Shown piece by piece: positions 1 to 64,000 of a DNA stretch of 64,000 nt. Numbering within the stretch: position 1 is the stretch's first letter; every line of letters begins with the position of its first letter. The stretch is from Pseudidiomarina planktonica. GTDB taxonomy: Bacteria > Pseudomonadota > Gammaproteobacteria > Enterobacterales > Alteromonadaceae. The position numbers and the translations under genes were made by a program. The stretch covers positions 1,178,001 to 1,242,000 of the forward strand of contig NZ_FXWH01000001.1 of NCBI RefSeq assembly GCF_900177775.1, in the 5' to 3' direction. The notes below the pieces were generated by a model that was not told the origin of the DNA, did no database searches, and saw only the letters and a list, made by a program, of their open reading frames with translations.

Positions 1-2
1 AC

Positions 3-554
3 GGCTTACAGGTGAACTCGCTTGGCTATTTGACCGGCAAGGGCGATGCTGCCATTTGGCGTGGGCCTATGGCCAGTGCGGCACTGCAGCAACTGTTCCG
101 CGACACTAAGTGGCAACCGCTGGATTACCTGCTGGTGGATATGCCGCCGGGCACCGGTGATATTCAACTGACTTTTGCGCAAAAACTGCCGATTACCGGA
201 GCTGTGGTTGTTACCACCCCGCAGAATGTGGCATTGGCTGATGCTGAAAAAGGTATCGCTATGTTCCGTAAGGTGAATATTCCCATTAGCGGTGTGCTGG
301 AAAACATGAGTTATTTCGAATGCAGTCAGTGCGGCCATCAGGAACCTATATTTGGTCGCGACGGTGGTGCGCATACGGCTGCCGAGCAACAAGTTCCATT
401 ATTGGGTCAATGGCCTCTGGCCACGCGCATGCAGGCGGCACTGGATGCCGGTAAGCCGCTGTTAACCAGTAGCCCGGACGACGCTTTGTGCGAAGCTATG
501 CGCCGTAGTGCCGAGCTGCTGGCTGCATCACTTTACCATCAGGCCAAAAAATGA
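3..554 (+). CDS. mrp: Mrp/ApbC-type iron-sulfur cluster carrier ATPase (C-terminal part)
   Basis: This is the C-terminal half of a Mrp/ApbC P-loop NTPase, a cytosolic carrier that delivers Fe-S clusters to apoproteins. The frame is open to the left edge, so the Walker A region and the true start lie outside the window; the GTG at 12 is internal. Visible family features are WRGPMAS, the DMPPGTGD Walker B-like stretch, TTPQNVALADA, and ENMSYFECSQCGHQEPIFG with the CxxC that binds the bridging cluster. The order of motifs matches E. coli Mrp closely. dcd follows after 123 bases in the same direction, a common gammaproteobacterial arrangement. The identification is secure; only completeness is lacking. 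Confidence 0.95.
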   Translation, partial: GLQVNSLGYLTGKGDAAIWRGPMASAALQQLFRDTKWQPLDYLLVDMPPGTGDIQLTFAQKLPITGAVVVTTPQNVALADAEKGIAMFRKVNIPISGVLENMSYFECSQCGHQEPIFGRDGGAHTAAEQQVPLLGQWPLATRMQAALDAGKPLLTSSPDDALCEAMRRSAELLAASLYHQAKK

Positions 555-677
555 GGCCGGCAGTGAAACGGTGAACGGGCAAACTAAGTAACGACAAAGC
601 AGCCTGTTAGTGGTAAAAATAGACCCAATTAATTTAAGTGCCGAAGCACGTAAAGTTAGCAATAAAAAGGTAGCACA

Positions 678-1265
678 ATGCGGTTAACGGACAGACAAAT
701 AGAAGACTATTTAGAACGAGGCCTGATTGGTATTGAGCCTACGCCTCAGCAGGAAGATATTAGCGGGGTTACGGTTGATATCCATCTGGGTAACGAGTTC
801 CGGGTGTTACAGGACCACGCTGCGCCTTTTATTGATATCAGCGGGCCACGCCATGAAATTGACCGCGCTATTCAGCAAGTGATGAGCGACCCAATAGTAT
901 TGTCGGAAGACAATGCGTTTTTCATTCATCCGGGTGAGTTTGCTTTGGCTGTAACGCACGAAGCCGTGACTTTGCCGGATAACATGGTGGGTTGGCTGGA
1001 TGGCCGCTCATCGCTGGCCCGTTTAGGTTTAATGGTACACGTTACCGCACACCGTATTGACCCGGGTTGGTCAGGGCAGGTGGTACTGGAGTTCTTTAAC
1101 AGCGGTAAGTTACCACTGGCACTTCGACCGTTAATGAAAATTGGTGCGCTTAGCTTTGAGTTGCTGGATGAATCTTGTTTGCGCCCGTATAGCAAACGTC
1201 AGGACGCCAAATACAAAGACCAACGCGGCGCTGTAGCATCGCGTATTTCAGCCGACGGTTCCTGA
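678..1265 (+). CDS. dcd: dCTP deaminase
   Basis: A 195-residue dCTP deaminase, which converts dCTP to dUTP and so feeds dTMP synthesis through dUTPase. It acts as a cytosolic homotrimer. The length matches the E. coli enzyme (about 193 residues). The family core [20 protein letters not shown], followed by [15 protein letters not shown], is intact and includes the catalytic Glu region and nucleotide-binding Ser/Arg residues. [12 protein letters not shown] is also typical. The ATG at 678 has an AAGGT-like ribosome binding site about 7 bases upstream. A strong hairpin terminator lies directly after the stop. Confidence 0.96.
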
Positions 1266-1299
1266 TTCGATCCGGTAACGGAATAAAGTAACGGATATG

Positions 1300-1327
1300 A
1301 AAAAGCCCGCTAACAGCGGGCTTTTTT
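1300..1327. terminator. Bidirectional intrinsic terminator between dcd and the M14 peptidase gene
   Basis: A run of A, then GCCCGC, loop TAACA, GCGGGC and six T. The 6 bp GC stem is flanked by A on the left and T on the right, so it can stop dcd on the plus strand and the convergent peptidase gene on the minus strand. Confidence 0.9.
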
Positions 1328-1347
1328 GTGGGTATAGCTATACCAGC

Positions 1348-4026
1348 TTAGCGCAGCGGAGTCGCATGTGCGGCAGCACGGAAAATGCTGTTCATAAACA
1401 ACACATTCAGGCCATCTAAGTAAGCACGGTAGGTTGGTTCCTGAGTATAAGAAATCACCATGCCTTTGCCTTTTGGTTGCCACATAACCAGTGGTTTAAA
1501 GGCGATTTGAGTGCGGGTTTCGTCCCAGATAAAGCCACTGGCCAGAACGTCGTCAGGTCCGGCAAAGGTAGCAATGTTGCGGCCGTTATCAATGGTTAGT
1601 GGGGTGTAGATATCGTTACCCACTACCAAAGACACCACTTCTGGTTTCACCCCTGCGCTTAACCAGTGTTCCTGATCAACGTTGGTATTTGCCAAAACAC
1701 CTGATACCCAGTAAGGATCAACATCAGCAGGGTCAACCGCGTGTTGTAATTCGGCCGCAGTTTCAAACAACTGACCTTTGGTAACTGAGTCATCATGGCC
1801 ATTCACGTCTTCTTTGTCTGACGCAGCCAGTTCACGTTTACTGTTGATGAAGTTTTGCTCAACGGCATAACGCGTAGCGCGGCCTAGTGTAATCAGAACA
1901 CCGCCATCGGCAATCCACTCTTTCAGGTTGCTGGTACCAGACTCACCAAAGGACTGCTGATAGTCGCGATAGCTGCCAGGTAAAATCAGTACCTGATAAT
2001 GGCTTAAGTCAGCGCGCGCCAGTTGGTTCGGGCGAATAGCCGTAACCGGGTAGTTAAACTGACGCTCAATAACAAAGCGCGTATTACCGGCACTTAGCAC
2101 ACTGGCCGGTTCGTCCCAGGCAATGGCAATGTTTGGTGCATGCATACGCACCACGTTTTCCGAGCCGAAGTTTGGGCCGTCAACAACCCAGCTTGAATCA
2201 ACGCCAGTTACCGTAGCGCCGCTTTCATTGGCAATAGCTGTTATTTTATTGACCAAATCCGCGCCGTTATCACTGCGAGTTAGAATTAACGAACCAGCCG
2301 GGTACTTGCTGCCATTTTCCAGCGTGAACGGCAAATCGCTGCTTTTCACCACTAAATCATGACGTAACGCAGCGGTTAAGAAACGACCCGCATTCATGTC
2401 GCCCCAAGGTACTAAGAAAGCGACTTCAGCGTCGGCATTAATCACCTGACCTGGTTTAATACGTTGGTTGTCAGCCGCTACGGTTGCTACGCGAGGCGTG
2501 CGTCCACACGTGTCTGGTGCCACGTTAAACATTAACGGCAGTGACCAGGCGGTTACATCGTAAATTTGGTCAGGTAGGTTGTTGCCACGGCGACGTTCCT
2601 GTTCCGCGATAAAATGCGGTGCCATGTCAATTTGCTGATCCAACAAGGTGCCAATCATGCGATAAGCCGGCTGGGCTTTGTCCACAATAAAGGTGCCTTG
2701 CGGGTAGTCGGTGCCACAGGTTTTAAAGCTTTCTTCGGCCCGTTGCACGTCAATACCATGGTCCGTCATCAGCGCCGCTAGTTTTTGTGTTGCTGCAGCG
2801 TCTTTTTCAGGATTAAAAATCAAGTAACGTTCGTCGTGCTGACGCCCTTCATCAATAGCGCTTTTACGGTATTCCCAAAAGTTATTCAGCAGGGCTTCAC
2901 GTCTATTCGACACGGTTTCAACGGTTGCTACAGAAGCAATAAAGTGGCGGTAAACGCCATCACCATAGGTAAGAATGTCACCATCTTTGGTGCGGAATTC
3001 GTGTCCACGCGACGATGCCATTTCATAAGTCATGGATAAAGCACCATGATAGGCCGGCCAACTGGCACCGTAACCCGGATAGAAGGCATCAAAAATTTCA
3101 CGAGTGAAGTAATCAAAACCTTCCCGATCAAACCAGGCGCCGTTGTTTTTACCAATCCAGTTTAAACCTTCACGCTGTGACTCGGTAATGTACGGGTTAT
3201 AAGGTTCAGCTTCTGGGGTAAAGTAGTAGCTACTGTCGCCACTCATTTCGTGTAAATCCACGAACGCCAGTGGGTAGTACTTTAGCAGCTCAGCAACCTG
3301 ACCTTTGATTTCTGGTTGCGTTAAGGCTAACCAGTCACGGTTCATATCGAATAAGTAGTGGTTGGTACGGCCGTTTGGCCAAGGTTCATTATGTTCTACT
3401 GAAATACGATCCGCAGAATGCACCATGCCGGCATTCTGATAGTAACGATTCACGAAGCGGCCACGGCCGTCCGGGTTTTGCAGCGGATCAATAAACACCA
3501 CGGTATTGTCTAAATAACCCTGAGTTTTCTCATCGGTAGCTGCCAGCAAGTGGTAGGCAGTTAATAATGCTGCTTCCGGTGACGAGATTTCATTACCATG
3601 CACACCGTACGACAACCAGATGCTGGCTGGCAGTGATTGCATAATGGATTCGGCGCCACTGGTGTTAGTAACGCGTGGGTCAGCCAATTGCTGTATCTGA
3701 GTTTGAAATTCATCAAAGTTGGCCATGTTATCGGCACTGGAAATAGCCAGATAAACCAACGGACGACCTTCCCAGCTAGTTCCGTAATCAAGTAGTTTTA
3801 CGCGATCCGGATGTGCCTCAGCCAGCGCTGTTAAATAAGTCACAATGGCTTCAGGGCTGGAGATTCTGCTGGCTAAGTCATAGCCCAGCACTTTTTCTAC
3901 GGTTGGTGTGGCGGTGTCGTAAGTAACGTCAAGACCAAGGTCAGCGGTGCTGGCTTGGGCCAGGCCGAATAGGCCACTGCAACAGAGTGCCAGACTCGCT
4001 GCACGAAAAACTTTGGCGGGTTTCAT
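1348..4026 (-). CDS. Secreted M14-family zinc carboxypeptidase with C-terminal extension
   Basis: An 892-residue exported metallopeptidase. Residues 1-25 form a signal peptide ending near AQA. The M14 domain spans roughly residues 45-380: HGNE at 143-146 supplies the His and Glu zinc ligands, H259 in VDLHEMSG is the likely third ligand, and E335 in TYEMASS fits the catalytic Glu. Downstream, around residues 660-760, is a glutamine-amidotransferase-like fold (NQLARADLSHYQVLILPGS then EWIADGGVLITLG), seen in large secreted M14 proteins of marine gammaproteobacteria. The start ATG is preceded by AAGGAAG. It probably helps digest peptides outside the cytoplasm; the exact specificity cannot be told. 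Confidence 0.88.
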   Translation of the reverse strand: MKPAKVFRAASLALCCSGLFGLAQASTADLGLDVTYDTATPTVEKVLGYDLASRISSPEAIVTYLTALAEAHPDRVKLLDYGTSWEGRPLVYLAISSADNMANFDEFQTQIQQLADPRVTNTSGAESIMQSLPASIWLSYGVHGNEISSPEAALLTAYHLLAATDEKTQGYLDNTVVFIDPLQNPDGRGRFVNRYYQNAGMVHSADRISVEHNEPWPNGRTNHYLFDMNRDWLALTQPEIKGQVAELLKYYPLAFVDLHEMSGDSSYYFTPEAEPYNPYITESQREGLNWIGKNNGAWFDREGFDYFTREIFDAFYPGYGASWPAYHGALSMTYEMASSRGHEFRTKDGDILTYGDGVYRHFIASVATVETVSNRREALLNNFWEYRKSAIDEGRQHDERYLIFNPEKDAAATQKLAALMTDHGIDVQRAEESFKTCGTDYPQGTFIVDKAQPAYRMIGTLLDQQIDMAPHFIAEQERRRGNNLPDQIYDVTAWSLPLMFNVAPDTCGRTPRVATVAADNQRIKPGQVINADAEVAFLVPWGDMNAGRFLTAALRHDLVVKSSDLPFTLENGSKYPAGSLILTRSDNGADLVNKITAIANESGATVTGVDSSWVVDGPNFGSENVVRMHAPNIAIAWDEPASVLSAGNTRFVIERQFNYPVTAIRPNQLARADLSHYQVLILPGSYRDYQQSFGESGTSNLKEWIADGGVLITLGRATRYAVEQNFINSKRELAASDKEDVNGHDDSVTKGQLFETAAELQHAVDPADVDPYWVSGVLANTNVDQEHWLSAGVKPEVVSLVVGNDIYTPLTIDNGRNIATFAGPDDVLASGFIWDETRTQIAFKPLVMWQPKGKGMVISYTQEPTYRAYLDGLNVLFMNSIFRAAAHATPLR

Positions 4027-4050
4027 TTAAGCTTCCTTGTATTATTTTTT

Positions 4051-4944
4051 TCAGGCTGCGGAGTGAAATTGCGCCACTGCTGAGCGAATCGCCTGTAACA
4101 ACGACTCGGCGTCATGGCGGTGTGGTACATCACTATCCGCCTGTACGCTGTTAATCACTGGCACTTTCACCCCGTGCGTATTGTTGTTGGAAATTACCGC
4201 ATCAATCAGCTGATGGCCAAGCTGTTGTTCCAGCCAGGCTAAGCGTTGTGCCAGCGATAATTGTCCCGCAGGGCTCTTTTCCGCAACCAGATTATCAATG
4301 AATAGCACGTTGGCCTGACTATCTGCGATAGCCTGACTAATATCCTCGACCAGCAGCGGTGGTAGTACGGAAGTAAGGAAACTACCCGGGCCAAGAATGA
4401 TAAGATCACTGCGGCGAATGTGCCGAACGGCTTCTGGTGTCGCTGATACCGAACCATTCAAACGTAACGACAGGGGCATACGAGTAAGCTTGTCGACCCG
4501 TATTTCGCCATAGCAATCAATACCTTCATGGGTAGTCGCAATAAGGTCAGTGGGGTTTTCGGACATTGGCAATAAGCGCGTATCAACGCTCAGCAAACGA
4601 CTTAGCAGTTGAATGCCGTCTAGCGGACGGGCGCTTAGTTGGTCCAGGGTGTACAGTAAGAGGTTGCCGAAGTTGTGGCCGGTAAGGCTGGTGTCGCCGC
4701 TAAACCGGTAGTTCAGTACTTCTGCAGCTAGTGGTTGTTCCACCAGTTGCGACAGGCAGTTGCGAATATCGCCCCAGGCAATGCAGTGATGGGTTTGGCG
4801 CAGCAAGCCGGTAGCACCGCCATTGTCTGTAGTTGCGACAATGCCGACTAAGCGTCGTTCCAGAAACGACAATGTAGAAAGTAGTCGGCCCAAACCATGG
4901 CCACCACCAATTGCAGTAATTCGACGTAAATGCTCGAGTTCCAT
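4051..4944 (-). CDS. YvcK/CofD-like protein (gluconeogenesis factor family)
   Basis: A cytosolic protein of the YvcK/YbhK branch of the CofD family (297 residues from the ATG at 4944). In Bacillus, YvcK is needed for growth on gluconeogenic carbon and for cell shape and binds UDP-sugars; E. coli YbhK is the enterobacterial relative. N-terminal GGGHGLGRLLSTL followed by ATTDNGGATG is the nucleotide-binding signature. ILGPGSFLTSVLPPLL, VFIDNL and ISNNNTHG are further family motifs. The frame extends to a GTG at 4959, but that has no ribosome binding site, so the ATG is preferred. It is divergent from selO with about 110 bases between the starts; the hairpin ACCGAA-ATGC-TTCGGT lies at 4977-4992 in that spacer. 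Confidence 0.9.
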   Translation of the reverse strand: MELEHLRRITAIGGGHGLGRLLSTLSFLERRLVGIVATTDNGGATGLLRQTHHCIAWGDIRNCLSQLVEQPLAAEVLNYRFSGDTSLTGHNFGNLLLYTLDQLSARPLDGIQLLSRLLSVDTRLLPMSENPTDLIATTHEGIDCYGEIRVDKLTRMPLSLRLNGSVSATPEAVRHIRRSDLIILGPGSFLTSVLPPLLVEDISQAIADSQANVLFIDNLVAEKSPAGQLSLAQRLAWLEQQLGHQLIDAVISNNNTHGVKVPVINSVQADSDVPHRHDAESLLQAIRSAVAQFHSAA

Positions 4945-5056
4945 AATTTGGCTCGTCACGTATTTATGCAGAAACTACCGAAATGCTTCGGTTACTGCAA
5001 GCTTACGAGACAAGCTACTCCCTGTTATTATTGTTATTCATGGTTTTGGAGAGCTT

Positions 5057-6487
5057 ATGCCCAATCAATTTCGTTTCGACAACAGGTTTTTACGCGAGTT
5101 CCCGGCCTTGTTGCACGAACAACAGCAAGCGCCACTAGAGCAGCCACAACTGGTTATTGCCAATCAGGCGTTGCTACACGAACTGCAACTGCCGGTAACG
5201 GCAGAGCAGCTACCTAGTACTTTTGGTGGTAATCGCCAAATGCCAGGCAGTCAGCCGCTGGCACAAAAGTATGCGGGGCACCAGTTTGGTCACTATAACC
5301 CTTACTTGGGTGATGGCCGTGGCTTACTGCTGGGTGAGTGGGTAACTGACCAACAACGCGTGGATATTCACTTGAAAGGAGCCGGACCCACTCCTTACAG
5401 TCGCGGAGCAGACGGTAGGGCGGTACTGCGTTCCTGTATTCGTGAATTTCTTGGCAGCGAAGCCTTGTATCACTTAGGTATTCCAACCACGCGGGCGTTA
5501 AGCGTAGTAGCTGGCGCCACTGTGGTGCAACGTGAACAACCTGAGCCCGGTGCCATGCTGGCGCGGGTGGCGCGTACGCATATTCGCTTTGGTCATTTCG
5601 AACATTGCTACCATCGTGGTTTGTCGAATGAACTTACCGGCTTAATGAACTACGTGATTGAAACCCAGTGGCCTGACTTAGCTGAGCAACCTGAAACCGA
5701 ATTCTTTGAACGAGTGGTGCAGAGTACCGCTGCTATGGTGGCCGGCTGGCAGGCGTACGGCTTTAATCACGGGGTCATGAACACCGACAACATGAGTATT
5801 GTTGGCGAAACTTTTGATTTTGGTCCGTTCCAGTTTATGGACACCTACAATCCTAAGTTAATTTGTAATCATTCGGACCATACCGGGCGGTACGCCTTTG
5901 ATCAGCAGCCTTCTATTGCCCTGTGGAACCTGAACTGTCTGGCGCTGGCGCTGAGTCCGTTAATTGAATCAGACGCGCTGGTGGCAGCACTGAAACGCTT
6001 TGAAGGCTATTTACACCGGGATTACTGGGCATTAATGGCAAAACGCTTTGGGTTAACCGAAGTAGGTACCGAAGATCGTCAATTGATGTCTGAATACTTA
6101 GACATACTGGCACGCCAGCAACGGGACTTTACCTTAAGTATGCGAGCCCTGGCGGAAGCCCCGGAGCAGGGCGTAGCCGAGTTGATCGATAGCGATAATA
6201 GTGGTGAGTTAGCCAACTGGTGGCAACGCTACCACAGCCGCTGGCAGGCTGATGTATTAAGTGCCAAGCAGAAGCAAACGCAAATGCTGGCCGCGAATCC
6301 GCGTTATATTTTGCGCAACTATTTAGCTCAGGAGGCCATTGTAGCGGCTGAGCAGGGTGATTTAAGCGTGCTGGAGGACCTGTACAAAACTCTGCAACAG
6401 CCGTTTACCTATCAGGCTGAGCGTGACCGTTTTGCCAAAGTGCCGCCGGCCTGGGCCAGCGAACTTGAAATTTCCTGCTCCAGCTAA
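5057..6487 (+). CDS. selO: SelO/YdiU protein adenylyltransferase
   Basis: A 476-residue SelO-family pseudokinase. These enzymes bind ATP in a flipped orientation and transfer AMP to Ser, Thr or Tyr of target proteins, and have been linked to redox homeostasis. Visible features are HQFGHYNPYLGDGRG, the Lys-containing HLKGAGPTPYSRGADGR, NHGVMNTDNMS in the catalytic region, and the metal-binding DFGPFQFMD. The protein ends in Cys-Ser-Ser, which corresponds to the C-terminal Sec/Cys site of the family. The frame is open back to 4823, but the ATG at 5057 follows TTGGAGAG and gives the length of E. coli YdiU (478 residues). The longer reading would overlap the divergent gene. Confidence 0.94.
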   Translation: MPNQFRFDNRFLREFPALLHEQQQAPLEQPQLVIANQALLHELQLPVTAEQLPSTFGGNRQMPGSQPLAQKYAGHQFGHYNPYLGDGRGLLLGEWVTDQQRVDIHLKGAGPTPYSRGADGRAVLRSCIREFLGSEALYHLGIPTTRALSVVAGATVVQREQPEPGAMLARVARTHIRFGHFEHCYHRGLSNELTGLMNYVIETQWPDLAEQPETEFFERVVQSTAAMVAGWQAYGFNHGVMNTDNMSIVGETFDFGPFQFMDTYNPKLICNHSDHTGRYAFDQQPSIALWNLNCLALALSPLIESDALVAALKRFEGYLHRDYWALMAKRFGLTEVGTEDRQLMSEYLDILARQQRDFTLSMRALAEAPEQGVAELIDSDNSGELANWWQRYHSRWQADVLSAKQKQTQMLAANPRYILRNYLAQEAIVAAEQGDLSVLEDLYKTLQQPFTYQAERDRFAKVPPAWASELEISCSS

Positions 6488-6589
6488 GAATAGTTTTATT
6501 CCAACAGGTTACTTTTGGTAAAGACTTTGTAAATTTAATGAGGTAACGGAATTTTTTTTAATTTTAACTATCACATTATCCGTTGCTGC

Positions 6590-6615
6590 ATGGTGACACG
6601 GATGTCGCCATTTTT
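6590..6615 (+). terminator. Probable intrinsic terminator downstream of selO
   Basis: ATGGTGACA, loop CGGA, TGTCGCCAT, followed by T residues. The 9 bp stem contains one G-T pair. It lies about 100 bases after the selO stop and before the DUF192 gene. The rest of the 205-base gap is AT-rich with no recognised feature. Confidence 0.55.
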
Positions 6616-6692
6616 CTCATGCTAAGCAATTGAGTTGCCCTCAGAAAGCGCTATAGTGACGGTTCTACACTGGTCATTCAGGATTCAACTAC

Positions 6693-7184
6693 ATGGCGGC
6701 TATGCGACTACCTACTCTTTTTATTGCCGGATTTGCGTTAACTTTTTTTACCGAGGTATCGGCACAGTCAAATCTGGAAACTACGCAGCTGTGTGTGGGT
6801 GACCATGCGCAGGTAATTACCGCTGAAGTAGCGGACACCTTAACGACCAGAGCGCGCGGGTTAATGCAGCGCGAATCTTTACAACCTCACCATGGCATGT
6901 TGTTTCGTTACGATAGTGTGCGCCCCGGGCACAATGGGTTCTGGATGTATCAAACCTTAATTCCACTGGATATTGCCTTTATTGATTCTAACCACCGCAT
7001 TGTACGCATTATGCAAATGCAGCCTTGTACCAGCATAGACCCCGCTAACTGCCCAAGCTACCGCCCTGGTAAAGAGTATCAAAGTGCGTTGGAAATGGAC
7101 TTTGGCTATTTTCAGGATGTTGGCATTGCGGTGGGTGATACGCTGCGTGAAGCAAAAAATGGTAGCTGCGCTGGGACTGAATAA
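6693..7184 (+). CDS. Exported DUF192 family protein
   Basis: A 163-residue DUF192 protein with an N-terminal signal peptide (about residues 1-24, cleaved near VSAQS). The DUF192 core is clear: TTRARGLMQRESL, GMLFRYD, NGFWMYQTLIPLDIAFID, then VRIMQMQPC and ALEMDFGYF. The family is widespread, mostly secreted or periplasmic, and has no settled function. The paired cysteines in QPCTSIDPANCPSY may form a disulfide outside the cytoplasm. It stands between two single genes and no operon is evident. Confidence 0.85.
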   Translation: MAAMRLPTLFIAGFALTFFTEVSAQSNLETTQLCVGDHAQVITAEVADTLTTRARGLMQRESLQPHHGMLFRYDSVRPGHNGFWMYQTLIPLDIAFIDSNHRIVRIMQMQPCTSIDPANCPSYRPGKEYQSALEMDFGYFQDVGIAVGDTLREAKNGSCAGTE

Positions 7185-7237
7185 TTGGTAGTCTTTACGA
7201 ATAACTAAAAGTCATCAACTGAAAATAGGATGCTGTG

Positions 7238-8920
7238 ATGAAACATTTCTCGATATGGACAGCGACAGCCTTGTCGCTTGCAATTGCCAGTGGTTGCTCA
7301 GATGCGCCAGATGCGGACAGCGAAACCCGCATGGAAGAATCGGCGCTAGAAGTTGCCGAATTTAACGAGAACTACCGTGACTACTTGAAGCGCTTGTCGT
7401 CAGACGAGTTTGAAGGCCGCGCGCCCGCTAGTGACGGCGAAGAACTGACGGTAGATATGCTGTCGAGCAAGTTTGCCGAGTGGGGCTTAAAGCCTTACAA
7501 CTCGGAAACCGGCAGCTACGAGCAGAAAGTTCCGCTGGTTAAAATGATTCCTTATAAAGTCAGCAGCATGACTTTCAGTGGCGACACTGCTGTTGATGCA
7601 TTTGAATACAGAACTGAAATGATGGCCTGGAGTCCACGAGTGGTTGAAGATATTCAACTGGACAACAGCGAAGTGGTATTCGTGGGCTACGGTATTGTGG
7701 CACCGGAGTACGACTGGAACGACTACGAAGATTTGGATGTTGAGGGTAAAACGGTAGTTATGCTGGTGAATGATCCCGGCTACGACACCCAGGATGCTGA
7801 ATTATTTAATGGCTCAGCCATGACTTACTATGGTCGCTGGACTTATAAATACGAAGAAGCTGCGCGGCAGGGCGCCGCGGCAGCTTTAGTGATTCATGAA
7901 ACCGGACCTGCAGGTTATGGTTGGGGCGTAGTAGCAGGTGGTTCACCGGTGCGCTTTGACTTAGCCCGCGACAACAAGAATATGGACCGGGTTCAGGTGG
8001 AAGGTTGGATTACTTCGGAAAGCGCCGATCAACTGTTCGCTGCCCAGGGCAAGTCTCTGGCAGAAATGCGTGAGCAAGCCCAGCGCACTGACTTTGCCGC
8101 GGTTAGCCTGAATACAGCGCTGAATGTTCGGGTGCAGAGTAAATTTGAATATCTGGACTCGTCCAATGTAGTGGGTTACATCGAAGGTACTGAAACACCT
8201 GAAGAACATGTGATTTACATGGCGCATTGGGACCACCTCGGCGTTGACCCAATTAATACCGAAGACCCGATTTATAATGGTGCACAGGACAACGCCAGTG
8301 GTACCGCTGGTTTGTTAGCTATTGCCGAGAAATTTGCCCAGGCACCAGCGCCTAAGCGTTCTATTGTATTTGCAGCGGTAGCGGCGGAAGAACGTGGTTT
8401 ATTAGGTTCTGACTGGTACGCGAACAATCCGCTATTTCCACTTAGTAAAGCGGTTGCCGGTATAAACATGGACGTGATGAACGTGTATGGTCCGGTACGT
8501 GACATGGTGGTAGTAGGTTTTGGGAATTCTGAACTGGAAGATTACCTGGAACGTTATGTTCAGCCGCAGAATCGTTATATTGCCCCTGAACCTACGCCGG
8601 AAGTTGGCTCATTTTACCGCTCAGATCACTTCAATCTGGCGAAAAAAGGCGTACCTATGTTGTATGCTAAAGGCGGCAACGATCACTTTGAACACGGCCG
8701 TGCACACGTTGAAGAGCAGCGTGCAGAGTATATTCGTACGGCTTATCACAAGCCTGCCGATGAGTATAACGAAGACTGGGATTTACGCGGTGTACAGCAA
8801 GACTTAAGCGTTTATTTTAGTATTGGTAGCGAACTGGCCAATAGTGATGCCTGGCCAAGCTGGAACGATGGCAACGAATTCAAAGCCATTCGCGATGAGA
8901 CTGCCGACCAACGTCAGTAG
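7238..8920 (+). CDS. M28-family metallopeptidase, lipoprotein
   Basis: A 560-residue lipid-anchored zinc aminopeptidase. The N-terminus MKHFSIWTATALSLAIASG ends in a lipobox Cys (ASGCSD). A PA-like insert lies around residues 140-280 (VFVGYGIVAPEYDWNDYEDLDVEGK). The M28 catalytic domain follows: AHWDHLG (His ligand), AQDNASG (bridging Asp), AAVAAEERGLLGS (catalytic Glu and Glu ligand), NMDVMN (Asp ligand) and a later His in SDHFNLAKKGVP. The frame includes a GTG at 7235, but the ATG at 7238 follows ATAGGATG and is the better start. With the M14 peptidase upstream it suggests extensive peptide scavenging. A terminator follows. Confidence 0.93.
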   Translation: MKHFSIWTATALSLAIASGCSDAPDADSETRMEESALEVAEFNENYRDYLKRLSSDEFEGRAPASDGEELTVDMLSSKFAEWGLKPYNSETGSYEQKVPLVKMIPYKVSSMTFSGDTAVDAFEYRTEMMAWSPRVVEDIQLDNSEVVFVGYGIVAPEYDWNDYEDLDVEGKTVVMLVNDPGYDTQDAELFNGSAMTYYGRWTYKYEEAARQGAAAALVIHETGPAGYGWGVVAGGSPVRFDLARDNKNMDRVQVEGWITSESADQLFAAQGKSLAEMREQAQRTDFAAVSLNTALNVRVQSKFEYLDSSNVVGYIEGTETPEEHVIYMAHWDHLGVDPINTEDPIYNGAQDNASGTAGLLAIAEKFAQAPAPKRSIVFAAVAAEERGLLGSDWYANNPLFPLSKAVAGINMDVMNVYGPVRDMVVVGFGNSELEDYLERYVQPQNRYIAPEPTPEVGSFYRSDHFNLAKKGVPMLYAKGGNDHFEHGRAHVEEQRAEYIRTAYHKPADEYNEDWDLRGVQQDLSVYFSIGSELANSDAWPSWNDGNEFKAIRDETADQRQ

Positions 8921-8940
8921 GGCTTAGCAGCAGCATTAGA

Positions 8941-8973
8941 AGCGGCAGCCGCCAATGCGCTGCCGCTTTTTTT
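8941..8973 (+). terminator. Intrinsic terminator after the M28 peptidase gene
   Basis: AGCGGCAG, a loop of 11 bases, CTGCCGCT, then a run of T. A GC-rich 8 bp stem with a T tract, 20 bases after the stop codon. Confidence 0.92.
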
Positions 8974-9013
8974 ATGACCAACCGGTAATGATAAAAGGTA
9001 GGAGACAGAACAT

Positions 9014-9568
9014 TTGAATTGGTTAGCAGAAGGTTTCGGCGTTCTTGCGCTGGTGATTAACTTTATTGGCTATCGCCAAAACAATGCCGATAGCTATCGC
9101 ATTGTATCGGCGCTGGCACTAGCCTGTTTGTCTGTTCACTTCTTTATGCTGGGTGCCATGGCAGCTGGCATAGTGCTGGCTATAGGAGTGGTGCGTAACT
9201 TTGTCGCACTGCGCTGGCAAGGGCCGGTGGTACTTTGGGTATTTGTACTGGCGAATCTGGCGTTTATGCTGTGGGAGTGGTTCTGGTTACAGCATGAGTG
9301 GCCGTTATTTGTGGCTTACGCTTCATCGTTAATTTTTACTGTGGGCTCTATTCGTCTGAACAACGCGACGCTTATTCGCAAGTGGTTTATTCTGGCGGAA
9401 ATTTTAGGTTTGATTTATGCGGTATTGGTTGGCAGCGTTTCCGGTTTGTTATTCAATATCGTGAATTTGTCGAGCATTTCCGCGAAGTTGTGGCAAGACG
9501 GGCGGGCTTTGCGGAAGCAAATGGATACAAAGGAAACCACACAGAAGCCGCGGCCACCGCAGCAATAG
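9014..9568 (+). CDS. YgjV-family inner membrane protein
   Basis: A 184-residue multi-spanning membrane protein similar in length and pattern to E. coli YgjV (function unknown). About five or six hydrophobic helices fill the chain, beginning EGFGVLALVINFIGYRQNN and including ACLSVHFFMLGAMAAGIVLAIG. The start is a TTG at 9014, preceded by TAGGAGA at a proper distance; no ATG occurs near the N-terminus. The C-terminal tail is charged and cytoplasmic by the positive-inside rule. A possible promoter for the next gene begins just after the stop. Confidence 0.8.
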   Translation: MNWLAEGFGVLALVINFIGYRQNNADSYRIVSALALACLSVHFFMLGAMAAGIVLAIGVVRNFVALRWQGPVVLWVFVLANLAFMLWEWFWLQHEWPLFVAYASSLIFTVGSIRLNNATLIRKWFILAEILGLIYAVLVGSVSGLLFNIVNLSSISAKLWQDGRALRKQMDTKETTQKPRPPQQ

Positions 9569-9582
9569 TTGGCTGATTGCGA

Positions 9583-9588
9583 TATAAT
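9583..9588 (+). promoter_or_regulatory. Candidate -10 element (TATAAT)
   Basis: A perfect TATAAT 29 bases upstream of the preferred ATG at 9617. No good -35 hexamer sits at standard spacing, so the call is tentative. Confidence 0.3.
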
Positions 9589-9616
9589 AGTGGTTCATTT
9601 AGGAGTAGGAGAGGCT

Positions 9617-10000
9617 ATGAAAAACGGCCAGAATCCATTTCGGATTCATGTTCAGCAGTGGCAGCATCGAATGCGCCCTGGTGGAAACACAAACATACTC
9701 ACACGCATATTGAGTTGGATTATATTCGGTTTGGTACTGGCTATCGGCTTGGTAGTCGGGCTTTTGGTTGTGCTTATTGGTTGGCTATTAATGTTGCCAT
9801 TGTTATGGCGCCGGCGTAAGGCGGTAAAGCAGGCGTGGCAATTCACGCGGGCCGCACGGGAACAAGCTCGCCAACAAAGTGAGCAAACCAAGCAAACCAA
9901 ACAACAGCAGAACTCAGCCCAGAGTCGCGGAACTGGCACCAGTGACAGTCAGGGAACAACCATTGAAGGTGAGTACAAAGTAAAAGATGATGACCGCTAA
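9617..10000 (+). CDS. Small membrane protein of unknown function with charged tail
   Basis: A 127-residue protein that I do not recognise. From the ATG at 9617 (good AGGAGTAGGAGAGG upstream) it has a basic N-terminus, one long hydrophobic segment or hairpin (ILSWIIFGLVLAIGLVVGLL and onward to MLPLL), then WRRRKAVKQ and a Gln/Thr/Ser-rich, probably disordered tail. The frame runs back to 9569, but that stretch lacks a ribosome binding site. Its stop overlaps the next gene by 14 bases, so the two are probably translationally coupled. A role beside the downstream membrane glycosyltransferase is only a guess. Confidence 0.65.
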   Translation: MKNGQNPFRIHVQQWQHRMRPGGNTNILTRILSWIIFGLVLAIGLVVGLLVVLIGWLLMLPLLWRRRKAVKQAWQFTRAAREQARQQSEQTKQTKQQQNSAQSRGTGTSDSQGTTIEGEYKVKDDDR

Positions 10001-11066
10001 TTTGCCACAACGATGCGACAGCATTGCCCCCGTGATTGTTATTCCGGCGCTGGACCCTGACCACAAGCTGCCAGAACTGATTGCGGCACTTCGCAACGAT
10101 AACCCGCAGAACAAACGTTTTAGCCACATTGTGGTCATCGATGACGGTTCTGATGAGACTGCTCAAGAAGTATTTAATCAGTTAGCGCAACTGAATGACG
10201 TAATTGTTCTGCATCATCAGAGCAATCAGGGAAAAGGCGCGGCTTTAAAAACAGGCTTTAACTGGGTGCTGGAGCATTGTGCTGACACTAATGTGGGCGT
10301 GGTAACCGCCGACGCTGATGGCCAGCATTTGGCTGAAGATATTCTGTCTATTGCCAGCAATCTTATGACTAGCACAAATCGGTTGTGGCTTGGTTGCCGT
10401 GAGTTTCAGGAAAGCAAAGTACCGCTGCGCTCAAAAATAGGTAATGTTTGTACGCTTTGGCTATTTCGCCTGTTCACCGGGGAATACATTCGGGATACTC
10501 AAACCGGCTTACGTGGTATTCCGCGTAGCTATTTGACCAAGCTAAAAGATTTCAGCAGTTGCGGTTATGAATTTGAACTGGACATGTTGTTAAACGCAAA
10601 GCGCAGCGGCATTGCCATTGCTACCCAGTCTATTACGACGGTGTACGAAGACGATAACGCCCGCTCGCATTACCGGCCGATTATTGATTCCGTTAAAATC
10701 TATCAACGTTTCTTTAAATTTGCCGGAGTAGGGATACTTTCAGCTGGTTTAGACTACGGTGTTTTTGCTGCTTATTTTTGGCTAACCGAAGATCTGCTGT
10801 GGGCCATAGTTTGTGCACGCGTGGTGTCAGGCATTTTTAACTTCAGCCTGAACAAGCAATTTGTGTTTAGCAGTAAAGACAGAGTGATGCCGGAACTAGC
10901 AAAATACGTGTCACTGGCAGGTGTTTTGATTCTGGCGAACTACGTTATTACTGAGTCACTCAGGTATCTGAATGTTACGCCATACATCGGCAAGCCAATC
11001 GCTGAACTGGGCATCTTCCTGCTAAGTTACGGTGGCCAGCGCCGCTTTGTATTTAAAGACAGCTAG
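9987..11066 (+). CDS. Family 2 glycosyltransferase fused to a GtrA-like membrane domain
   Basis: A 359-residue fusion. Residues 15-225 form a GT-A fold of the dolichol-phosphate-mannose synthase type: VIVIPALDPD, VVIDDGSDE, GKGAALKTGF and the metal-binding TADADGQH. Residues 235-355 form a GtrA-like domain of four hydrophobic helices (FFKFAGVGILSAGLDYGVFA, then SGIFNFSLNKQFVFSS). GtrA proteins are thought to flip or hold polyprenyl-phosphate-linked sugars. The protein may make a lipid-linked sugar at the inner membrane and present it for O-antigen or lipid modification, but no such cluster lies nearby. The start ATG lies inside the previous gene. Confidence 0.88.
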   Translation: MMTANLPQRCDSIAPVIVIPALDPDHKLPELIAALRNDNPQNKRFSHIVVIDDGSDETAQEVFNQLAQLNDVIVLHHQSNQGKGAALKTGFNWVLEHCADTNVGVVTADADGQHLAEDILSIASNLMTSTNRLWLGCREFQESKVPLRSKIGNVCTLWLFRLFTGEYIRDTQTGLRGIPRSYLTKLKDFSSCGYEFELDMLLNAKRSGIAIATQSITTVYEDDNARSHYRPIIDSVKIYQRFFKFAGVGILSAGLDYGVFAAYFWLTEDLLWAIVCARVVSGIFNFSLNKQFVFSSKDRVMPELAKYVSLAGVLILANYVITESLRYLNVTPYIGKPIAELGIFLLSYGGQRRFVFKDS

Positions 11067-11070
11067 CTCA

Positions 11071-11577
11071 CTAATAAGCTGGCCTTTTGCTGCGTCGAAA
11101 TAAACGGCGCAGCAAGCCCTTCAGTATATCCAGTAACAGCAACACAATCAGCGTAAATACGCCGCCGGTAACCAGTGCCCGGGTAGTTAGTGGCACCGCA
11201 TAGCTATATTGCTGCCAGGTAGCCGTACGAATCTCGTCATCCGCTGCTACCACCAAATGTAATAACTGCTCAGGGTAGCTCACCTGCAATGCTTGTTGTT
11301 CAGCCGAAAAGCGCAGCCAGCGGTTATACATAGAGCGCAGCGGAATAGCTTCTTCGCGAAAAATAGCATCGTTTGAGGTTTGGTGGTGATTAATCAAAGC
11401 TTCTAAATCACCATTGAAATGACGATCGGCAATTTGCTGAAAGCCAGACAAATTTTCGGTCACTTCAGCAAGTTGGGCATGTAAACGTTGGTGGTATTGG
11501 CTTAGAAAGTTGGGAAACTGAATGCCAATTAGCAACGTAATACAGGCAATAGCAACGAATAGATAACGATACAGCAT
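11071..11577 (-). CDS. DUF2937 family membrane protein
   Basis: A 168-residue protein resembling DUF2937, a gammaproteobacterial family without known function. It has an N-terminal hydrophobic segment (YLFVAIACITLLIGIQFP), a central soluble part (residues 25-130) with FLSQYHQRL and GFQQIADRHFNGDLEALI, a second membrane segment (ALVTGGVFTLIVLLLLDIL) and a basic tail. The central part is probably periplasmic or a helical domain between two anchors. It lies downstream of the RND genes on the same strand. A perfect 14 bp inverted repeat ends two bases before its ATG, leaving no obvious ribosome binding site. Confidence 0.75.
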   Translation of the reverse strand: MLYRYLFVAIACITLLIGIQFPNFLSQYHQRLHAQLAEVTENLSGFQQIADRHFNGDLEALINHHQTSNDAIFREEAIPLRSMYNRWLRFSAEQQALQVSYPEQLLHLVVAADDEIRTATWQQYSYAVPLTTRALVTGGVFTLIVLLLLDILKGLLRRLFRRSKRPAY

Positions 11578-11579
11578 AG

Positions 11580-11617
11580 GCTATGGTTAGGTTAGCTAAG
11601 AGAAACCTAACCATAGC
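11580..11617. repeat. Perfect 14 bp inverted repeat between the RND permease and DUF2937 genes
   Basis: GCTATGGTTAGGTT at 11580-11593, a 10-base loop, and the exact reverse complement at 11604-11617. On the minus strand it would form a hairpin between the RND permease stop and the ATG of the next gene. Neither side has a run of T long enough for a classic terminator. Confidence 0.8.
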
Positions 11618-11629
11618 ACGCTTTTGGAG

Positions 11630-14600
11630 TTATTCCTCTACCGCTTTCGGCGGGAAGGTTTTACGTACCACATAGTACAGCAGCGGTACGAAGAATATGG
11701 CCAGAATAGTGCCGCCGAGCATACCACCAATAACACCTGTACCTATGGCCTGACGGCTTACCGCGCCAGCGCCGGTGGACAGGGCCAGTGGCAACACGCC
11801 GAAGGTAAAGGCCAATGAGGTCATCAGAATCGGACGCAACCGTAAGCGAACCGCTTCAAGTGTTGATTCCAGTAATTCCTTGCCTTGTGCCTGCAGGTCT
11901 TTGGCAAATTCAACTATCAAGATAGCGTTCCTTGCCGAAACACCCACAGTCGTTAGCAGGCCAACCTGGAAGTACACGTCGTTTTCAAGACCACGCATGG
12001 TGGCGGCAATAACAGCACCCAGAATACCAAGCGGAACCACCAACATAACGGCGAAAGGTATCGACCAGCTCTCGTACAGAGCCGACAAGCACAGGAACAC
12101 TACTAACAGCGACAACGCATAAAGCAGTGGCGCCTGATTACCGGATACTTGCTCTTCTAAAGAAATACCTGTCCACTCGAAACCAATGCCTGGCGGCAGT
12201 TGGGCGATGAGTTCGGCCATTTTGTCCATGGCGGCACCTGAGGAGAAACCTTCGGCTGCTTCACCCTGTATATTCATAGCGGGCACACCGTTATAGCGTT
12301 GTACGCGCTGCGGGCCGAAGTCCCAGTAGGTGCTGGAGAAGGCTCCTAAGGAAACCATTTCGCCGCTATCGTTACGCACATACCAGTCGGAAATATCTTC
12401 AGGCTTCATACGATTCTCCGCCTGACCTTGCACGTATACGCGCTTCACCCGACCGCGGTCAATGAAGTCATTCACATAAGAGCTACCGAAGGCTGAACTT
12501 AAAGTCGCATTAATAGCGTCAATGCTAATACCCATGGCTTTGGCTTTATTGAAATCAACGTCTACCCGGAACTGCGGTGTATCTTCTAACCCATTGGGTC
12601 GCACACCGGTTAGTGATTCTTCCTGCGAGGCCATACCCAGTAATTGATTACGGGCGTTCAGCAGTTCCTGATGACCCAAGCCACCGCGGTCCTGCAAAAA
12701 CAGGTTAAAGCCACTGGCGGTTCCCAGCGCCGGAATCGAAGGCAGGTTAAAGGCAAATATCATGGCTTCACGGATTTGACTCAACTTACCCATAGCCTGG
12801 CCAATAATGGCGTCTACCTGTAACCCCGGAGTAGTACGTTCGTCCCAGTCAGTCATACGCACGAAGGCTAAACCGGCATTCTGACCCTGACCACTAAAGC
12901 TGAAGCCAACTACCGAAAATACAGAGCGAATGCCATCGGCTTCGTCTAAATAGTAGTTCTCAATTTTTTGCATGGTTTCAAACGACTGTTCCTGAGTAGC
13001 ACCGGCAGGTAACTGCATTTGCGTCAGAAATACGCCGCGGTCTTCGTTCGGAATAAAGGAGCTGGGCATACGTGCGAACAAGAAGCCAAGTACCACTACC
13101 AAACCAAGATAAATAACAATAAAACGGCCGCTGCGCTTAATGATGCTTTGCACCGAGTTGGTATATTTATTGGTGGCGCGATCCAGGCCACGGTTAAACA
13201 TACCCAATAAACCCTTAGGTTTATGGTTCTCATTAATCGGCTTCAAAATAGTGGCGCACAGTGCTGGCGAGAAAATAATCGCCACCAGTACTGACAAGGC
13301 CATGGCTGAAATAATAGTTATCGAGAACTGTCGGTATACCGCACCGGTGGAGCCGCCGAAGAAGGCCATAGGAACGAATACTGCGGCCATAACCAAACCA
13401 ATGGCAACTAGCGCACCGGTAATTTGGCCCATACTCTTGATGGTGGCTTTACGGGGCGACAAGCCTTCTTCACTCATTAGTCGCTCAACGTTTTCAACTA
13501 CCACTATGGCGTCATCCACCAACAGGCCAATGGCCAGTACCACCCCGAACATAGTTAAGGTGTTAATGGTAAATCCAAAGGCCGACATGATGCCGAAGGT
13601 ACCTAATAACACCACCGGAATGGCAAAGGCTGGAATAAGTGTGGCGCGTAAGTTCTGTAAAAACAGAAACATCAGTAAAAACACCAGCACTACCGCTTCA
13701 AATAGAATTTTTACCACTTCGGTAATGGATATTTCTACGAATGGGGTGGTGTCATACGGAATCACCAAACTAACGCCTTCCGGGAAAAACTGCTCCAGTT
13801 CAGCTACTCGTTCTTTCACGGCGGCCGCTGTTGCCAAGGCATTAGCACCCGTTGCCAGATTCACTGCCAAACCGGTCGCCGGCTGGCGGTTGTAGCGCGC
13901 TATGGTGTTATAGCTCTCCGCACCAAGTTCAACTTTGGCAACATCAGCAACAGTCACTTCCGAACCGTCGTTATTCACGCGTAGCAAAATGTCCTCAAAC
14001 TCGGACACTGTTTCCAGCCGGGTTTGCGCAATAATAGACGACGTTAAACGTTGCCCTTCAACAGCAGGGGTGCCACCTAAACGACCGGCGGCAACCTGGT
14101 TGTTTTGTTCCCGCAGGGCCAGAACTACGTCCTGAGTAGTCATTTGGTAGCGATTTAACGCAGCAGGGTCCAACCAAATACGCATGGCGTAAGGTGCACC
14201 GAACAGCTGCACGTTACCAACGCCGGTTGTACGGCTAATAGGATCTTGCATGTTGCTGGCAATGTAATCGCCCAAATCTGTTTGGTCGATGTCCGGGTTG
14301 TCCGACACCAGCGCCAATACCATTAAGAATGAGTTATTCGATTTAGCTACCACTAAGCCCTGTTCTTGCACGGCTTGTGGCAGCAAGGGTAATGCTAGCT
14401 GTAGTTTATTCTGTACCTGTACCTGCGCAATGTCGGCATCAGTACCGGCTTCGAAGGTTAGGGTAATGCTGGCATTACCGGCTGAATCACTGGCTGAAGA
14501 GAAATACTTCAGGTTGTCGATGCCAGTCAGGTTTTGTTCAATTACCTGGGTTACGCTTTCTTCCAGCGTAGCTGCCGTAGCACCCGGGTAAGAGGCATTA

Positions 14601-14734
14601 ATTTGCACTGAAGGCGGCGCAATTTCCGGGTATTGCTCAATTGGCAACTGCGTAATTGCTAAGCCACCGCCAAGCATGATCAGTATGGCAATAACCCATG
14701 CAAAAATAGGGCGGTTAATAAAAAAGTTAGCCAT
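11630..14734 (-). CDS. RND-type multidrug efflux permease (AcrB/MexB class)
   Basis: A 1034-residue inner-membrane, proton-driven drug exporter of the HAE1 group. The start [20 protein letters not shown] is characteristic of AcrB/Mex[19 protein letters not shown] holds the Asp pair of the proton relay in TM4. Twelve hydrophobic helices and two large periplasmic loops can be followed, ending [20 protein letters not shown]. The length fits AcrB (1049) and MexB (1046). The adaptor gene is three bases upstream, so the pair is one operon. No tolC-like outer membrane gene is present in the window, so the pump presumably uses a TolC encoded elsewhere. Confidence 0.97.
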
Positions 14735-14737
14735 GAA

Positions 14738-15880
14738 TTATTTCACTTCTTCTGTTTTAACTGGCATGTCTGGACTGATTTTCTGAAGTCCTTCTACAAT
14801 CACCTGATCACCTGCTTCCAGGCCATCCGTAACAATCCAGTCGCTACCTAAGGTAGAGGCAACCTCAACAAAGCGCTGCTCAACTTTACCGTCACTGTTT
14901 ACCAGCATCACCATGGCGCGGCCGCGTGGGTCACGAGTAACTCCGGATTGCGGTGCCAACAGGGCTTGTTTCAAGGTTCCTGAGGTTACTTCGGTATTTA
15001 CGTACATGCCTGGCATAATCCGGTGGTCGGGGTTATCAACCCGGGCGCGCAGAGTAATGGCACTGGTTTGCGGGTCGACACTGACTTCGTTAAACAGCAG
15101 CTCGCCGGTTACCCGAAAGCTCTCGTTGTTGCCTACTAATACGGCAACTTCAGCACGGTTATCAGGGGCGGTTTCAATTCGGCCAGAGCGAATATCTTGT
15201 TGCAATTGCAGGTATTCATCGCTGCTTTGTACAATATCGATGTAAATAGGATCAAGCTGATGAATAGTCGTTAACGCTTGCGCCTGACCGTTGCTAACCA
15301 GCGCACCCTCGGTAAGCAAAGAACGGCCGATGCGGCCAGAAATAGGGGCGCGAACCTGAGTGTACTGAATATTTAATTCAGCGCGGGCAACGTCAGCCTG
15401 AGCTACTTTAAGTTCAGCCTGAGCTTGCAGGTAAGTAGCTTCAACCTCATCAAAATCTTGTTGGCTAACAGCGCTTTCCTCAATCAGATTTTCAAAGCGT
15501 TGAAAGCGTTTTTCGGTGGCACTCAAATTCGCCTGCGCACGCGCCAGTGCAGCCTCGGCGCTATTAAGTTCTGCAGCGTAAGTGCTGTCTTCAATTTGAT
15601 AAAGTTGCTGGCCAGCTTCAACCATAGCGCCACCTTCAAACAGTTGCTGTTCAATAATGCCACTTACCTGAGGGCGAACTTCGGCAACTTTATAGGCGGC
15701 CGCGCGGCCGGGTAGTGAGGTGGTTAAGGTTACGGACTGGGGTTCAATGGTTACCACGCCAACAGTCATTGGTTCTTGCTGATTACCAGAGTCTGCCGGA
15801 GCCTCGTCACTGCAGGCTGCCAGCAATAAGGAACCGGCCAGAACTGAAACAAACAACGATGAAGAAGGACGTTGTTGCAT
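14738..15880 (-). CDS. RND efflux periplasmic adaptor (AcrA/MexA class), lipoprotein
   Basis: A 380-residue membrane fusion protein linking the RND permease to an outer membrane channel. The lipobox LLLAAC places the acylated Cys at residue 23. The biotinyl-lipoyl half motifs appear at VRPQVSGIIEQQLFEGGAMVE and VRAPISGRIGRSLLTEGALV. Between them a helical hairpin (about residues 95-165) contains the repeated Ala/Glu/Gln pattern. The start follows GTGAGGT. It is first in the operon with the permease. An AcrR-like operator lies about 70 bases upstream. Confidence 0.96.
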   Translation of the reverse strand: MQQRPSSSLFVSVLAGSLLLAACSDEAPADSGNQQEPMTVGVVTIEPQSVTLTTSLPGRAAAYKVAEVRPQVSGIIEQQLFEGGAMVEAGQQLYQIEDSTYAAELNSAEAALARAQANLSATEKRFQRFENLIEESAVSQQDFDEVEATYLQAQAELKVAQADVARAELNIQYTQVRAPISGRIGRSLLTEGALVSNGQAQALTTIHQLDPIYIDIVQSSDEYLQLQQDIRSGRIETAPDNRAEVAVLVGNNESFRVTGELLFNEVSVDPQTSAITLRARVDNPDHRIMPGMYVNTEVTSGTLKQALLAPQSGVTRDPRGRAMVMLVNSDGKVEQRFVEVASTLGSDWIVTDGLEAGDQVIVEGLQKISPDMPVKTEEVK

Positions 15881-15949
15881 GTAGTTACCTCACTATCTAA
15901 ATAAAATATAACGACCTGTGTACCGGGTCATTTGGAATGCGCGTCATTA

Positions 15950-15973
15950 TACATACATACATGAATGTTTGTA
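15950..15973. promoter_or_regulatory. AcrR-like operator upstream of the RND efflux operon
   Basis: A 24 bp imperfect palindrome with halves TACATACATACA and TGAATGTTTGTA; 10 of 12 positions are symmetric. By my alignment it matches 20 of 24 positions of the recalled E. coli AcrR box upstream of acrAB. It lies in the 174-base spacer between the adaptor gene and the plus-strand gene at 16055. TetR-family repressors bind such sites and release them on drug binding. No acrR gene adjoins it. Confidence 0.7.
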
Positions 15974-16054
15974 AGTGGGATCACTATATTGCTGACAAGT
16001 TTTATTAGCGTTAGGCTTAACTATAAACTTCTAATTCAATCAGGTAAGCATTCT

Positions 16055-16492
16055 ATGACACTGCCGCAACGTCCGGTTCTTATTGGTATTAGCATTTCAA
16101 TTCTGATTGTAGTCGTAATTTTAGGTTTTTTTGGTGCCGACATACAAAGCGCGTTAAATCGTAACAAAGTGCAACAAGAGCTGGTAGAACGCTCCGGTAT
16201 CTATAATCGCAACACACCCAGACTGCTCAATGAACAGGTAAAATTCGAGCGTACTAGTGTAGACGATAATAGCTTACGTTTTCATTACACCTTGTTGCAG
16301 CCGAAACGTCGGCAAAGCGATCTGATTGAATTGAGCGAGGACTTACAGCAGCAAATGCTGAAAAACTTATGTAATAGTCCCGACATGGTGTTTTTCCGTC
16401 AGCAGGATGTGGAAATTCAATATGATTTCCGAGACACCAATAACGAACGCCTTAGTTATATCAAAGCGTTACCAAGCCGGGACTGTCGCTGA
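16055..16492 (+). CDS. Membrane-anchored protein of unknown function
   Basis: A 145-residue protein I do not recognise. The preferred ATG at 16055 gives a short polar N-terminus, one membrane segment (PVLIGISISILIVVVILGFF) and a soluble, probably periplasmic domain of about 110 residues with two cysteines (LCNSPDM and SRDCR) that could pair. The reading frame extends to an ATG at 15965, but that start lies inside the AcrR-like operator and would add an unlikely leader. It is divergent from the efflux operon. Its stop nearly touches the stop of the convergent oxidoreductase gene. Confidence 0.6.
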   Translation: MTLPQRPVLIGISISILIVVVILGFFGADIQSALNRNKVQQELVERSGIYNRNTPRLLNEQVKFERTSVDDNSLRFHYTLLQPKRRQSDLIELSEDLQQQMLKNLCNSPDMVFFRQQDVEIQYDFRDTNNERLSYIKALPSRDCR

Positions 16493-16493
16493 T

Positions 16494-17507
16494 TTAACTG
16501 TCGAAGCCTTCCAGTACCAATTTACCAATAGCTGTGTGTTGTTCCAGCTGTTGGTGAGCCCGACGGAGGTTTTCGGCGTTAATGACACCTAAATGCTGCC
16601 CCAGTGTGGTTTTAATTTTCCCAGCATCCACTAGCGTAGCTACCTCATTAAGCAGCTTGCGTTGACTGTCCATGTCGTCGGTTTGGAACAGCGATCGGGT
16701 GTACATAAACTCCCAATGTAACGACAAGCTTTTCTGCTTCATACTACTTATATCAAGTGGTTCAGTGGGGTCGTCAATAAGCGCTAAACGGCCTTGTGGG
16801 CGCAGCATTTTTACCAGCTCGGCAAAGTGTTCGGCAGTATGGGTGAGGCTGGCTACGTGGGTTACATCGGTCAGCTTGTGCTTGGCTAATTCTTCGCTCA
16901 AGGGATTGCTATGATCAAGTACCACGTCGGCGCCCAGCTCTTGCACCCAGGCTTTGGTTTCTGGCCGTGATGCGGTAGCTACCACAGTGGCTTGCGTAAG
17001 CTGCTTCGCTAACTGCACTAAGATAGAACCAACCCCACCAGCAGCACCGGTAACTAATAATATGGCAGGCTTATTGGTAGGTACTTGCAGCCGCTCAAAT
17101 AACAGTTCCCAGGCGGTAATGGTAGTTAGCGGCAGCGCGGCGGCTTCAGCATGGCTCAATGAGCTTGGCTTACGGCCAACAATACGCTCGTCTACCACCT
17201 GATACTGAGCATTGCAGCCCGGCCGGTTTAAGTCGCCGGCATACCAAACTTCATCACCTATCTTATAATTGGTCACTTCGTTACCCACAGCTACAACTTC
17301 ACCGCTGGCGTCCCAGCCAATTACTTTGTGGCTGCCGTGATCCGGTGCTATACGCATGCGAATTTTCGTATCAACAGGGTTTACTGCGATGGCTTTTATT
17401 TTTACCAGCACATCGCGCGGGCCGGGCTTGGGTTTGTCCAGTTCAATATCCTGCAGGCTTTGCGGATTGTCGGCGGGAAGTGACTGCTGATAACCAATTG
17501 CTTTCAT
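16494..17507 (-). CDS. Zinc-type alcohol dehydrogenase/quinone oxidoreductase family protein
   Basis: A 337-residue medium-chain dehydrogenase/reductase. It starts MKAIGYQQS at 17507, with ACAGGAG upstream; the longer frame to 17582 lacks support. The N-terminal GroES-like domain contains VDTKIRMRI and GWDASGEVVAVG. The NAD(P)-binding motif is VTGAAGGVGSILVQLAKQL. The absence of the structural-zinc Cys cluster points to the quinone-reductase-like branch, which uses NADPH to reduce quinones or enals. The substrate is unknown. It is a single gene. Confidence 0.88.
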   Translation of the reverse strand: MKAIGYQQSLPADNPQSLQDIELDKPKPGPRDVLVKIKAIAVNPVDTKIRMRIAPDHGSHKVIGWDASGEVVAVGNEVTNYKIGDEVWYAGDLNRPGCNAQYQVVDERIVGRKPSSLSHAEAAALPLTTITAWELLFERLQVPTNKPAILLVTGAAGGVGSILVQLAKQLTQATVVATASRPETKAWVQELGADVVLDHSNPLSEELAKHKLTDVTHVASLTHTAEHFAELVKMLRPQGRLALIDDPTEPLDISSMKQKSLSLHWEFMYTRSLFQTDDMDSQRKLLNEVATLVDAGKIKTTLGQHLGVINAENLRRAHQQLEQHTAIGKLVLEGFDS

Positions 17508-17633
17508 GAAAAACTCCTGTTGGCCTTTTGTTTGTGATCTGTAACATGCTAAGGACATGTAAAGAAAGTAGATTTGCGGCAAAACTCGAAATCCGCGTCT
17601 ATACTTAGAATATAGTTAATTAATGGAGGTTTT

Positions 17634-17894
17634 ATGAGCTACAAACAAGCACTGGTCGATCCTACTGCCGTTTATGATAAACCGGCCGACGTTTTGGAGG
17701 ACGCAGAGCTGTCGGATTTTGAAAAAGTGAAAATTCTGGATCGCTGGGAGTATGATGCCCGCGAACTGCAAGTTGCTGCTGAAGAGAACATGGGCGGTGG
17801 CTCCAGAGATTTCTTAGATGAAGTACTTGCAGCTAAGAGTAAACTCGGTATTGAAAGCGATGATAAAGCCGGCAATACCAAGCAAAACAGTTAA
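17634..17894 (+). CDS. Small conserved acidic protein of unknown function
   Basis: An 86-residue soluble, acidic protein. It resembles short hypothetical proteins of gammaproteobacteria and pseudomonads with the pattern 'PADVLEDAELSDFEKVKILDRWEYDARELQVA' shortened here to its core, LSDFEKVKILDRWEYDARE. A Gly-rich turn (NMGGGS) separates two helices. The ATG has a strong TAATGGAGG site upstream, so it is very likely translated. The stop overlaps that of the convergent acetyl-CoA hydrolase family gene by three bases. Function unknown. Confidence 0.75.
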   Translation: MSYKQALVDPTAVYDKPADVLEDAELSDFEKVKILDRWEYDARELQVAAEENMGGGSRDFLDEVLAAKSKLGIESDDKAGNTKQNS

Positions 17895-19762
17895 AAATTC
17901 TCAGTTGCCAGCAGCCCAATAACCAGACGGCGATAAAACCGCTCGGCCATGGTTTTTGGTTGCTGCAACTGCAACCGCTCCAACACCGCAATAGTTGTAT
18001 CATCTGCTTTATGGCTAAAACCCTGCCAAACTAGTTTCAACAATACCTTTTTACTACTTGCCCGTGGACTTAAGTAAGCCAGTGCAGCTGCTATGGTCTG
18101 CTCAGTAGGGGTAAATGTTGAGCCCAATGGGAATTTCGGCAACTGCTTACTGAAGCCACGCAATGCCTGTTCTAACCTATGTGGCGTGTTGTGCCGCTGT
18201 GATTTAGGTAGCTGGTATTCTTTGTCAATTTTACCTGCAGCCTTAGCCTGAGCCAGCAGTTCGTCCTGAAACCGGGAATCGGTGATGGCCAGCATTCGTT
18301 TAATCACTTCTTCGTCGGTTTGATGGCGCAAATCGGCAATTCCGTATTCAGTTACCACCACGTCACGCAAATGCCGTGGAATAGTGGTATGGCCGTAACT
18401 CCAGACAATATTCGAGCGAACCTCGCTGCCTTTGGTACGGGTAGCGGGCAGGGTCAGGATGGCCCGTGCATCGGGTAACTGATGTGCCTGCTGAATAAAA
18501 TCGTGTTGGCCGCCAACGCCGCTTACTACGCGGCCGTCATCCAGGCCGTCTGATACGGCGGCACCCTGCAGCGTCATCATCATGGTGCTGTTAACGAAGC
18601 GAGCTTTGGTGCGGGCGCGCCGTTTTTTCTGCTCTTGCCCGCTTAGTGTGTTGGTATAAGACACCGGCATCATGCCTATTTTATGGCGCAAATGAACCGG
18701 CAGGTTGTTCAGTTGCTGATGAAAGGTCGGGCTGCCAACGAAAAAGCCAGCATGAATAGCAAAACCGTCTACCTCGCGCTTTAGCACGCCAGTTTCCAGT
18801 AACGACAATAACCCATCCACAAGCATTTCTGTGCAGGCGTACAAGCCTTTGTCGAAGCGCTCTAACGAGCTTTCCAGCGGCATGGGCTGAGGTTGCAGCG
18901 CGCGTAGCGCTCGCTGAAAGTCGTGCGGATGCTGATGGCGCCGATTCAGGTTAAAGCAAATGGCATCGCCAATAGCACCAATGCCTATTTGCAGCGTGCC
19001 ACCGTCTTCAACCAAAGCCGCCACCTGCATACCAATGGCGTGATCGCGCAGAAATACCGGCTCCAGCGGTATTTTGAATAGCTCGAAGCCGTTATCTTCA
19101 GGTCGGAATAGAATATCAAAGTCATGATTTTCACGCGCGGCATCACCAACCATATAAGGCAACTTGCTGTGCACTTCACCCACCATTAACAGCGGCGCTG
19201 GCAGTTGCTTCCGGCGGTTTAATAAATCTACGGTAATGTCTGGATTGCAGCTTAGGCTAAGCGGCTTGTCGTGTTTGTTGTTGGCATCTTCTGCCACAAT
19301 TTGCGTAATCACGTTCATGCCTGCTGCTATTAGCGCATCAATGGCGTGACTGTAATTCACTGAGATATAGTTTTGTTGTGCGCTTGGCACGTTCAACCAT
19401 TTGCCCGGGCTAAGAAAAAATTCTCTGACCTGAATGTTGTCAGGAAGCTTACCAGCGCGGGCAGCTTTGGTGTAGTCCAAGCCGGGGTAGCGGCCGAAAA
19501 TGTTATCGGCTATGGGTTCCAGAAAGCGTTTGGCCAATAAGTTGGTGGTGGCCGGGGACTCTAAAGTCAACGCGGTTAGAATGGTAAGCTTAAGTTCAGG
19601 ATTGCTGCTGGCACGCTGAAACAAAGCATTGGCAATAGTACAGGATTTACCCAGCCCAAGTGGTAGGCCCAGCACTATGTCATTGCCAACCCGTTCAATA
19701 ATTCGATCGACAACCTGATCCAGATTATCAAACTGTTCCGGCATCGCCTGTTTAGATTCCAT
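17891..19762 (-). CDS. Acetyl-CoA hydrolase/transferase family protein
   Basis: A 623-residue member of the acetyl-CoA hydrolase/CoA-transferase family. The N-terminal part has LGLPLGLGKSCTIANAL, the middle has GGTLQIGIGAIGDAICFNL, and the C-terminal part has RVVSGVGGQHDFIQQAHQLP, then SNIVWSYGHTTIPRHLRDVVVTEYGIADLR, quoted here only as landmarks: VVTEYGIADLR is the classic C-terminal motif. Family members move CoA between acyl groups such as acetyl, succinyl and 4-hydroxybutyryl. At over 600 residues it is longer than the usual 430-500. The start follows ACAGGAAG. The exact substrate cannot be read from sequence. Confidence 0.85.
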   Translation of the reverse strand: MESKQAMPEQFDNLDQVVDRIIERVGNDIVLGLPLGLGKSCTIANALFQRASSNPELKLTILTALTLESPATTNLLAKRFLEPIADNIFGRYPGLDYTKAARAGKLPDNIQVREFFLSPGKWLNVPSAQQNYISVNYSHAIDALIAAGMNVITQIVAEDANNKHDKPLSLSCNPDITVDLLNRRKQLPAPLLMVGEVHSKLPYMVGDAARENHDFDILFRPEDNGFELFKIPLEPVFLRDHAIGMQVAALVEDGGTLQIGIGAIGDAICFNLNRRHQHPHDFQRALRALQPQPMPLESSLERFDKGLYACTEMLVDGLLSLLETGVLKREVDGFAIHAGFFVGSPTFHQQLNNLPVHLRHKIGMMPVSYTNTLSGQEQKKRRARTKARFVNSTMMMTLQGAAVSDGLDDGRVVSGVGGQHDFIQQAHQLPDARAILTLPATRTKGSEVRSNIVWSYGHTTIPRHLRDVVVTEYGIADLRHQTDEEVIKRMLAITDSRFQDELLAQAKAAGKIDKEYQLPKSQRHNTPHRLEQALRGFSKQLPKFPLGSTFTPTEQTIAAALAYLSPRASSKKVLLKLVWQGFSHKADDTTIAVLERLQLQQPKTMAERFYRRLVIGLLATENF

Positions 19763-19849
19763 CTAACGCTTCCTGTTATTGATTTTATGCCAACATCATG
19801 CGGTAATCTGTAGGTGAACTCAACTGTTGACCCTGGAGTACCAGCAACT

Positions 19850-20326
19850 ATGCAGACAACCAAACTTTGGCACCGATTCTGTTGGTTCTGTTTAGCTGTG
19901 CTAACAGCAGCAGTGCTGGGCAGTATTTTGCAAACGCAATTCAATTTAGCCGCACTGGTTGAATTAGGTGTTGGTATTAGCTGGCAGGACTGGCTGGTAA
20001 CCATAGGTAAGGATCTTATTTCCTTCACGCCAACTCTGGCCATTATTATAGCGGTAGAGTATTTGTTTGTATTTCCGCTCGGAACCTTCATTGCCAGACA
20101 TTACCCCAAATCAAATCAATGGGTATTTTTTGTGGGTGGTTTCGTGGGGCTGTGGGTGGCTTTATGGGTAGTAGATGCTATTGCGCCGATGCCGACACTT
20201 ATTGCTGCAACCCGCGACTGGCCCGGTACTTTAGCCATTATGCTAGCTGCTGCTTTTGGTAGCTGGCTGTACGCACGCGGGCGTCAACATCGCGACCCGC
20301 TTAAGTTCGCAGGAGAGCCGTTATGA
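19850..20326 (+). CDS. Integral membrane protein of unknown function
   Basis: A 158-residue protein with about four hydrophobic helices: FCWFCLAVLTAAVLGSIL, LISFTPTLAIIIAVEYLFVF, WVFFVGGFVGLWVALWVV and WPGTLAIMLAAAFGSWLYA. I do not recognise the family. The ATG at 19850 has CTGGAG about 12 bases upstream; an in-frame GTG at 19814 is the alternative. Its last codons overlap the start of the sugar dehydrogenase gene by four bases (ATGA), which shows translational coupling and suggests a shared role at the membrane. Confidence 0.7.
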   Translation: MQTTKLWHRFCWFCLAVLTAAVLGSILQTQFNLAALVELGVGISWQDWLVTIGKDLISFTPTLAIIIAVEYLFVFPLGTFIARHYPKSNQWVFFVGGFVGLWVALWVVDAIAPMPTLIAATRDWPGTLAIMLAAAFGSWLYARGRQHRDPLKFAGEPL

Positions 20327-21441
20327 AGTACCTGTTGATGTTAAGTTGGTTGGTTGCTGGCGTCGCATTGGCACAGCCAAAGGCATTAGTTGAGGGCTTA
20401 GTTAAACCCTGGGGCTTAACCCAACTGCCGGATGGTCGCGTACTAGTCACTGAACGCCAAGGGCAACTGCGAATTATTTCCTTGCAAACGGAATCCGGTA
20501 GCTTGCAGGTTACCCAAAGTACTCAAGTGTCAGTTGCGCCTGAGGATTTACTGGAATTAGGGCAGGGTGGCTTACTGGATGTTCGCCCACACCCGGACTT
20601 TGCCAACAACCAGAAGCTCTACTTTAGTTACAGTTGTGGTAGCGCTGAAGCCAATCACACTTGCCTTGCTGCGGGTGTGTTAACGAACAATGAAATACAA
20701 AATGTGCAGCCGTTATTCCGCAGTCAGCCTGCCAAAACCGGCGGCGCTCATTTTGCCGGGCGACTGTTGTGGTTACCTGATACTACCTTGCTGCTTACGG
20801 TAGGCGACGGTTTCGACTATCGTGAACAGGCACAGCGGTTAGACAGTCATTTGGGTAAAACTCTAAGATTAACTGACAACGGGAGCGCGCCTGCAGACAA
20901 TCCTTTGGTTGGACAGGCTGGCGCGAAAGCAGAAATTTATACCTATGGGCACCGCAACAGTCAGGGTTTGGTATGGAATTCAACGACCAATCAAATTCTT
21001 AGTCATGAACATGGCCCACGCGGTGGTGATGAAATCAATCACTTGGTTGCCGGTAATAATTACGGCTGGCCCATAGCCACCTTTGGGCTGGATTACACCG
21101 GTGCGGTAGTGTCACCTTATCAACGTTTACCTCAGGTAACTGCGCCGCTATTACAATGGACACCAAGCATAGCGCCGTCGGCAATGGCTATTTATCAGGA
21201 TAAGTTATTAGTCACGGCGCTGGCTGCGCGCGAACTACGAATGATTCAACTTCCGGGCGCAAGTCATAGCGCACCGCCTGGAAAACTGAGCTGGTCTGAA
21301 CAAGGTGAAAAGAAATTACTGAGCGAGCTAAACCTACGCTGGCGAAACATTCTGGTTACTCAGTCGGGGCACGTTCTGGCTTTGTCTGACGGCACCGATG
21401 CGAGCTTGTACGACATTACCGCGGTTATAGCTGCACAATGA
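20323..21441 (+). CDS. PQQ-dependent sugar dehydrogenase (YliI/Asd-like), exported
   Basis: A 372-residue periplasmic beta-propeller of the soluble aldose dehydrogenase family. These enzymes oxidise sugar aldehydes with PQQ and pass electrons on. A signal peptide (MKYLLMLSWLVAGVALAQP) is followed by LVKPWGLTQLPDGRVLVTERQG, cited here as the start of the first blade (PWGLTQLPDGR). LLDVRPHPDFANN, GHRNSQGLVWN and SHEHGPRGGDEIN are diagnostic, the last containing PQQ and calcium site residues. It is coupled to the membrane protein upstream and followed closely by a VTT-domain gene. Confidence 0.9.
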   Translation: MKYLLMLSWLVAGVALAQPKALVEGLVKPWGLTQLPDGRVLVTERQGQLRIISLQTESGSLQVTQSTQVSVAPEDLLELGQGGLLDVRPHPDFANNQKLYFSYSCGSAEANHTCLAAGVLTNNEIQNVQPLFRSQPAKTGGAHFAGRLLWLPDTTLLLTVGDGFDYREQAQRLDSHLGKTLRLTDNGSAPADNPLVGQAGAKAEIYTYGHRNSQGLVWNSTTNQILSHEHGPRGGDEINHLVAGNNYGWPIATFGLDYTGAVVSPYQRLPQVTAPLLQWTPSIAPSAMAIYQDKLLVTALAARELRMIQLPGASHSAPPGKLSWSEQGEKKLLSELNLRWRNILVTQSGHVLALSDGTDASLYDITAVIAAQ

Positions 21442-21450
21442 TTTTTAATA

Positions 21451-22080
21451 ATGACCTCAAATCCTAAGCCAGAACATAAGCCGGAACCTGAGCAGGTAAA
21501 GCCAAACTCAACCAGAGCTCAAGCCTGGTTGCATAAATTGCTGGACTCGCCGCACGCGCTAGTAATGATCTTCGTGTTGTCGTTTATGGAGTCTTTGGTG
21601 ATACCAATTCCGCTGGAGCTAGTGCTGATCCCTTTTATGCTCATTGAGCGGGATCGTATTTGGAAAATTGCCACGGCAACCTTACTGGGCTGTTTGCTGG
21701 GCGCCACAGTTGGTTATAGTTTGGGTTGGTTTATGTTCGATACGGCCGGGCAGTGGGCTCTGAATAACTTGGGTTATCAGCAGGCGTATCAGGAATTTAG
21801 TCAGCAGTTCGAACAAGACGGCTTTTGGGCTATTGTAGCGGTTGGTGTTACCCCGATCCCGTTTCAGGTAGCTATGCTTACCGCCGGTGCCAGCCAGTAC
21901 TCATTTGGACTGTTCATACTGGCGGCCTTGTTAGCACGTGGATTCCGTTATTACGGCTTGGCGGTGCTGATTTTGTGGTTGGGCAAACCAGCGTTGGAAT
22001 TATGGGAACGCCACAGCCGAAAAATCGGTGTGGCTATTCTAGTCGTGATAGCTGCAACAATAGGTGTTGCGCAGTTATGA
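21451..22080 (+). CDS. VTT-domain (DedA/YqaA-like) membrane protein
   Basis: A 209-residue inner-membrane protein of the DedA/VTT superfamily, proposed flippases for phospholipids or undecaprenyl phosphate. A proline- and glutamate-rich N-terminal stretch of about 22 residues precedes the membrane part. Family features are FMESLVIPIPLELVLIPFML, LLGCLLGATVGYSLG and the re-entrant VGVTPIPFQVAMLTAGA, with Arg in ARGFRYYGL. It lies 9 bases after the sugar dehydrogenase gene, so it is probably co-transcribed. It is convergent with the SDR gene. Confidence 0.85.
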   Translation: MTSNPKPEHKPEPEQVKPNSTRAQAWLHKLLDSPHALVMIFVLSFMESLVIPIPLELVLIPFMLIERDRIWKIATATLLGCLLGATVGYSLGWFMFDTAGQWALNNLGYQQAYQEFSQQFEQDGFWAIVAVGVTPIPFQVAMLTAGASQYSFGLFILAALLARGFRYYGLAVLILWLGKPALELWERHSRKIGVAILVVIAATIGVAQL

Positions 22081-22086
22081 CAGCTG

Positions 22087-22830
22087 TTACGCCGTCATAC
22101 CGCCATCAATCGTAAAACACTGGCCGGTAATAAAGCTGCTTTCATCGCTGCACAACCAACCTACCATTTGCGCCACTTCAGCCGGAGTTCCCAACCGGCG
22201 CAGGGGGTGACTATTCACCAGCGCTTTTTGAGTATGTTCAGGCATGTGTTCAAAGGCACGCGCCATCATGTCGGTTTTAATTATTCCCGGACACACCGCA
22301 TTCACCCGAATTTGGGCGCGGGCATATTCAACGGCTACTGACCGAGTTAAACCAACCACACCATGTTTACTGGCTGCATAAGGTGACAAGCTCGGCGCTG
22401 AGCGAATGCCAGCTACCGACGCCATATTAATAATATGACCACCGCTTGCCAGCATGGCTTTTACCTGCTGCTGCATGCAAAAGAACACACCCTTCAAATT
22501 AATATCAATGGTGTTGTCCCAGTCTTTTTCGGTACATTCCAGTAATGGTTTCGGAGCGTGCTCCACGCCAGCGTTATTTACGGCGCAGTGCAGTTGTAAA
22601 TTATTGCTGCTAAGCCATGCTAACGCTTCTTCCAGGCTATTATTAGCTCGTACATCGGCATTAAAATACTGTACGCGTTCGCCAAGGGCTTGCACCAAAT
22701 CAGCACCGCCTTCGGCCTGAATATCAGTAACCAATAAGGTAGCGCCAGCAGCGTGAAGATGGTCAACGATAGCGCGGCCAATACCTTGTACACCGCCAGT
22801 TACCAGAATGTTTTTACCCTGCAAATTCAT
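22087..22830 (-). CDS. Short-chain dehydrogenase/reductase
   Basis: A 247-residue classical SDR. The cofactor motif TGGVQGIG sits at residues 11-18 and NNAG near residue 85. The catalytic triad is the Ser in NMASVAG with YAASK (Tyr-x-x-x-Lys). PGIIKTDMM and GQCFTIDGGMTA complete the pattern. Such enzymes oxidise or reduce alcohols and ketones with NAD(P); the substrate is not determined here. Its ATG has AGAGGTAAGG upstream and lies 27 bases after the ArsA-type ATPase gene, so it appears to be the last gene of the cstA operon. A role in processing a compound imported by CstA is inferred from position only. Confidence 0.9.
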   Translation of the reverse strand: MNLQGKNILVTGGVQGIGRAIVDHLHAAGATLLVTDIQAEGGADLVQALGERVQYFNADVRANNSLEEALAWLSSNNLQLHCAVNNAGVEHAPKPLLECTEKDWDNTIDINLKGVFFCMQQQVKAMLASGGHIINMASVAGIRSAPSLSPYAASKHGVVGLTRSVAVEYARAQIRVNAVCPGIIKTDMMARAFEHMPEHTQKALVNSHPLRRLGTPAEVAQMVGWLCSDESSFITGQCFTIDGGMTA

Positions 22831-22857
22831 GCCTTACCTCTGTTGTTGTGGGAATGG

Positions 22858-23871
22858 CTAAAGCCCTTTATCAGCCAGTTGCTGCGACATTGCCGTTAAT
22901 GCTGTTAAGCCTTGAATATCATTTGCCTGCAACGGAATATACCAACGTTGTTGCTGCGCAAACAAGGTTTCTATGTCGGCCAGGTAGGTCTTTTCCTGTT
23001 TGCGGCGCTGCGCCATAAAGTCGCCGTCGGCACTATCGGGCAGCACCCGGTTAATCAACAGGCCAGCTAATGGCAGTGATTCGCCCTGCAATGATTTCAC
23101 CGAGCGAGCAGTTTCCATAATGGGTAATTTTTCAGGAGTTAATACAAACAGTAACGCGGTTTGGCTGGCATCTTTCAAAATGCGGCGGGTACGTTGAAAG
23201 AGTTGCTGACGTTTGCGCAAGGACTCGGTAATAGCCTTAGTGCGGTCAGTCATGCCGTCGGTTTCGTGCTCGCCAGGGTCAGCCATGGGGTTTTGAATAT
23301 CCTTGCCACTTTTTGGCGACAAATGATCGAGCACGCCCTTTAATTGCTCAGATTTATCGGTTTGTTTCAGCATTCCCTGAGTCCAGGCTGCCATAGCTTC
23401 CGGCAAACTGAGCAAACGCAGCGTATGGCCAGTTGGCGCGGTATCAAACACAATCAGGTCGTAGTTATTCAAACCTTCATCAATGAGTCGGGAAATACGC
23501 TCGAGCAGCGCCGCTTCCTGGGCACCGGGTGATTGTTGGGTGAGCCGCAGCTGGCGTTCAATTTCCGGGTACATATCGGGTTGGGTGAAGCGTTTCATTT
23601 GCGCCATAACCCGCTCAACGTGCTCTTGTACCTCTTTATCCGGATCAATTTCCAAACCATCCAGGTTTGCCGCCAATCGGGTAATGTTATCGCCAATAGG
23701 GCGGTCAAAGGCATCGGCTAGGCTGTGGGCGGGATCGGTGCTTACCAGTAGGCATTTACGCCCACGCTCGGCGGCCAATAGGGCGAAAGATGAGGACAAT
23801 GTGGTTTTACCCACACCGCCTTTACCACCAACCAGAACCACACGTTTATCGGTAAGTTGTTGGGATGTCAT
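22858..23871 (-). CDS. ArsA/GET3-family ATPase
   Basis: A 337-residue single-domain ATPase of the ArsA/GET3 (TRC40) family. The deviant Walker A GKGGVGKTT is at residues 16-24, followed by STDPAHSLADAF and later FDTAPTGHTLRLLSLPE (switch II). Known relatives drive arsenite export (ArsA) or deliver tail-anchored proteins (GET3). No arsenical genes are nearby and the tandem ATPase layout of classic ArsA is absent, so arsenite export is unlikely. It sits 28 bases after the CC-terminal small protein gene and 27 bases before the SDR gene. Its partner is presumably encoded in this operon. The client is unknown. Confidence 0.9.
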   Translation of the reverse strand: MTSQQLTDKRVVLVGGKGGVGKTTLSSSFALLAAERGRKCLLVSTDPAHSLADAFDRPIGDNITRLAANLDGLEIDPDKEVQEHVERVMAQMKRFTQPDMYPEIERQLRLTQQSPGAQEAALLERISRLIDEGLNNYDLIVFDTAPTGHTLRLLSLPEAMAAWTQGMLKQTDKSEQLKGVLDHLSPKSGKDIQNPMADPGEHETDGMTDRTKAITESLRKRQQLFQRTRRILKDASQTALLFVLTPEKLPIMETARSVKSLQGESLPLAGLLINRVLPDSADGDFMAQRRKQEKTYLADIETLFAQQQRWYIPLQANDIQGLTALTAMSQQLADKGL

Positions 23872-23899
23872 GGGGTTCTCAGCTTTTCAAAGGGGGGAG

Positions 23900-24172
23900 T
23901 TAACAGCACCGGAAGTGATCAAGTGGGGAGTGTTCCATGCCCATTCTTAAGTGCCATTCATGAAAACGCTCAAGCAGCAAAGGTTGCAGCTCGAGCGTGT
24001 AATAAGTTGCCGGGTTAGGAACCCCCATCATGTCGGAGAATACCAGTAGCATGAACATGTCGTCCTGTTCACGCTTGGCTCTGGCAATCGCCGAACGATA
24101 AGGGGCATTGTAAACCTCCTCGGCGAACGAGGAGGCGGTATTCAACCATTGTTTGATGCGTTTAATCTGCAT
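23900..24172 (-). CDS. Small CC-terminal protein, cory-CC-star type
   Basis: A 90-residue soluble protein that I recognise as the cory-CC-star type from its layout and its last residues HFRCC-stop (Cys89, Cys90). It is helical, with the charged core SAIARAKREQDDMFMLLVFS, then MGVPNPATYYTLELQPLL and LERFHEWHLRMGMEH. It has no signal peptide or membrane segment. It lies between cstA (21 bases) and the ArsA-type ATPase gene (28 bases). CstA homologues elsewhere are followed by YbdD/YjiX, also small and, as I recall, ending Arg-Cys-Cys. It may therefore be a CstA accessory factor or a metal/redox carrier served by the ATPase. Function is not established. Confidence 0.8.
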   Translation of the reverse strand: MQIKRIKQWLNTASSFAEEVYNAPYRSAIARAKREQDDMFMLLVFSDMMGVPNPATYYTLELQPLLLERFHEWHLRMGMEHSPLDHFRCC

Positions 24173-24193
24173 ACCTAATACAACCCGGTGTTG

Positions 24194-25876
24194 TTATTCC
24201 TGTGTTTGCTCGGTAGAGCCGGTTTTAATCAACCGACGCAGCGTGCTACCAGCTTCCAGAGCAATCCAGATAGCGGCAATCAGAATAACAAGATCCAGCG
24301 TGAATAAGAACCAGTCGGCTTTCAGGTAGAAGCTTTGCAGCTGCACAATTAGCGCGAAAATAGTCATTATCAGCAGGAACATCAGCGGAGCTAAGGTATA
24401 CAGCATAGGGCGCCCACGTTGCACCAGCATTACGGTAATAACCAATAAGGTTAAACCTGCTAACAGCTGGTTAGTGGTACCGAACAGAGGCCAGATTAGT
24501 AAGCCACCTGAACCATCTGCACCACCGGCACCAAAGGCCAGCAATAAACAGCTACCCACGGCAAGCAGAGTTGCTGGTAAGGCCTTACCCATCCACTTAA
24601 TGTCGTAAATTTGCGACCACTCCTGGAAAATATAACGCTGCAAACGCAAACCGGTGTCCATAGTCGTACCGGCGAACAGCACCGCCATAACCGTTAGAAT
24701 GGTTTGCGAAATGTCGGTATTTAAACCTATGCCGGCGCTAAGGATGTTGGCACCACCGGTTACGAAGGCAGCAACACCACCTTGCCCGAAGGAGTGATAA
24801 ACCGCCTGCCAGTCAGCCAGAGTGGCGAAACCAGCGGTAGCAGCAATAATAGTGGCCAGTGACAAAGAACCTTCACCAACGGCACCAAAGTAACCAACAA
24901 AACGGATATCCGTTTCTTTGTCGATTTGCTTCGAAGTAGTGCCTGATGCAACCAAACCGTGGAAGCCGGAAATAGCACCACAGGCAATAGTTACGAACAG
25001 CAGTGGCAACATGGAAGGCGTACCTTCAGGTGTATCCATGTTAATAGCTGGCGCAACAATTTCAGGCCCGGAAATAAGCACCGCGGCATAAACCAGAATC
25101 AAGCCAATGAATAACTGTAAACCATTAATGTAATCACGTGGTTGCAACAGCACCCATACTGGCAGCAGTGACGCGATAGCCGCATAGCCAAACAGAATCA
25201 AAATCCACTGCGCGTTATCAGACACACCCATCACGGTTTCAGGTAGTGAAATAGGTACTTCCGGGCCAACAAAGATCAGTGCGTACAGGGCAATAACGCC
25301 AAGTATTGAAATAGCACCAAGACCCATAAACTTTCTGAAAATTAACTGGCCAATAATGAGAGCCACAAAAATAGCCCCCCAAACCGGAACTACCGCACTT
25401 GGGAAGTTAATTAGCAAACCGGAAATAGCTGTGGCAAATACGGCGTTCACCATCAGCAGTACCAGGAATATGACAATCATAAACAAGGTACGGGCGCGGG
25501 TGCCTACCACGTCGCCGGTGAGAGCACCTATGGATTTACCCTGGCGCCGGTTACTGGCCCAGATAGCGCCGGCGTCGTGTACGCCCGCAAAGAAAATAGT
25601 ACCGAAAATCACCCACAAAAACGCAGGTACCCAGCCCCAGATAACCGCAATAGCAGGGCCTATAATAGGCGCTGCGCCGGCAACTGAGGTGAAATGGTGA
25701 CCCCAAAGCACGAATTTGTTGGTTGGCACAAAGTCAACGCCGTCTTCAAATTCATGCGCTGGAGTGCGGAAATTAGGATCAAGCTTAAAGATTTTTTCGG
25801 CAATAAACTTGGAGTAAAAAGCGTAGCCAAGAAACATGGCCACTATACCGAGCAACATCAAGACTATAGCGTTCAT
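24194..25876 (-). CDS. cstA: CstA-family carbon starvation transporter (pyruvate/peptide)
   Basis: A 560-residue membrane protein of the CstA family, whose members import pyruvate or peptides during carbon limitation. Family stretches include LGYAFYSKFIAEKIF, PTNKFVLWGHHFTSVAGAAP (cited once), GPAIAVIWGWVPAFLWV, HDAGAIWASNRR, SGFHGLVASGTTSKQI and LFGTTNQLLAGLTL. It has about 14-16 hydrophobic segments. It is shorter than E. coli CstA (701) and BtsT (716), matching the shorter bacterial form. It leads a tight four-gene operon with the CC-terminal protein, the ArsA-type ATPase and the SDR. A palindrome at 25935-25956 lies 60-80 bases upstream. Confidence 0.93.
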   Translation of the reverse strand: MNAIVLMLLGIVAMFLGYAFYSKFIAEKIFKLDPNFRTPAHEFEDGVDFVPTNKFVLWGHHFTSVAGAAPIIGPAIAVIWGWVPAFLWVIFGTIFFAGVHDAGAIWASNRRQGKSIGALTGDVVGTRARTLFMIVIFLVLLMVNAVFATAISGLLINFPSAVVPVWGAIFVALIIGQLIFRKFMGLGAISILGVIALYALIFVGPEVPISLPETVMGVSDNAQWILILFGYAAIASLLPVWVLLQPRDYINGLQLFIGLILVYAAVLISGPEIVAPAINMDTPEGTPSMLPLLFVTIACGAISGFHGLVASGTTSKQIDKETDIRFVGYFGAVGEGSLSLATIIAATAGFATLADWQAVYHSFGQGGVAAFVTGGANILSAGIGLNTDISQTILTVMAVLFAGTTMDTGLRLQRYIFQEWSQIYDIKWMGKALPATLLAVGSCLLLAFGAGGADGSGGLLIWPLFGTTNQLLAGLTLLVITVMLVQRGRPMLYTLAPLMFLLIMTIFALIVQLQSFYLKADWFLFTLDLVILIAAIWIALEAGSTLRRLIKTGSTEQTQE

Positions 25877-25934
25877 TGTTTTGCCCCAGAATTGTGAGTT
25901 TGGATTATGGCATTGTTGGTTATTGTTATAACTC

Positions 25935-25956
25935 GCAAACTATAGCCTAAGTTTGC
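25935..25956. promoter_or_regulatory. Inverted repeat between divergent cstA and MBL genes, candidate operator
   Basis: GCAAACT, 8 bases, AGTTTGC. A perfect 7 bp inverted repeat with a spacing typical of a dimeric regulator site, in the 156-base divergent spacer. On the minus strand the repeat contains a TATAGT that could be a -10 element. The regulator is not known. Confidence 0.45.
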
Positions 25957-26032
25957 AGGTTATCGACATTCGACTAAAGTCTAACGGGTGAGTGTTAGTT
26001 ACAGATATAGCTAGTCAATGGAGGAATTAGCA

Positions 26033-27028
26033 ATGACACACCTTAATAAGTTTATGATTTCGTTGGTAACTTTAAGTGCTGCAGTCACGGTGTTACCAGC
26101 CTGGGCACAACAGAATCCGGAGCAACACGCCGGTGAAACGCCGCTAATGATGAAAACCTCACCTGGTTACTACCGTATGATGTTGGGTGACTACGAGGTT
26201 ACTGCACTGAATGATGGTACTTTTGAATTGCCAGCGCATGAATTACTGAACGGCATGAGCGTTGAAGACGTACGCAAACAGCTGGCAGTATCTTATCAAG
26301 ATAGCCCGGTTGTGACGTCGGTGAACGGCTACTTAATTCACACTGGCAATAAATTAGTTCTGATTGATACTGGCGCTGCGGACTTATTTGGCCCTAGCCT
26401 GGGTAAGTTGCTGACGAGTCTGGAGGCCGCGGGCTACGACGGCGATGCTATTGATGAAGTTTATCTGACGCATATGCATCCGGATCACTTAGGTGGTTTG
26501 CTCGACGAGGGGCGTCGCGCATTTCCAAACGCTGTTATTCGAGCCGATCAAAAAGATTTAGACTACTGGTTAAGCGATGACAATTTAGCCGCTGCAAGTG
26601 ATGCTAACAAAGGCTTTTTTGAAGGTGCCCGCAAGTCTTTGAAGCCTTACTTGGACAATGACCAAGTAGAAGGCTTCAGTGGTTCCACTGAGTTCGGCGA
26701 TGGTATTGCAGCCACTGCGGCCTATGGCCACACGCCGGGACATAGCGTTTATGTGGTTGAGAGTAAGGGCGAAAAACTGATGTTTTGGGGTGACCTTATG
26801 CATGTCGCTGCGGTGCAATTTCCGCATCCCGACATTACCATCGATTTTGACACCGACCAGGAAGCAGCAAGAGCCCAGCGCCGACATGCCTACGAGGACG
26901 CTGCGCGACTTGGTTATTTAGTGGCAGGCTCGCATTTAAGCTTCCCTGGAATTGGTCGCATTCGCCTTGCCAATGAGGGCTATCAGTGGGTTCCGGTGAA
27001 TTACTCAGCACTACGCTCGAGTGAATAA
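26033..27028 (+). CDS. Exported metallo-beta-lactamase-fold hydrolase
   Basis: A 331-residue secreted protein with the metallo-beta-lactamase fold. The ATG at 26033 follows ATGGAGGAATTAGCA; the frame also includes an ATG at 26018, inside the ribosome binding site region. A signal peptide ends near AWAQQ. The metal motif THMHPDHLGGL (H-x-H-x-D-H) is clear, with a later metal His in GHTPGHSVY, Asp in FWGDLMH and His in VAGSHLSFPG. It resembles the lactonase/AiiA-like and YtnP-like branch rather than true beta-lactamases. The substrate is unknown. It is divergent from cstA. Confidence 0.88.
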   Translation: MTHLNKFMISLVTLSAAVTVLPAWAQQNPEQHAGETPLMMKTSPGYYRMMLGDYEVTALNDGTFELPAHELLNGMSVEDVRKQLAVSYQDSPVVTSVNGYLIHTGNKLVLIDTGAADLFGPSLGKLLTSLEAAGYDGDAIDEVYLTHMHPDHLGGLLDEGRRAFPNAVIRADQKDLDYWLSDDNLAAASDANKGFFEGARKSLKPYLDNDQVEGFSGSTEFGDGIAATAAYGHTPGHSVYVVESKGEKLMFWGDLMHVAAVQFPHPDITIDFDTDQEAARAQRRHAYEDAARLGYLVAGSHLSFPGIGRIRLANEGYQWVPVNYSALRSSE

Positions 27029-27098
27029 TTCTGAACGAATAGCCTGACAAGAAAGAAGGAGATGCTTTAAACTAGCGGGCATTGAAAAGGAGAACTCA

Positions 27099-28937
27099 AT
27101 GTTCCGCTGGTTTGAACAACGCTTAAATCCATTCCCCGAGCCTGAATCTGGTACACCACCGAAAACTCTGGTGCAATTTTGTCTGCATTACAGCCGCGGA
27201 GCCTGGCCTTTTATTGCCGTAGCCGGGGTGCTGATGATGCTGATTGCGCTTACCGAAGTGTGGTTATTCAGCTTTATTGGCAACATTGTTGACTGGCTGG
27301 CGGAGCAGGACAGAGCAACCTTTTTAGACAACGAGCTGGGCAAGTTGCTGGGCATGCTGGCACTTATTGTGATTGGCCTACCGGCCATGGTGTTTTTGCA
27401 TTCATTGGTAATTCATCAAACCTTGCTGGGCAACTACCCCATGCGTATTCGCTGGCTGTTGCACCGCTATTTGCTGAATCAGTCAGTAACTTTTTATCAG
27501 GACGAATTTGCCGGACGTATTGCTACCAAAGTAATGCAGACCTCACTGGCTGTGCGCGAGTGCGTGATTAAGCTTATTGACGTACTGAATTACGTGACTG
27601 TGTATTTTATCGGCACCTTGTTCATTGTCGGCATGGCCGACTGGCGCCTGGCGGTGCCGCTAGTGGTCTGGATTATTATTTATGTGTTTCTGCTGCGGTA
27701 TTTTTTACCGGTGTTGCGTAAGGTTTCTGCAGCGCAGGCAGATGCTCGTTCGCAAATGACCGGTCGTATTGTCGATAGCTACACCAACATTCAAACCGTG
27801 AAGCTATTCTCGCACGCTAAGCGGGAAAGCAGCTTTGCCCGTGAGGGTATGGATAATTTCCTCGGTACTGTGCATCAACAAATGCGCCTGGTGACCAAGC
27901 TTTATGCGTGCCTGTATATATTGAACTCGCTGTTGCTTGCAGCTGTTGGCGTGGTTGCTATTTGGTTATGGCTGGGTGAGTTGATTAGTGTTGGTGCCAT
28001 TGCTGTGGCGCTGGCCTTGGTGCTGCGGTTGTGGGGTATGTCGCAATGGATCATGTGGGAGGTTTCATCCTTATTCGAAAACATCGGAACCGTGCAAGAC
28101 GGTATGGCCACAGTGTCAGTTCCGCAACAGGTGCTGGATAAACCGGAAGCTACGCCAATGCAGGTACCTAAAGGGGAAATTACCTTTGATCATGTGTACT
28201 TTACCTACAAAGGCACTCAGCAGTCGGTGCTTAATGATTTCAATTTAGTGATTAAGCCGGGTGAAAAAGTGGGCTTGGTAGGGCGCTCGGGTGCCGGGAA
28301 ATCTACTCTGGTGAACGTGTTACTGCGCTTCTACGATATTGACCAGGGCGAGGTTCGTATTGACGGTCAGGATGTTCGAACTGTTACTCAGGACAGCTTA
28401 CGGCAGAATATTGGTATGGTGACGCAAGACACCTCGCTGTTACATCGCTCGGTACGCGGCAACATAGTGTATGGACGCCCCGACGCCACTGAAGAAGAAA
28501 TGCAAAATGCTGCACGGCGTGCCAGTGCCGATGGTTTTATTCCGGACTTGTCCGATGCCAAAGGCCGAACCGGTTTTGATGCGCATGTTGGTGAACGCGG
28601 TGTGAAACTATCAGGTGGCCAGCGACAGCGCATAGCCATAGCGCGAGTCATGTTAAAAGACGCGCCCATACTGATTTTAGATGAGGCCACCTCGGCACTG
28701 GATTCTGAAGTTGAAGCAGCTATTCAGGAAAACCTATATCGCTTAATGGAAGGGAAAACCGTAATTGCCATTGCTCACCGGCTATCCACTATTGCGGCGA
28801 TGGACAGGCTGATAGTTATGGACGAAGGCCGTATTGTCGAGCAGGGCACCCACGCGGAATTGATTGCCGCCGACGGTTTGTATGCACAGCTGTGGCAGCA
28901 TCAGTCAGGAGGTTTCTTAGATCCTGATCAGGACTAG
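27099..28937 (+). CDS. ABC exporter, fused permease and ATPase
   Basis: A 612-residue half-transporter of the type IV (MsbA-like) exporter fold. Six membrane helices lie in residues 30-320. The ATPase domain (residues 350-600) has Walker A GRSGAGKST, the signature LSGGQRQR, Walker B ILILDEATSALDSE and the switch His in AHRLS. It begins MFRWFEQRLNPFPEP, similar to a common proteobacterial group annotated only as multidrug or lipid exporter. AAAGGAG precedes the ATG. It is a single gene with no adjacent partner, so it probably works as a homodimer. Confidence 0.93.
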   Translation: MFRWFEQRLNPFPEPESGTPPKTLVQFCLHYSRGAWPFIAVAGVLMMLIALTEVWLFSFIGNIVDWLAEQDRATFLDNELGKLLGMLALIVIGLPAMVFLHSLVIHQTLLGNYPMRIRWLLHRYLLNQSVTFYQDEFAGRIATKVMQTSLAVRECVIKLIDVLNYVTVYFIGTLFIVGMADWRLAVPLVVWIIIYVFLLRYFLPVLRKVSAAQADARSQMTGRIVDSYTNIQTVKLFSHAKRESSFAREGMDNFLGTVHQQMRLVTKLYACLYILNSLLLAAVGVVAIWLWLGELISVGAIAVALALVLRLWGMSQWIMWEVSSLFENIGTVQDGMATVSVPQQVLDKPEATPMQVPKGEITFDHVYFTYKGTQQSVLNDFNLVIKPGEKVGLVGRSGAGKSTLVNVLLRFYDIDQGEVRIDGQDVRTVTQDSLRQNIGMVTQDTSLLHRSVRGNIVYGRPDATEEEMQNAARRASADGFIPDLSDAKGRTGFDAHVGERGVKLSGGQRQRIAIARVMLKDAPILILDEATSALDSEVEAAIQENLYRLMEGKTVIAIAHRLSTIAAMDRLIVMDEGRIVEQGTHAELIAADGLYAQLWQHQSGGFLDPDQD

Positions 28938-29152
28938 TGAAATCAACTGCATGGAGGTTTTCAGTTCAGTGTCAGGGCGATTAGCTAATCGAGCACGGCT
29001 GCAAGTTTTTACAGGGTTACTTGTATAATCGTCCTGCGCCTATTACTGAATGGCTGGAAAACGTTCAGCGCGAAGCTGCCTTGTAAAAGTAGTATCACCT
29101 GCTAGCCTTTCTAAATAATTGAAATAAATTCATTTTATTTGGAGGGCAACAA

Positions 29153-31195
29153 ATGGCAGCGGCGCCAGACAAATCCAAACAAGGGGCTTTACTGTTACCG
29201 GTTTTTATACCGGCAGTGGCAGTTATTGCACTACTTGTTATAGGAACCTTAAGTAGTCCCGAACTTGCCGGAAAGGTTTTCGACAGTACTCTGGCGTGGA
29301 TAACCCGTGATTTTGGTTGGTTTTACATGTTGGCGGTGGCGACTTTCTTAGTCTTCATCGTTGCTGTCGCTGTTTCCAGTTGGGGCCGCATCAAACTTGG
29401 TCCAGACCACGCTGAAGCGGAGTACAGCTTCGTGTCCTGGTTTGCCATGTTGTTCTCTGCTGGCTACGGCATTGCGCTGCTGTTCTTCGGCGTTGCCGAA
29501 CCTATTTTGCACTACGCCGACCCGCCAAGTGGGGCACCTGAGACTATCGGGGCTGCCCGTCAGGCGATGCAAATTGCCTACTTCCATTGGGGTTTCCACA
29601 TTTGGGCCATTTACGGGCTAGTGGGTTTGGTGTTGGCTTATTTCGCCTTTCGCCACGGCTTGCCATTGTCTATGCGCTCCACCTTATACCCGTTGATTGG
29701 CGATAAAATATACGGTGCGCCAGGTCATGCCATAGATACCTTTGCAATTTTGGGGACCATGTTTGGTATTGCCACCACCTTAGGGTTGTCGGTAATTCAG
29801 ATTAATGCCGGGTTAAACTATCTGTGGCCGGCTATCCCGGTTGGCACCATGGTGCAAATAATTGCTATTGCGGTTATTACCCTTTGCGCTATAGGTTCAG
29901 TGGTGGCTGGTTTGGACAAAGGTATTAAGCGCTTATCGATGTTCAATATGGCGCTAGTACTATTCTTAGTGCTGTTTGTGTTTGCGGTTGGCCCCACGGT
30001 TCATATTCTGGAAACCTTTTTACAGAACACCGGTAGCTACTTGAACAATATTGTTGAACGTACCTTCAACTTGCAGGCTTATACCAAAAGTGACTGGATA
30101 GGTAACTGGACCCTGTTCATCTTCGGCTGGACCATTGCCTGGGCACCCTTTGTCGGGCTATTTATTGCCAAAATTAGCCGCGGCCGTACGATTCGCCAGT
30201 TTGTGTTTGGCGTTATGCTGGTACCTACCATATTCACTTTTTTCTGGTTTGCGGTGTTTGGTGACACGGCTCTGAATATGGTTATGAACGAGGGCTACAC
30301 CACGCTGATAGGGATGGTGCAGGAAGATCAGGCTATTGCGCTATTCAAGCTATACGAGCGCTTGCCCTGGACCAACGTGCTGTCTTTCGTCACTGTGCTG
30401 CTGATTATCACCTTCTTTGTTACCTCGTCAGATTCAGGCTCCCTGGTGATAGATTCACTCGCCTCGGGCGGTCGCATGGACACACCAGTATGGCAGCGCA
30501 TTTTTTGGGCTAGTGCCGAAGGTGTGGTAGCGGCGGTGTTATTGCTGGCCGGGGGCTTAGGAGCATTACAAACGGCGGCGATTGCCAGTGCCTTGCCATT
30601 CGCGGTGATTATTCTAATCGCAGCGGTTGGTATGTGGCGCGCCTTAGTTATTGAAGGGCACCGTCATTCCAGCTTGGGTAGCCACATGAAAACCCATCGC
30701 CGTGGCGTTAACGAAGGGCCGCAGTACTGGAAGAAACGTCTGGCCGGGATGGTAGATTTTCCCACTCACGAATCTGTAACTGAGTTTATTCAGGGACCAG
30801 TGCAGAAGTGTCTGGAGCAGGTGCGCGACGAACTTGCTGAACAAAAATGGGACGCTAAAGTTGAGTTTGACGAGGAATACTGTCGTAGCGTACTAACGGT
30901 TGAACACAACGACGATGTGCACTTTGTGTACGAAGTAAGACGTCGTAGCTATCAACGGCCGGCATTCGCGCTACAAAGCGACCAAAATAAAGAACTTTAT
31001 TATCGTGCTGAAGTATTTTTACGTCAGGGTGGACAAGCCTACGATGTATTTGGCTTTGAACCTACAGACATTATTAATGACGTGATTAATCAGTTCGAAA
31101 ACTATCTGTATTTCCGGCATGTGTCGCCCGGGGTTTTACCCTGGGATTTAGAACAGCATGACGAGGATTTGCACACAAAAGAACCAGATAAGTAG
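29153..31195 (+). CDS. BCCT transporter, BetT-like (choline/betaine uptake)
   Basis: A 680-residue secondary transporter of the betaine/carnitine/choline family. Twelve hydrophobic helices occupy residues 15-510. The family signature GWTIAWAPFVGLFIAKISRG is present (given at limit length), as is FVTSSDSGSLVIDSLASGG. The cytoplasmic C-terminal region of about 170 residues is characteristic of BetT, which uses the proton gradient and senses osmolarity. It may import choline, glycine betaine or a related osmolyte; no betaine synthesis genes are nearby. TTGGAGG precedes the ATG. The 215-base gap upstream contains an isolated TATAAT near 29022 but no convincing -35. Confidence 0.92.
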   Translation: MAAAPDKSKQGALLLPVFIPAVAVIALLVIGTLSSPELAGKVFDSTLAWITRDFGWFYMLAVATFLVFIVAVAVSSWGRIKLGPDHAEAEYSFVSWFAMLFSAGYGIALLFFGVAEPILHYADPPSGAPETIGAARQAMQIAYFHWGFHIWAIYGLVGLVLAYFAFRHGLPLSMRSTLYPLIGDKIYGAPGHAIDTFAILGTMFGIATTLGLSVIQINAGLNYLWPAIPVGTMVQIIAIAVITLCAIGSVVAGLDKGIKRLSMFNMALVLFLVLFVFAVGPTVHILETFLQNTGSYLNNIVERTFNLQAYTKSDWIGNWTLFIFGWTIAWAPFVGLFIAKISRGRTIRQFVFGVMLVPTIFTFFWFAVFGDTALNMVMNEGYTTLIGMVQEDQAIALFKLYERLPWTNVLSFVTVLLIITFFVTSSDSGSLVIDSLASGGRMDTPVWQRIFWASAEGVVAAVLLLAGGLGALQTAAIASALPFAVIILIAAVGMWRALVIEGHRHSSLGSHMKTHRRGVNEGPQYWKKRLAGMVDFPTHESVTEFIQGPVQKCLEQVRDELAEQKWDAKVEFDEEYCRSVLTVEHNDDVHFVYEVRRRSYQRPAFALQSDQNKELYYRAEVFLRQGGQAYDVFGFEPTDIINDVINQFENYLYFRHVSPGVLPWDLEQHDEDLHTKEPDK

Positions 31196-31287
31196 GTTTG
31201 CGGCTTAGATCCCGGTTTGGACAGATCCAAGTGGGGCAAATTTAAAGTACACTGACGTTATCTGATTTAAAAAGACAAGGAAATTAA

Positions 31288-33216
31288 ATGTCGAATTTGT
31301 CCGCACTTGCGCTGATTGGGGTGTTGTCTATTATCTGCCAATGGGGTTCATGGCGTCTGAAAATACCAGCCATTTTGCCCTTGCTGCTGGTTGGTTTAGC
31401 CATTGGTCCCGGCCTTGGCGTGTTGGACCCTGAAGCAGTTTTCGGTGACTTGCTGTTTCCACTGATTTCGTTGTCGGTTGCCATTATTCTGTTTGAGGGA
31501 AGCTTAACCCTGAAGCTGGACGAAATTCGTGGCCACGGTCGCATGGTGACCAACCTGGTTAGTATTGGCATGGTCATTACCTGGATAGGTATTGCCATTC
31601 CCACCCATTATTTAATGGGCTTTACCTGGGAAATTTCTGCTCTGTTTGGTGCGCTGGTAGTAGTTACCGGGCCGACAGTTATTATGCCCATGATACGCTC
31701 GGTGCGGCCGCTGTCGCGGCTTTCCAATATTTTACGTTGGGAAGGCATTATTATTGATCCCATTGGGGCTCTGCTGGCGGTATTGGTATACGAGTACATT
31801 CTGGCGCAGCAGGGCTCGGGTGCCTGGCAGGCGTTTCAAGCATTCGGTACTACAGTAGTAGTAGGCTTCGTATTTGGTTGGTTAGCGGCATGGACATTGG
31901 GCATTGCGCTGCGTCGGGGCTGGTTCCCACATTACCTGAAAAATGTCGCTACGCTGGGTGCCGTGCTGGGTGTGTTTGCGCTTTCTAATGCCGTACAACA
32001 TGAGTCGGGGCTGCTGACTGTTACTGTTATGGGCATGGTGATGGCCAACACCAAGAATTTGAATCTGGAAGATATTCTTGAATTCAAAGAAACCTTAAGC
32101 GTACTGCTGATATCGGGCTTGTTTATCATTCTGGCCGCTCGCATTCAGCCTGATGCTTTCGATCAACTTGGCGTTTCTGCGGCCATTTTATTGGGTATTA
32201 TTATTTTCGTGGTACGCCCGGTTAGCGTGTGGGTGTCTGCTATTGGCACTGGCACCAAGCTGAAAGAGAAGCTGCTGCTGTCGTGGATAGCACCGCGCGG
32301 TATTGTTGCTGCTGCAGTATCAGCCTTGTTTGCATTGAAACTGGAGCAAGCAGGTTGGGAAGGCGCCGAATTACTGGTGCCCTTGGTATTCTTAGTGATA
32401 CTCACCACGGTTGTATTGCAAAGCTTAACGGCCAAGCCGTTAGCACACTGGCTGAAACTGCGGGAACCTCCGGCGCATGGCTTTTTAATGTTCGGTGGTT
32501 CGCAAATTGTACGAAAAATTGCCTCAGCGCTGCGCCAGCAAGATATTCCGGTGTTGTTAAGTGACACCAACTGGGAACATATTAAAGAAGCGCGCATGGC
32601 GGAAATACCGGTATATTTTGGTAACCCGGCATCTGAGCACGCGTCGCAGAATATGGATTTAACGGGTATTGGCCGGTTGTTGATAATGTCGCCATACAAG
32701 CAGTTGAATCCCGACGTGGCCGCGCATTTTGAAGATTGGTTTGCTGCCGATAAAGTATTTGGGTTGCCAACTACCGATGACGATAATTCGGTACGAAAAC
32801 TACAGTCGGAAAGTTACCGGAAGAAACTGAAACTGTTTGGCAAGGGGTTTACCTTTTCCAAGCTGGCAAGTTTAGGCTTTCAGGGTGCCGAAGTAAAAAC
32901 CACACCGCTGTCAGACAGCTTTAGCTTTGACGACTATCAGGAGCGTTATGGCAACCGGGCAATGCCGCTGTTTGCCATTGATGATCGTAAGCAGTGTCAC
33001 GTGTTTACCACTGACCATACCTTTGAGCCTAAACCCGGTTGGCAGATTATTGCTCTGATCACTGCAGAAGAAGTGGCCCGTTCAGCTGAAGGGCGCAAGA
33101 AAGTGCAGCAAGAACAGCGGGCGCAAAAAGACGAGAAGAGCAAAACCAAAAAAGAGAGCAAAGATAAGTCTGCACAAGAGAACGCGGATGAATCGGGAGC
33201 TGATAAAAACGACTAG
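31288..33216 (+). CDS. CPA1-family cation:proton antiporter with RCK-like C-terminal domain
   Basis: A 642-residue sodium/proton antiporter of the NhaP/CPA1 type. About 12 hydrophobic helices fill residues 5-390, including LPLLLVGLAIGPGLGVLDPE, ILFEGSLTLKLDEI, VVTGPTVIMPM and the ion-site WEGIIIDPIGALLAVLV. Residues 400-480 look like a TrkA-N/RCK nucleotide-binding fold (FLMFGGSQIVRKIASAL), with a degenerate glycine motif. The last 45 residues are Lys/Glu-rich and disordered. It lies 92 bases after the BCCT gene, so both osmotic and ion functions cluster here. ACAAGGAA precedes the ATG. Confidence 0.9.
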   Translation: MSNLSALALIGVLSIICQWGSWRLKIPAILPLLLVGLAIGPGLGVLDPEAVFGDLLFPLISLSVAIILFEGSLTLKLDEIRGHGRMVTNLVSIGMVITWIGIAIPTHYLMGFTWEISALFGALVVVTGPTVIMPMIRSVRPLSRLSNILRWEGIIIDPIGALLAVLVYEYILAQQGSGAWQAFQAFGTTVVVGFVFGWLAAWTLGIALRRGWFPHYLKNVATLGAVLGVFALSNAVQHESGLLTVTVMGMVMANTKNLNLEDILEFKETLSVLLISGLFIILAARIQPDAFDQLGVSAAILLGIIIFVVRPVSVWVSAIGTGTKLKEKLLLSWIAPRGIVAAAVSALFALKLEQAGWEGAELLVPLVFLVILTTVVLQSLTAKPLAHWLKLREPPAHGFLMFGGSQIVRKIASALRQQDIPVLLSDTNWEHIKEARMAEIPVYFGNPASEHASQNMDLTGIGRLLIMSPYKQLNPDVAAHFEDWFAADKVFGLPTTDDDNSVRKLQSESYRKKLKLFGKGFTFSKLASLGFQGAEVKTTPLSDSFSFDDYQERYGNRAMPLFAIDDRKQCHVFTTDHTFEPKPGWQIIALITAEEVARSAEGRKKVQQEQRAQKDEKSKTKKESKDKSAQENADESGADKND

Positions 33217-33225
33217 GAGTTCACA

Positions 33226-34596
33226 ATGCGAGTAACATTCTTAGGTGGTGCACAAACTGTAACCGGTTCTAAATATCTGGTTGAGTCGGATTCCACCAGG
33301 TTACTCGTCGATTGTGGCTTATTTCAGGGCTTCAAATGGTTGCGGCGCCGCAATTGGCAGCCGTTACCGCTAGGTATAAATGATGTGGATGCGGTGGTGT
33401 TAAGCCATGCGCATCTGGATCATTCCGGTTATGTACCTTTGCTATACAAACACGGCTTTCGCGGTAAGGTTTATGCCCATCACGCTACGGTGGAACTGTG
33501 CGGATTGTTATGGCCCGATAGCGGCCATATTCAGGAAGAAGACGCGAAGTTTCTGGGCAAACACCGCTTGAGTAAGCACGAAAAGCCCGAACCTTTGTAC
33601 GACCAGGCAACGGCCGAAGCGGCACTGAAGTTATTCCACGGTGTTGAGTTCAAGAAAACCTTTCGGGTGGGCGACATTGAAGTGGAATTACGCCCGGTGG
33701 GGCATTTGCTGGGTGCCGCCAGTGTTATTTTGTCCTCCGGTGGTCAACGCATTGGTTTTTCCGGTGATGTGGGCCGGCCCAACGATATTCTAATGACGGC
33801 ACCAGAACCTCTGCCAGAGCTTGATTTACTCATGCTCGAGTCTACCTATGGCGATAGGCTACATCCAGATACTGAAGACCCTTACGAGCAGTTAGCTGCC
33901 GTTGTGAATGAGGCAGCAAGTGCCGGAGGAGTATTACTAATACCAAGCTTCTCGGTGGGTAGGGCGCAATTGCTGCAGCATTTACTAACGGTATTAATGG
34001 CAACGGGCAAAATACCCAAAATGCCGATTTATTTAGACAGCCCTATGGCTATTAGCGCCACTGAAATATACCAGCGCCATCATCAGTATCATAAGCTCAG
34101 CGCGGCTGAGTGTCAGCAGGCTGCTCAGCAAGTTACCTATACACGTCATGTGGACGAATCTAAAGCCATAGCCGATCAACTCGGGCCGCATATTATTATT
34201 GCCGGCTCTGGCATGGCAACGGGTGGGCGAATTTTGCACCACTTTAAACACTGGCTGGGTGATCACCGCAGCACGGTATTATTTGCTGGTCATCAGGCCG
34301 GTGGTACTCGTGGGGCTAAGCTGCAACAAGGCGTACCTAGTATTAAAGTGCATGGCAGCTGGTTACCGGTGAAAGCTCGCATTCGCAGTTTAGAGGGCTT
34401 GTCGGGGCACGCTGATTACAGTGAGTTAACCGCGTGGCTAAAAGCTTCGTCACTACGACCCGACACGCCTATTCAGCTTGTTCACGGTGATCCCGAAGCA
34501 CTGGAACATATGCGTGACCACTTAATGGAACACACTAACTTTAAAGTAGATATTGCCGAATATATGCAAGTGGTTCACAGCGAATCTAAAGCATAA
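33226..34596 (+). CDS. Metallo-beta-lactamase/beta-CASP RNA-processing nuclease
   Basis: A 456-residue protein of the YSH1/CPSF73-like bacterial group. The metallo-beta-lactamase domain has HAHLDHSGYVP (H-x-H-x-D-H), VGHLLGAASV and FSGDVGRP. The beta-CASP part has LESTYGDRLHP, PSFSVGRAQLLQHLL, IAGSGMATGGRILHH and SGHADYSEL, with a C-terminal HGDPEALEHM. Such proteins cut or trim RNA in the cytosol, although many bacterial copies are uncharacterised. It starts 9 bases after the antiporter gene with TAGGAG, so the two are probably co-transcribed; a functional link is not obvious. Confidence 0.92.
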   Translation: MRVTFLGGAQTVTGSKYLVESDSTRLLVDCGLFQGFKWLRRRNWQPLPLGINDVDAVVLSHAHLDHSGYVPLLYKHGFRGKVYAHHATVELCGLLWPDSGHIQEEDAKFLGKHRLSKHEKPEPLYDQATAEAALKLFHGVEFKKTFRVGDIEVELRPVGHLLGAASVILSSGGQRIGFSGDVGRPNDILMTAPEPLPELDLLMLESTYGDRLHPDTEDPYEQLAAVVNEAASAGGVLLIPSFSVGRAQLLQHLLTVLMATGKIPKMPIYLDSPMAISATEIYQRHHQYHKLSAAECQQAAQQVTYTRHVDESKAIADQLGPHIIIAGSGMATGGRILHHFKHWLGDHRSTVLFAGHQAGGTRGAKLQQGVPSIKVHGSWLPVKARIRSLEGLSGHADYSELTAWLKASSLRPDTPIQLVHGDPEALEHMRDHLMEHTNFKVDIAEYMQVVHSESKA

Positions 34597-34640
34597 CGCG
34601 GTTCATTGCTGGCGACTAACGGCGGGCAGGCAACTAACGC

Positions 34641-35525
34641 CTATAAATGCTCCCGCAGAAAGTCCAACGTTACCTTAAAGGCTGCACTCACATGCCCCCG
34701 ATGGCGATAAACCGCATGCACAAGGGTTGGCTTGGGCATAAATTCATCTAATATAGCTACCAGCTTCCCTTCAGCCAGTTCATTGGTTACCTGATAAAGC
34801 GGCGTAAATGCAATACCAAGGTCGGCCAGCAAGGCGTGCTTTAAGGCCAAATTATTATTCACACTCAGGCGGCCGCCCACGGTAATATCCAGAGCTTCAT
34901 CGGTATTGTTGCGAAAGCGCCAGCGGTTGTCCTGCGAGCTTATTGTTAAGCATTGGTGTTGTGACAATTCGGCCGGATGTTTTGGAGTGCCTTGCGCTTG
35001 TAAATAAGCCGGAGTGGCAACCAAAATGGTCGGCAGATCTTGCAGGCGTCTGGCAATTAGGGTGGAGTTTTCGAGCACCCCGCAGCGAATGGCGATATCA
35101 ATATTTTCGCTAATCAAATCAATGCGCTTATCATGCAGCACCAGTTCTACTTCCAACTGCGGGTATTGCTTCAGCAATTCAGGTATTAATGGCGCCACGC
35201 GCATAGAGCCGAAAGTAACCGGGGCGGTCACCCGAATACGGCCGCTGGGTTGTTCACGAAAGCTGCCCAAATGATGTTCTGCGGCAGCGGCTTGCTCAAC
35301 CACTTGCTGGCAATACTCATAAAACGCACGACCTTCCAGCGTAACCGACATTTTACGCGTGGTGCGGTGTAGCAAACGCAATTCTAAATGCGCCTCTAAC
35401 CGGCTAACGGCCTTACTCACTGCACCTTTGGAAAGCTGCAAGTCGTCAGCGCTTTGGGTAAAGCTGCCGGTTTCAACCACCTTGGCGTAAATAGCCATAT
35501 CGGATAAGCGTTCAAGCATGGACAT
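34641..35525 (-). CDS. LysR-family transcriptional regulator
   Basis: A 294-residue LysR regulator. The N-terminal winged helix (residues 5-65) reads MAIYAKVVETGSFTQSADDL then SKAVSRLEAHLELRLLHRTTR. The substrate-binding domain spans residues 90-290 (GRIRVTAPVTFGSMRVAPLI). It belongs to the DsdC/AaeR-like branch that often controls an adjacent divergent gene. The start could also be the ATG two codons inside (35519). It is divergent from the VOC gene, and the 141-base spacer holds a palindrome and a repeated ATGGAAACAGT, probable binding sites. The effector is unknown. Confidence 0.92.
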   Translation of the reverse strand: MSMLERLSDMAIYAKVVETGSFTQSADDLQLSKGAVSKAVSRLEAHLELRLLHRTTRKMSVTLEGRAFYEYCQQVVEQAAAAEHHLGSFREQPSGRIRVTAPVTFGSMRVAPLIPELLKQYPQLEVELVLHDKRIDLISENIDIAIRCGVLENSTLIARRLQDLPTILVATPAYLQAQGTPKHPAELSQHQCLTISSQDNRWRFRNNTDEALDITVGGRLSVNNNLALKHALLADLGIAFTPLYQVTNELAEGKLVAILDEFMPKPTLVHAVYRHRGHVSAAFKVTLDFLREHL

Positions 35526-35535
35526 GATGATTTAT

Positions 35536-35602
35536 TGTTTCTACATGGAAACAGTGAAGCTATCACGAGGCTATTAATCTGTAAATATGGAAACAGTATA
35601 AT
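35536..35602 (+). promoter_or_regulatory. Candidate LysR operator sites and promoter of the VOC gene
   Basis: A palindrome TGTTTC-6-GAAACA lies at 35536-35553, next to the LysR start. The 11-mer ATGGAAACAGT occurs at 35545-35555 and again at 35587-35597, exactly 42 bases apart (four helical turns). The second copy ends at a TATAAT (35597-35602) that can serve as the -10 of the plus-strand gene. The layout fits LysR recognition and activation sites. Confidence 0.5.
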
Positions 35603-35666
35603 GTGCTCATGAAGTCAGGGAAGCGTCTCTGACACACTTACTGGCACCTTATTAAGGAATACGGCA

Positions 35667-36134
35667 ATGACTAACTCATGTGTACTGTACGCGGATGATT
35701 TAACTAGCAGCATTAACTTTTATCAAAACCAACTTGGTTTTTCACTAGAGTCTAGCAACGACGATTGCGCTCACTTGCAACTGGACAACCGGCATTTGAC
35801 GATTTGTCAGAAATCAGGCGCCGTGGGTTCTAGCGTAGCGAGCAAAAACTGTTGCATGACTTTATCACAACGTCAGTTACACCAATTATTGAAAAGCCCT
35901 GATTTACTGGAAAGACCCTTTATGGCTGTGCGTGGCAATAGTGTTGAAGTATTGCCTTTAGTACTTCGGGATCCTGCGGGCAATCGCCTGTCCACTTGCT
36001 TTGCGCCGCGCACTAACAATGTTAAACCGGCGGTTACTGAGAAATCCTCAGGAGCACAGAAAAAGTCGGCCTGGTGGCAACAACTGACACGTGTATTTAG
36101 CGAACTGGCGGAATTTAACGGTTACCGTCGTTAA
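35667..36134 (+). CDS. VOC-family (glyoxalase-like) protein
   Basis: A 155-residue protein with a single vicinal-oxygen-chelate fold in the first 115 residues: VLYADDLTSSINFYQNQLGF, AHLQLDNRHLTIC and LVLRDPAGNRLSTCF. These folds bind metals or small molecules (glyoxalases, dioxygenases, resistance proteins). The metal ligands are not well conserved. A Lys/Ser-rich linker is followed by SAWWQQLTRVFSELAEFNGY, an amphipathic C-terminal helix. It is probably controlled by the divergent LysR protein. AAGGAA precedes the ATG. Confidence 0.7.
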   Translation: MTNSCVLYADDLTSSINFYQNQLGFSLESSNDDCAHLQLDNRHLTICQKSGAVGSSVASKNCCMTLSQRQLHQLLKSPDLLERPFMAVRGNSVEVLPLVLRDPAGNRLSTCFAPRTNNVKPAVTEKSSGAQKKSAWWQQLTRVFSELAEFNGYRR

Positions 36135-36175
36135 AACTAAGCAGAAGGCGGGTTATAGCAGGTGAAAATCAGCAA

Positions 36176-36210
36176 ATTGTTGTTATGCTGTAGGAAATCA
36201 TAACAACAAT
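36176..36210 (+). repeat. Perfect 12 bp inverted repeat just before the FMN glutamate-synthase-like gene
   Basis: ATTGTTGTTATG at 36176-36187, an 11-base loop CTGTAGGAAAT, and CATAACAACAAT at 36199-36210. The loop contains TAGGAA, the only reasonable ribosome binding site for the downstream gene. The stem ends two bases before the GTG at 36213. It could be an operator or an RNA hairpin affecting translation. Confidence 0.75.
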
Positions 36211-36212
36211 GG

Positions 36213-37784
36213 GTGATAGGCGTGACAATTGACTGGTTAAGCAAGTCGTCAATGCTGGTTATGGCACAGTGGGTCGTGGTGTTGTTTGCCGCACTGTTGT
36301 TGCTGGTGCTAATTACGCTGTTGGTGATGTATGTGGTCGACAAGCGTCAAACTAAACACACCATTCGCCGGAATTACCCGGTAGTGGGCCGGTTTCGCTA
36401 CGTATTTGAAGAGCTTGGTGAGTTCTTTCGGCAGTACTTTTTTGCCATGGACCGCGAAGAAATGCCATTTAACCGGGCGCAGCGCAGTTGGGTGTACCGA
36501 GCCGCCAAAGACGCCGATCGCAATATTGCCTTTGGCTCTACCCGCGATATCACCAAAACCGGAACCATTATTTTTGCCAATAGTTCGTACCCGCCCTTAG
36601 CCGAGCAGCAGGTTGAGCCCGAGCCGGTGGAAATAGGACCCTATTGCAAACAGCCGTATTCACCGAAGTCCTATTTTCATATTTCCGGCATGAGTTATGG
36701 CGCCTTATCGCCGGTGGCGGTGAAAGCCTTATCTAATGGTGCTGCCTATGCCGGTTGCTGGCTGAATACCGGGGAAGGCGGATTGTCTTCACATCATCTG
36801 GACGGGGGCTGTGACTTGGTGTTTCAAATTGGCACCGCTAAGTATGGTGTACGTGAGCCAGACGGTAGCCTGAGTGAGCGCCGCCTGAAAGAGTTAGCCG
36901 CTATTGATCAGGTGAAAATGTTCGAAGTGAAGCTTAGTCAGGGCGCAAAACCCGGCAAAGGAGGCATTCTACCGGGCATTAAAGTAAATAAAGAGATTGC
37001 TGAAATACGCGGTATTCCGGAAGGTGTTGACTCCATTAGCCCTAACCGCCATACCGATATAGGCAACAACGCCGAACTGCTTGATTTTATCGAACGTGTT
37101 CGTAACGCCACCGGTAAACCCGTAGGTATTAAATTCGTGATGGGCGACCCAGATTGGATTGACGAACTACTGGAGTGTATTTCCGCGCGTGGAGAAGCAA
37201 GTGCCCCTGATTTCATTAGTTTAGACAGTGCCGACGGCGGCACTGGTGCGGCACCTCAGCCGTTAATGGATTACGTTGGATTAAAAATCTCCGAAAGCCT
37301 GCCATTGTTGGTAAACAAACTAATCAGTGCTGGTTTATATGGCCGGGTGCGGGTAATTGTGTCCGGCAAAATGATCTCGCCGGCAGATGTGGCCTGGGCC
37401 ATTGCTGTGGGTGCCCATTTTGTAGTTTCAGCGCGAGGTTTCATGTTTTCACTGGGCTGCATACAGGCCATGCAGTGTAATAAAAACACCTGTCCAACTG
37501 GCATTACAACCGACAACAAACGTCTGCAATCTGGCCTGCACCCGGAGTCCAAAGCAATACGAGTAGCCAACTATCATAAGTTTCTTGAGTATGGTGTGAA
37601 TATTATTGCGCACTCCTGCGGTGTGACAGATCCACGTCAGCTTACCCGCAAGCATGCGCGGGTGATTAAGCCCGATGGTGAGAGTATGAGCCTGCTGGAA
37701 CGCTACCCCTGGCCTGATACAAGTAAAGCGGAGTCCTCCAGCAAAGCCGAACAAAGTAAAGAAAAAGCCAAGCAAGGGGAGTAA
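36213..37784 (+). CDS. Membrane-anchored FMN-binding glutamate-synthase-like protein
   Basis: A protein of up to 523 residues with an N-terminal membrane segment (WVVVLFAALLLLVLITLLVM) and a GltB-type FMN domain. SYGALSPVAVKALSNGA, NTGEGGLSSHHL, VKMFEVKLSQGAKPGKGG, then DGGTGAAPQPLMDYVG mark the flavin barrel. CIQAMQCNKNTCPTG holds the C-x5-C-x4-C iron-sulfur ligands. There is no amidotransferase domain, so it is not a full glutamate synthase; related proteins are of uncertain function. The start is uncertain: GTG 36213, GTG 36222 or ATG 36252. A strong inverted repeat lies immediately upstream. Confidence 0.88.
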   Translation: MIGVTIDWLSKSSMLVMAQWVVVLFAALLLLVLITLLVMYVVDKRQTKHTIRRNYPVVGRFRYVFEELGEFFRQYFFAMDREEMPFNRAQRSWVYRAAKDADRNIAFGSTRDITKTGTIIFANSSYPPLAEQQVEPEPVEIGPYCKQPYSPKSYFHISGMSYGALSPVAVKALSNGAAYAGCWLNTGEGGLSSHHLDGGCDLVFQIGTAKYGVREPDGSLSERRLKELAAIDQVKMFEVKLSQGAKPGKGGILPGIKVNKEIAEIRGIPEGVDSISPNRHTDIGNNAELLDFIERVRNATGKPVGIKFVMGDPDWIDELLECISARGEASAPDFISLDSADGGTGAAPQPLMDYVGLKISESLPLLVNKLISAGLYGRVRVIVSGKMISPADVAWAIAVGAHFVVSARGFMFSLGCIQAMQCNKNTCPTGITTDNKRLQSGLHPESKAIRVANYHKFLEYGVNIIAHSCGVTDPRQLTRKHARVIKPDGESMSLLERYPWPDTSKAESSSKAEQSKEKAKQGE

Positions 37785-37792
37785 CGGCAGGG

Positions 37793-39208
37793 ATGTCTGA
37801 CATGCAATCACAACAGAATATCGCGGTTCCTCAATTTTGGCTTGCCCCCGCTGTGGCTGCAGCGGTTGGTTTACTGTTCGCGGTACTAACTGACTTGCCA
37901 TTTGCTGCTGCATGGACCTTAGCCACGGTTATTTGGGTAGCCTGGTGGTGGATAACCGAATGCATACCCCTACCGGTTACCTCTTTGTTACCTTTTGTAT
38001 TGTTGCCATTAGGCGGTGTGCTCAGTATGCAGGACGCCAGCAGCGCGCTGGGTAACCATATTATTGTGTTGTTTATGGGCGCTTTTATGTTGGCCAAAGC
38101 GGTAGAAGCCAGCGGTGTGCATCGGCGGCTGGCGTTGGGCATGATTGGCAACATTGGCGCCGACAACGGCCGTAAAATCGTATTTGCCTTTATGGGCGCC
38201 ACCGCATTGCTGTCGATGTGGATATCTAATACCGCGGCAGTACTTGCGTTATTACCGGTCGCGCTAGCGTTGGTAGATGCCTGCGACAACAAAAAATTTC
38301 AACGCGCGTTGTTGTTAGGCTTGGCTTATTCGGCTTCATTAGGCGGCGTAGCAACGCTGATTGGTACGCCACCGAATCTTATTTTTGCTTCTATTTATGA
38401 AACTTACAGTGGTGAAGCTTTTGGTTTCACCCGCTGGTTAGGCATTGGCATACCTATGGTGGTATTAGGGCTGCCTGTAATTGCCTGGTGGCTAACCCGC
38501 GGCGTACAACTGTCGCAGCCGTTGCAGTTAACCACTATGGGAAGCATGAGCGCCTATGAAAAACGAGTACTTATGGTATTTGGTACCGTGGTGTTTTTGT
38601 GGGTATTCCGTACCGAGCCGTTCGGCGGTTGGACAGGGCTGCTGGGCGTGCCTGAAGTAGGTGATTCCAGTATTGCGCTGGCCGGTGTAGTGGCGATGTT
38701 CTTAATTCCAACCGGTGCGCCGGGCGATGCCGATAAATCGCGCCCCAAATTATTAAACTGGGATCAGGCTTCGGCCATTCCATGGGGTATCTTATTGCTG
38801 TTTGCCGGCGGTATTTGTTTGGCCAAGGGGGTTATGGCCAGCGGCTTAAGCGACAGCAGTGGTCAGGCTTTAGCCGGGCTAGGTGGCATGCCGCTCTGGC
38901 TATTGGTGTTTATGCTAACCCTGAGCGTGTCCTTTTTGACTGAGGTGACTTCGAATACGGCTACCGCCACCTTGTTAATGCCGATTCTGGCAGCGCTTGG
39001 TGGTGCCACCGGGCTACCTATTGAAGTGCTCATGATTCCGGCGGTTATTGCCTGTAGCTGCGCCTTCTGTATGCCGGTGGCAACGCCACCGAACTCTATT
39101 GTGTTTGCCTCCAACCGCATTACCATTCGGGAAATGGCGCGTGAAGGCGTGGTGTTGAATATCTTGTTAGCCGTGGTAACTACTGTGGTGGTTATGGTGT
39201 TTGTTTAA
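37793..39208 (+). CDS. DASS/SLC13-family sodium-coupled anion symporter
   Basis: A 471-residue transporter of the divalent anion:sodium symporter family, importing dicarboxylates such as succinate or malate, or sulfate. The two Ser-Asn-Thr motifs that bind substrate and sodium are present (ISNTAAVLALLPVAL and TSNTATATLLMPIL), with GTPPNLIFAS and ATPPNSIVFAS. WVAWWWITECIPLPVTSLLP is the usual second-helix region. The gene starts 8 bases after the FMN protein gene and ends next to the LOG gene, so three genes may share a transcript. Substrate choice cannot be told. Confidence 0.93.
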   Translation: MSDMQSQQNIAVPQFWLAPAVAAAVGLLFAVLTDLPFAAAWTLATVIWVAWWWITECIPLPVTSLLPFVLLPLGGVLSMQDASSALGNHIIVLFMGAFMLAKAVEASGVHRRLALGMIGNIGADNGRKIVFAFMGATALLSMWISNTAAVLALLPVALALVDACDNKKFQRALLLGLAYSASLGGVATLIGTPPNLIFASIYETYSGEAFGFTRWLGIGIPMVVLGLPVIAWWLTRGVQLSQPLQLTTMGSMSAYEKRVLMVFGTVVFLWVFRTEPFGGWTGLLGVPEVGDSSIALAGVVAMFLIPTGAPGDADKSRPKLLNWDQASAIPWGILLLFAGGICLAKGVMASGLSDSSGQALAGLGGMPLWLLVFMLTLSVSFLTEVTSNTATATLLMPILAALGGATGLPIEVLMIPAVIACSCAFCMPVATPPNSIVFASNRITIREMAREGVVLNILLAVVTTVVVMVFV

Positions 39209-39229
39209 GTGCAGGAAAGGGGCGTATTA

Positions 39230-39856
39230 GTGAGTAAAGCCATGAAGTCGGTTTGTGTTTACTGTGGCTCTAACCCGGGTCGCAAGCCAGAGTATTTGCG
39301 AGCGGCGAATACGTTGGCAGAAGCCTTGGTGGAGCGTAACCTGCAGCTAATCTATGGCGGTGCGAAACTGGGGATTATGGGGGCGCTCGCGGATCGGGTT
39401 TTGTCGTTAGGCGGCAAGGTTATTGGTGTAATCCCTGAAGACTTAGTGACCAAAGAGATTGCTCATACGGGGTTAACCAAGCTGTATGTAACTAAGTCTA
39501 TGCACGCACGTAAAACCATGATGGTTGAGCTGGCCGATGCCTTTGTGGCTATGCCTGGTGGGGTTGGTACTCTGGAAGAGCTGTTTGAAGTATGGACCTG
39601 GGCGCAGTTAGGGTTGCATCAAAAGCCCTGCGGCTTACTAAACGTAGCGGGTTATTTCGATTCGCTGAGCGAATTTCTTGCCCATACGGTAGCTGAAGAG
39701 TTTGTGAAAGCACCGCATTTGGACATGCTGTTTGTAGAAAGTAATGCGACTAATTTACTGAATGGTTTTGCTAGCTATCAGCCACCTGAGATTAGTAAAT
39801 GGGTGGAGCGTACTGAGGCCGAAGCCTTCACTCAAAAAGAATCACAAAAACTATAG
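39230..39856 (+). CDS. LOG-family nucleotide 5'-monophosphate phosphoribohydrolase (TIGR00730 type)
   Basis: A 208-residue Rossmann protein of the LOG group, which in plants releases active cytokinin and in bacteria cleaves nucleoside monophosphates to base plus ribose 5-phosphate. VCVYCGSNPGRKPEYL, IYGGAKLGIMGALAD and the catalytic PGGVGTLEELFEVWTW are all intact. Arg in MHARKTMM is another active-site residue. The preferred start is the GTG at 39230, preceded by AGGAAAGGGG; an ATG at 39242 and a GTG at 39209 are alternatives. It ends inside a terminator hairpin. Confidence 0.93.
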   Translation: MSKAMKSVCVYCGSNPGRKPEYLRAANTLAEALVERNLQLIYGGAKLGIMGALADRVLSLGGKVIGVIPEDLVTKEIAHTGLTKLYVTKSMHARKTMMVELADAFVAMPGGVGTLEELFEVWTWAQLGLHQKPCGLLNVAGYFDSLSEFLAHTVAEEFVKAPHLDMLFVESNATNLLNGFASYQPPEISKWVERTEAEAFTQKESQKL

Positions 39857-39874
39857 CCGCCAACCGGCGGCTAT
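39853..39874 (+). terminator. Terminator-like hairpin overlapping the LOG gene stop codon
   Basis: ATAGCCGCC, loop AACC, GGCGGCTAT, then CCGTTTTG. The 9 bp stem is perfect and includes the TAG stop codon. The T tract is short and offset, so termination strength is uncertain. Confidence 0.6.
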
Positions 39875-39914
39875 CCGTTTTGTGTCTATTCGTTTAAGTG
39901 ACTCTTCGTGTAAG

Positions 39915-40154
39915 TTACGGGGTATCGCCTCGTGGGCAGGCTTGTACGCAGTCGGAATAGTCTTCCTGACAGGCCCGCAAGGTTGTTTCCTGTAATTCCA
40001 CATCGGGGTTATTCGCAGTGCATTCGGAATAGTTTTCCGCGCACTGGCTCACACACTGACTTTCATATTCGCTGGCATCTACCGGTTGAATATCATAAGT
40101 GCTGCAACCACCGATAAAAAATAGGGTGCTTAAGGCTACTAGTGCTGATTTCAT
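39915..40154 (-). CDS. Small cysteine-rich lipoprotein of unknown function
   Basis: A 79-residue exported lipoprotein. The ATG at 40154 has AAAGGTGGAGAC upstream; the frame itself extends to 40205 without a better start. The lipobox FFIGGC puts the acylated Cys at residue 17. The mature part carries six more cysteines in a mirror arrangement: C-x3-C-x6-C, then about 19 residues, then C-x6-C-x3-C. This suggests two helices joined by disulfides. I do not know a function. It lies between the LOG gene (convergent) and dbpA (same strand). Confidence 0.75.
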   Translation of the reverse strand: MKSALVALSTLFFIGGCSTYDIQPVDASEYESQCVSQCAENYSECTANNPDVELQETTLRACQEDYSDCVQACPRGDTP

Positions 40155-40238
40155 ACTGTCTCCACCTTTTGAATTCAATAACTTAACCCTAGGCAGAGAT
40201 ATCACTTAAAGCAAGCTCGTTACCTGAAGCTTACAATT

Positions 40239-41657
40239 TTAAACCAGCGGCCAGGCTTTAAATTTACGGCCTTTAATTTTGCCGTTGTTCAGAATATCCA
40301 GCGCCTTCTGAGACACCTTACGATTTACTGCCACAAAGCCCCACATGCTCTGCAACTGAATTTTACCAATATCAGTTACCGCTAGCTGGTTGTCGCGGGT
40401 GAGCGCACCCACAATGTCGCCGGGACGCAGTTTATGCTTTTTACCGCCGCTAATTTGTAAGGTCACATTAGGTGCTGTGGCCGGCTTCTGATTCATGACA
40501 TCAATGTCAGGTAGTTCCTGTAGCTTAATAGGAGCCGGCATTAAATCTTCCAGCAAGCGCATTTTGTAGTCGTCTTCCGGGGCAACCAGAGTTAACGCCA
40601 TACCCTCAGCTCCCGCGCGGCCGGTGCGGCCAATGCGGTGAATATGGGTGTCAGTGTCGTGCGCCATGTTCAGGTTAATTACTAAATCCAACTGATCAAT
40701 GTCCAAACCACGCGCAGCTACGTCGGTGGCTACCAGCACCCGGGCACTTTGATTACTAAACTGAATGAGCGCCTGATCGCGATCTTTTTGCTCTAAATCA
40801 CCGTGTAGGGCAATCACGCTAAAGCCGTGTGCTTTAAGCGTATCGTTCAACTGCTGCACATCGCGTTTGGTATTACAGAACACCACGCAGCTGCCGGGTT
40901 GGTGCTGCTGCAATAAACGCATCACCGCTTGCGGACCTGGTACCTTAGTCAGCGCATAAAACTGCTGACTAATCTGGCTGTGCTGCGGTTCGCTAGCTAC
41001 GCTAATGCGGGTTGCTTTCGGCAATACATTTTTTGCCAATTGTTCAATGGCGCGCGGATAGGTGGCACTAAACAGCAAGGTTTGGCGCTTGGCTGGCAGG
41101 GCTTTCACAATGGCCTGTAAGTCGTCTTGAAAGCCCATTTCCAGCATGCGGTCGGCTTCGTCCAGCACCAGCGTATTCAACTGACTAAAGTCCAGCCGTT
41201 GCTGGGTTAAATGATCCAGAATACGACCGGGCGTGCCAACCAGAATATGAGCGCCATGCTCTAATGACGCAATTTGCGCACGCGAGGGCACACCACCGCA
41301 CAGCGTTAATACTTTTACGTTACCCATAGCGCGGGCAAGCTTACGAATTTCGTCCGCAACCTGTTCCGCCAGCTCGCGGGTAGGGCACAGCACTAAACCT
41401 TGCACCTGAAAGCTTTTTACGTTTAGTTTTGCCAGCAAACCCAGTGCAAAAGCGGCAGTTTTACCGGAGCCGGTTTTCGCCTGCGTAATAACATCGTCGC
41501 CCGCTAAAATTACCGGCAGGCTTTGTGCCTGCACTGGTGTCATTTCGGTATAACCGGCATCGGCTAAACTGGTTTGTAGTTCGGCTGGTAATTGCAGGGT
41601 AGTGAAAGCTGGTGCTGGTTCTAATTCTGTGGTTGTTTCTGGAGCTTGGTCTGACAT
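40239..41657 (-). CDS. dbpA: ATP-dependent RNA helicase DbpA
   Basis: A 472-residue DEAD-box helicase that in E. coli acts on hairpin 92 of 23S rRNA during large-subunit assembly. The Q motif, AKTGSGKT, PTRELAEQV, LDEADRMLEMG, SATYP, and HRIGRTGRAG are all present. The C-terminal 75 residues (LRPGDIVGALTRDNQLAVTD then VAVNRKVSQKALDIL) match the DbpA RNA-binding domain. The length is close to E. coli DbpA (457). The N-terminus has an acidic extension of about 15 residues. Confidence 0.95.
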   Translation of the reverse strand: MSDQAPETTTELEPAPAFTTLQLPAELQTSLADAGYTEMTPVQAQSLPVILAGDDVITQAKTGSGKTAAFALGLLAKLNVKSFQVQGLVLCPTRELAEQVADEIRKLARAMGNVKVLTLCGGVPSRAQIASLEHGAHILVGTPGRILDHLTQQRLDFSQLNTLVLDEADRMLEMGFQDDLQAIVKALPAKRQTLLFSATYPRAIEQLAKNVLPKATRISVASEPQHSQISQQFYALTKVPGPQAVMRLLQQHQPGSCVVFCNTKRDVQQLNDTLKAHGFSVIALHGDLEQKDRDQALIQFSNQSARVLVATDVAARGLDIDQLDLVINLNMAHDTDTHIHRIGRTGRAGAEGMALTLVAPEDDYKMRLLEDLMPAPIKLQELPDIDVMNQKPATAPNVTLQISGGKKHKLRPGDIVGALTRDNQLAVTDIGKIQLQSMWGFVAVNRKVSQKALDILNNGKIKGRKFKAWPLV

Positions 41658-41795
41658 GAAGGATCATCTAATTGCTTACTGTTGTGCGTAGTATAGCAGC
41701 GGCAAGGCTTTCAACCTAACGGTTGCCGTGAAACCAGACAATGATTCCGCTATGCTTTAGCGAGTCGTTTATTCCGAACCAACAAGGGAAGCTTT

Positions 41796-42236
41796 ATGAA
41801 GTATTTGCACACTATGGTACGCGTTAGCAATTTAGATAAAGCGCTGGAATTTTATTGTAATCAACTGGGTATGGTTGAAGTGCGTCGCAAAGACGTGGAA
41901 AAAGGGCGCTTTACGCTCGTATTTCTGGCGGCACCTGAAGATAAAGAACGTGCTGAAAAAGAGCAAGCTCCGATGCTGGAACTCACCTATAACTGGGATC
42001 CTGAGAGCTATTCCGGCGGCCGCAACTTTGGCCATCTGGCGTTTCAGGTAGAAGATATTTATAAACTATGTGAAAAACTGCAGAACGCCGGCGTTACCAT
42101 TAACCGGCCACCACGCGACGGTCATATGGCTTTTGTGCGCTCACCCGATGGTATATCCATTGAGCTGCTGCAACGCGGTGACGCGCTGCCTGAGCAAGAA
42201 CCATGGAAGTCGATGGAAAATACCGGGCAGTGGTAG
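41796..42236 (+). CDS. gloA: Lactoylglutathione lyase (glyoxalase I)
   Basis: A 146-residue glyoxalase I, converting the hemithioacetal of methylglyoxal and glutathione to S-lactoylglutathione in the cytosol. [20 protein letters not shown] holds the first metal His. [12 protein letters not shown], the second metal His in [12 protein letters not shown] and the last Glu in [10 protein letters not shown] complete the nickel/zinc site. The length fits the bacterial short form (about 135-145). CAAGGGAAG precedes the ATG. It is a single gene, convergent with a DUF6435-like gene. Confidence 0.95.
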
Positions 42237-42246
42237 TGCCCAGTAG

Positions 42247-42432
42247 CTAGCCTTGCGGCGGTTTCGCCGCTTCGGCAGCTACAATCTCGTTCCACAGGTT
42301 TTCTGCTTCCAGCGACAGCATGGAATACTTACGAATGTCGCCGTTGCGCTGGGCAATCATGGCTTGTTCTTGTATCTGCGAATGCTGCTTACGTAGCTTC
42401 TTGACCGGATCATTCTTAAACAAACCAAACAT
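42247..42432 (-). CDS. DUF6435-like small protein
   Basis: A 61-residue basic, helical protein. It starts MFGLFKNDPVKKLRKQHSQI and contains AQRNGDIRKYSMLSLEAENL, a pattern shared with short DUF6435 / Lacal_2735-like proteins of marine bacteria. It has no membrane segment. The ATG is preceded by AGGGTAGG. The function is unknown. Confidence 0.7.
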   Translation of the reverse strand: MFGLFKNDPVKKLRKQHSQIQEQAMIAQRNGDIRKYSMLSLEAENLWNEIVAAEAAKPPQG

Positions 42433-42534
42433 AACCTACCCTCATGAATTGAAATTCGTTCTACCTATACCCATATCTATCAGCAGTAGATCATTGTATT
42501 GCAGTATTTACAGCGCAAAACATACGCTCGCTAG

Positions 42535-44901
<2,367 letters not shown>

Positions 44902-44940
44902 AAACAGCAAGAGTTTGTGAACAATAAGACGTAGAATAAA

Positions 44941-44964
44941 ACAGGCACCTCGGTGCCTGTTTTT
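44941..44964 (+). terminator. Intrinsic terminator after icd
   Basis: ACAGGCAC, loop CTCG, GTGCCTGT and a T run. A strong stem, 39 bases after the icd stop, and only 25 bases before the next start codon. Confidence 0.92.
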
Positions 44965-44988
44965 GCAACTGCGACAGGGAAAATAAAA

Positions 44989-45915
44989 ATGGGGATACTT
45001 GGATCATTTCAAGAGTATTTCAATGTACTGGTTGAGCGCGTGAGTTTGTCAGAGTCTATGCTGCGCTTACTTATCAGCTCGCTCATCTTGTTCACCGCGT
45101 TGCTGATATTGCGCTGGATAATCAGACGCTTTATTCGCCGCACGGTTAAGTCGGTCGAGTTACGCCAGCGCTGGTTACGGCAAACCCGAAACGCCATCCT
45201 GTTGCTATTGGTGTTAGGGCTGGTGCTGATTTGGGGTAACGAGTTGCGCACCCTGGCACTGTCATTGGTTGCTATTGCCGTAGCTCTGGTGGTTGCCACC
45301 AAAGAACTGATTTTATGTGTTACCGGAACCATCGTAAAAAATGGTGCTAACTCATTTAATTTGGGTGATCGCATTCAGGTCAAAGACTTCCGTGGTGACG
45401 TGATTGCCCAGAACATGCTGGCCACTACCATTTTGGAAGTAGGGCCGGGCAAGCTAACCCATCAGCGCACCGGACGCATGATCGTGGTACCTAACGCCTT
45501 ATTTGTGTCTGAGCCGGTTATTAACGAAAGCTACACGCACGATTACGTGTTGCACGTATTCACGGTGCCCTTTAAGCGCGAAGAGAACTGGCGTGCCGCT
45601 CAGCAAGCTTTGCTGCAAGCGACTAACGAGCACTGTGCACCTTACCTGGAAAATGTGCGGGCGCACATGAAACGAGAAAGCCAGTCGCGTGGTTTAACGT
45701 CACCTTCGGTAGAGCCTCGGGTAAGCCTACAGGTTCCGAATGCCGGTGAAATTCACCTGATTGTGCGCATTCCAACCAAGAGCGAAAACCGTAGCGCCAT
45801 TGAGCAGTCTATTCTTACCGACGTGTTTACCAATAACGACTTTTCGGTGAAGAAAGATAGCGGTACCGAAGAGAAAGGAATTGAAAAGACTAATGCGGAT
45901 AATCCTGATACTTGA
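44989..45915 (+). CDS. MscS-family mechanosensitive channel-like protein
   Basis: A 308-residue inner-membrane protein of the MscS superfamily. Helices are found at SMLRLLISSLILFTALLILRW (shortened to its core LLISSLILFTALLIL), NAILLLLVLGLVLIW and TLALSLVAIAVALVVATKEL; the last, with LILCVTGTIVKNGANSFNLG, corresponds to the pore helix and the start of the beta domain (GDRIQVKDFRGDV). It has fewer membrane spans than the large MscK type. The ATG at 44989 follows ACAGGGAA; the open frame upstream lies in the icd terminator. It probably relieves turgor during hypo-osmotic shock. Confidence 0.87.
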   Translation: MGILGSFQEYFNVLVERVSLSESMLRLLISSLILFTALLILRWIIRRFIRRTVKSVELRQRWLRQTRNAILLLLVLGLVLIWGNELRTLALSLVAIAVALVVATKELILCVTGTIVKNGANSFNLGDRIQVKDFRGDVIAQNMLATTILEVGPGKLTHQRTGRMIVVPNALFVSEPVINESYTHDYVLHVFTVPFKREENWRAAQQALLQATNEHCAPYLENVRAHMKRESQSRGLTSPSVEPRVSLQVPNAGEIHLIVRIPTKSENRSAIEQSILTDVFTNNDFSVKKDSGTEEKGIEKTNADNPDT

Positions 45916-45999
45916 GTGAGTTGAAAGTGGAGAACACCTCATCTTTTGACTAGGCTTATAGGTGTGAATTACCTGTAGACCACTGAACAAGGAGCCAGT

Positions 46000-46263
46000 A
46001 TGAGTGAGAAAAAAGCATTTGAACGCAAAGTGGAAGGTCAGCTGGAAGAATGGGAAGCTGAGCTGGACAAAATGAAAGCGAAAGCCAAGCAAAGCAGCGG
46101 CGAGGCTGAAATTAAGTCAAAAGAGAAAGCGCGCGATCTGGAACACCGGATTGAAGAAGGTCGGCGTAAGCTGGACGCGCTGAAGCAAGCCGGTGCCGAC
46201 GGCTGGCAGAACGTTGAAAAAGAAATTAAGAGCAGTTGGAAAGATTTTAAAACTAACTTCTAA
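46000..46263 (+). CDS. Small coiled-coil protein of unknown function
   Basis: An 87-residue highly charged protein, almost wholly helical, with heptad-like repeats (KVEGQLEEWEAELDKMKAKA, then ARDLEHRIEEGRRKLDALKQ) and a C-terminal aromatic patch (GWQNVEKEIKSSWKDF). It resembles short coiled-coil proteins found widely in proteobacteria that may associate with membranes or stress responses. ACAAGGAGCC precedes the ATG, so it is very likely expressed. It follows the channel gene by 84 bases. Confidence 0.75.
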   Translation: MSEKKAFERKVEGQLEEWEAELDKMKAKAKQSSGEAEIKSKEKARDLEHRIEEGRRKLDALKQAGADGWQNVEKEIKSSWKDFKTNF

Positions 46264-46280
46264 AGCAAGTCATACCACCA

Positions 46281-46304
46281 TGAAGCCAGTTGCGTCTGGC
46301 TTCA
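46281..46304. terminator. Hairpin after the coiled-coil gene, possible terminator
   Basis: TGAAGCCAG, loop TTGCGT, CTGGCTTCA. The 9 bp stem is perfect, 17 bases after the stop, but followed by GGCCCT rather than T. The remainder of the gap to 46473 is strongly AT-rich with no further gene. Confidence 0.4.
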
Positions 46305-46473
46305 GGCCCTACCAGTAGTTACGAACTTCCTCAGTTCGATAAATAATTATAAAATAATTCAATATCTTAGGATTTATTCAAACTTTTTCGTGAGTAGTGT
46401 CGACTGTATCTATCCATGAATTATTGAGTGAGAATATTTCTGTATTCCTAACTACTAACTAAAAAATTAAATT

Positions 46474-46935
46474 ATGCATGCATCAATAAACAAACTTTGG
46501 AATGCGTTTTTAACCGAACACAGCCAGAACACTGAAAGCACTGCACAACCGCCGGCCTGGTATTTTTGCGACAACGAAGCCGACGCGAATATTTGTGCAA
46601 ACCTTGTGCTAGAGGGAAAAAAGCGCGCCACGGCAACATCGCTTTGGTACTTCGAACAAAATCAGGAACCCTTACCCAAAGTAGGTGATTTGGATATCGT
46701 AACCGACTGGAATGGCGTAGCGCAGTGCATTATTCGCACAACGGCAGTGAATCTTGTGGCCTATAAAGACATTACCCAGCGCCATGCGGAGCTCGAAGGT
46801 GAAGGCGATAGTTCATTAGAGTGGTGGCGCGATGCGCATTGGGCTTATTACAGTCGTGAAATGGCTCCTAAGGGGCAGATTCCAACCGAAGATATGCTCA
46901 TTGCATTTCAGGAGTTTGAGTGCATCTATCCTTGA
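46474..46935 (+). CDS. ASCH-domain protein
   Basis: A 153-residue protein with an ASCH fold, an RNA-binding-like beta barrel related to PUA. LVLEGKKRATATSLWYFEQN and PKVGDLDIVTDWNGVAQCII are the typical Gly-Lys-Lys-x-x-T motif and following strands; SLEWWRDAHWAYYSRE is the conserved C-terminal aromatic stretch. Some members (YqfB-type) act as amidohydrolases on N4-acetylcytidine; others may bind RNA. No good ribosome binding site is visible before the ATG, and the upstream region is very AT-rich. Its role here is unknown. Confidence 0.85.
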   Translation: MHASINKLWNAFLTEHSQNTESTAQPPAWYFCDNEADANICANLVLEGKKRATATSLWYFEQNQEPLPKVGDLDIVTDWNGVAQCIIRTTAVNLVAYKDITQRHAELEGEGDSSLEWWRDAHWAYYSREMAPKGQIPTEDMLIAFQEFECIYP

Positions 46936-46959
46936 ACTAAATCTCGTTAAGGCAACGTT

Positions 46960-48054
46960 ATGTTTAAACTTATAATTGGATGTGTACTGGTGCTGATGAG
47001 CGCTCCTGTGTTTGCAAATGACATTAACAAGCAGGTGCAGCAATTCGAGAGTGCTTTACTCGACTACAAAAAACAAAAGGGTATTCCTGGGTTATCCGTT
47101 GCCGTAGTCAAAGACGGCAACATCGTTTACGAGAAAGGCCATGGGTTTTCTCACCTTGAAGGTCGGGTTCCGGTTACTACAGAAACCCCATTCTGGGTTG
47201 CCTCGGTAAGTAAGTTTTTTGTGGGTACGGCGTTCTTAAAGCTTGTTGAAATGGGTGAGCTGAAATTTGATGACACCATGAACTCAACGCCAGAGTTTGA
47301 TGATTACTGCAACTGGTTAGCCGGTTCCGGGATCATTTTTGGCAAGAACTTAGAGTGCAATCAAACTTTTGAGATCAAACATGCATTAAATCACGTGGTA
47401 AACGGCGAGGTAGATACTGCATTTTTCTATAACTCGATATTTTACTCGCGATTATCCCGATTTTTAGAAGCCAAACGCGGCAACTCAATTGATAAGGCCG
47501 AAGGGCGTCATAATGAGTTAGCTCAGGCAATAACCAAGCATATTTTAAAACCGGCAGAAATGAATAATTCTATTGCGGGCCTGTGGGACTCTGAGCGTAT
47601 GGATGTATTCTTTCGCAGCGCCCGGGGGTTCGGTATTGAAAACAACCGTTACGTGATGCGTAGAAGTCCGGAACGCCATATGGCTGGAGGCGCTGGGGTT
47701 AGCTCTACTGCGGGTGACATAGCGCGTTTTGATATGGCACTGGATGCAGGGAAAATTTTGTCACCTGAATATCAGGCTCTTACCAATAGCCCTTACACAA
47801 CGGCCGATGGAACCGTTATTCCATATGCCTACGGGCGTTACATTCAAACGGTTAATGGTAAAAAAGTAATTTGGCATTCCGGCTGGGACGAGGAAAACGG
47901 CTTCTCAGCAACCTACCTGAAATTCCCGGAACGCGATTTAACGGTGATCGTGTTAGCTAATAGTGAAGGACTCTGGTGGGGGAACCCGCTAGATAAAGCG
48001 CAAATTGAAAAATCACCAGTATTTGTTATGGCCAGCGAAATATTCCAGCCTTAA
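46960..48054 (+). CDS. Exported serine hydrolase, beta-lactamase/penicillin-binding class C-like
   Basis: A 364-residue periplasmic protein of the beta-lactamase-related family. The signal peptide ends near VFAND. The nucleophile motif S-x-x-K is S82-V-S-K85 in FWVASVSKFF. The Tyr motif may be YNSIFYSRL, and the third motif is HSG in VIWHSGWDEENGF. MAGGAGVSSTAGDIARF is a common landmark. Members act as D-peptidases, esterases or true beta-lactamases; the target is unknown. Its stop overlaps the end of the convergent response regulator gene by four bases. Confidence 0.88.
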   Translation: MFKLIIGCVLVLMSAPVFANDINKQVQQFESALLDYKKQKGIPGLSVAVVKDGNIVYEKGHGFSHLEGRVPVTTETPFWVASVSKFFVGTAFLKLVEMGELKFDDTMNSTPEFDDYCNWLAGSGIIFGKNLECNQTFEIKHALNHVVNGEVDTAFFYNSIFYSRLSRFLEAKRGNSIDKAEGRHNELAQAITKHILKPAEMNNSIAGLWDSERMDVFFRSARGFGIENNRYVMRRSPERHMAGGAGVSSTAGDIARFDMALDAGKILSPEYQALTNSPYTTADGTVIPYAYGRYIQTVNGKKVIWHSGWDEENGFSATYLKFPERDLTVIVLANSEGLWWGNPLDKAQIEKSPVFVMASEIFQP

Positions 48055-48647
48055 AGCCAGCCGTTCATTTTAGCAATGCGAGCCGCATCAATGCGGTTTT
48101 CAGCGTGCAACTTACTAATAGCTTCAGACAGGTAGTTGCGCGCGGTTCCTTCCGCTACAAATAAACTAGTCGCAATTTGCGCGGTAGACCGTCCGTCAGC
48201 CGCTAGTGCCAGCGCCTTGCGTTCTTTGTCAGTTAGCGGATCCTGATGCCCAATGGTTTGTAGCAATAATTCATTGTTCACCACCCGATGTCCGGCTTTC
48301 ACCTGAGTAATGCTATTCAGCAACTCTTCAATAGGTGCATCTTTTAGCAAAATGGCATTTGCGCCATTGGCCAGCGCCCGCTGAATATAGCCCGAGCGGT
48401 TAAAGGTGGTAATAATAACGGTAAGTACCTGTGGCTGGGCTTGTTTCACCCATTGCAGTAGCTCAAGCCCGGTCATTTCTGGCATTTCAATATCGGTAAG
48501 AATCAGGTCATAGGTCTGCTGTTCCAGCATCTGTTTAGCTTGCAAGCCATTCTCGGCTTCGTCTACTTCGTACTCAGACTCCAAGCGCAGTAAACCCGCC
48601 AGTGCGGTTCTAACCATGGTTTGGTCTTCAACTAACAGTATTTTCAC
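48051..48647 (-). CDS. NarL/DesR-type response regulator
   Basis: A 198-residue response regulator. The receiver domain has VEDQ at 7-10, phosphoacceptor D52 in LILTDIEMPEMTG, and a conserved Lys in ILLKDAPIEEL. The C-terminal LuxR-type helix-turn-helix (residues 135-195) reads LTDKERKALALAADGRSTAQ then AEGTARNYLSEAISKL. It starts with GTG overlapping the kinase stop codon (GTGA), a clear coupling. By analogy with YvfTU and DesKR it probably controls the divergent ABC genes. Confidence 0.93.
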   Translation of the reverse strand: MKILLVEDQTMVRTALAGLLRLESEYEVDEAENGLQAKQMLEQQTYDLILTDIEMPEMTGLELLQWVKQAQPQVLTVIITTFNRSGYIQRALANGANAILLKDAPIEELLNSITQVKAGHRVVNNELLLQTIGHQDPLTDKERKALALAADGRSTAQIATSLFVAEGTARNYLSEAISKLHAENRIDAARIAKMNGWL

Positions 48648-49720
48648 GTCTGCTGCGCTCCGTCAGTGGGAAATAAAAGCTCGAAGCGACAGCCTTGCGA
48701 TACGGAATAAGTCAGCTGTCCGCCAATTGCCTGCATGCGTTCGCGCACGCCACGTAAGCCATTACCTTCTTCTAAGTGTTCACAACCGCCGTTATCACTC
48801 AAAGCTACCCCAATGGAGCCGGACATATTACGAAACTCAATAACACACTGATTGCCCTTACTGTGACGCACAATATTGGTGACCATTTCCGTTAGAGCCA
48901 GAATCAGTGTGGTTTCGTGATTGCCAGTTACAGTTGGTAACTCGCCTTTGATGTCCGTTTTAAAGCCCGCGTCTTGCAACCGTTGCTGCAACTTATTCAA
49001 TTCCCGGGTAAGACCCTGATGCTTATAGCCACTGACGCTTTTCCGAACGTCGCTTAAGCTTTCCCGGGCGATACTGGCCAGCTCTGCTAATTGCTTGCCG
49101 GCGGCATCGTATTGCTGTTTCGCCAACTGCTTTTCAGCTAAATCGGCTTTCAAAATAATACACGACAGGGTGTGCCCCAGAATATCGTGTAAGTCGCGGG
49201 CAATACGCTCGCGCTCTACAGTGGTTGCTAAGCGTTCAATTTCAGCTTCACTGCGCTTTTCCTGCAACACGCGCTGCTGGCGGTTGCGTTCAATAACCCC
49301 GAACAGGCCAATAACTACCACCAGAAATAAGCCGTAGTAGTGAAAATACTCCCAGCCAGTAACTACCACATACTGAAACGCAAACAGCGTAGCTACAATA
49401 CCAAGCGCAATAATGGCAGCCCGGCGCAGAGGGTAATAAAACCCGGCAAAGAAGGCGACAAAGCCAAACATGGAGATAGTGCCCGGGTTCCACACTGTCA
49501 TGGAACAGGCAATAGCGTACAAGGCTAGTAACAACCAAGGCCGTTCGCCCGGCGTGCTATATAGCGTGCGGTAGTACCCACCAATAAACGCCAGCATTGC
49601 CAGCGTCATTATGGCTAGTTGGGCAATGGAATAGGGCGCCAACACCATAGGGAAAATATAAAACCCCAGGTTCAGCAGGTATATCCACGCAAATTTTCGT
49701 TCAAGTTCAATAGTGTTCAT
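48644..49720 (-). CDS. DesK-type membrane sensor histidine kinase
   Basis: A 358-residue kinase of the HisKA_3 group. Five or six hydrophobic helices occupy residues 12-145 without a periplasmic sensor domain, so the signal is probably sensed in the membrane. The phosphoacceptor is H178 in RERIARDLHDILGHTLS. The ATPase part has TEMVTNIVRHSKGNQC, VALSDNGGCEHL and GNGLRGVRERMQAIGG. The start may be the ATG at 49720 or one at 49762. DesK senses membrane fluidity; YvfT-like relatives sense unknown envelope signals. The regulator follows directly, and ABC genes lie divergently. Confidence 0.92.
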   Translation of the reverse strand: MNTIELERKFAWIYLLNLGFYIFPMVLAPYSIAQLAIMTLAMLAFIGGYYRTLYSTPGERPWLLLALYAIACSMTVWNPGTISMFGFVAFFAGFYYPLRRAAIIALGIVATLFAFQYVVVTGWEYFHYYGLFLVVVIGLFGVIERNRQQRVLQEKRSEAEIERLATTVERERIARDLHDILGHTLSCIILKADLAEKQLAKQQYDAAGKQLAELASIARESLSDVRKSVSGYKHQGLTRELNKLQQRLQDAGFKTDIKGELPTVTGNHETTLILALTEMVTNIVRHSKGNQCVIEFRNMSGSIGVALSDNGGCEHLEEGNGLRGVRERMQAIGGQLTYSVSQGCRFELLFPTDGAQQT

Positions 49721-49855
49721 GTGCTCATTATTGCCATAGTTGCGCAAAACCACCAGTGACATTTGTCATCGAAATGAGTGACAACTACTACTCACATTAG
49801 CTTATGACTGTTCTTACACTAGCTGGCAATCAATAACAAAAACGGAGCGCAGCTC

Positions 49856-50620
49856 ATGATTGCAGCAAACACACTTTTGCAAGTTCAGAACCTAAGCAAA
49901 ACCTATGGTGCAACCAAGGTACTTAATAATGTCTCGTTAAGCATAAACAGTAGCGAAGTAGTTGCGGTACTTGGCCCCAACGGAGCTGGCAAAACCACCC
50001 TTATAAATAGTCTGCTGGGTTTGTGCCAGGCTGAATTTGCCGAATTGCAGTTGCTTGGTCAGGCGGTGACAGGGCAGCAGCGACCACGAGAGCTTCGCGC
50101 GCAAATTGGCGTGATGATGCAGGTGGGCAGCCTGAATGCGAATTTAACAGTGCGCGAACAGCTGGATTTATTCAGTCATTACTACCAGCAGCCACTGCCA
50201 GTGGACTCTTTGATGGAACAATGTGACTTAACCAGTGTTCAGAGCCAGCTTTTTGGTTCGTTGTCGGGTGGTCAGCGTCAGCGGGTGCTGTTTGCTATTG
50301 CCATTTGTGCGCAGCCAAAACTACTGTTTCTGGACGAGCCTAGCTTAGGCATGGACGTTCACACCCGCCACATGATGTGGGAGTTGATTCGTCAGCTGCG
50401 CAATAACGGCTGCGGCATTGTATTAACCACCCATTATCTGGACGAAGCGGATCAATTAGCCGATCGCATTGTGATGATCTGCAAAGGTGAAGTTGCGGCA
50501 TCCCATACGGCGGCAGATTTTCGGCAGCAGGCTAACGATCAGGGACTAACCCTTGAGCAACTGTATTTATCCAGCACAGGTTTACCGGGTGCAGCGTTGT
50601 CTTCTACAGGAGTGCAGTAA
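49856..50620 (+). CDS. ABC transporter ATP-binding protein (ABC-2 type exporter)
   Basis: A 254-residue ATPase. Walker A GPNGAGKTT, the Q loop in IGVMMQVGSL, signature LSGGQRQRV, Walker B LLFLDEPSLGMD and the switch His in TTHYL are all present. The CcmA/YvfR-like pattern indicates an exporter of drugs, peptides or lipids. CGGAGCG precedes the ATG. The permease gene begins two bases after the stop, and the pair is divergent from a DesK/DesR-type system, an arrangement known from Bacillus yvfRS-yvfTU. Confidence 0.93.
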   Translation: MIAANTLLQVQNLSKTYGATKVLNNVSLSINSSEVVAVLGPNGAGKTTLINSLLGLCQAEFAELQLLGQAVTGQQRPRELRAQIGVMMQVGSLNANLTVREQLDLFSHYYQQPLPVDSLMEQCDLTSVQSQLFGSLSGGQRQRVLFAIAICAQPKLLFLDEPSLGMDVHTRHMMWELIRQLRNNGCGIVLTTHYLDEADQLADRIVMICKGEVAASHTAADFRQQANDQGLTLEQLYLSSTGLPGAALSSTGVQ

Positions 50621-50621
50621 C

Positions 50622-51353
50622 ATGTTCGCAATTCATCAAGCTGAAGCTAAATACGATCTGTTGAGCCTATGGCGCACACCGGGCTTTTACTTACCGGCTA
50701 TATTGTTTCCGGTGGTGTTCTATTATTTTTTTGGAGTGGTGTTTTCTTTTAGTAGTGGGGCAGCCCCGCAAATGCTGGTTGCCTATTCCTGTTTTGGTGT
50801 TATCGGACCGGCGTTATTTAACTTTTCGGTAGCCGTGGCCAGCGACAGAGTGCATGGCTGGATGGCGTTAAAACGCTTATCGCCCATGCCGTTATCGGCC
50901 TACATGCTGGCAAAGTATGTCAGCAGCACCGTATTTGCGGTGGTTATTCTGGCCCTGTTGTTCACTTTGTCTGCTGTTGTTGCCGACGTGAACCTGTGGA
51001 CCTGGCAGTGGGCGAGCCTGGCATTAATATTACTAGCGGGTACTTTGCCATTTGCACTGCTGGGGTTATTGCTGGGACTTGTGTGCTCCGACAAAAGTGT
51101 GCCGGGTGTGGTGAATTTGATTTATCTGCCTATGGCGTTTCTGTCGGGCCTGTGGGTGCCGTTCACAATTTTGCCCGACTACGTGCAGAGAATTGCCGAG
51201 TTCCTGCCCACGTACCATCTTTCGCAACTGGCATTTAAAATTATTGATGCCGATCAGGGGCAGCCTGTGTGGTTACATTTAGGCTATTTGGTGGCGTTTT
51301 CGTTAGTTCTGGGATTACTTATTCGCTGGCGCTTTTCCCTATTACAAAAGTAA
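50622..51353 (+). CDS. ABC-2 type permease
   Basis: A 243-residue membrane subunit with six hydrophobic helices: TPGFYLPAILFPVVFYYFFG, LVAYSCFGVIGPALFNFSV, YVSSTVFAVVILALLFTLSA, LALILLAGTLPFALLGLLLG, GVVNLIYLPMAFLSGLWVP and a last one near the C-terminus. The ATG at 50622 follows ACAGGAGTG; the frame upstream lies inside the ATPase gene. It forms the channel of the exporter. The PFTILPDYVQRIAEFLPTYH loop is common in ABC-2 permeases (after the fifth helix). Confidence 0.9.
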   Translation: MFAIHQAEAKYDLLSLWRTPGFYLPAILFPVVFYYFFGVVFSFSSGAAPQMLVAYSCFGVIGPALFNFSVAVASDRVHGWMALKRLSPMPLSAYMLAKYVSSTVFAVVILALLFTLSAVVADVNLWTWQWASLALILLAGTLPFALLGLLLGLVCSDKSVPGVVNLIYLPMAFLSGLWVPFTILPDYVQRIAEFLPTYHLSQLAFKIIDADQGQPVWLHLGYLVAFSLVLGLLIRWRFSLLQK

Positions 51354-51368
51354 CTAGAGGACTCGGTT

Positions 51369-52634
51369 ATGAAAGTTAAATTAGTACTGTTAATTATACT
51401 TATTGCCATTATTGCCGGCTTGTTTCTGTTACCAGAACCTGAAGAACAGCCAACTGCCAGCCAGAATACCTTTGCGCTGGGGCCGGTGAACGTGTTTAAC
51501 GGAACCGAGGTGTTACCGCTTAGTTATGTGATTGTAATCGACGGCGTTATTACAGGTATTCAGCCGCGGCCGCCCGGCGGTGAGGTCATTGATGGTAAGA
51601 ATGCCTGGCTACTGCCCGGCCTAATTGATGCTCACGTTCATGTCTGGGGCGATGCGCTGGAACGACAACTCGCGCATGGCGTAACCACAGTGATTGATAT
51701 GTTCGGTCACCCGAGTACGTTGCAAAAAGAAAAGGAACTGCGCGATCAGTTTCAGATTAGCCGTTCAGCAACCATGTACGGCGCTGGTTATCTGGTAACA
51801 GGACCAAAAGGGCACGGTACTCAGTTTGGTATTCAGGTGCCGGTAATGAATGGAGCTGAAGATGCCAAGCGAGTAGTGGCGGAGCGTATTGACAGCGGGT
51901 CTGACTTTATTAAAGCGGTATATACCAGCCCCACGGCCGTGTATGAACATGCACCTTCTATTTCATTAGAAGAGCTGGAAGCTGTGATTCGGGCCGGACA
52001 TGAACGGGATCAGTTAGTGGTGGTGCATGTAAGCGATCATCAGTCGGCGTTAGATGCTGTGCAAGCGGGTGCCGATGGTCTGGTACATAGCTTTTTTGAC
52101 AAAGTTGCCAGCGACCAGTTGCTGAGTGAAATAAAACAACGCGACACCTTTGTTATTCCAACACTAACCTTTTACGAGGGAATGCTGCGCGGCACCAGCA
52201 CTGAAACTCTGTTACTGAATAACCCGGAGTTTGAAATTTCAGCACAGGCTAAGCAAAGTCTGAGCATGAAAATACCCGGCCAGTTTCCTGAACACTTTTT
52301 TACCAATCTGATTAGTAGCACCACACGCATGCATGAAGCCGGAATTCGTTTGCTGGTAGGTACCGATGCACCCAATCCGAATACTGCACACGGCTGGAGC
52401 ATAGTGGTTGAAATGTCGCTGTTTGCTGAAGCGGGTATTCCAGCGCAGCAAATTCTAACTGCTGCCACCGCAGCAACTGCTAATGCATTTGGAATTGCTG
52501 ATCGGGGTATGATCGCCAGCGGCTATCGCGCCGACTTTATCCTGCTAGAGCGCAATCCGCTTGAGGATCTGACCGCGCTGCAACAACCGCAGGCGGTTTA
52601 TAAGAATGGGTTTAAGGTAGGGCGAGAGCGTTAA
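51369..52634 (+). CDS. Exported amidohydrolase-family metal hydrolase
   Basis: A 421-residue member of the amidohydrolase superfamily with an N-terminal signal or anchor (LVLLIILIAIIAGLFLLP). The metal site is clear: PGLIDAHVHVWG (H-x-H), a Lys in SDFIKAVYTSP, His in VVHVSDHQ and GLVHSFFD, and Asp in LLVGTDAPNPNT. The C-terminal AFGIADRGMIASGYRADFIL is the usual imidazolonepropionase-like ending. It may cleave a cyclic amide, peptide or lactone in the periplasm. It follows the ABC permease by 15 bases with AGAGGA, so it is probably part of that operon. Confidence 0.88.
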   Translation: MKVKLVLLIILIAIIAGLFLLPEPEEQPTASQNTFALGPVNVFNGTEVLPLSYVIVIDGVITGIQPRPPGGEVIDGKNAWLLPGLIDAHVHVWGDALERQLAHGVTTVIDMFGHPSTLQKEKELRDQFQISRSATMYGAGYLVTGPKGHGTQFGIQVPVMNGAEDAKRVVAERIDSGSDFIKAVYTSPTAVYEHAPSISLEELEAVIRAGHERDQLVVVHVSDHQSALDAVQAGADGLVHSFFDKVASDQLLSEIKQRDTFVIPTLTFYEGMLRGTSTETLLLNNPEFEISAQAKQSLSMKIPGQFPEHFFTNLISSTTRMHEAGIRLLVGTDAPNPNTAHGWSIVVEMSLFAEAGIPAQQILTAATAATANAFGIADRGMIASGYRADFILLERNPLEDLTALQQPQAVYKNGFKVGRER

Positions 52635-52727
52635 TGCTTAAATATAAGGTAACAAGCCCAAACTAACTGTTAATAATTGCTCCAGCTAGCTTGGGCTGTC
52701 TTGTAGCTTAATCAGATGTCAGGTTGA

Positions 52728-53555
52728 CTAGAATATATAAATGAATCCGATGCCTATTTCTGCCTCGTAATCACTACGAGCGATTGGGCTATCTCGAACT
52801 TCACTACTAAAATATTCAAACAGTGCTTCACCGTAGATTTGCCAGTTCTTATTGACGTTATGGCGATAATTGTAATCAACTCCAATCGAGCGTAACCCAC
52901 CACTCATGTTGGTCTCATCTAAGCCCGATGCAGCCGCTTGGTTTGCGTCTATACCGAAACCTTTGTTGGCGTATTCGCTATCATGAAAAACGGCAACCAA
53001 ATTAAGTTCAGAGCCGGTGCCGTCCAGTTGGTCGCCGAAGCGGCGGCCCACACCAAATAGAGCTAGATTACCATCACCGCCGGTCACGAACCGACTAACC
53101 AACCAATAGCGCCAATCGGAATCGAAAGCATAACGCGCTTGCAGCACTAGTTCAGCGCCTTCATCTTGCTCACCGAGCCCATCTAGCCGACCGTCGTCGG
53201 AGTCACTTTCTTCACGGCCCTCTTCAAAGCCCACAGTAGCTTCTAACAGCCAGGTCTCAGCACGAACACCACGCCAGCCCAGTGCTTCACCGGCAAAGTA
53301 GAAAACATTGTCACCGCTACGCCATTGCACTCCACCAGCAGGCTGGATTTCGAACCCAAATTCGTCTGAGCCTTCATAGGCCGTTTCATACTCAATGCCC
53401 AAACCAAGACCGAAGCCCCAACCATCTTCACCCCTGGTGAAATCGTCGACTGAGGGTAAGGGTACCAAAGCTTTGTTATCGTCCTGCGCTAATGCAGATT
53501 GAAGAGGAAGCCAAGTTATGCAGAATAACGACAGTACGCTGGTAAGTTTTTTCAT
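52728..53555 (-). CDS. MipA/OmpV-like outer membrane protein
   Basis: A 275-residue outer membrane beta-barrel. The signal peptide MKKLTSVLSLFCITWLPLQS ends near ALAQ. The mature part has alternating strands with paired aromatics, for instance GFGLGLGIEYETAYEGSD, VFYFAGEALGWRGVRAE and YWLVSRFVTGGDG, and ends in FIYIF with the terminal Phe typical of porins. The MipA/OmpV family includes proteins that hold murein enzymes or respond to salt. The acidic insert EEGREESDSDDGRLDGLGEQ is unusual. The ATG at 53555 is preferred over a TTG at 53570. Confidence 0.8.
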   Translation of the reverse strand: MKKLTSVLSLFCITWLPLQSALAQDDNKALVPLPSVDDFTRGEDGWGFGLGLGIEYETAYEGSDEFGFEIQPAGGVQWRSGDNVFYFAGEALGWRGVRAETWLLEATVGFEEGREESDSDDGRLDGLGEQDEGAELVLQARYAFDSDWRYWLVSRFVTGGDGNLALFGVGRRFGDQLDGTGSELNLVAVFHDSEYANKGFGIDANQAAASGLDETNMSGGLRSIGVDYNYRHNVNKNWQIYGEALFEYFSSEVRDSPIARSDYEAEIGIGFIYIF

Positions 53556-53589
53556 ATAGAATTCACTCAAGTAGGTGTTGATAACTAGT

Positions 53590-53626
53590 AAAGCTGGTTT
53601 AGTAAAACGTCTAAACGTACAGCTTT
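53590..53626. terminator. Interrupted inverted repeat between EamA and MipA/OmpV genes
   Basis: AAAGCTG-GTTTAG, loop of 8 bases, CTAAAC, three-base bulge, CAGCTTT. The 13 bp two-part stem would form on either strand. On the minus strand it lies after the EamA gene and before the porin gene. There is no T run, so it is either a weak terminator or a 5' leader structure. Confidence 0.4.
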
Positions 53627-53681
53627 GGTGATTAGATCATTTAATATCTTTGAATAAGCGTGCTACCAAAACTGACTGAGG

Positions 53682-54554
53682 CTAAGCTTGGTTGGAGTTC
53701 ACACCCAGTGCGGTAACGGTAAGCAGAATGACCGCCATACCCAGCATTTGAGTGCCAACCAACACTTCGCCAAGAATAATCACCCCGAATAGTGAAGCGG
53801 TAACCGGCTCTACCATAGCAACAATAGAAGCTACGGCTGGAGCCGTTTGCCGCAAGCCGATAATGTAGAATATAAAAGAAACGCCACCGCCAAGTACCCC
53901 AAGCACGGCAAGTAAAGGCCAATCTAAGGAGCTAAGTACACGTCCAGCTTGTTCGGCATTCATGATGCTGCCAAGAATCACTATCAGCGTGCTAAAGGCT
54001 ATAGTTAAAATAGCCGGGGCGCTGCCGTGCAATACCGCGTATTTAAACCCGAAAATAAACAGCGCCAACGACGCGCCTGAAAGTAAACCGGTTATAACGC
54101 CCAATGGTGTCACACCGCCAGCATCAACTGCGTAAACACGGGTGAGCAGCACTATTCCTATCATGACTAATACAATTGCCAGCCATTTCATTGGCGTGGC
54201 GTATTCCCACCGCAGCATGAACGAAACTAAATACACAAATATAGGGGCGCAATACATCAGGGTGGCAGCAACAGCCACGCTACTTTCGGCAATACTGAAA
54301 AAGTAAAAATAGAAGTTTCCGGCAACGCCCAGCCCGGCAATTACCGACCAGAACCATAACCACAGGCTAGCAAAGCCGCTGCAGCGAGGCTTTAAAGCCA
54401 GCCACACCAGCACAAACAACAATCCGATGGCGCCGCGATAGAAGGAAATAACTACGGAATCCCAACCCTTAGCTATTAACACACCTGCAATTCCGCCCGA
54501 TAACCCCCAGCAAAGCGCGGCTGCCATTACCAGCAATATGCCCCGGTTCGCCAT
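53682..54554 (-). CDS. EamA-family (DMT) membrane transporter
   Basis: A 290-residue inner-membrane protein of the drug/metabolite transporter superfamily with ten predicted helices as two EamA halves. Landmarks are ILLVMAAALCWGLSGGIAGV, FYRGAIGLLFVLVWL, VAVAATLMYCAPIFVYLVSF in the first half and AVASIVAMVEPVTASLFGVI in the second, the usual EPxxA motif. Such carriers export amino acids or related metabolites. AAGGGAGG precedes the ATG. Three imperfect copies of a CTTTGCTT-CTCAA unit lie just upstream. Confidence 0.92.
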   Translation of the reverse strand: MANRGILLVMAAALCWGLSGGIAGVLIAKGWDSVVISFYRGAIGLLFVLVWLALKPRCSGFASLWLWFWSVIAGLGVAGNFYFYFFSIAESSVAVAATLMYCAPIFVYLVSFMLRWEYATPMKWLAIVLVMIGIVLLTRVYAVDAGGVTPLGVITGLLSGASLALFIFGFKYAVLHGSAPAILTIAFSTLIVILGSIMNAEQAGRVLSSLDWPLLAVLGVLGGGVSFIFYIIGLRQTAPAVASIVAMVEPVTASLFGVIILGEVLVGTQMLGMAVILLTVTALGVNSNQA

Positions 54555-54562
54555 GCGCCTCC

Positions 54563-54600
54563 CTTTGCTCAGCTTTGCTTTCTCAACTTTGCTTGCTCAA
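54563..54600. repeat. Imperfect tandem repeat upstream of the EamA gene
   Basis: Three head-to-tail units: CTTTGCTCAG, CTTTGCTTTCTCAA and CTTTGCTTGCTCAA. The last two match at 13 of 14 positions. They include the ribosome binding region of the EamA gene on the minus strand. Confidence 0.6.
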
Positions 54601-54645
54601 ATAAGTGTAGACCAAAGATGCGCTCTGTGGTCTTGTTTTAGCAAT

Positions 54646-54667
54646 GCTGTCGCATAGCTGTCGCATC
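54646..54667. repeat. Two tandem copies of an 11 bp unit
   Basis: GCTGTCGCATA followed directly by GCTGTCGCATC, about 96 bases upstream of the next plus-strand gene. It could be a direct-repeat operator. The surrounding 208-base spacer shows no other clear feature. Confidence 0.5.
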
Positions 54668-54762
54668 CCTTTCGTTAACCTGACGTCTTATATTTTCAAT
54701 GTCTTCGCTATCGTGGAGTTGCTCCAACAGGTGAGCTTCAAACGATAAACGAGGAATTTAAA

Positions 54763-55167
54763 ATGAAAAATATCAGCGTGAAATGGTTATCAATAGGCGT
54801 GCTTACCTATATTGGTGTGTCTGTTCTTATCAGTGTCATTCTTTCCATGGGATTAATGTTTGCCTTCAGCTCAATACCGCCTGAACAGTTAACTGTTGTT
54901 GAACCTTCGGCAACCATCTTCAGAGTCGGCGAACCTGTTATTGGGTTTATGGTTTCGCTGTGTGTTGCACGGTGGATATGCAATAAAACTCTAGCTAATA
55001 AACCCCGCACGGTGTGGGCATTTGCCGCATTCTTAATGCTGTACGGGCTTGCAAGTATGGTGATTCATCAGGATTTTGCGCTTGCAGCAGCTCTACCTAA
55101 GTTGTTGGCGCCATGGGTAATTGCGTTTCTGGCGGTTAAATGGAGCCGTTATTCTCAGGCTGTCTGA
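54763..55167 (+). CDS. Small integral membrane protein of unknown function
   Basis: A 134-residue protein with about four hydrophobic segments: WLSIGVLTYIGVSVLISVIL, VGEPVIGFMVSLCVARWICN, TVWAFAAFLMLYGLASMVIH and LLAPWVIAFLAVKW. I do not recognise a family. CGAGGAATTT precedes the ATG. The XRE regulator gene follows 42 bases later on the same strand, and that protein also has membrane helices, so the two may act together. Confidence 0.65.
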   Translation: MKNISVKWLSIGVLTYIGVSVLISVILSMGLMFAFSSIPPEQLTVVEPSATIFRVGEPVIGFMVSLCVARWICNKTLANKPRTVWAFAAFLMLYGLASMVIHQDFALAAALPKLLAPWVIAFLAVKWSRYSQAV

Positions 55168-55209
55168 AAGTTGGTATGCTGGCGTTAATAGTCACTTGGG
55201 TTCAATTCC

Positions 55210-55668
55210 ATGGAAATTAACGCTGAAATTATAAAGAAATACCGACAAAAGCGATGCTGGTCACAACTGCAATTGGCGGAAATGGCCGGCATCAGCATGC
55301 GAACTTTGCAGCGGGTTGAGGCGCAATCAACAGCCTCGCTGGAAACTATAAAAAGCATTGCGTCCGTGTTGGAGATAAGCTCTGAAGACCTTTTACAACA
55401 AGAAAATACTAGTAACCTTGATGCCGCTAAAGTTGACTCAACCTATCAGCGTAAGCGCACGCAACTAATAGTTGGCGTTGTGCTGGTGTGCATTGTGAAT
55501 GTAATTGCTTTAGCGCTGCTGTTTTACCAGCGGGAACAACAAGCTATTGATGAATCAACCTTTTTTATATTGAAGAACCTGGTGTCGGTGACACTTGTTT
55601 TGTCGGTGGGGGTAGCGCTTTTTCAGGGTTACCGCAAAGGCCTTATTTTTAAGAAAGACATTTACTGA
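55210..55668 (+). CDS. Membrane-linked XRE-family regulator
   Basis: A 152-residue protein with an N-terminal Cro/C1-type helix-turn-helix (residues 5-65: RQKRCWSQLQLAEMAGISMR, LQRVEAQSTASLETIKSIAS) and two C-terminal membrane helices (LIVGVVLVCIVNVIALALLF and FFILKNLVSVTLVLSVGVAL). DNA-binding proteins tethered in this way are often controlled by sequestration at the membrane. The neighbour upstream is a small membrane protein. The target genes are unknown. Confidence 0.85.
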   Translation: MEINAEIIKKYRQKRCWSQLQLAEMAGISMRTLQRVEAQSTASLETIKSIASVLEISSEDLLQQENTSNLDAAKVDSTYQRKRTQLIVGVVLVCIVNVIALALLFYQREQQAIDESTFFILKNLVSVTLVLSVGVALFQGYRKGLIFKKDIY

Positions 55669-55751
55669 AAATCGAAGAAATCTGAATTTTTAAAATCCAA
55701 AAGCATTGCTGCGTGCATCTAACTAGTAATTCATAGTAAAGGACACGCACA

Positions 55752-57185
55752 ATGCATTATTTCAGTTGGCTACTTCTGCTTTTGCCCGTTACCTCGTGGG
55801 GCAGTGAAACTACGGATTTTGAAACACAGATGGCGCAGGTTGATCACACCTTTTTTCAGCGCGCATTTAATGAATGTGACTTTGAGTATTTACGCCAGCA
55901 TATATCCGCTGATTTGGTGTTTTACCACGATCAGGGCGGAGTGCAGAACGCTGAAACTTTTCTTCAGAACACCAAAAATAATATCTGTTCAAATCCAAAG
56001 GTTAAGCCTTTGCGAGAGCTTATTCCGGGCTCGTTAGCAAGTTTTCCGCTGTATAAAAATGGCCAGATTTATGGCGCCATTCAGCATGGTGACCATGCGT
56101 TTTACTTAAGAAGTGATGATGGGACGAAGGTACTTACTAGTACTGCAAAATTCACCCATACATGGTTGTTAAACCAAGGCTCCTGGCAACTTGCGCAAGC
56201 GCTGAGTTACGATCATCAGTCTCCCGATGCAGATGAAACCGCACTACTTAAGGTTATGAACGAAGCGGGTGTTACAGCCTTAGGTATAGGGGTCATAACT
56301 AACGGCCGGGTTGAATCAACTCAGGTTCTGGGCACTCTTGATGGAAAGGTTCCCGCGCCTGAAAACACTCTATTCAAAGTTGCTTCGTTAACCAAGCCTA
56401 TTGTGACTCTGGTAACCTTAAAACTCGTACACGCTGGCAAGCTCTCGCTGGACGAGCCGCTGTCGGACTACTGGTTAGACCCGGATGTTAAAAACGATGC
56501 ACAGGCGCATTTGCTAACGCCCCGAATTTTGCTGTCGCATGAATCGGGTTTTGATAACTGGCGGCGCATGTCTAAAACCGGCAAGTTAACCTTTAATTAT
56601 GTTCCGGGCGAAGGCTTTGGTTATTCCGGCGAAGGGTTCGAGTACTTACGTATGGCGCTTGAAAACAAGTTCGAAATGCCGATTGAACAGCTGGCACAGA
56701 ACTATGTATTTGAGCCAGCAGGAATGATCGATACCCACTTTTGGTGGAACGATCAGGTGGATAACAAGCGCTACGCTCTTAACTTCGACGAGCACGGCAA
56801 ACCATACCCGTTGAATAAGTATTACGAGGCCAATGCCGCGGCTAATCTAATAACCACAATTGGTGATTACACCTTGTTTATGCAGTATATTCTTCAACAA
56901 CAGCAGCTTATGCCCGAGCTATATGGGTTGATGATTGCCAAGAAGCGGAAGCTGAGCCAGCAGCATTACTTTAGTTTAGGGTGGGAGATATTAGCCAACC
57001 TGCATGAGGGTGAAGACGCCATCCTGCATACAGGTAAAGACCCGGGCGTAAATGCGTTGACATTGTTTTTCCCGAAATCAAAGAACGGCTATGTGCTATT
57101 GATGAACGGTGACAATTCTATGCCCGTTATGGAGCAGGTTTTGCCCACCTTATATTTAGGCTCACAGCTATGGAGCAGAAGGTAA
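55752..57185 (+). CDS. Exported two-domain protein: SnoaL/DUF4440-like plus beta-lactamase-like serine hydrolase
   Basis: A 477-residue protein with a signal peptide ending near TSWGSE. Residues 25-155 resemble a DUF4440/NTF2-like domain (FFQRAFNECDFEYLRQHISA, LVFYHDQGG, FTHTWLLNQGSWQLAQALSY). Residues 165-475 are a beta-lactamase-like serine hydrolase: S212-L-T-K215 is the S-x-x-K motif, YSGEGFEYL the Tyr motif, and HTGKDPG the third motif. The combination is known in secreted hydrolases of unknown substrate. The ATG follows AAAGGAC. The next gene begins 8 bases after the stop. Confidence 0.85.
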   Translation: MHYFSWLLLLLPVTSWGSETTDFETQMAQVDHTFFQRAFNECDFEYLRQHISADLVFYHDQGGVQNAETFLQNTKNNICSNPKVKPLRELIPGSLASFPLYKNGQIYGAIQHGDHAFYLRSDDGTKVLTSTAKFTHTWLLNQGSWQLAQALSYDHQSPDADETALLKVMNEAGVTALGIGVITNGRVESTQVLGTLDGKVPAPENTLFKVASLTKPIVTLVTLKLVHAGKLSLDEPLSDYWLDPDVKNDAQAHLLTPRILLSHESGFDNWRRMSKTGKLTFNYVPGEGFGYSGEGFEYLRMALENKFEMPIEQLAQNYVFEPAGMIDTHFWWNDQVDNKRYALNFDEHGKPYPLNKYYEANAAANLITTIGDYTLFMQYILQQQQLMPELYGLMIAKKRKLSQQHYFSLGWEILANLHEGEDAILHTGKDPGVNALTLFFPKSKNGYVLLMNGDNSMPVMEQVLPTLYLGSQLWSRR

Positions 57186-57193
57186 TACAGACC

Positions 57194-57559
57194 ATGAATA
57201 ATGAAGAAATACTGGTGCCACTGATTGTTTTTACATCCATTGTTGTATTAATCGGCCTTATGCTGGCGTATCAACTACTGAAAAAACGCCAGTTTATAAA
57301 ACTGCTAGAACAGCACGGCGATATGCAGCCGGAAGCTATTGAAGCGGTAGGGCGCTTCTTCTTCGCGTCACAAAACGATTTGCGTAAAGGTGCCTTTCTT
57401 CTGGTTATTGCCCTGGCTATTTGGGGTTTTTCATTTCTGGTTGAATTTCGATCGGGCGGCAATCTTGATTTAAACCAGGCGCTGAACGGTATTGCTTTAT
57501 TCCCTTGTTTTTCCGGGCTTGCTTACTTGCTTTTGTTTTATGCCAGCAGGGGCAAATAA
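57194..57559 (+). CDS. DUF6249-like small membrane protein
   Basis: A 121-residue protein with an N-terminal membrane helix (ILVPLIVFTSIVVLIGLMLA), a soluble stretch (LLEQHGDMQPEAIEAVGRFF), and two further helices (AFLLVIALAIWGFSFLVEF and ALFPCFSGLAYLLLFY). The layout resembles DUF6249 proteins, which often accompany ECF sigma factors. The ATG at 57194 is preferred; the frame also opens at 57170 inside the previous gene. The sigma factor gene begins 6 bases after its stop. Confidence 0.6.
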   Translation: MNNEEILVPLIVFTSIVVLIGLMLAYQLLKKRQFIKLLEQHGDMQPEAIEAVGRFFFASQNDLRKGAFLLVIALAIWGFSFLVEFRSGGNLDLNQALNGIALFPCFSGLAYLLLFYASRGK

Positions 57560-57565
57560 GAGCGA

Positions 57566-58090
57566 ATGAACCAGTTTTCCGACGCGCAGTTAGTTGCCAT
57601 TATTCAGTCCAGTGCCGATCATTCGGCATTTGACGAGTTGTTTCGTCGGCATCACTTAAAGCTTAGAAACTTTATGAGAAGCCGGGTGCAAGAAGCAACG
57701 GCAGATGATGTGTTGCAGGAAACCTACATCAAAGCATTTACCCAAATCAGCAAGTTCAAATTAGAAGCAGCGTTTTCAACATGGTTGTTTTCTATTGCGC
57801 TAAACGAGTACAGACAGTTCGTGCGCAAAAAAAGTATTTTTGAAAAGCTGAAGGATTCATTGTTTCGCCAACCACAGCTCGGTAAAACAACGAGCGAAGT
57901 GGACGTACTGATAGATTTCACCAGAGGTGCTTCCGCATTAAGCCCAGTGCAATATAACCTGTACGTTATGAGCCGAGTGTATGGCTATTCCCATAGCGAA
58001 ATTGCGACGCGTACAAAGTTACCGCTGGGTACCGTTAAAACCCATCTATTGCAAGCCGAAAAATTAATGAAGGTGGTATTAAGTGAGTGA
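57566..58090 (+). CDS. ECF-type RNA polymerase sigma factor
   Basis: A 174-residue sigma-70 group 4 factor. Region 2 contains FDELFRRHHLKLRNFMRSRV, DDVLQETYIKAF and FSTWLFSIALNEYRQFVRKK. Region 4 contains LSPVQYNLYVMSRVYGYSHS then EIATRTKLPLGTVKTHLLQA. It redirects RNA polymerase to a small regulon, usually under control of an adjacent anti-sigma factor. No classical zinc-finger anti-sigma is next to it; the flanking DUF6249-like and 62-residue membrane proteins are possible partners. The downstream gene overlaps it by 8 bases. Confidence 0.93.
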   Translation: MNQFSDAQLVAIIQSSADHSAFDELFRRHHLKLRNFMRSRVQEATADDVLQETYIKAFTQISKFKLEAAFSTWLFSIALNEYRQFVRKKSIFEKLKDSLFRQPQLGKTTSEVDVLIDFTRGASALSPVQYNLYVMSRVYGYSHSEIATRTKLPLGTVKTHLLQAEKLMKVVLSE

Positions 58091-58271
58091 ATTTCTGAGC
58101 TTAAATCGTAGAATTCGGTTACTGGTATGGCGTAATCGTCGCTATATCATACTGGCATTGGCATTACTCGCCGCCTCGCTGTGTATCGTACTGTTTTCGC
58201 CTAATCTGGCGTTGTGGGCTATACCCATTGGAATACCTCTGGTTTTGCTGGTGGTTTATTTCATTGATTGA
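58083..58271 (+). CDS. Very small membrane protein coupled to the ECF sigma gene
   Basis: A 62-residue protein with a basic N-terminus (RRIRLLVWRNRRY) and two hydrophobic helices (IILALALLAASLCIVLF and LALWAIPIGIPLVLLVVYFI). It starts with GTG inside the last codons of the sigma factor gene, an arrangement that indicates translational coupling. It lacks a cytoplasmic domain large enough for a typical anti-sigma factor. Its function is unknown. Confidence 0.7.
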   Translation: MSEFLSLNRRIRLLVWRNRRYIILALALLAASLCIVLFSPNLALWAIPIGIPLVLLVVYFID

Positions 58272-58296
58272 GAACGATAAAAAGAAATGGTGCTTT

Positions 58297-58410
58297 TTAC
58301 TTCAAGGGCAATGAAAGCACCTGAATGTCGTCTAAAAACGGACCAGCGCTGCTCGTATTCCCGCCAATCACAAATACTTCATCACCAAATACCACTGTGA
58401 CGTTATGCCT
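58297..58410 (-). pseudogene. Remnant of a kelch-repeat protein gene (C-terminal end)
   Basis: Read on the minus strand, this stretch encodes RHNVTVVFGDEVFVIGG followed by a loop, FLDDIQVLSLPLK and a stop (TAA at 58299-58297). VVFGDEVFVIGG with a downstream Asp-Asp-hydrophobic-x-Val pattern is the hallmark of a kelch blade. The reading frame is closed within the AraC gene (TAG about 25 bases further in), so no complete gene exists. It looks like the last repeat of a beta-propeller protein, for example of the galactose oxidase or NanM type, left by a deletion. The AraC gene ends at 58403, so the two overlap slightly. Confidence 0.5.
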
Positions 58411-59428
58411 GCTGGCGCAGTTGGTTGGGCGCTATGCCTAGCCAGCGCTTGCAGGCGCGACGGAAGTTATTAGGGTTGCTGTAGCCGAGCTGGCTGGCTA
58501 GTTCGGAGTTGGTGCCACCGGGTAGTTCCAGCAGACATAAGAGTTTGTATAACCGTACGTTGTCGTAAAAGCCCTGATAAGATTGTCCTACGCTGGCGAA
58601 CAGGCGTTTGCACGACGACACGCTAATGTTCAGGTAGGCCGAAAGCTCACTTAATGAAACATCCTGGCCGCTATTTAACTGTTGTAACAGCCAACGAAAG
58701 ATTCGCTCAAACTGCGCTGGCCCACCAACCGCATTTCGCTGCAACTGGCAGAAGTACAAAGCCTGATTAAAGCGCTGCTGATTTGGTTGATAGCGTGCTT
58801 GCAGGCATTGGTCGGGAATGGTGATGCGGGCCACACCGCGGGTATGAATAATAGGTAGCCACTTTTCCCAAATGGGCAGCGGTACAACGTCTTCAGGTAA
58901 ATAAAGCTTCCAGGCTTTCAGGTCTATATTTAATTGTTTGGCTAAGGTAAAAAACAGCGCCACGGCGAGCTTGCAACTGGCGGTTCGGCTGGCTTGAAAT
59001 TGCTTGGATCGCGCACCGGAAAAGGGAACTAAATCAATAGTCACGCCTTCTTCACTGTGCTGCGGCAGCACTATCATGTTCAGCACCGCCAAATCACGGT
59101 AACGATAAGCCAACTTCAGCACGTGCTCGAACGAAGACGATTGCGAGCACAGCTCAATAACCGGGCTCATGGAATTTTGAAAGAAGGTTTCAGCAACCAG
59201 CTGCCAAATGTGCGGGTCGGATACTTCCAGCTCTACTTGCGCCAGTAATTGCTGCACCTGCAAATGGGTAAGCCGGTAGTCGGCGGTTTTTACCTCACCG
59301 CTAAAGTTGGGCAACCCCTGCAAAACCTTAGCCGTATTGAAGCCACGACGTTCCAGCAAAGGTATAAGCGATAACAGCCAGGGTTTTCCAAATAATACCG
59401 GACTATTTAGCGCTCGGCTGGGCTTCAT
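58403..59428 (-). CDS. AraC-family transcriptional regulator
   Basis: A 341-residue regulator. The N-terminal part (residues 10-210) resembles the arabinose-binding-like domain of the OruR/ArgR-type AraC group (LIPLLERRGFNTAKVLQGLP, VLKLAYRYRDLAVLNMIVLP). The C-terminal AraC DNA-binding domain is at residues 240-340 (SLSELSAYLNISVSSCKRLF, ASQLGYSNPNNFRRACKRWL). The ATG at 59428 has CGGAGG upstream; the longer frame to 59482 lacks this. It overlaps the end of the GGDEF gene by 26 bases, so they are one transcript. A kelch remnant lies at its 3' end. Confidence 0.9.
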   Translation of the reverse strand: MKPSRALNSPVLFGKPWLLSLIPLLERRGFNTAKVLQGLPNFSGEVKTADYRLTHLQVQQLLAQVELEVSDPHIWQLVAETFFQNSMSPVIELCSQSSSFEHVLKLAYRYRDLAVLNMIVLPQHSEEGVTIDLVPFSGARSKQFQASRTASCKLAVALFFTLAKQLNIDLKAWKLYLPEDVVPLPIWEKWLPIIHTRGVARITIPDQCLQARYQPNQQRFNQALYFCQLQRNAVGGPAQFERIFRWLLQQLNSGQDVSLSELSAYLNISVSSCKRLFASVGQSYQGFYDNVRLYKLLCLLELPGGTNSELASQLGYSNPNNFRRACKRWLGIAPNQLRQQA

Positions 59429-60296
59429 AGTGGCCTCCGAAGTCGAGCGACTCGCCAAGATTCTGCAACGCTTGTTCCGCACTGCTCTCGCGAACCGGAT
59501 GTACGCTAATGGTGCACTCTAAATACTTCGGAGCTTTTAATTCCCGGGTTATTGCGTCACGCAAATTATCCATCAATTGCTGTGCCTGCTTAGCCGAGGT
59601 TTCAGGCAGTAACATTAAGAACCGATCGCTGTGATCACGGCACACACAATCGGTAGGGCGCAACAGCAGGGTAATGAGTTCACCCACTTTGTGGAGGAGT
59701 TCGTCGCCGGCCGCACTTCCGCGCAGTTGGTTAAACTTGGCAAACTGCGTGAGGTTTAAATAAGCAATGCATAAAGGCTGCTTAGACTCGGTAGCGAGCG
59801 ATATCTCACGCTGTAGTAAATAGCCGAAGTAGCGCGCGGTGTATAAAGTGGTGAGCGGATCCAGCCATTGATGTTCGCGCAAATACTTTTCGCGGGTAGC
59901 TAGTTGCCGGGTTACCGACAGGTGCTCTTTGCGCCATTCGAATGCGCCTAATGCCAGCAAGGCTAAACCCAGCGGTTGTGGCAATGATTCCAGCCAGCTA
60001 AGCAGACGCATGTCGTCGGGGTAGCGCACGAATTCGTCAAGCAAATCTAAACTCAGCGAGAAAATTAATATTAAGCCACCACTGTAAAAGTGATTAGTCA
60101 CCCGACCTTGCGGGCGCGTAACCACAACTAGTACAACGGCCAGAATGGTCAATACTAAGGTTGACCCTTCACCTAAAACATCCAGGTAATCAATAATGTG
60201 CGGTGGCTTGCTTTGACCTAACTGGTAACTAATAAGCATTGCGAAAGCCATAACCAGCACGATTAACGCAATTCGCCAGTTGTTCATTAACTTCAT
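59403..60296 (-). CDS. Membrane protein with degenerate GGDEF domain
   Basis: A 297-residue protein with four hydrophobic helices in residues 8-125 and a GGDEF-type domain at 145-290 (DPLTTLYTARYFGYLLQREI). The signature GGDEF is replaced by H-S-D-R-F at 222-226, and the first metal-binding Asp region reads YLNLTQFAKFNQLRG rather than D-x-D-x-F-K. It therefore probably does not make cyclic di-GMP and may bind a ligand or a partner instead. The start ATG at 60296 follows GCAGGAAT. It is first in a two-gene operon with the AraC regulator. Confidence 0.85.
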   Translation of the reverse strand: MKLMNNWRIALIVLVMAFAMLISYQLGQSKPPHIIDYLDVLGEGSTLVLTILAVVLVVVTRPQGRVTNHFYSGGLILIFSLSLDLLDEFVRYPDDMRLLSWLESLPQPLGLALLALGAFEWRKEHLSVTRQLATREKYLREHQWLDPLTTLYTARYFGYLLQREISLATESKQPLCIAYLNLTQFAKFNQLRGSAAGDELLHKVGELITLLLRPTDCVCRDHSDRFLMLLPETSAKQAQQLMDNLRDAITRELKAPKYLECTISVHPVRESSAEQALQNLGESLDFGGHYEAQPSAK

Positions 60297-60334
60297 AATT
60301 CCTGCCTGTTGCACGTTTATTCCAGAGCTAATTT

Positions 60335-60353
60335 GCTATGTGCTTAACATAGC
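60335..60353. promoter_or_regulatory. Inverted repeat in the GGDEF/TonB-receptor spacer
   Basis: GCTATG, 7 bases, CATAGC. A perfect 6 bp inverted repeat 39 bases upstream of the GGDEF gene start. It could be an operator, perhaps for the AraC regulator of the same operon; no proof. Confidence 0.35.
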
Positions 60354-60360
60354 GTGACTG

Positions 60361-60379
60361 CATGACACTCTGGTGACAA
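60361..60379 (-). promoter_or_regulatory. PhoB-box-like direct repeat
   Basis: On the minus strand, TTGTCACCAGAGTGTCATG carries two TGTCA cores exactly 11 bases apart, the spacing of PhoB half-sites. It lies between the GGDEF gene and the TonB receptor/phytase unit, 145 bases upstream of the receptor ATG. The linker matches the consensus poorly and the orientation faces the GGDEF gene. Confidence 0.4.
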
Positions 60380-60524
60380 CGCGTTATTAGGCTGGGCTAT
60401 TGCGACCCGAATCAGGAAAGCTCTGAATTTGCAAAAGTACATCGTCGTTATGTCATTTAAGATGCTTAAGGTGGCAACCCTGACTGGAACCGAAAACGAA
60501 GACCAATCCAAAATGGGGAACACC

Positions 60525-63074
60525 ATGAAGAAGACTTACCTAGCTTATGCCATAGCACTGTCTTGCTCAGCTATTACCAGCGCACACGCCGCTCCGCTGC
60601 AGCAAGCACAGACCGAACAAACCGAAGCCGAAGCTAAACAAGACGAATCGCTGGAAGAAGTGATAACCATTGGTTATCGCGATTCGGTAAAACGTGCTGT
60701 GCAACAGCAGCGTGAGTCCGGCGGCATTATTAACGTGCTGAAAAAAGACGACATGGGTAAGTTGCAGGACGACAGCGTAAGTGACGCACTGCAGCGCATT
60801 CCTGGTTTGTCGGTTGAACGTGACCAGGGCGAGGGGCGTTTCATTCGTATTCGTGGCCTGGCACCAGATTTGAACTCAGTGTCGTACAACGGAACTGTAT
60901 TAGCCGCGCCTGAAGCGGGCCGCCGCGCCGTAGCGCTGGACGTTATTCCTTCCGATTTGCTGGAATCTATTGTTGTAAATAAAACGCTGACACCAGACAT
61001 TGCTGCGGGCAGCCTTGGTGGCAACATTGAATTGAAGAGTATGACAGCGTTTGACCGTGAAGGGTCGTTCTACTCTATTGGTGCTGACATTGGCTATAAC
61101 CAGCAAGCGTCAGAAACCAACCCGAAAGTGTCTGGCGTATTCAGCAACACCTTTGATTTAGGTGGCAAGAAAGACAGCTTTGGTGTGGCCTTTGCCGGCA
61201 GCCATCAGGAACGCTCGTTCACTACTGATAACGTTGAAACCGGTGGTGGTTGGGATTTTGATGAGCCGGGTCTGGAAGAGTTTGAGCACCGTGCTTATGC
61301 GGTAACTCGTGAGCGTACAGGTTTAGCGTTGAACCTGGATTATCGCCCTAGTGACACCTCAGAATACTATTTCCGTTCGCTTTACAGCGAGTTCGCCGAT
61401 ACCGAAATTCGCCAGGGCTTAATTACCGAATTTGCCGATCCGCAATTGCAAGATGCCACTGGCGCTGGCGAGATTGCTCGTGAGCTGAAAGACCGTAAAG
61501 AAACGCAAGAGATTAAAGCGTTCGTTCTTGGTACTGAGCAAACCGTTGGCGAGTGGCAATTAACCTTAGAAGCCGGCACCAGTGAAGCGGGTGAGTCGCA
61601 ACCTTTCGCTATTGGTGGGGCTAAGTTCGTACAAGAGTTTGACGACGGACTAGGTTTCAGCGGCGTGAAGAAGCTGGAACTGCTGGCTCCTGATACAGCC
61701 TATCAGGCTGAAGGCTATGAGCTTGATGAAGTAGAAGTAAGCAATGCCGAAACCGAAGAAACTGAAAAGAATGTGAAGTTCGATTTAGCCTACGACTGGT
61801 TACAGCCTTCGTATCAGGCCACCTTTAAGTTTGGTGGCAAGGTAAGTCAACGCGAAAAGACAGCCCAGGAAGACATTTATATTTACAGTGACTTCGAAGA
61901 CCTTGGTGTTACCGAACTAACGCTGGCTGACTACCAGAGCGGCCCGGTTGATTACGGTTTGGGCACTTTTGGTCCGGGTATTGATGCCGGGGCGTTGTGG
62001 CAGTTACTGGAACCTTTTGACCGTGATGACTTTTATGACGAAGTAGAATCACGCATTGCCAGCTACGGCATTGAAGAAGATATTACCGCTGGCTACTTCA
62101 TGTTTGACGTAGGCTTTAACCAATGGCAGGTGATTGCTGGTGCACGTTATGAGCACGAAACACGCACTGCCAACGGCAGCCGTTATAACGATGAAACCGA
62201 AACCTTTACCCCAGAATACGCTAAGTTTTCTGACAGCAGCTGGTTGCCAAGTGTGGTTGCCCGTTACGATGTAAGCGATGCCACTATTGTGCGTGCCGCC
62301 TTCAGCACAGGTTTGGTTCGCCCAAGCTTTGAGCAGGTAAGACCGAGCTACTTCCTAGAAAACGACGACGGTGACTTAAAAGCGGAGTTCGGTAACCCAG
62401 AGCTTGAGTCACTAACTTCAACCAACCTTGACTTCGGTATTGAGCACTACAACGAAGCCCTGGGCGTTGTGTCGGTAATGCTGTTCTACAAAGATATCGA
62501 AAACTTTGTATACGAAGCCGACGTGGCCGGCCGACCTGGCTACGAAGCCTTCGATGAAGCCGTAACCTTTATAAACGGTGACGACGCCCACTTATATGGC
62601 CTGGAGTTCAACTTAGTACACGAACTAAAAGGCTTTAACAGCTGGCTGGACAACGTTTTGGTAAGCACCAACGTAACTTTAACTGACTCTGAAGCAACGG
62701 TTGACTGGTTAGACGATGGCGAATTACAAACCCGTGATATTCCACTGCCAAGCCAGTCTGACACCACCGCGAACGTGGCTCTGGGTTACGAGAACGACGT
62801 TATGAGCCTGCGTTTAGCCGCTAACTTTAAGTCTGAGTATCTGGCCGAGTTAGGTGATGTGGAAGACAGCCGTTACGACATTATTGAAGACGACAACCTT
62901 ACTTTGGATTTTTCAGCCAAGTGGATGGTTAACGAATACGTGAACATTAGCTTTGCAGCGAACAACCTGACCGACGAACCCTACTACGTGTACACCGGCC
63001 AGCGCCGTTACAACGCGCAGTACGAAAGCTACGGGCGTAGCTTCACTTTGGGTATTCAGCTAATTAACTGGTAA
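60525..63074 (+). CDS. TonB-dependent outer membrane receptor, next to a phytase gene
   Basis: An 849-residue TonB-dependent receptor. The signal peptide (MKKTYLAYAIALSCSAITSA) is followed by a Gln/Glu-rich linker and a TonB-box-like EEVITIGYRDS. The plug contains DALQRIPGLSVERDQGEGRF, IRIRGLAPDLNSVSYNG and SIVVNKTLTPDIAAGSLGGN. The barrel of 22 strands ends YGRSFTLGIQLINW, with the aromatic last residue. The ATG at 60525 follows ATGGGGAACACC; the frame is open back to 60429. The phytase gene begins 11 bases after the stop, so phytate, inositol phosphates or their metal complexes are the likely substrate, by inference. Confidence 0.92.
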   Translation: MKKTYLAYAIALSCSAITSAHAAPLQQAQTEQTEAEAKQDESLEEVITIGYRDSVKRAVQQQRESGGIINVLKKDDMGKLQDDSVSDALQRIPGLSVERDQGEGRFIRIRGLAPDLNSVSYNGTVLAAPEAGRRAVALDVIPSDLLESIVVNKTLTPDIAAGSLGGNIELKSMTAFDREGSFYSIGADIGYNQQASETNPKVSGVFSNTFDLGGKKDSFGVAFAGSHQERSFTTDNVETGGGWDFDEPGLEEFEHRAYAVTRERTGLALNLDYRPSDTSEYYFRSLYSEFADTEIRQGLITEFADPQLQDATGAGEIARELKDRKETQEIKAFVLGTEQTVGEWQLTLEAGTSEAGESQPFAIGGAKFVQEFDDGLGFSGVKKLELLAPDTAYQAEGYELDEVEVSNAETEETEKNVKFDLAYDWLQPSYQATFKFGGKVSQREKTAQEDIYIYSDFEDLGVTELTLADYQSGPVDYGLGTFGPGIDAGALWQLLEPFDRDDFYDEVESRIASYGIEEDITAGYFMFDVGFNQWQVIAGARYEHETRTANGSRYNDETETFTPEYAKFSDSSWLPSVVARYDVSDATIVRAAFSTGLVRPSFEQVRPSYFLENDDGDLKAEFGNPELESLTSTNLDFGIEHYNEALGVVSVMLFYKDIENFVYEADVAGRPGYEAFDEAVTFINGDDAHLYGLEFNLVHELKGFNSWLDNVLVSTNVTLTDSEATVDWLDDGELQTRDIPLPSQSDTTANVALGYENDVMSLRLAANFKSEYLAELGDVEDSRYDIIEDDNLTLDFSAKWMVNEYVNISFAANNLTDEPYYVYTGQRRYNAQYESYGRSFTLGIQLINW

Positions 63075-63085
63075 GGGAAACCGTT

Positions 63086-64000
63086 ATGACTAATAAACTA
63101 GGAAAAAATATGAAGTTTAATACAGTATCCAGCGCCGTGTTAGCGGCGCTGTTATTTACCTCAGCTTGCAGCTCGGAAGCACAGCAAACGCCAGTTCGCC
63201 ATCAGGTAATGATAAATGAACAAGCCTTAGTGGCAAACGACCGCGCTATTAGCTATGCCGGTGACATGTTGACTGAGGGCGACTTCTTCCACCTGCGCTC
63301 GCTTAAGCTAAGTTCTGGCGAGACTATTGTGGGTGCTATGGAAGGGAATAGCCAGCAGTTGCACCTGTGGCGCTTTACCGGCCAGGAATTCCAGCCCGTA
63401 TGGCAGGGTGAAATTACCAGCCGGGTAGTGGAAGACATCTGCTTTTTTGAAAGCCAGCAGAACCAACAGCTGTCAGTATTCGTGCTGGGTGGCCGTGGTG
63501 GCGCTGAGCAACGCTTGTTGCAGCAAGACAGCCAGTGGCTGCAGCAGCCGTTAACCATTCGAGAAATGAACGTACCTTTTGACAGTACTGCGTGCGTGGT
63601 TTCGCAGGCGCACTCCAAGCTGTATGTGGCCGAAGCGGACCAAGCAATTTGGGCTTACAACGCCGAGCCGGAAGTGGACGAAGGCCGTGATCTTATTGCT
63701 GCTAAAGCACCTTTTGGTGAGATTAAGAACGAAATGAAGGCGCTGGAGCTATTGCAAGACGGAACCTTGCTGGCGCTGGAAGAAGAGCCACCACGCTTAC
63801 TGGTCTACCGCTTAACCGACGACGGTTACAAGTTCGACCAGGCAACCGACTTTGATGGCGTTGACGCATTCACTGATGTAACTATGCAAGGCGGTGGCAA
63901 GGTGTTGCTAACGGAAGAGGGCATGACCGCTTCCGAGCAGTTTGAAGTTGAAGATCTGGGTGATACGCTTTCGCAAAACGCGAAGCCAGTGAAACAAGTT
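63086..64000 (+). CDS. Beta-propeller phytase lipoprotein (N-terminal part, cut by the window edge)
   Basis: At least 305 residues, with no stop before the right edge. The signal (FNTVSSAVLAALLFTSACSS) ends in a lipobox Cys, so the protein is lipid-anchored or periplasmic. LYVAEADQAIWAYNAEPEVD is close to the phytase motif LYxAEExxxxWxYxAEP, and ALELLQDGTLLALEEE and DVTMQGGGKVLLTEEG look like later blades. Marine gammaproteobacterial phytases often have an incomplete N-terminal propeller before the catalytic one, and this may be that domain. The enzyme hydrolyses phytate using calcium. Starts at 63086 (AAGGGAA upstream) or 63110 (TAGGAA upstream) are both possible. Confidence 0.8.
   Translation, partial: MTNKLGKNMKFNTVSSAVLAALLFTSACSSEAQQTPVRHQVMINEQALVANDRAISYAGDMLTEGDFFHLRSLKLSSGETIVGAMEGNSQQLHLWRFTGQEFQPVWQGEITSRVVEDICFFESQQNQQLSVFVLGGRGGAEQRLLQQDSQWLQQPLTIREMNVPFDSTACVVSQAHSKLYVAEADQAIWAYNAEPEVDEGRDLIAAKAPFGEIKNEMKALELLQDGTLLALEEEPPRLLVYRLTDDGYKFDQATDFDGVDAFTDVTMQGGGKVLLTEEGMTASEQFEVEDLGDTLSQNAKPVKQV

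Follow-up and report, generated by a model that had tools for sequence, protein, structure and literature searches.

A cstA–cory–arsA gene trio in Pseudidiomarina planktonica and the C-terminal Cys-Cys motif of CstA partners

Gene content of the locus and conservation of the trio

The 64,000-nucleotide stretch of Pseudidiomarina planktonica DNA analysed here (the window) carries four closely spaced genes on the minus strand. Their order, their coordinates and the gaps between them (21, 28 and 27 nt) were reproduced exactly as first reported:

24194..25876, minus strand: cstA, CstA-family transporter of the short type, 560 aa, its own end not CC
23900..24172, minus strand: cory (CstX-like), small soluble protein, 90 aa, ending in ...DHFRCC
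23900..23905, minus strand: terminal Cys-Cys codons of cory (TGC TGT), ahead of the TAA stop
22858..23871, minus strand: arsA-like gene, single-domain GET3/TRC40/ArsA-family ATPase, 337 aa
22087..22830, minus strand: SDR oxidoreductase, 247 aa, 27 nt after arsA, a generic SDR by family

The transporter matches PF02554 (455.9 bits, cut-off 27), the small protein with its C-terminal FRCC matches NF041419, cory-CC-star (136.9 bits, cut-off 80), and the ATPase matches TIGR00345, GET3/ArsA/TRC40 (276.9 bits, cut-off 135). The minus-strand scan found no terminator-like sites between the genes, and no ars genes are present among the scanned neighbours in the window. A promoter scan was uninformative, with 2 promoter-like sites against 5.0 expected.

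Three of the four genes, cstA, cory and arsA, form a conserved unit. The order cstA–cory–arsA is found in 7/7 loci, one of which is the window's own. Among the best-scoring 80 of 553 relatives found, which are hence close relatives, ArsA adjoins cory in all 80 and CstA does so in 79, the exception beginning at a contig end. With the trio in 7/7 and 79–80 of 80 loci, this arrangement reflects more than chance. The preliminary description had counted the SDR enzyme as a fourth member, but a homologue lies within 3 kb after arsA in 0/80 of the same best 80 of 553, of which 76 hold at least 900 nt downstream of arsA. No further conserved neighbour emerged in this set, the commonest other gene cluster occurring in only 19 of the 80 loci. 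The neighbourhood of ATPase, small protein and CstA does extend beyond close relatives, to Gammaproteobacteria, a metagenome-assembled genome labelled Castellaniella, Alphaproteobacteria and Bacillota, and the copies in the last two groups include plasmids. Three plasmid stretches carrying the trio have no annotated arsenic genes, which agrees with the initial remark that the ATPase stands without such genes. A search for viral copies returned 120 pattern matches and 0 relatives.

The trio has been known as a gene cluster since 2010, and NCBIfam has a Cory model; the module is thus not undescribed, as had been supposed. Castillo & Saier (2010, PMC2963123; excerpts) described clusters of cstA, cstX and arsA and suggested that CstA draws its energy from ArsA. 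Their clusters likewise combine CstA, a partner of ~90 residues and a single-domain ArsA homologue of ~330 residues in one operon lacking ars genes, and the genes described here (560, 90 and 337 aa; gaps of 21 and 28 nt) correspond to this arrangement. Judged from size and context, CstX is probably Cory. The excerpted text, however, presents CstX as a single-TMS protein, whereas the Cory homologues studied here have no such segment, and it does not discuss a terminal CC for CstX.

Cory and the Cys-Cys ends of CstA systems

The Cys-Cys end of Cory is kept in all 80 homologues (best 80 of 553) and in 7/7 loci. A transmembrane segment is expected above a Kyte-Doolittle threshold of 1.6; the maximum 19-residue mean lies between 0.92 and 1.29 among 68 distinct Cory homologues, and no transmembrane segment is found in any of them by this measure. 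A structure model, weak at pTM 0.39, predicts helices at residues 2–49 and 54–76 followed by the tail. Compared with the PDB, the fold of this model gives no hit with an E of 10 or less, and the best hit of the Cory profile in the PDB, HRas at E 0.81, is attributable to chance. An open-access literature search found no paper on cory-CC-star. Separately, a protein of Haloferax volcanii matches NF041419 below the cut-off.

The window CstA falls into the Cory-type CstA clade in our tree. It scores 234.4 bits against NF011590, the equivalog model of the E. coli CstA pyruvate symporter, whose cut-off is 1188, so the earlier label of pyruvate/peptide transporter applies at family level only. Residue C299 is invariant in 77/77 Cory-type CstA proteins and in 27/27 aligned CstA proteins of mixed type. 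A search for a solved CstA structure returned only 2 unrelated PDB chains at E 0.2.

The E. coli CstA–YbdD pair (PMC5847655, excerpts) resembles the window system in that a CstA-family transporter is accompanied by an adjacent small protein ending in CC, and YbdD is needed there for pyruvate uptake by CstA, which without it is given as 20% of wild type. In contrast to the window system, its CstA is long, no ArsA was found next to YbdD, and homology between YbdD (PF04328) and Cory could not be detected: Cory has no Pfam match to PF04328 (YbdD/Sel_put), and hhalign puts homology at a probability of 3.5% with a shallow Cory alignment. By eye, both proteins show a GVP...Y stretch and an RCC end, a likeness that we do not count as evidence.

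Among 49 E. coli-type CstA loci, YbdD is adjacent in 37 and on another contig in 2. In 10/49, CstA itself ends in ...RCC, and neither YbdD nor Cory was found in the genomes of those 10. An open-access literature search found no publication that describes a Cys-Cys end on a CstA protein. No adjacent CC partner was found for one Cory-clade CstA (genome G015), for 24 short CstA proteins (families f39/f59) or for two further loci, L132 and L159, the latter with YbdD on another contig of the genome. A CC tail is therefore not required by every CstA. Comparison of the related sequences suggests that the two-cysteine tail is the important part. A wider reading, to which we lean slightly less than even, is that a C-terminal Cys-Cys is a portable functional part of CstA transporters, supplied by YbdD (ending in Cys-Cys, Cys-Pro-Cys or, from the literature, Cys-Sec), by Cory together with its own ATPase, or by the end of CstA itself, with the ATPase handling the tail protein.

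Association of the ATPase with Cory

Both the P-loop and the DTAPTGHT ATPase motif are intact in the window ATPase and conserved across 82 homologues. The distribution of the gene suggests that ArsA tracks Cory rather than CstA. ArsA and Cory were found next to 3 CstA genes from the phylum sample. At 83 further CstA loci neither was found; 47 of these 83 have a cis tail or YbdD, or lie close to one. In 7 genomes with Cory, the linked gene is the single strong ArsA-family match (202–258 bits), and all others reach at most 39 bits; the TIGR00345 cut-off is passed in 0/9 genomes without Cory. The G015 CstA is nested in the Cory-type clade of the tree, and its genome has no Cory, no ArsA over the cut-off and no YbdD. 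Two independent gains of Cory–ArsA could also account for this case, and excerpts of Castillo & Saier (2010, PMC2963123) give 2/26 CstA–ArsA pairs without CstX, which counts against a strict tie. Of the two targets that the original proposal offered for the ATPase, the small protein or the transporter, the former fits the coupling of ArsA to Cory rather than to CstA; the suggested membrane insertion of Cory does not stand, as the protein has no transmembrane segment.

A proposed mechanism and its alternatives

We propose, at a little under even confidence, that Cory is loaded or gated by the ATPase and acts on CstA through its Cys-Cys tail, on the cytoplasmic side. In this scheme the operon would encode a transporter of the CstA family plus an attachment of two proteins devoted to it. 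Cory, soluble and mostly helical, would offer its terminal Cys-Cys to the side of CstA that faces the cytoplasm, in the role that YbdD has for E. coli-type CstA; by analogy, the two small proteins may be equal in function. As an ATP-gated dimer, the ATPase would hold a hydrophobic helix of Cory and load Cory onto CstA or release it, and transporter activity may be set by the ATP state or by the redox or metal state of the dithiol. The physical contacts, the direction of ATP use, the tail chemistry and the substrate are putative elements of this scheme. It rests on the trio, the invariant CC, the lack of a transmembrane segment in Cory, the intact ATPase motifs and the lack of zinc or arsenite cysteines, and also on the joint absence of Cory and ArsA in one relative and the replacement of the tail elsewhere by YbdD or the CstA end.

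An alternative is a GET-like pathway, in which membrane insertion of Cory, or of some other tail-anchored protein, would be the task of the ATPase. The window ATPase does resemble GET3/TRC40 in family model and fold: its structure model is nearest to archaeal TRC40/Get3 (3zq6), and the helical subdomain is present. However, CxxC, the zinc motif of the GET3 dimer, occurs in 0/82 homologues, the partner has no transmembrane helix, and the helical segment is slightly less hydrophobic than that of 3zq6 (median −0.85 vs −0.65, a small difference and a weak indication). ArsD offers another parallel, being a small partner of ArsA with vicinal cysteines; the CC of Cory might similarly bind a metal(loid) and pass it to the ATPase. 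Against this, no Cys is conserved in the ATPase (largest Cys column 12/82), the ATPase scores 155.5 bits against an equivalog cut-off of 650 for the arsenite pump model TIGR04291, and the plasmid copies stand without annotated ars genes. Excerpts of PMC2963123 state that C113/C172/C422 are not conserved in single-domain homologues. With no transmembrane helix in Cory and neither the arsenite nor the zinc cysteines in this ArsA, we consider tail-anchor insertion very unlikely and metal(loid) handling highly improbable.

A rather unlikely alternative is that ArsA directly energises CstA transport, with CstX/Cory as the coupling subunit between them (Castillo & Saier 2010). It draws on the conserved operon and on the congruent trees of ArsA, CstA and CstX published in PMC2963123 (excerpts), but ArsA was not found beside the 83 CstA loci of other types, E. 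coli CstA functions without it, and the Cory-clade CstA of G015 persists without it. Moreover, secondary carriers of the family are reported as proton symporters, BtsT being an H+/pyruvate symporter (PMC7730263, excerpts). The tail could instead be a redox sensor that switches CstA on and off, with ArsA serving only as a holdase that protects Cory and no ATP spent per transport cycle; we regard this as quite improbable. In its favour, YbdD relatives may bear a C-terminal Sec after Cys, from which the authors read redox activity (PMC4607533, excerpts), and the KCU-star selenoprotein family (NF033934/DUF466, the YbdD family) is, like Cory, small with a C-terminal Cys-Cys or Cys-Sec. KCU-star is a different sequence family from Cory. 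Against a redox switch, Sec occurs at these positions in 0 of 87 Cory genes examined; 80/80 homologues (best 80 of 553) end in two Cys codons.

What is new here, as read from sequence comparison, is the apparent tie between ArsA and Cory, the different partner, YbdD, of E. coli-type CstA and the cis RCC tails. If the loading or gating of Cory by the ATPase is correct, it would provide a bacterial GET3-family ATPase with a defined soluble, non-tail-anchored client. Should a bare Cys-Cys end be transferable between partner and transporter, the active part would be the tail and not the body of the partner. CstA transporters are widespread, with matches in 109 of 200 phylum genomes.

Gene set and earlier description of the cluster

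The preliminary description placed four minus-strand genes side by side, a layout that was confirmed when the gene positions were re-read in the sequence. Profile matches assign their products to the CstA (PF02554), cory-CC-star (NF041419; hereafter Cory), GET3/ArsA/TRC40 (TIGR00345) and SDR families. Upstream of the start codons, brief purine-rich runs are visible by eye within the spacers.

24194-25876, minus: cstA, 560 residues
23900-24172, minus: cory, 90 residues
22858-23871, minus: arsA, 337 residues
22087-22830, minus: SDR gene, 27 nt after arsA
26018-27028, plus: divergent neighbour of cstA, AidB-type lactonase-like (201.7 bits, below the cut-off of 360)

The same description suggested that the module was undescribed. 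This cannot be maintained, since Castillo and Saier (PMC2963123) already describe 26 CstA–ArsA associations from bacteria and archaea, 24 of them with CstX, a protein of ~90 residues that is presumably Cory. In their account, the clusters lack arsenic genes, the trees are congruent, and CstA is proposed to be energised by ArsA with CstX as the linker.

Conservation of the cstA–cory–arsA trio

Cory (NF041419) is present in 7 of 398 phylum genomes, and at all seven loci cory is preceded by cstA and followed by arsA. A scan of genome contigs returned 553 relatives; the best 80 loci, mostly from Gammaproteobacteria, are close relatives because the best-scoring ones were retained. Among these best 80 of 553, arsA adjoins cory in every case and cstA does so in 79; at the exception (L067), cory starts ~130 bases from the contig end. 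No SDR homologue was found within 3 kb past arsA in the best 80 of 553, of which 76 hold at least 900 nt there. The cory and arsA frames overlap at 23 of the 78 loci with an ArsA start assigned by our own rule. At two loci (L015 and L054), the ArsA frame is broken after cory and the top-scoring ORF lacks the P-loop, reflecting either sequencing error or a real break. Six plasmid records carry Cory, and the three examined (Cytobacillus, Paracoccus and Pseudochrobactrum) all hold the trio. In Cytobacillus (Bacillota), an additional gene for a 95-residue protein with no family match (L090:4178-4465, plus) separates cstA from cory.

Of 200 genomes of the phylum, 109 gave a CstA match. Leaving out CstA truncated at contig ends (G097, G153 and G114), Cory and ArsA adjoin three CstA loci of this sample (genomes G000, G193 and G074); neither was seen beside 83 others, some of which stop shortly past cstA. 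Seven Cory genomes each have one strong ArsA match, the Cory-linked copy, and none of nine genomes without Cory passed the TIGR00345 cut-off. In a tree of 67 CstA, the Cory-type proteins form a single clade that also includes a CstA (L150) from G015. This genome, which belongs to the same family as the window, has no Cory, no YbdD (the E. coli-type CstA partner) and no ArsA above cut-off (best 37.5 bits). Cory and ArsA may have been either lost or never present beside this CstA: their joint loss is the simplest reading, with separate gains elsewhere as a less simple alternative. The next same-strand gene after this cstA (L150:2102-3271, minus) encodes a Cu/Zn efflux transporter of the SO_0444 type, which scores 457 bits against NF033936 and ends in CCG.

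Cys-Cys ends in CstA systems

All 80 Cory proteins from the best 80 of 553 loci end in CC, as do all seven from the NF041419 phylum loci; none of 77 Cory-type CstA does. YbdD (PF04328), the small partner required for pyruvate uptake by E. coli-type CstA according to PMC5847655, also has a C-terminal CC. In NCBIfam, the YbdD-like family goes by the name KCU-star. According to PMC4607533, Campylobacterales have a C-terminal selenocysteine preceded by cysteine, from which redox activity was inferred.

We defined E. coli-type CstA by length and score, giving 49 loci with an intact end in 47 genomes. YbdD adjoins 37 of them, ending in [RK]CC (34) or CPC (3; L116, L118 and L167), and lies on another contig in two (G199 and G089). 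The remaining ten CstA carry their own RCC end without YbdD, and YbdD and such a cis tail never occur together (0/49). These ten form a clade within the YbdD-type CstA (support 1.0; tree of 67 CstA); their genomes, 76–100% complete, gave no PF04328 or NF041419 match, and the YbdD profile detected no remnant of the YbdD body on the proteins. Six plasmid copies with YbdD, five of them annotated or named, leave the tail pattern unaltered.

L168, L170-L179: CstA with its own RCC end, 695–759 residues, one with a longer open frame; genera g109 and g102

The Cys-Cys tail is typical of two CstA types and is not universal, because neither an adjoining CC partner nor a CC end was found for 24 short CstA (families f39 and f59), for L132, L150 and L159, or for seven distant CstA. 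The L159 protein (634 residues) is basal to the YbdD clade. Genome-wide, PF04328 and NF041419 are both absent from four f39 genomes and from G001.

Proposed mechanism and protein features

Most likely, the ATPase would load or gate Cory, whose dithiol end would work on CstA at the cytoplasmic face; we infer the protein contacts, ATP use, tail chemistry and substrate. By the positive-inside rule, the charged segment that follows the last helix of cis-tail CstA suggests that their tail is cytoplasmic. Cys299 of CstA, which lies within ACGAISGFH, shows no variation among 77 Cory-type proteins or among 27 drawn from mixed types; it is also kept in tail-less types and therefore does not prove a thiol relay.

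The highest 19-residue hydropathy of Cory is 0.92–1.29 across 68 distinct sequences, so the protein has no transmembrane helix. Its AlphaFold model (mean pLDDT 76, pTM 0.39) has helices at residues 2–49 and 54–76 followed by the tail, and found no match in the PDB. In 82 ArsA sequences, the P-loop, STDPAH and DTAPTGHT motifs are conserved, CxxC is absent (0/82) and no cysteine is conserved. The ArsA model (pTM 0.80), disordered at residues 176–201, most closely matches archaeal TRC40 (3zq6; 31% identity).
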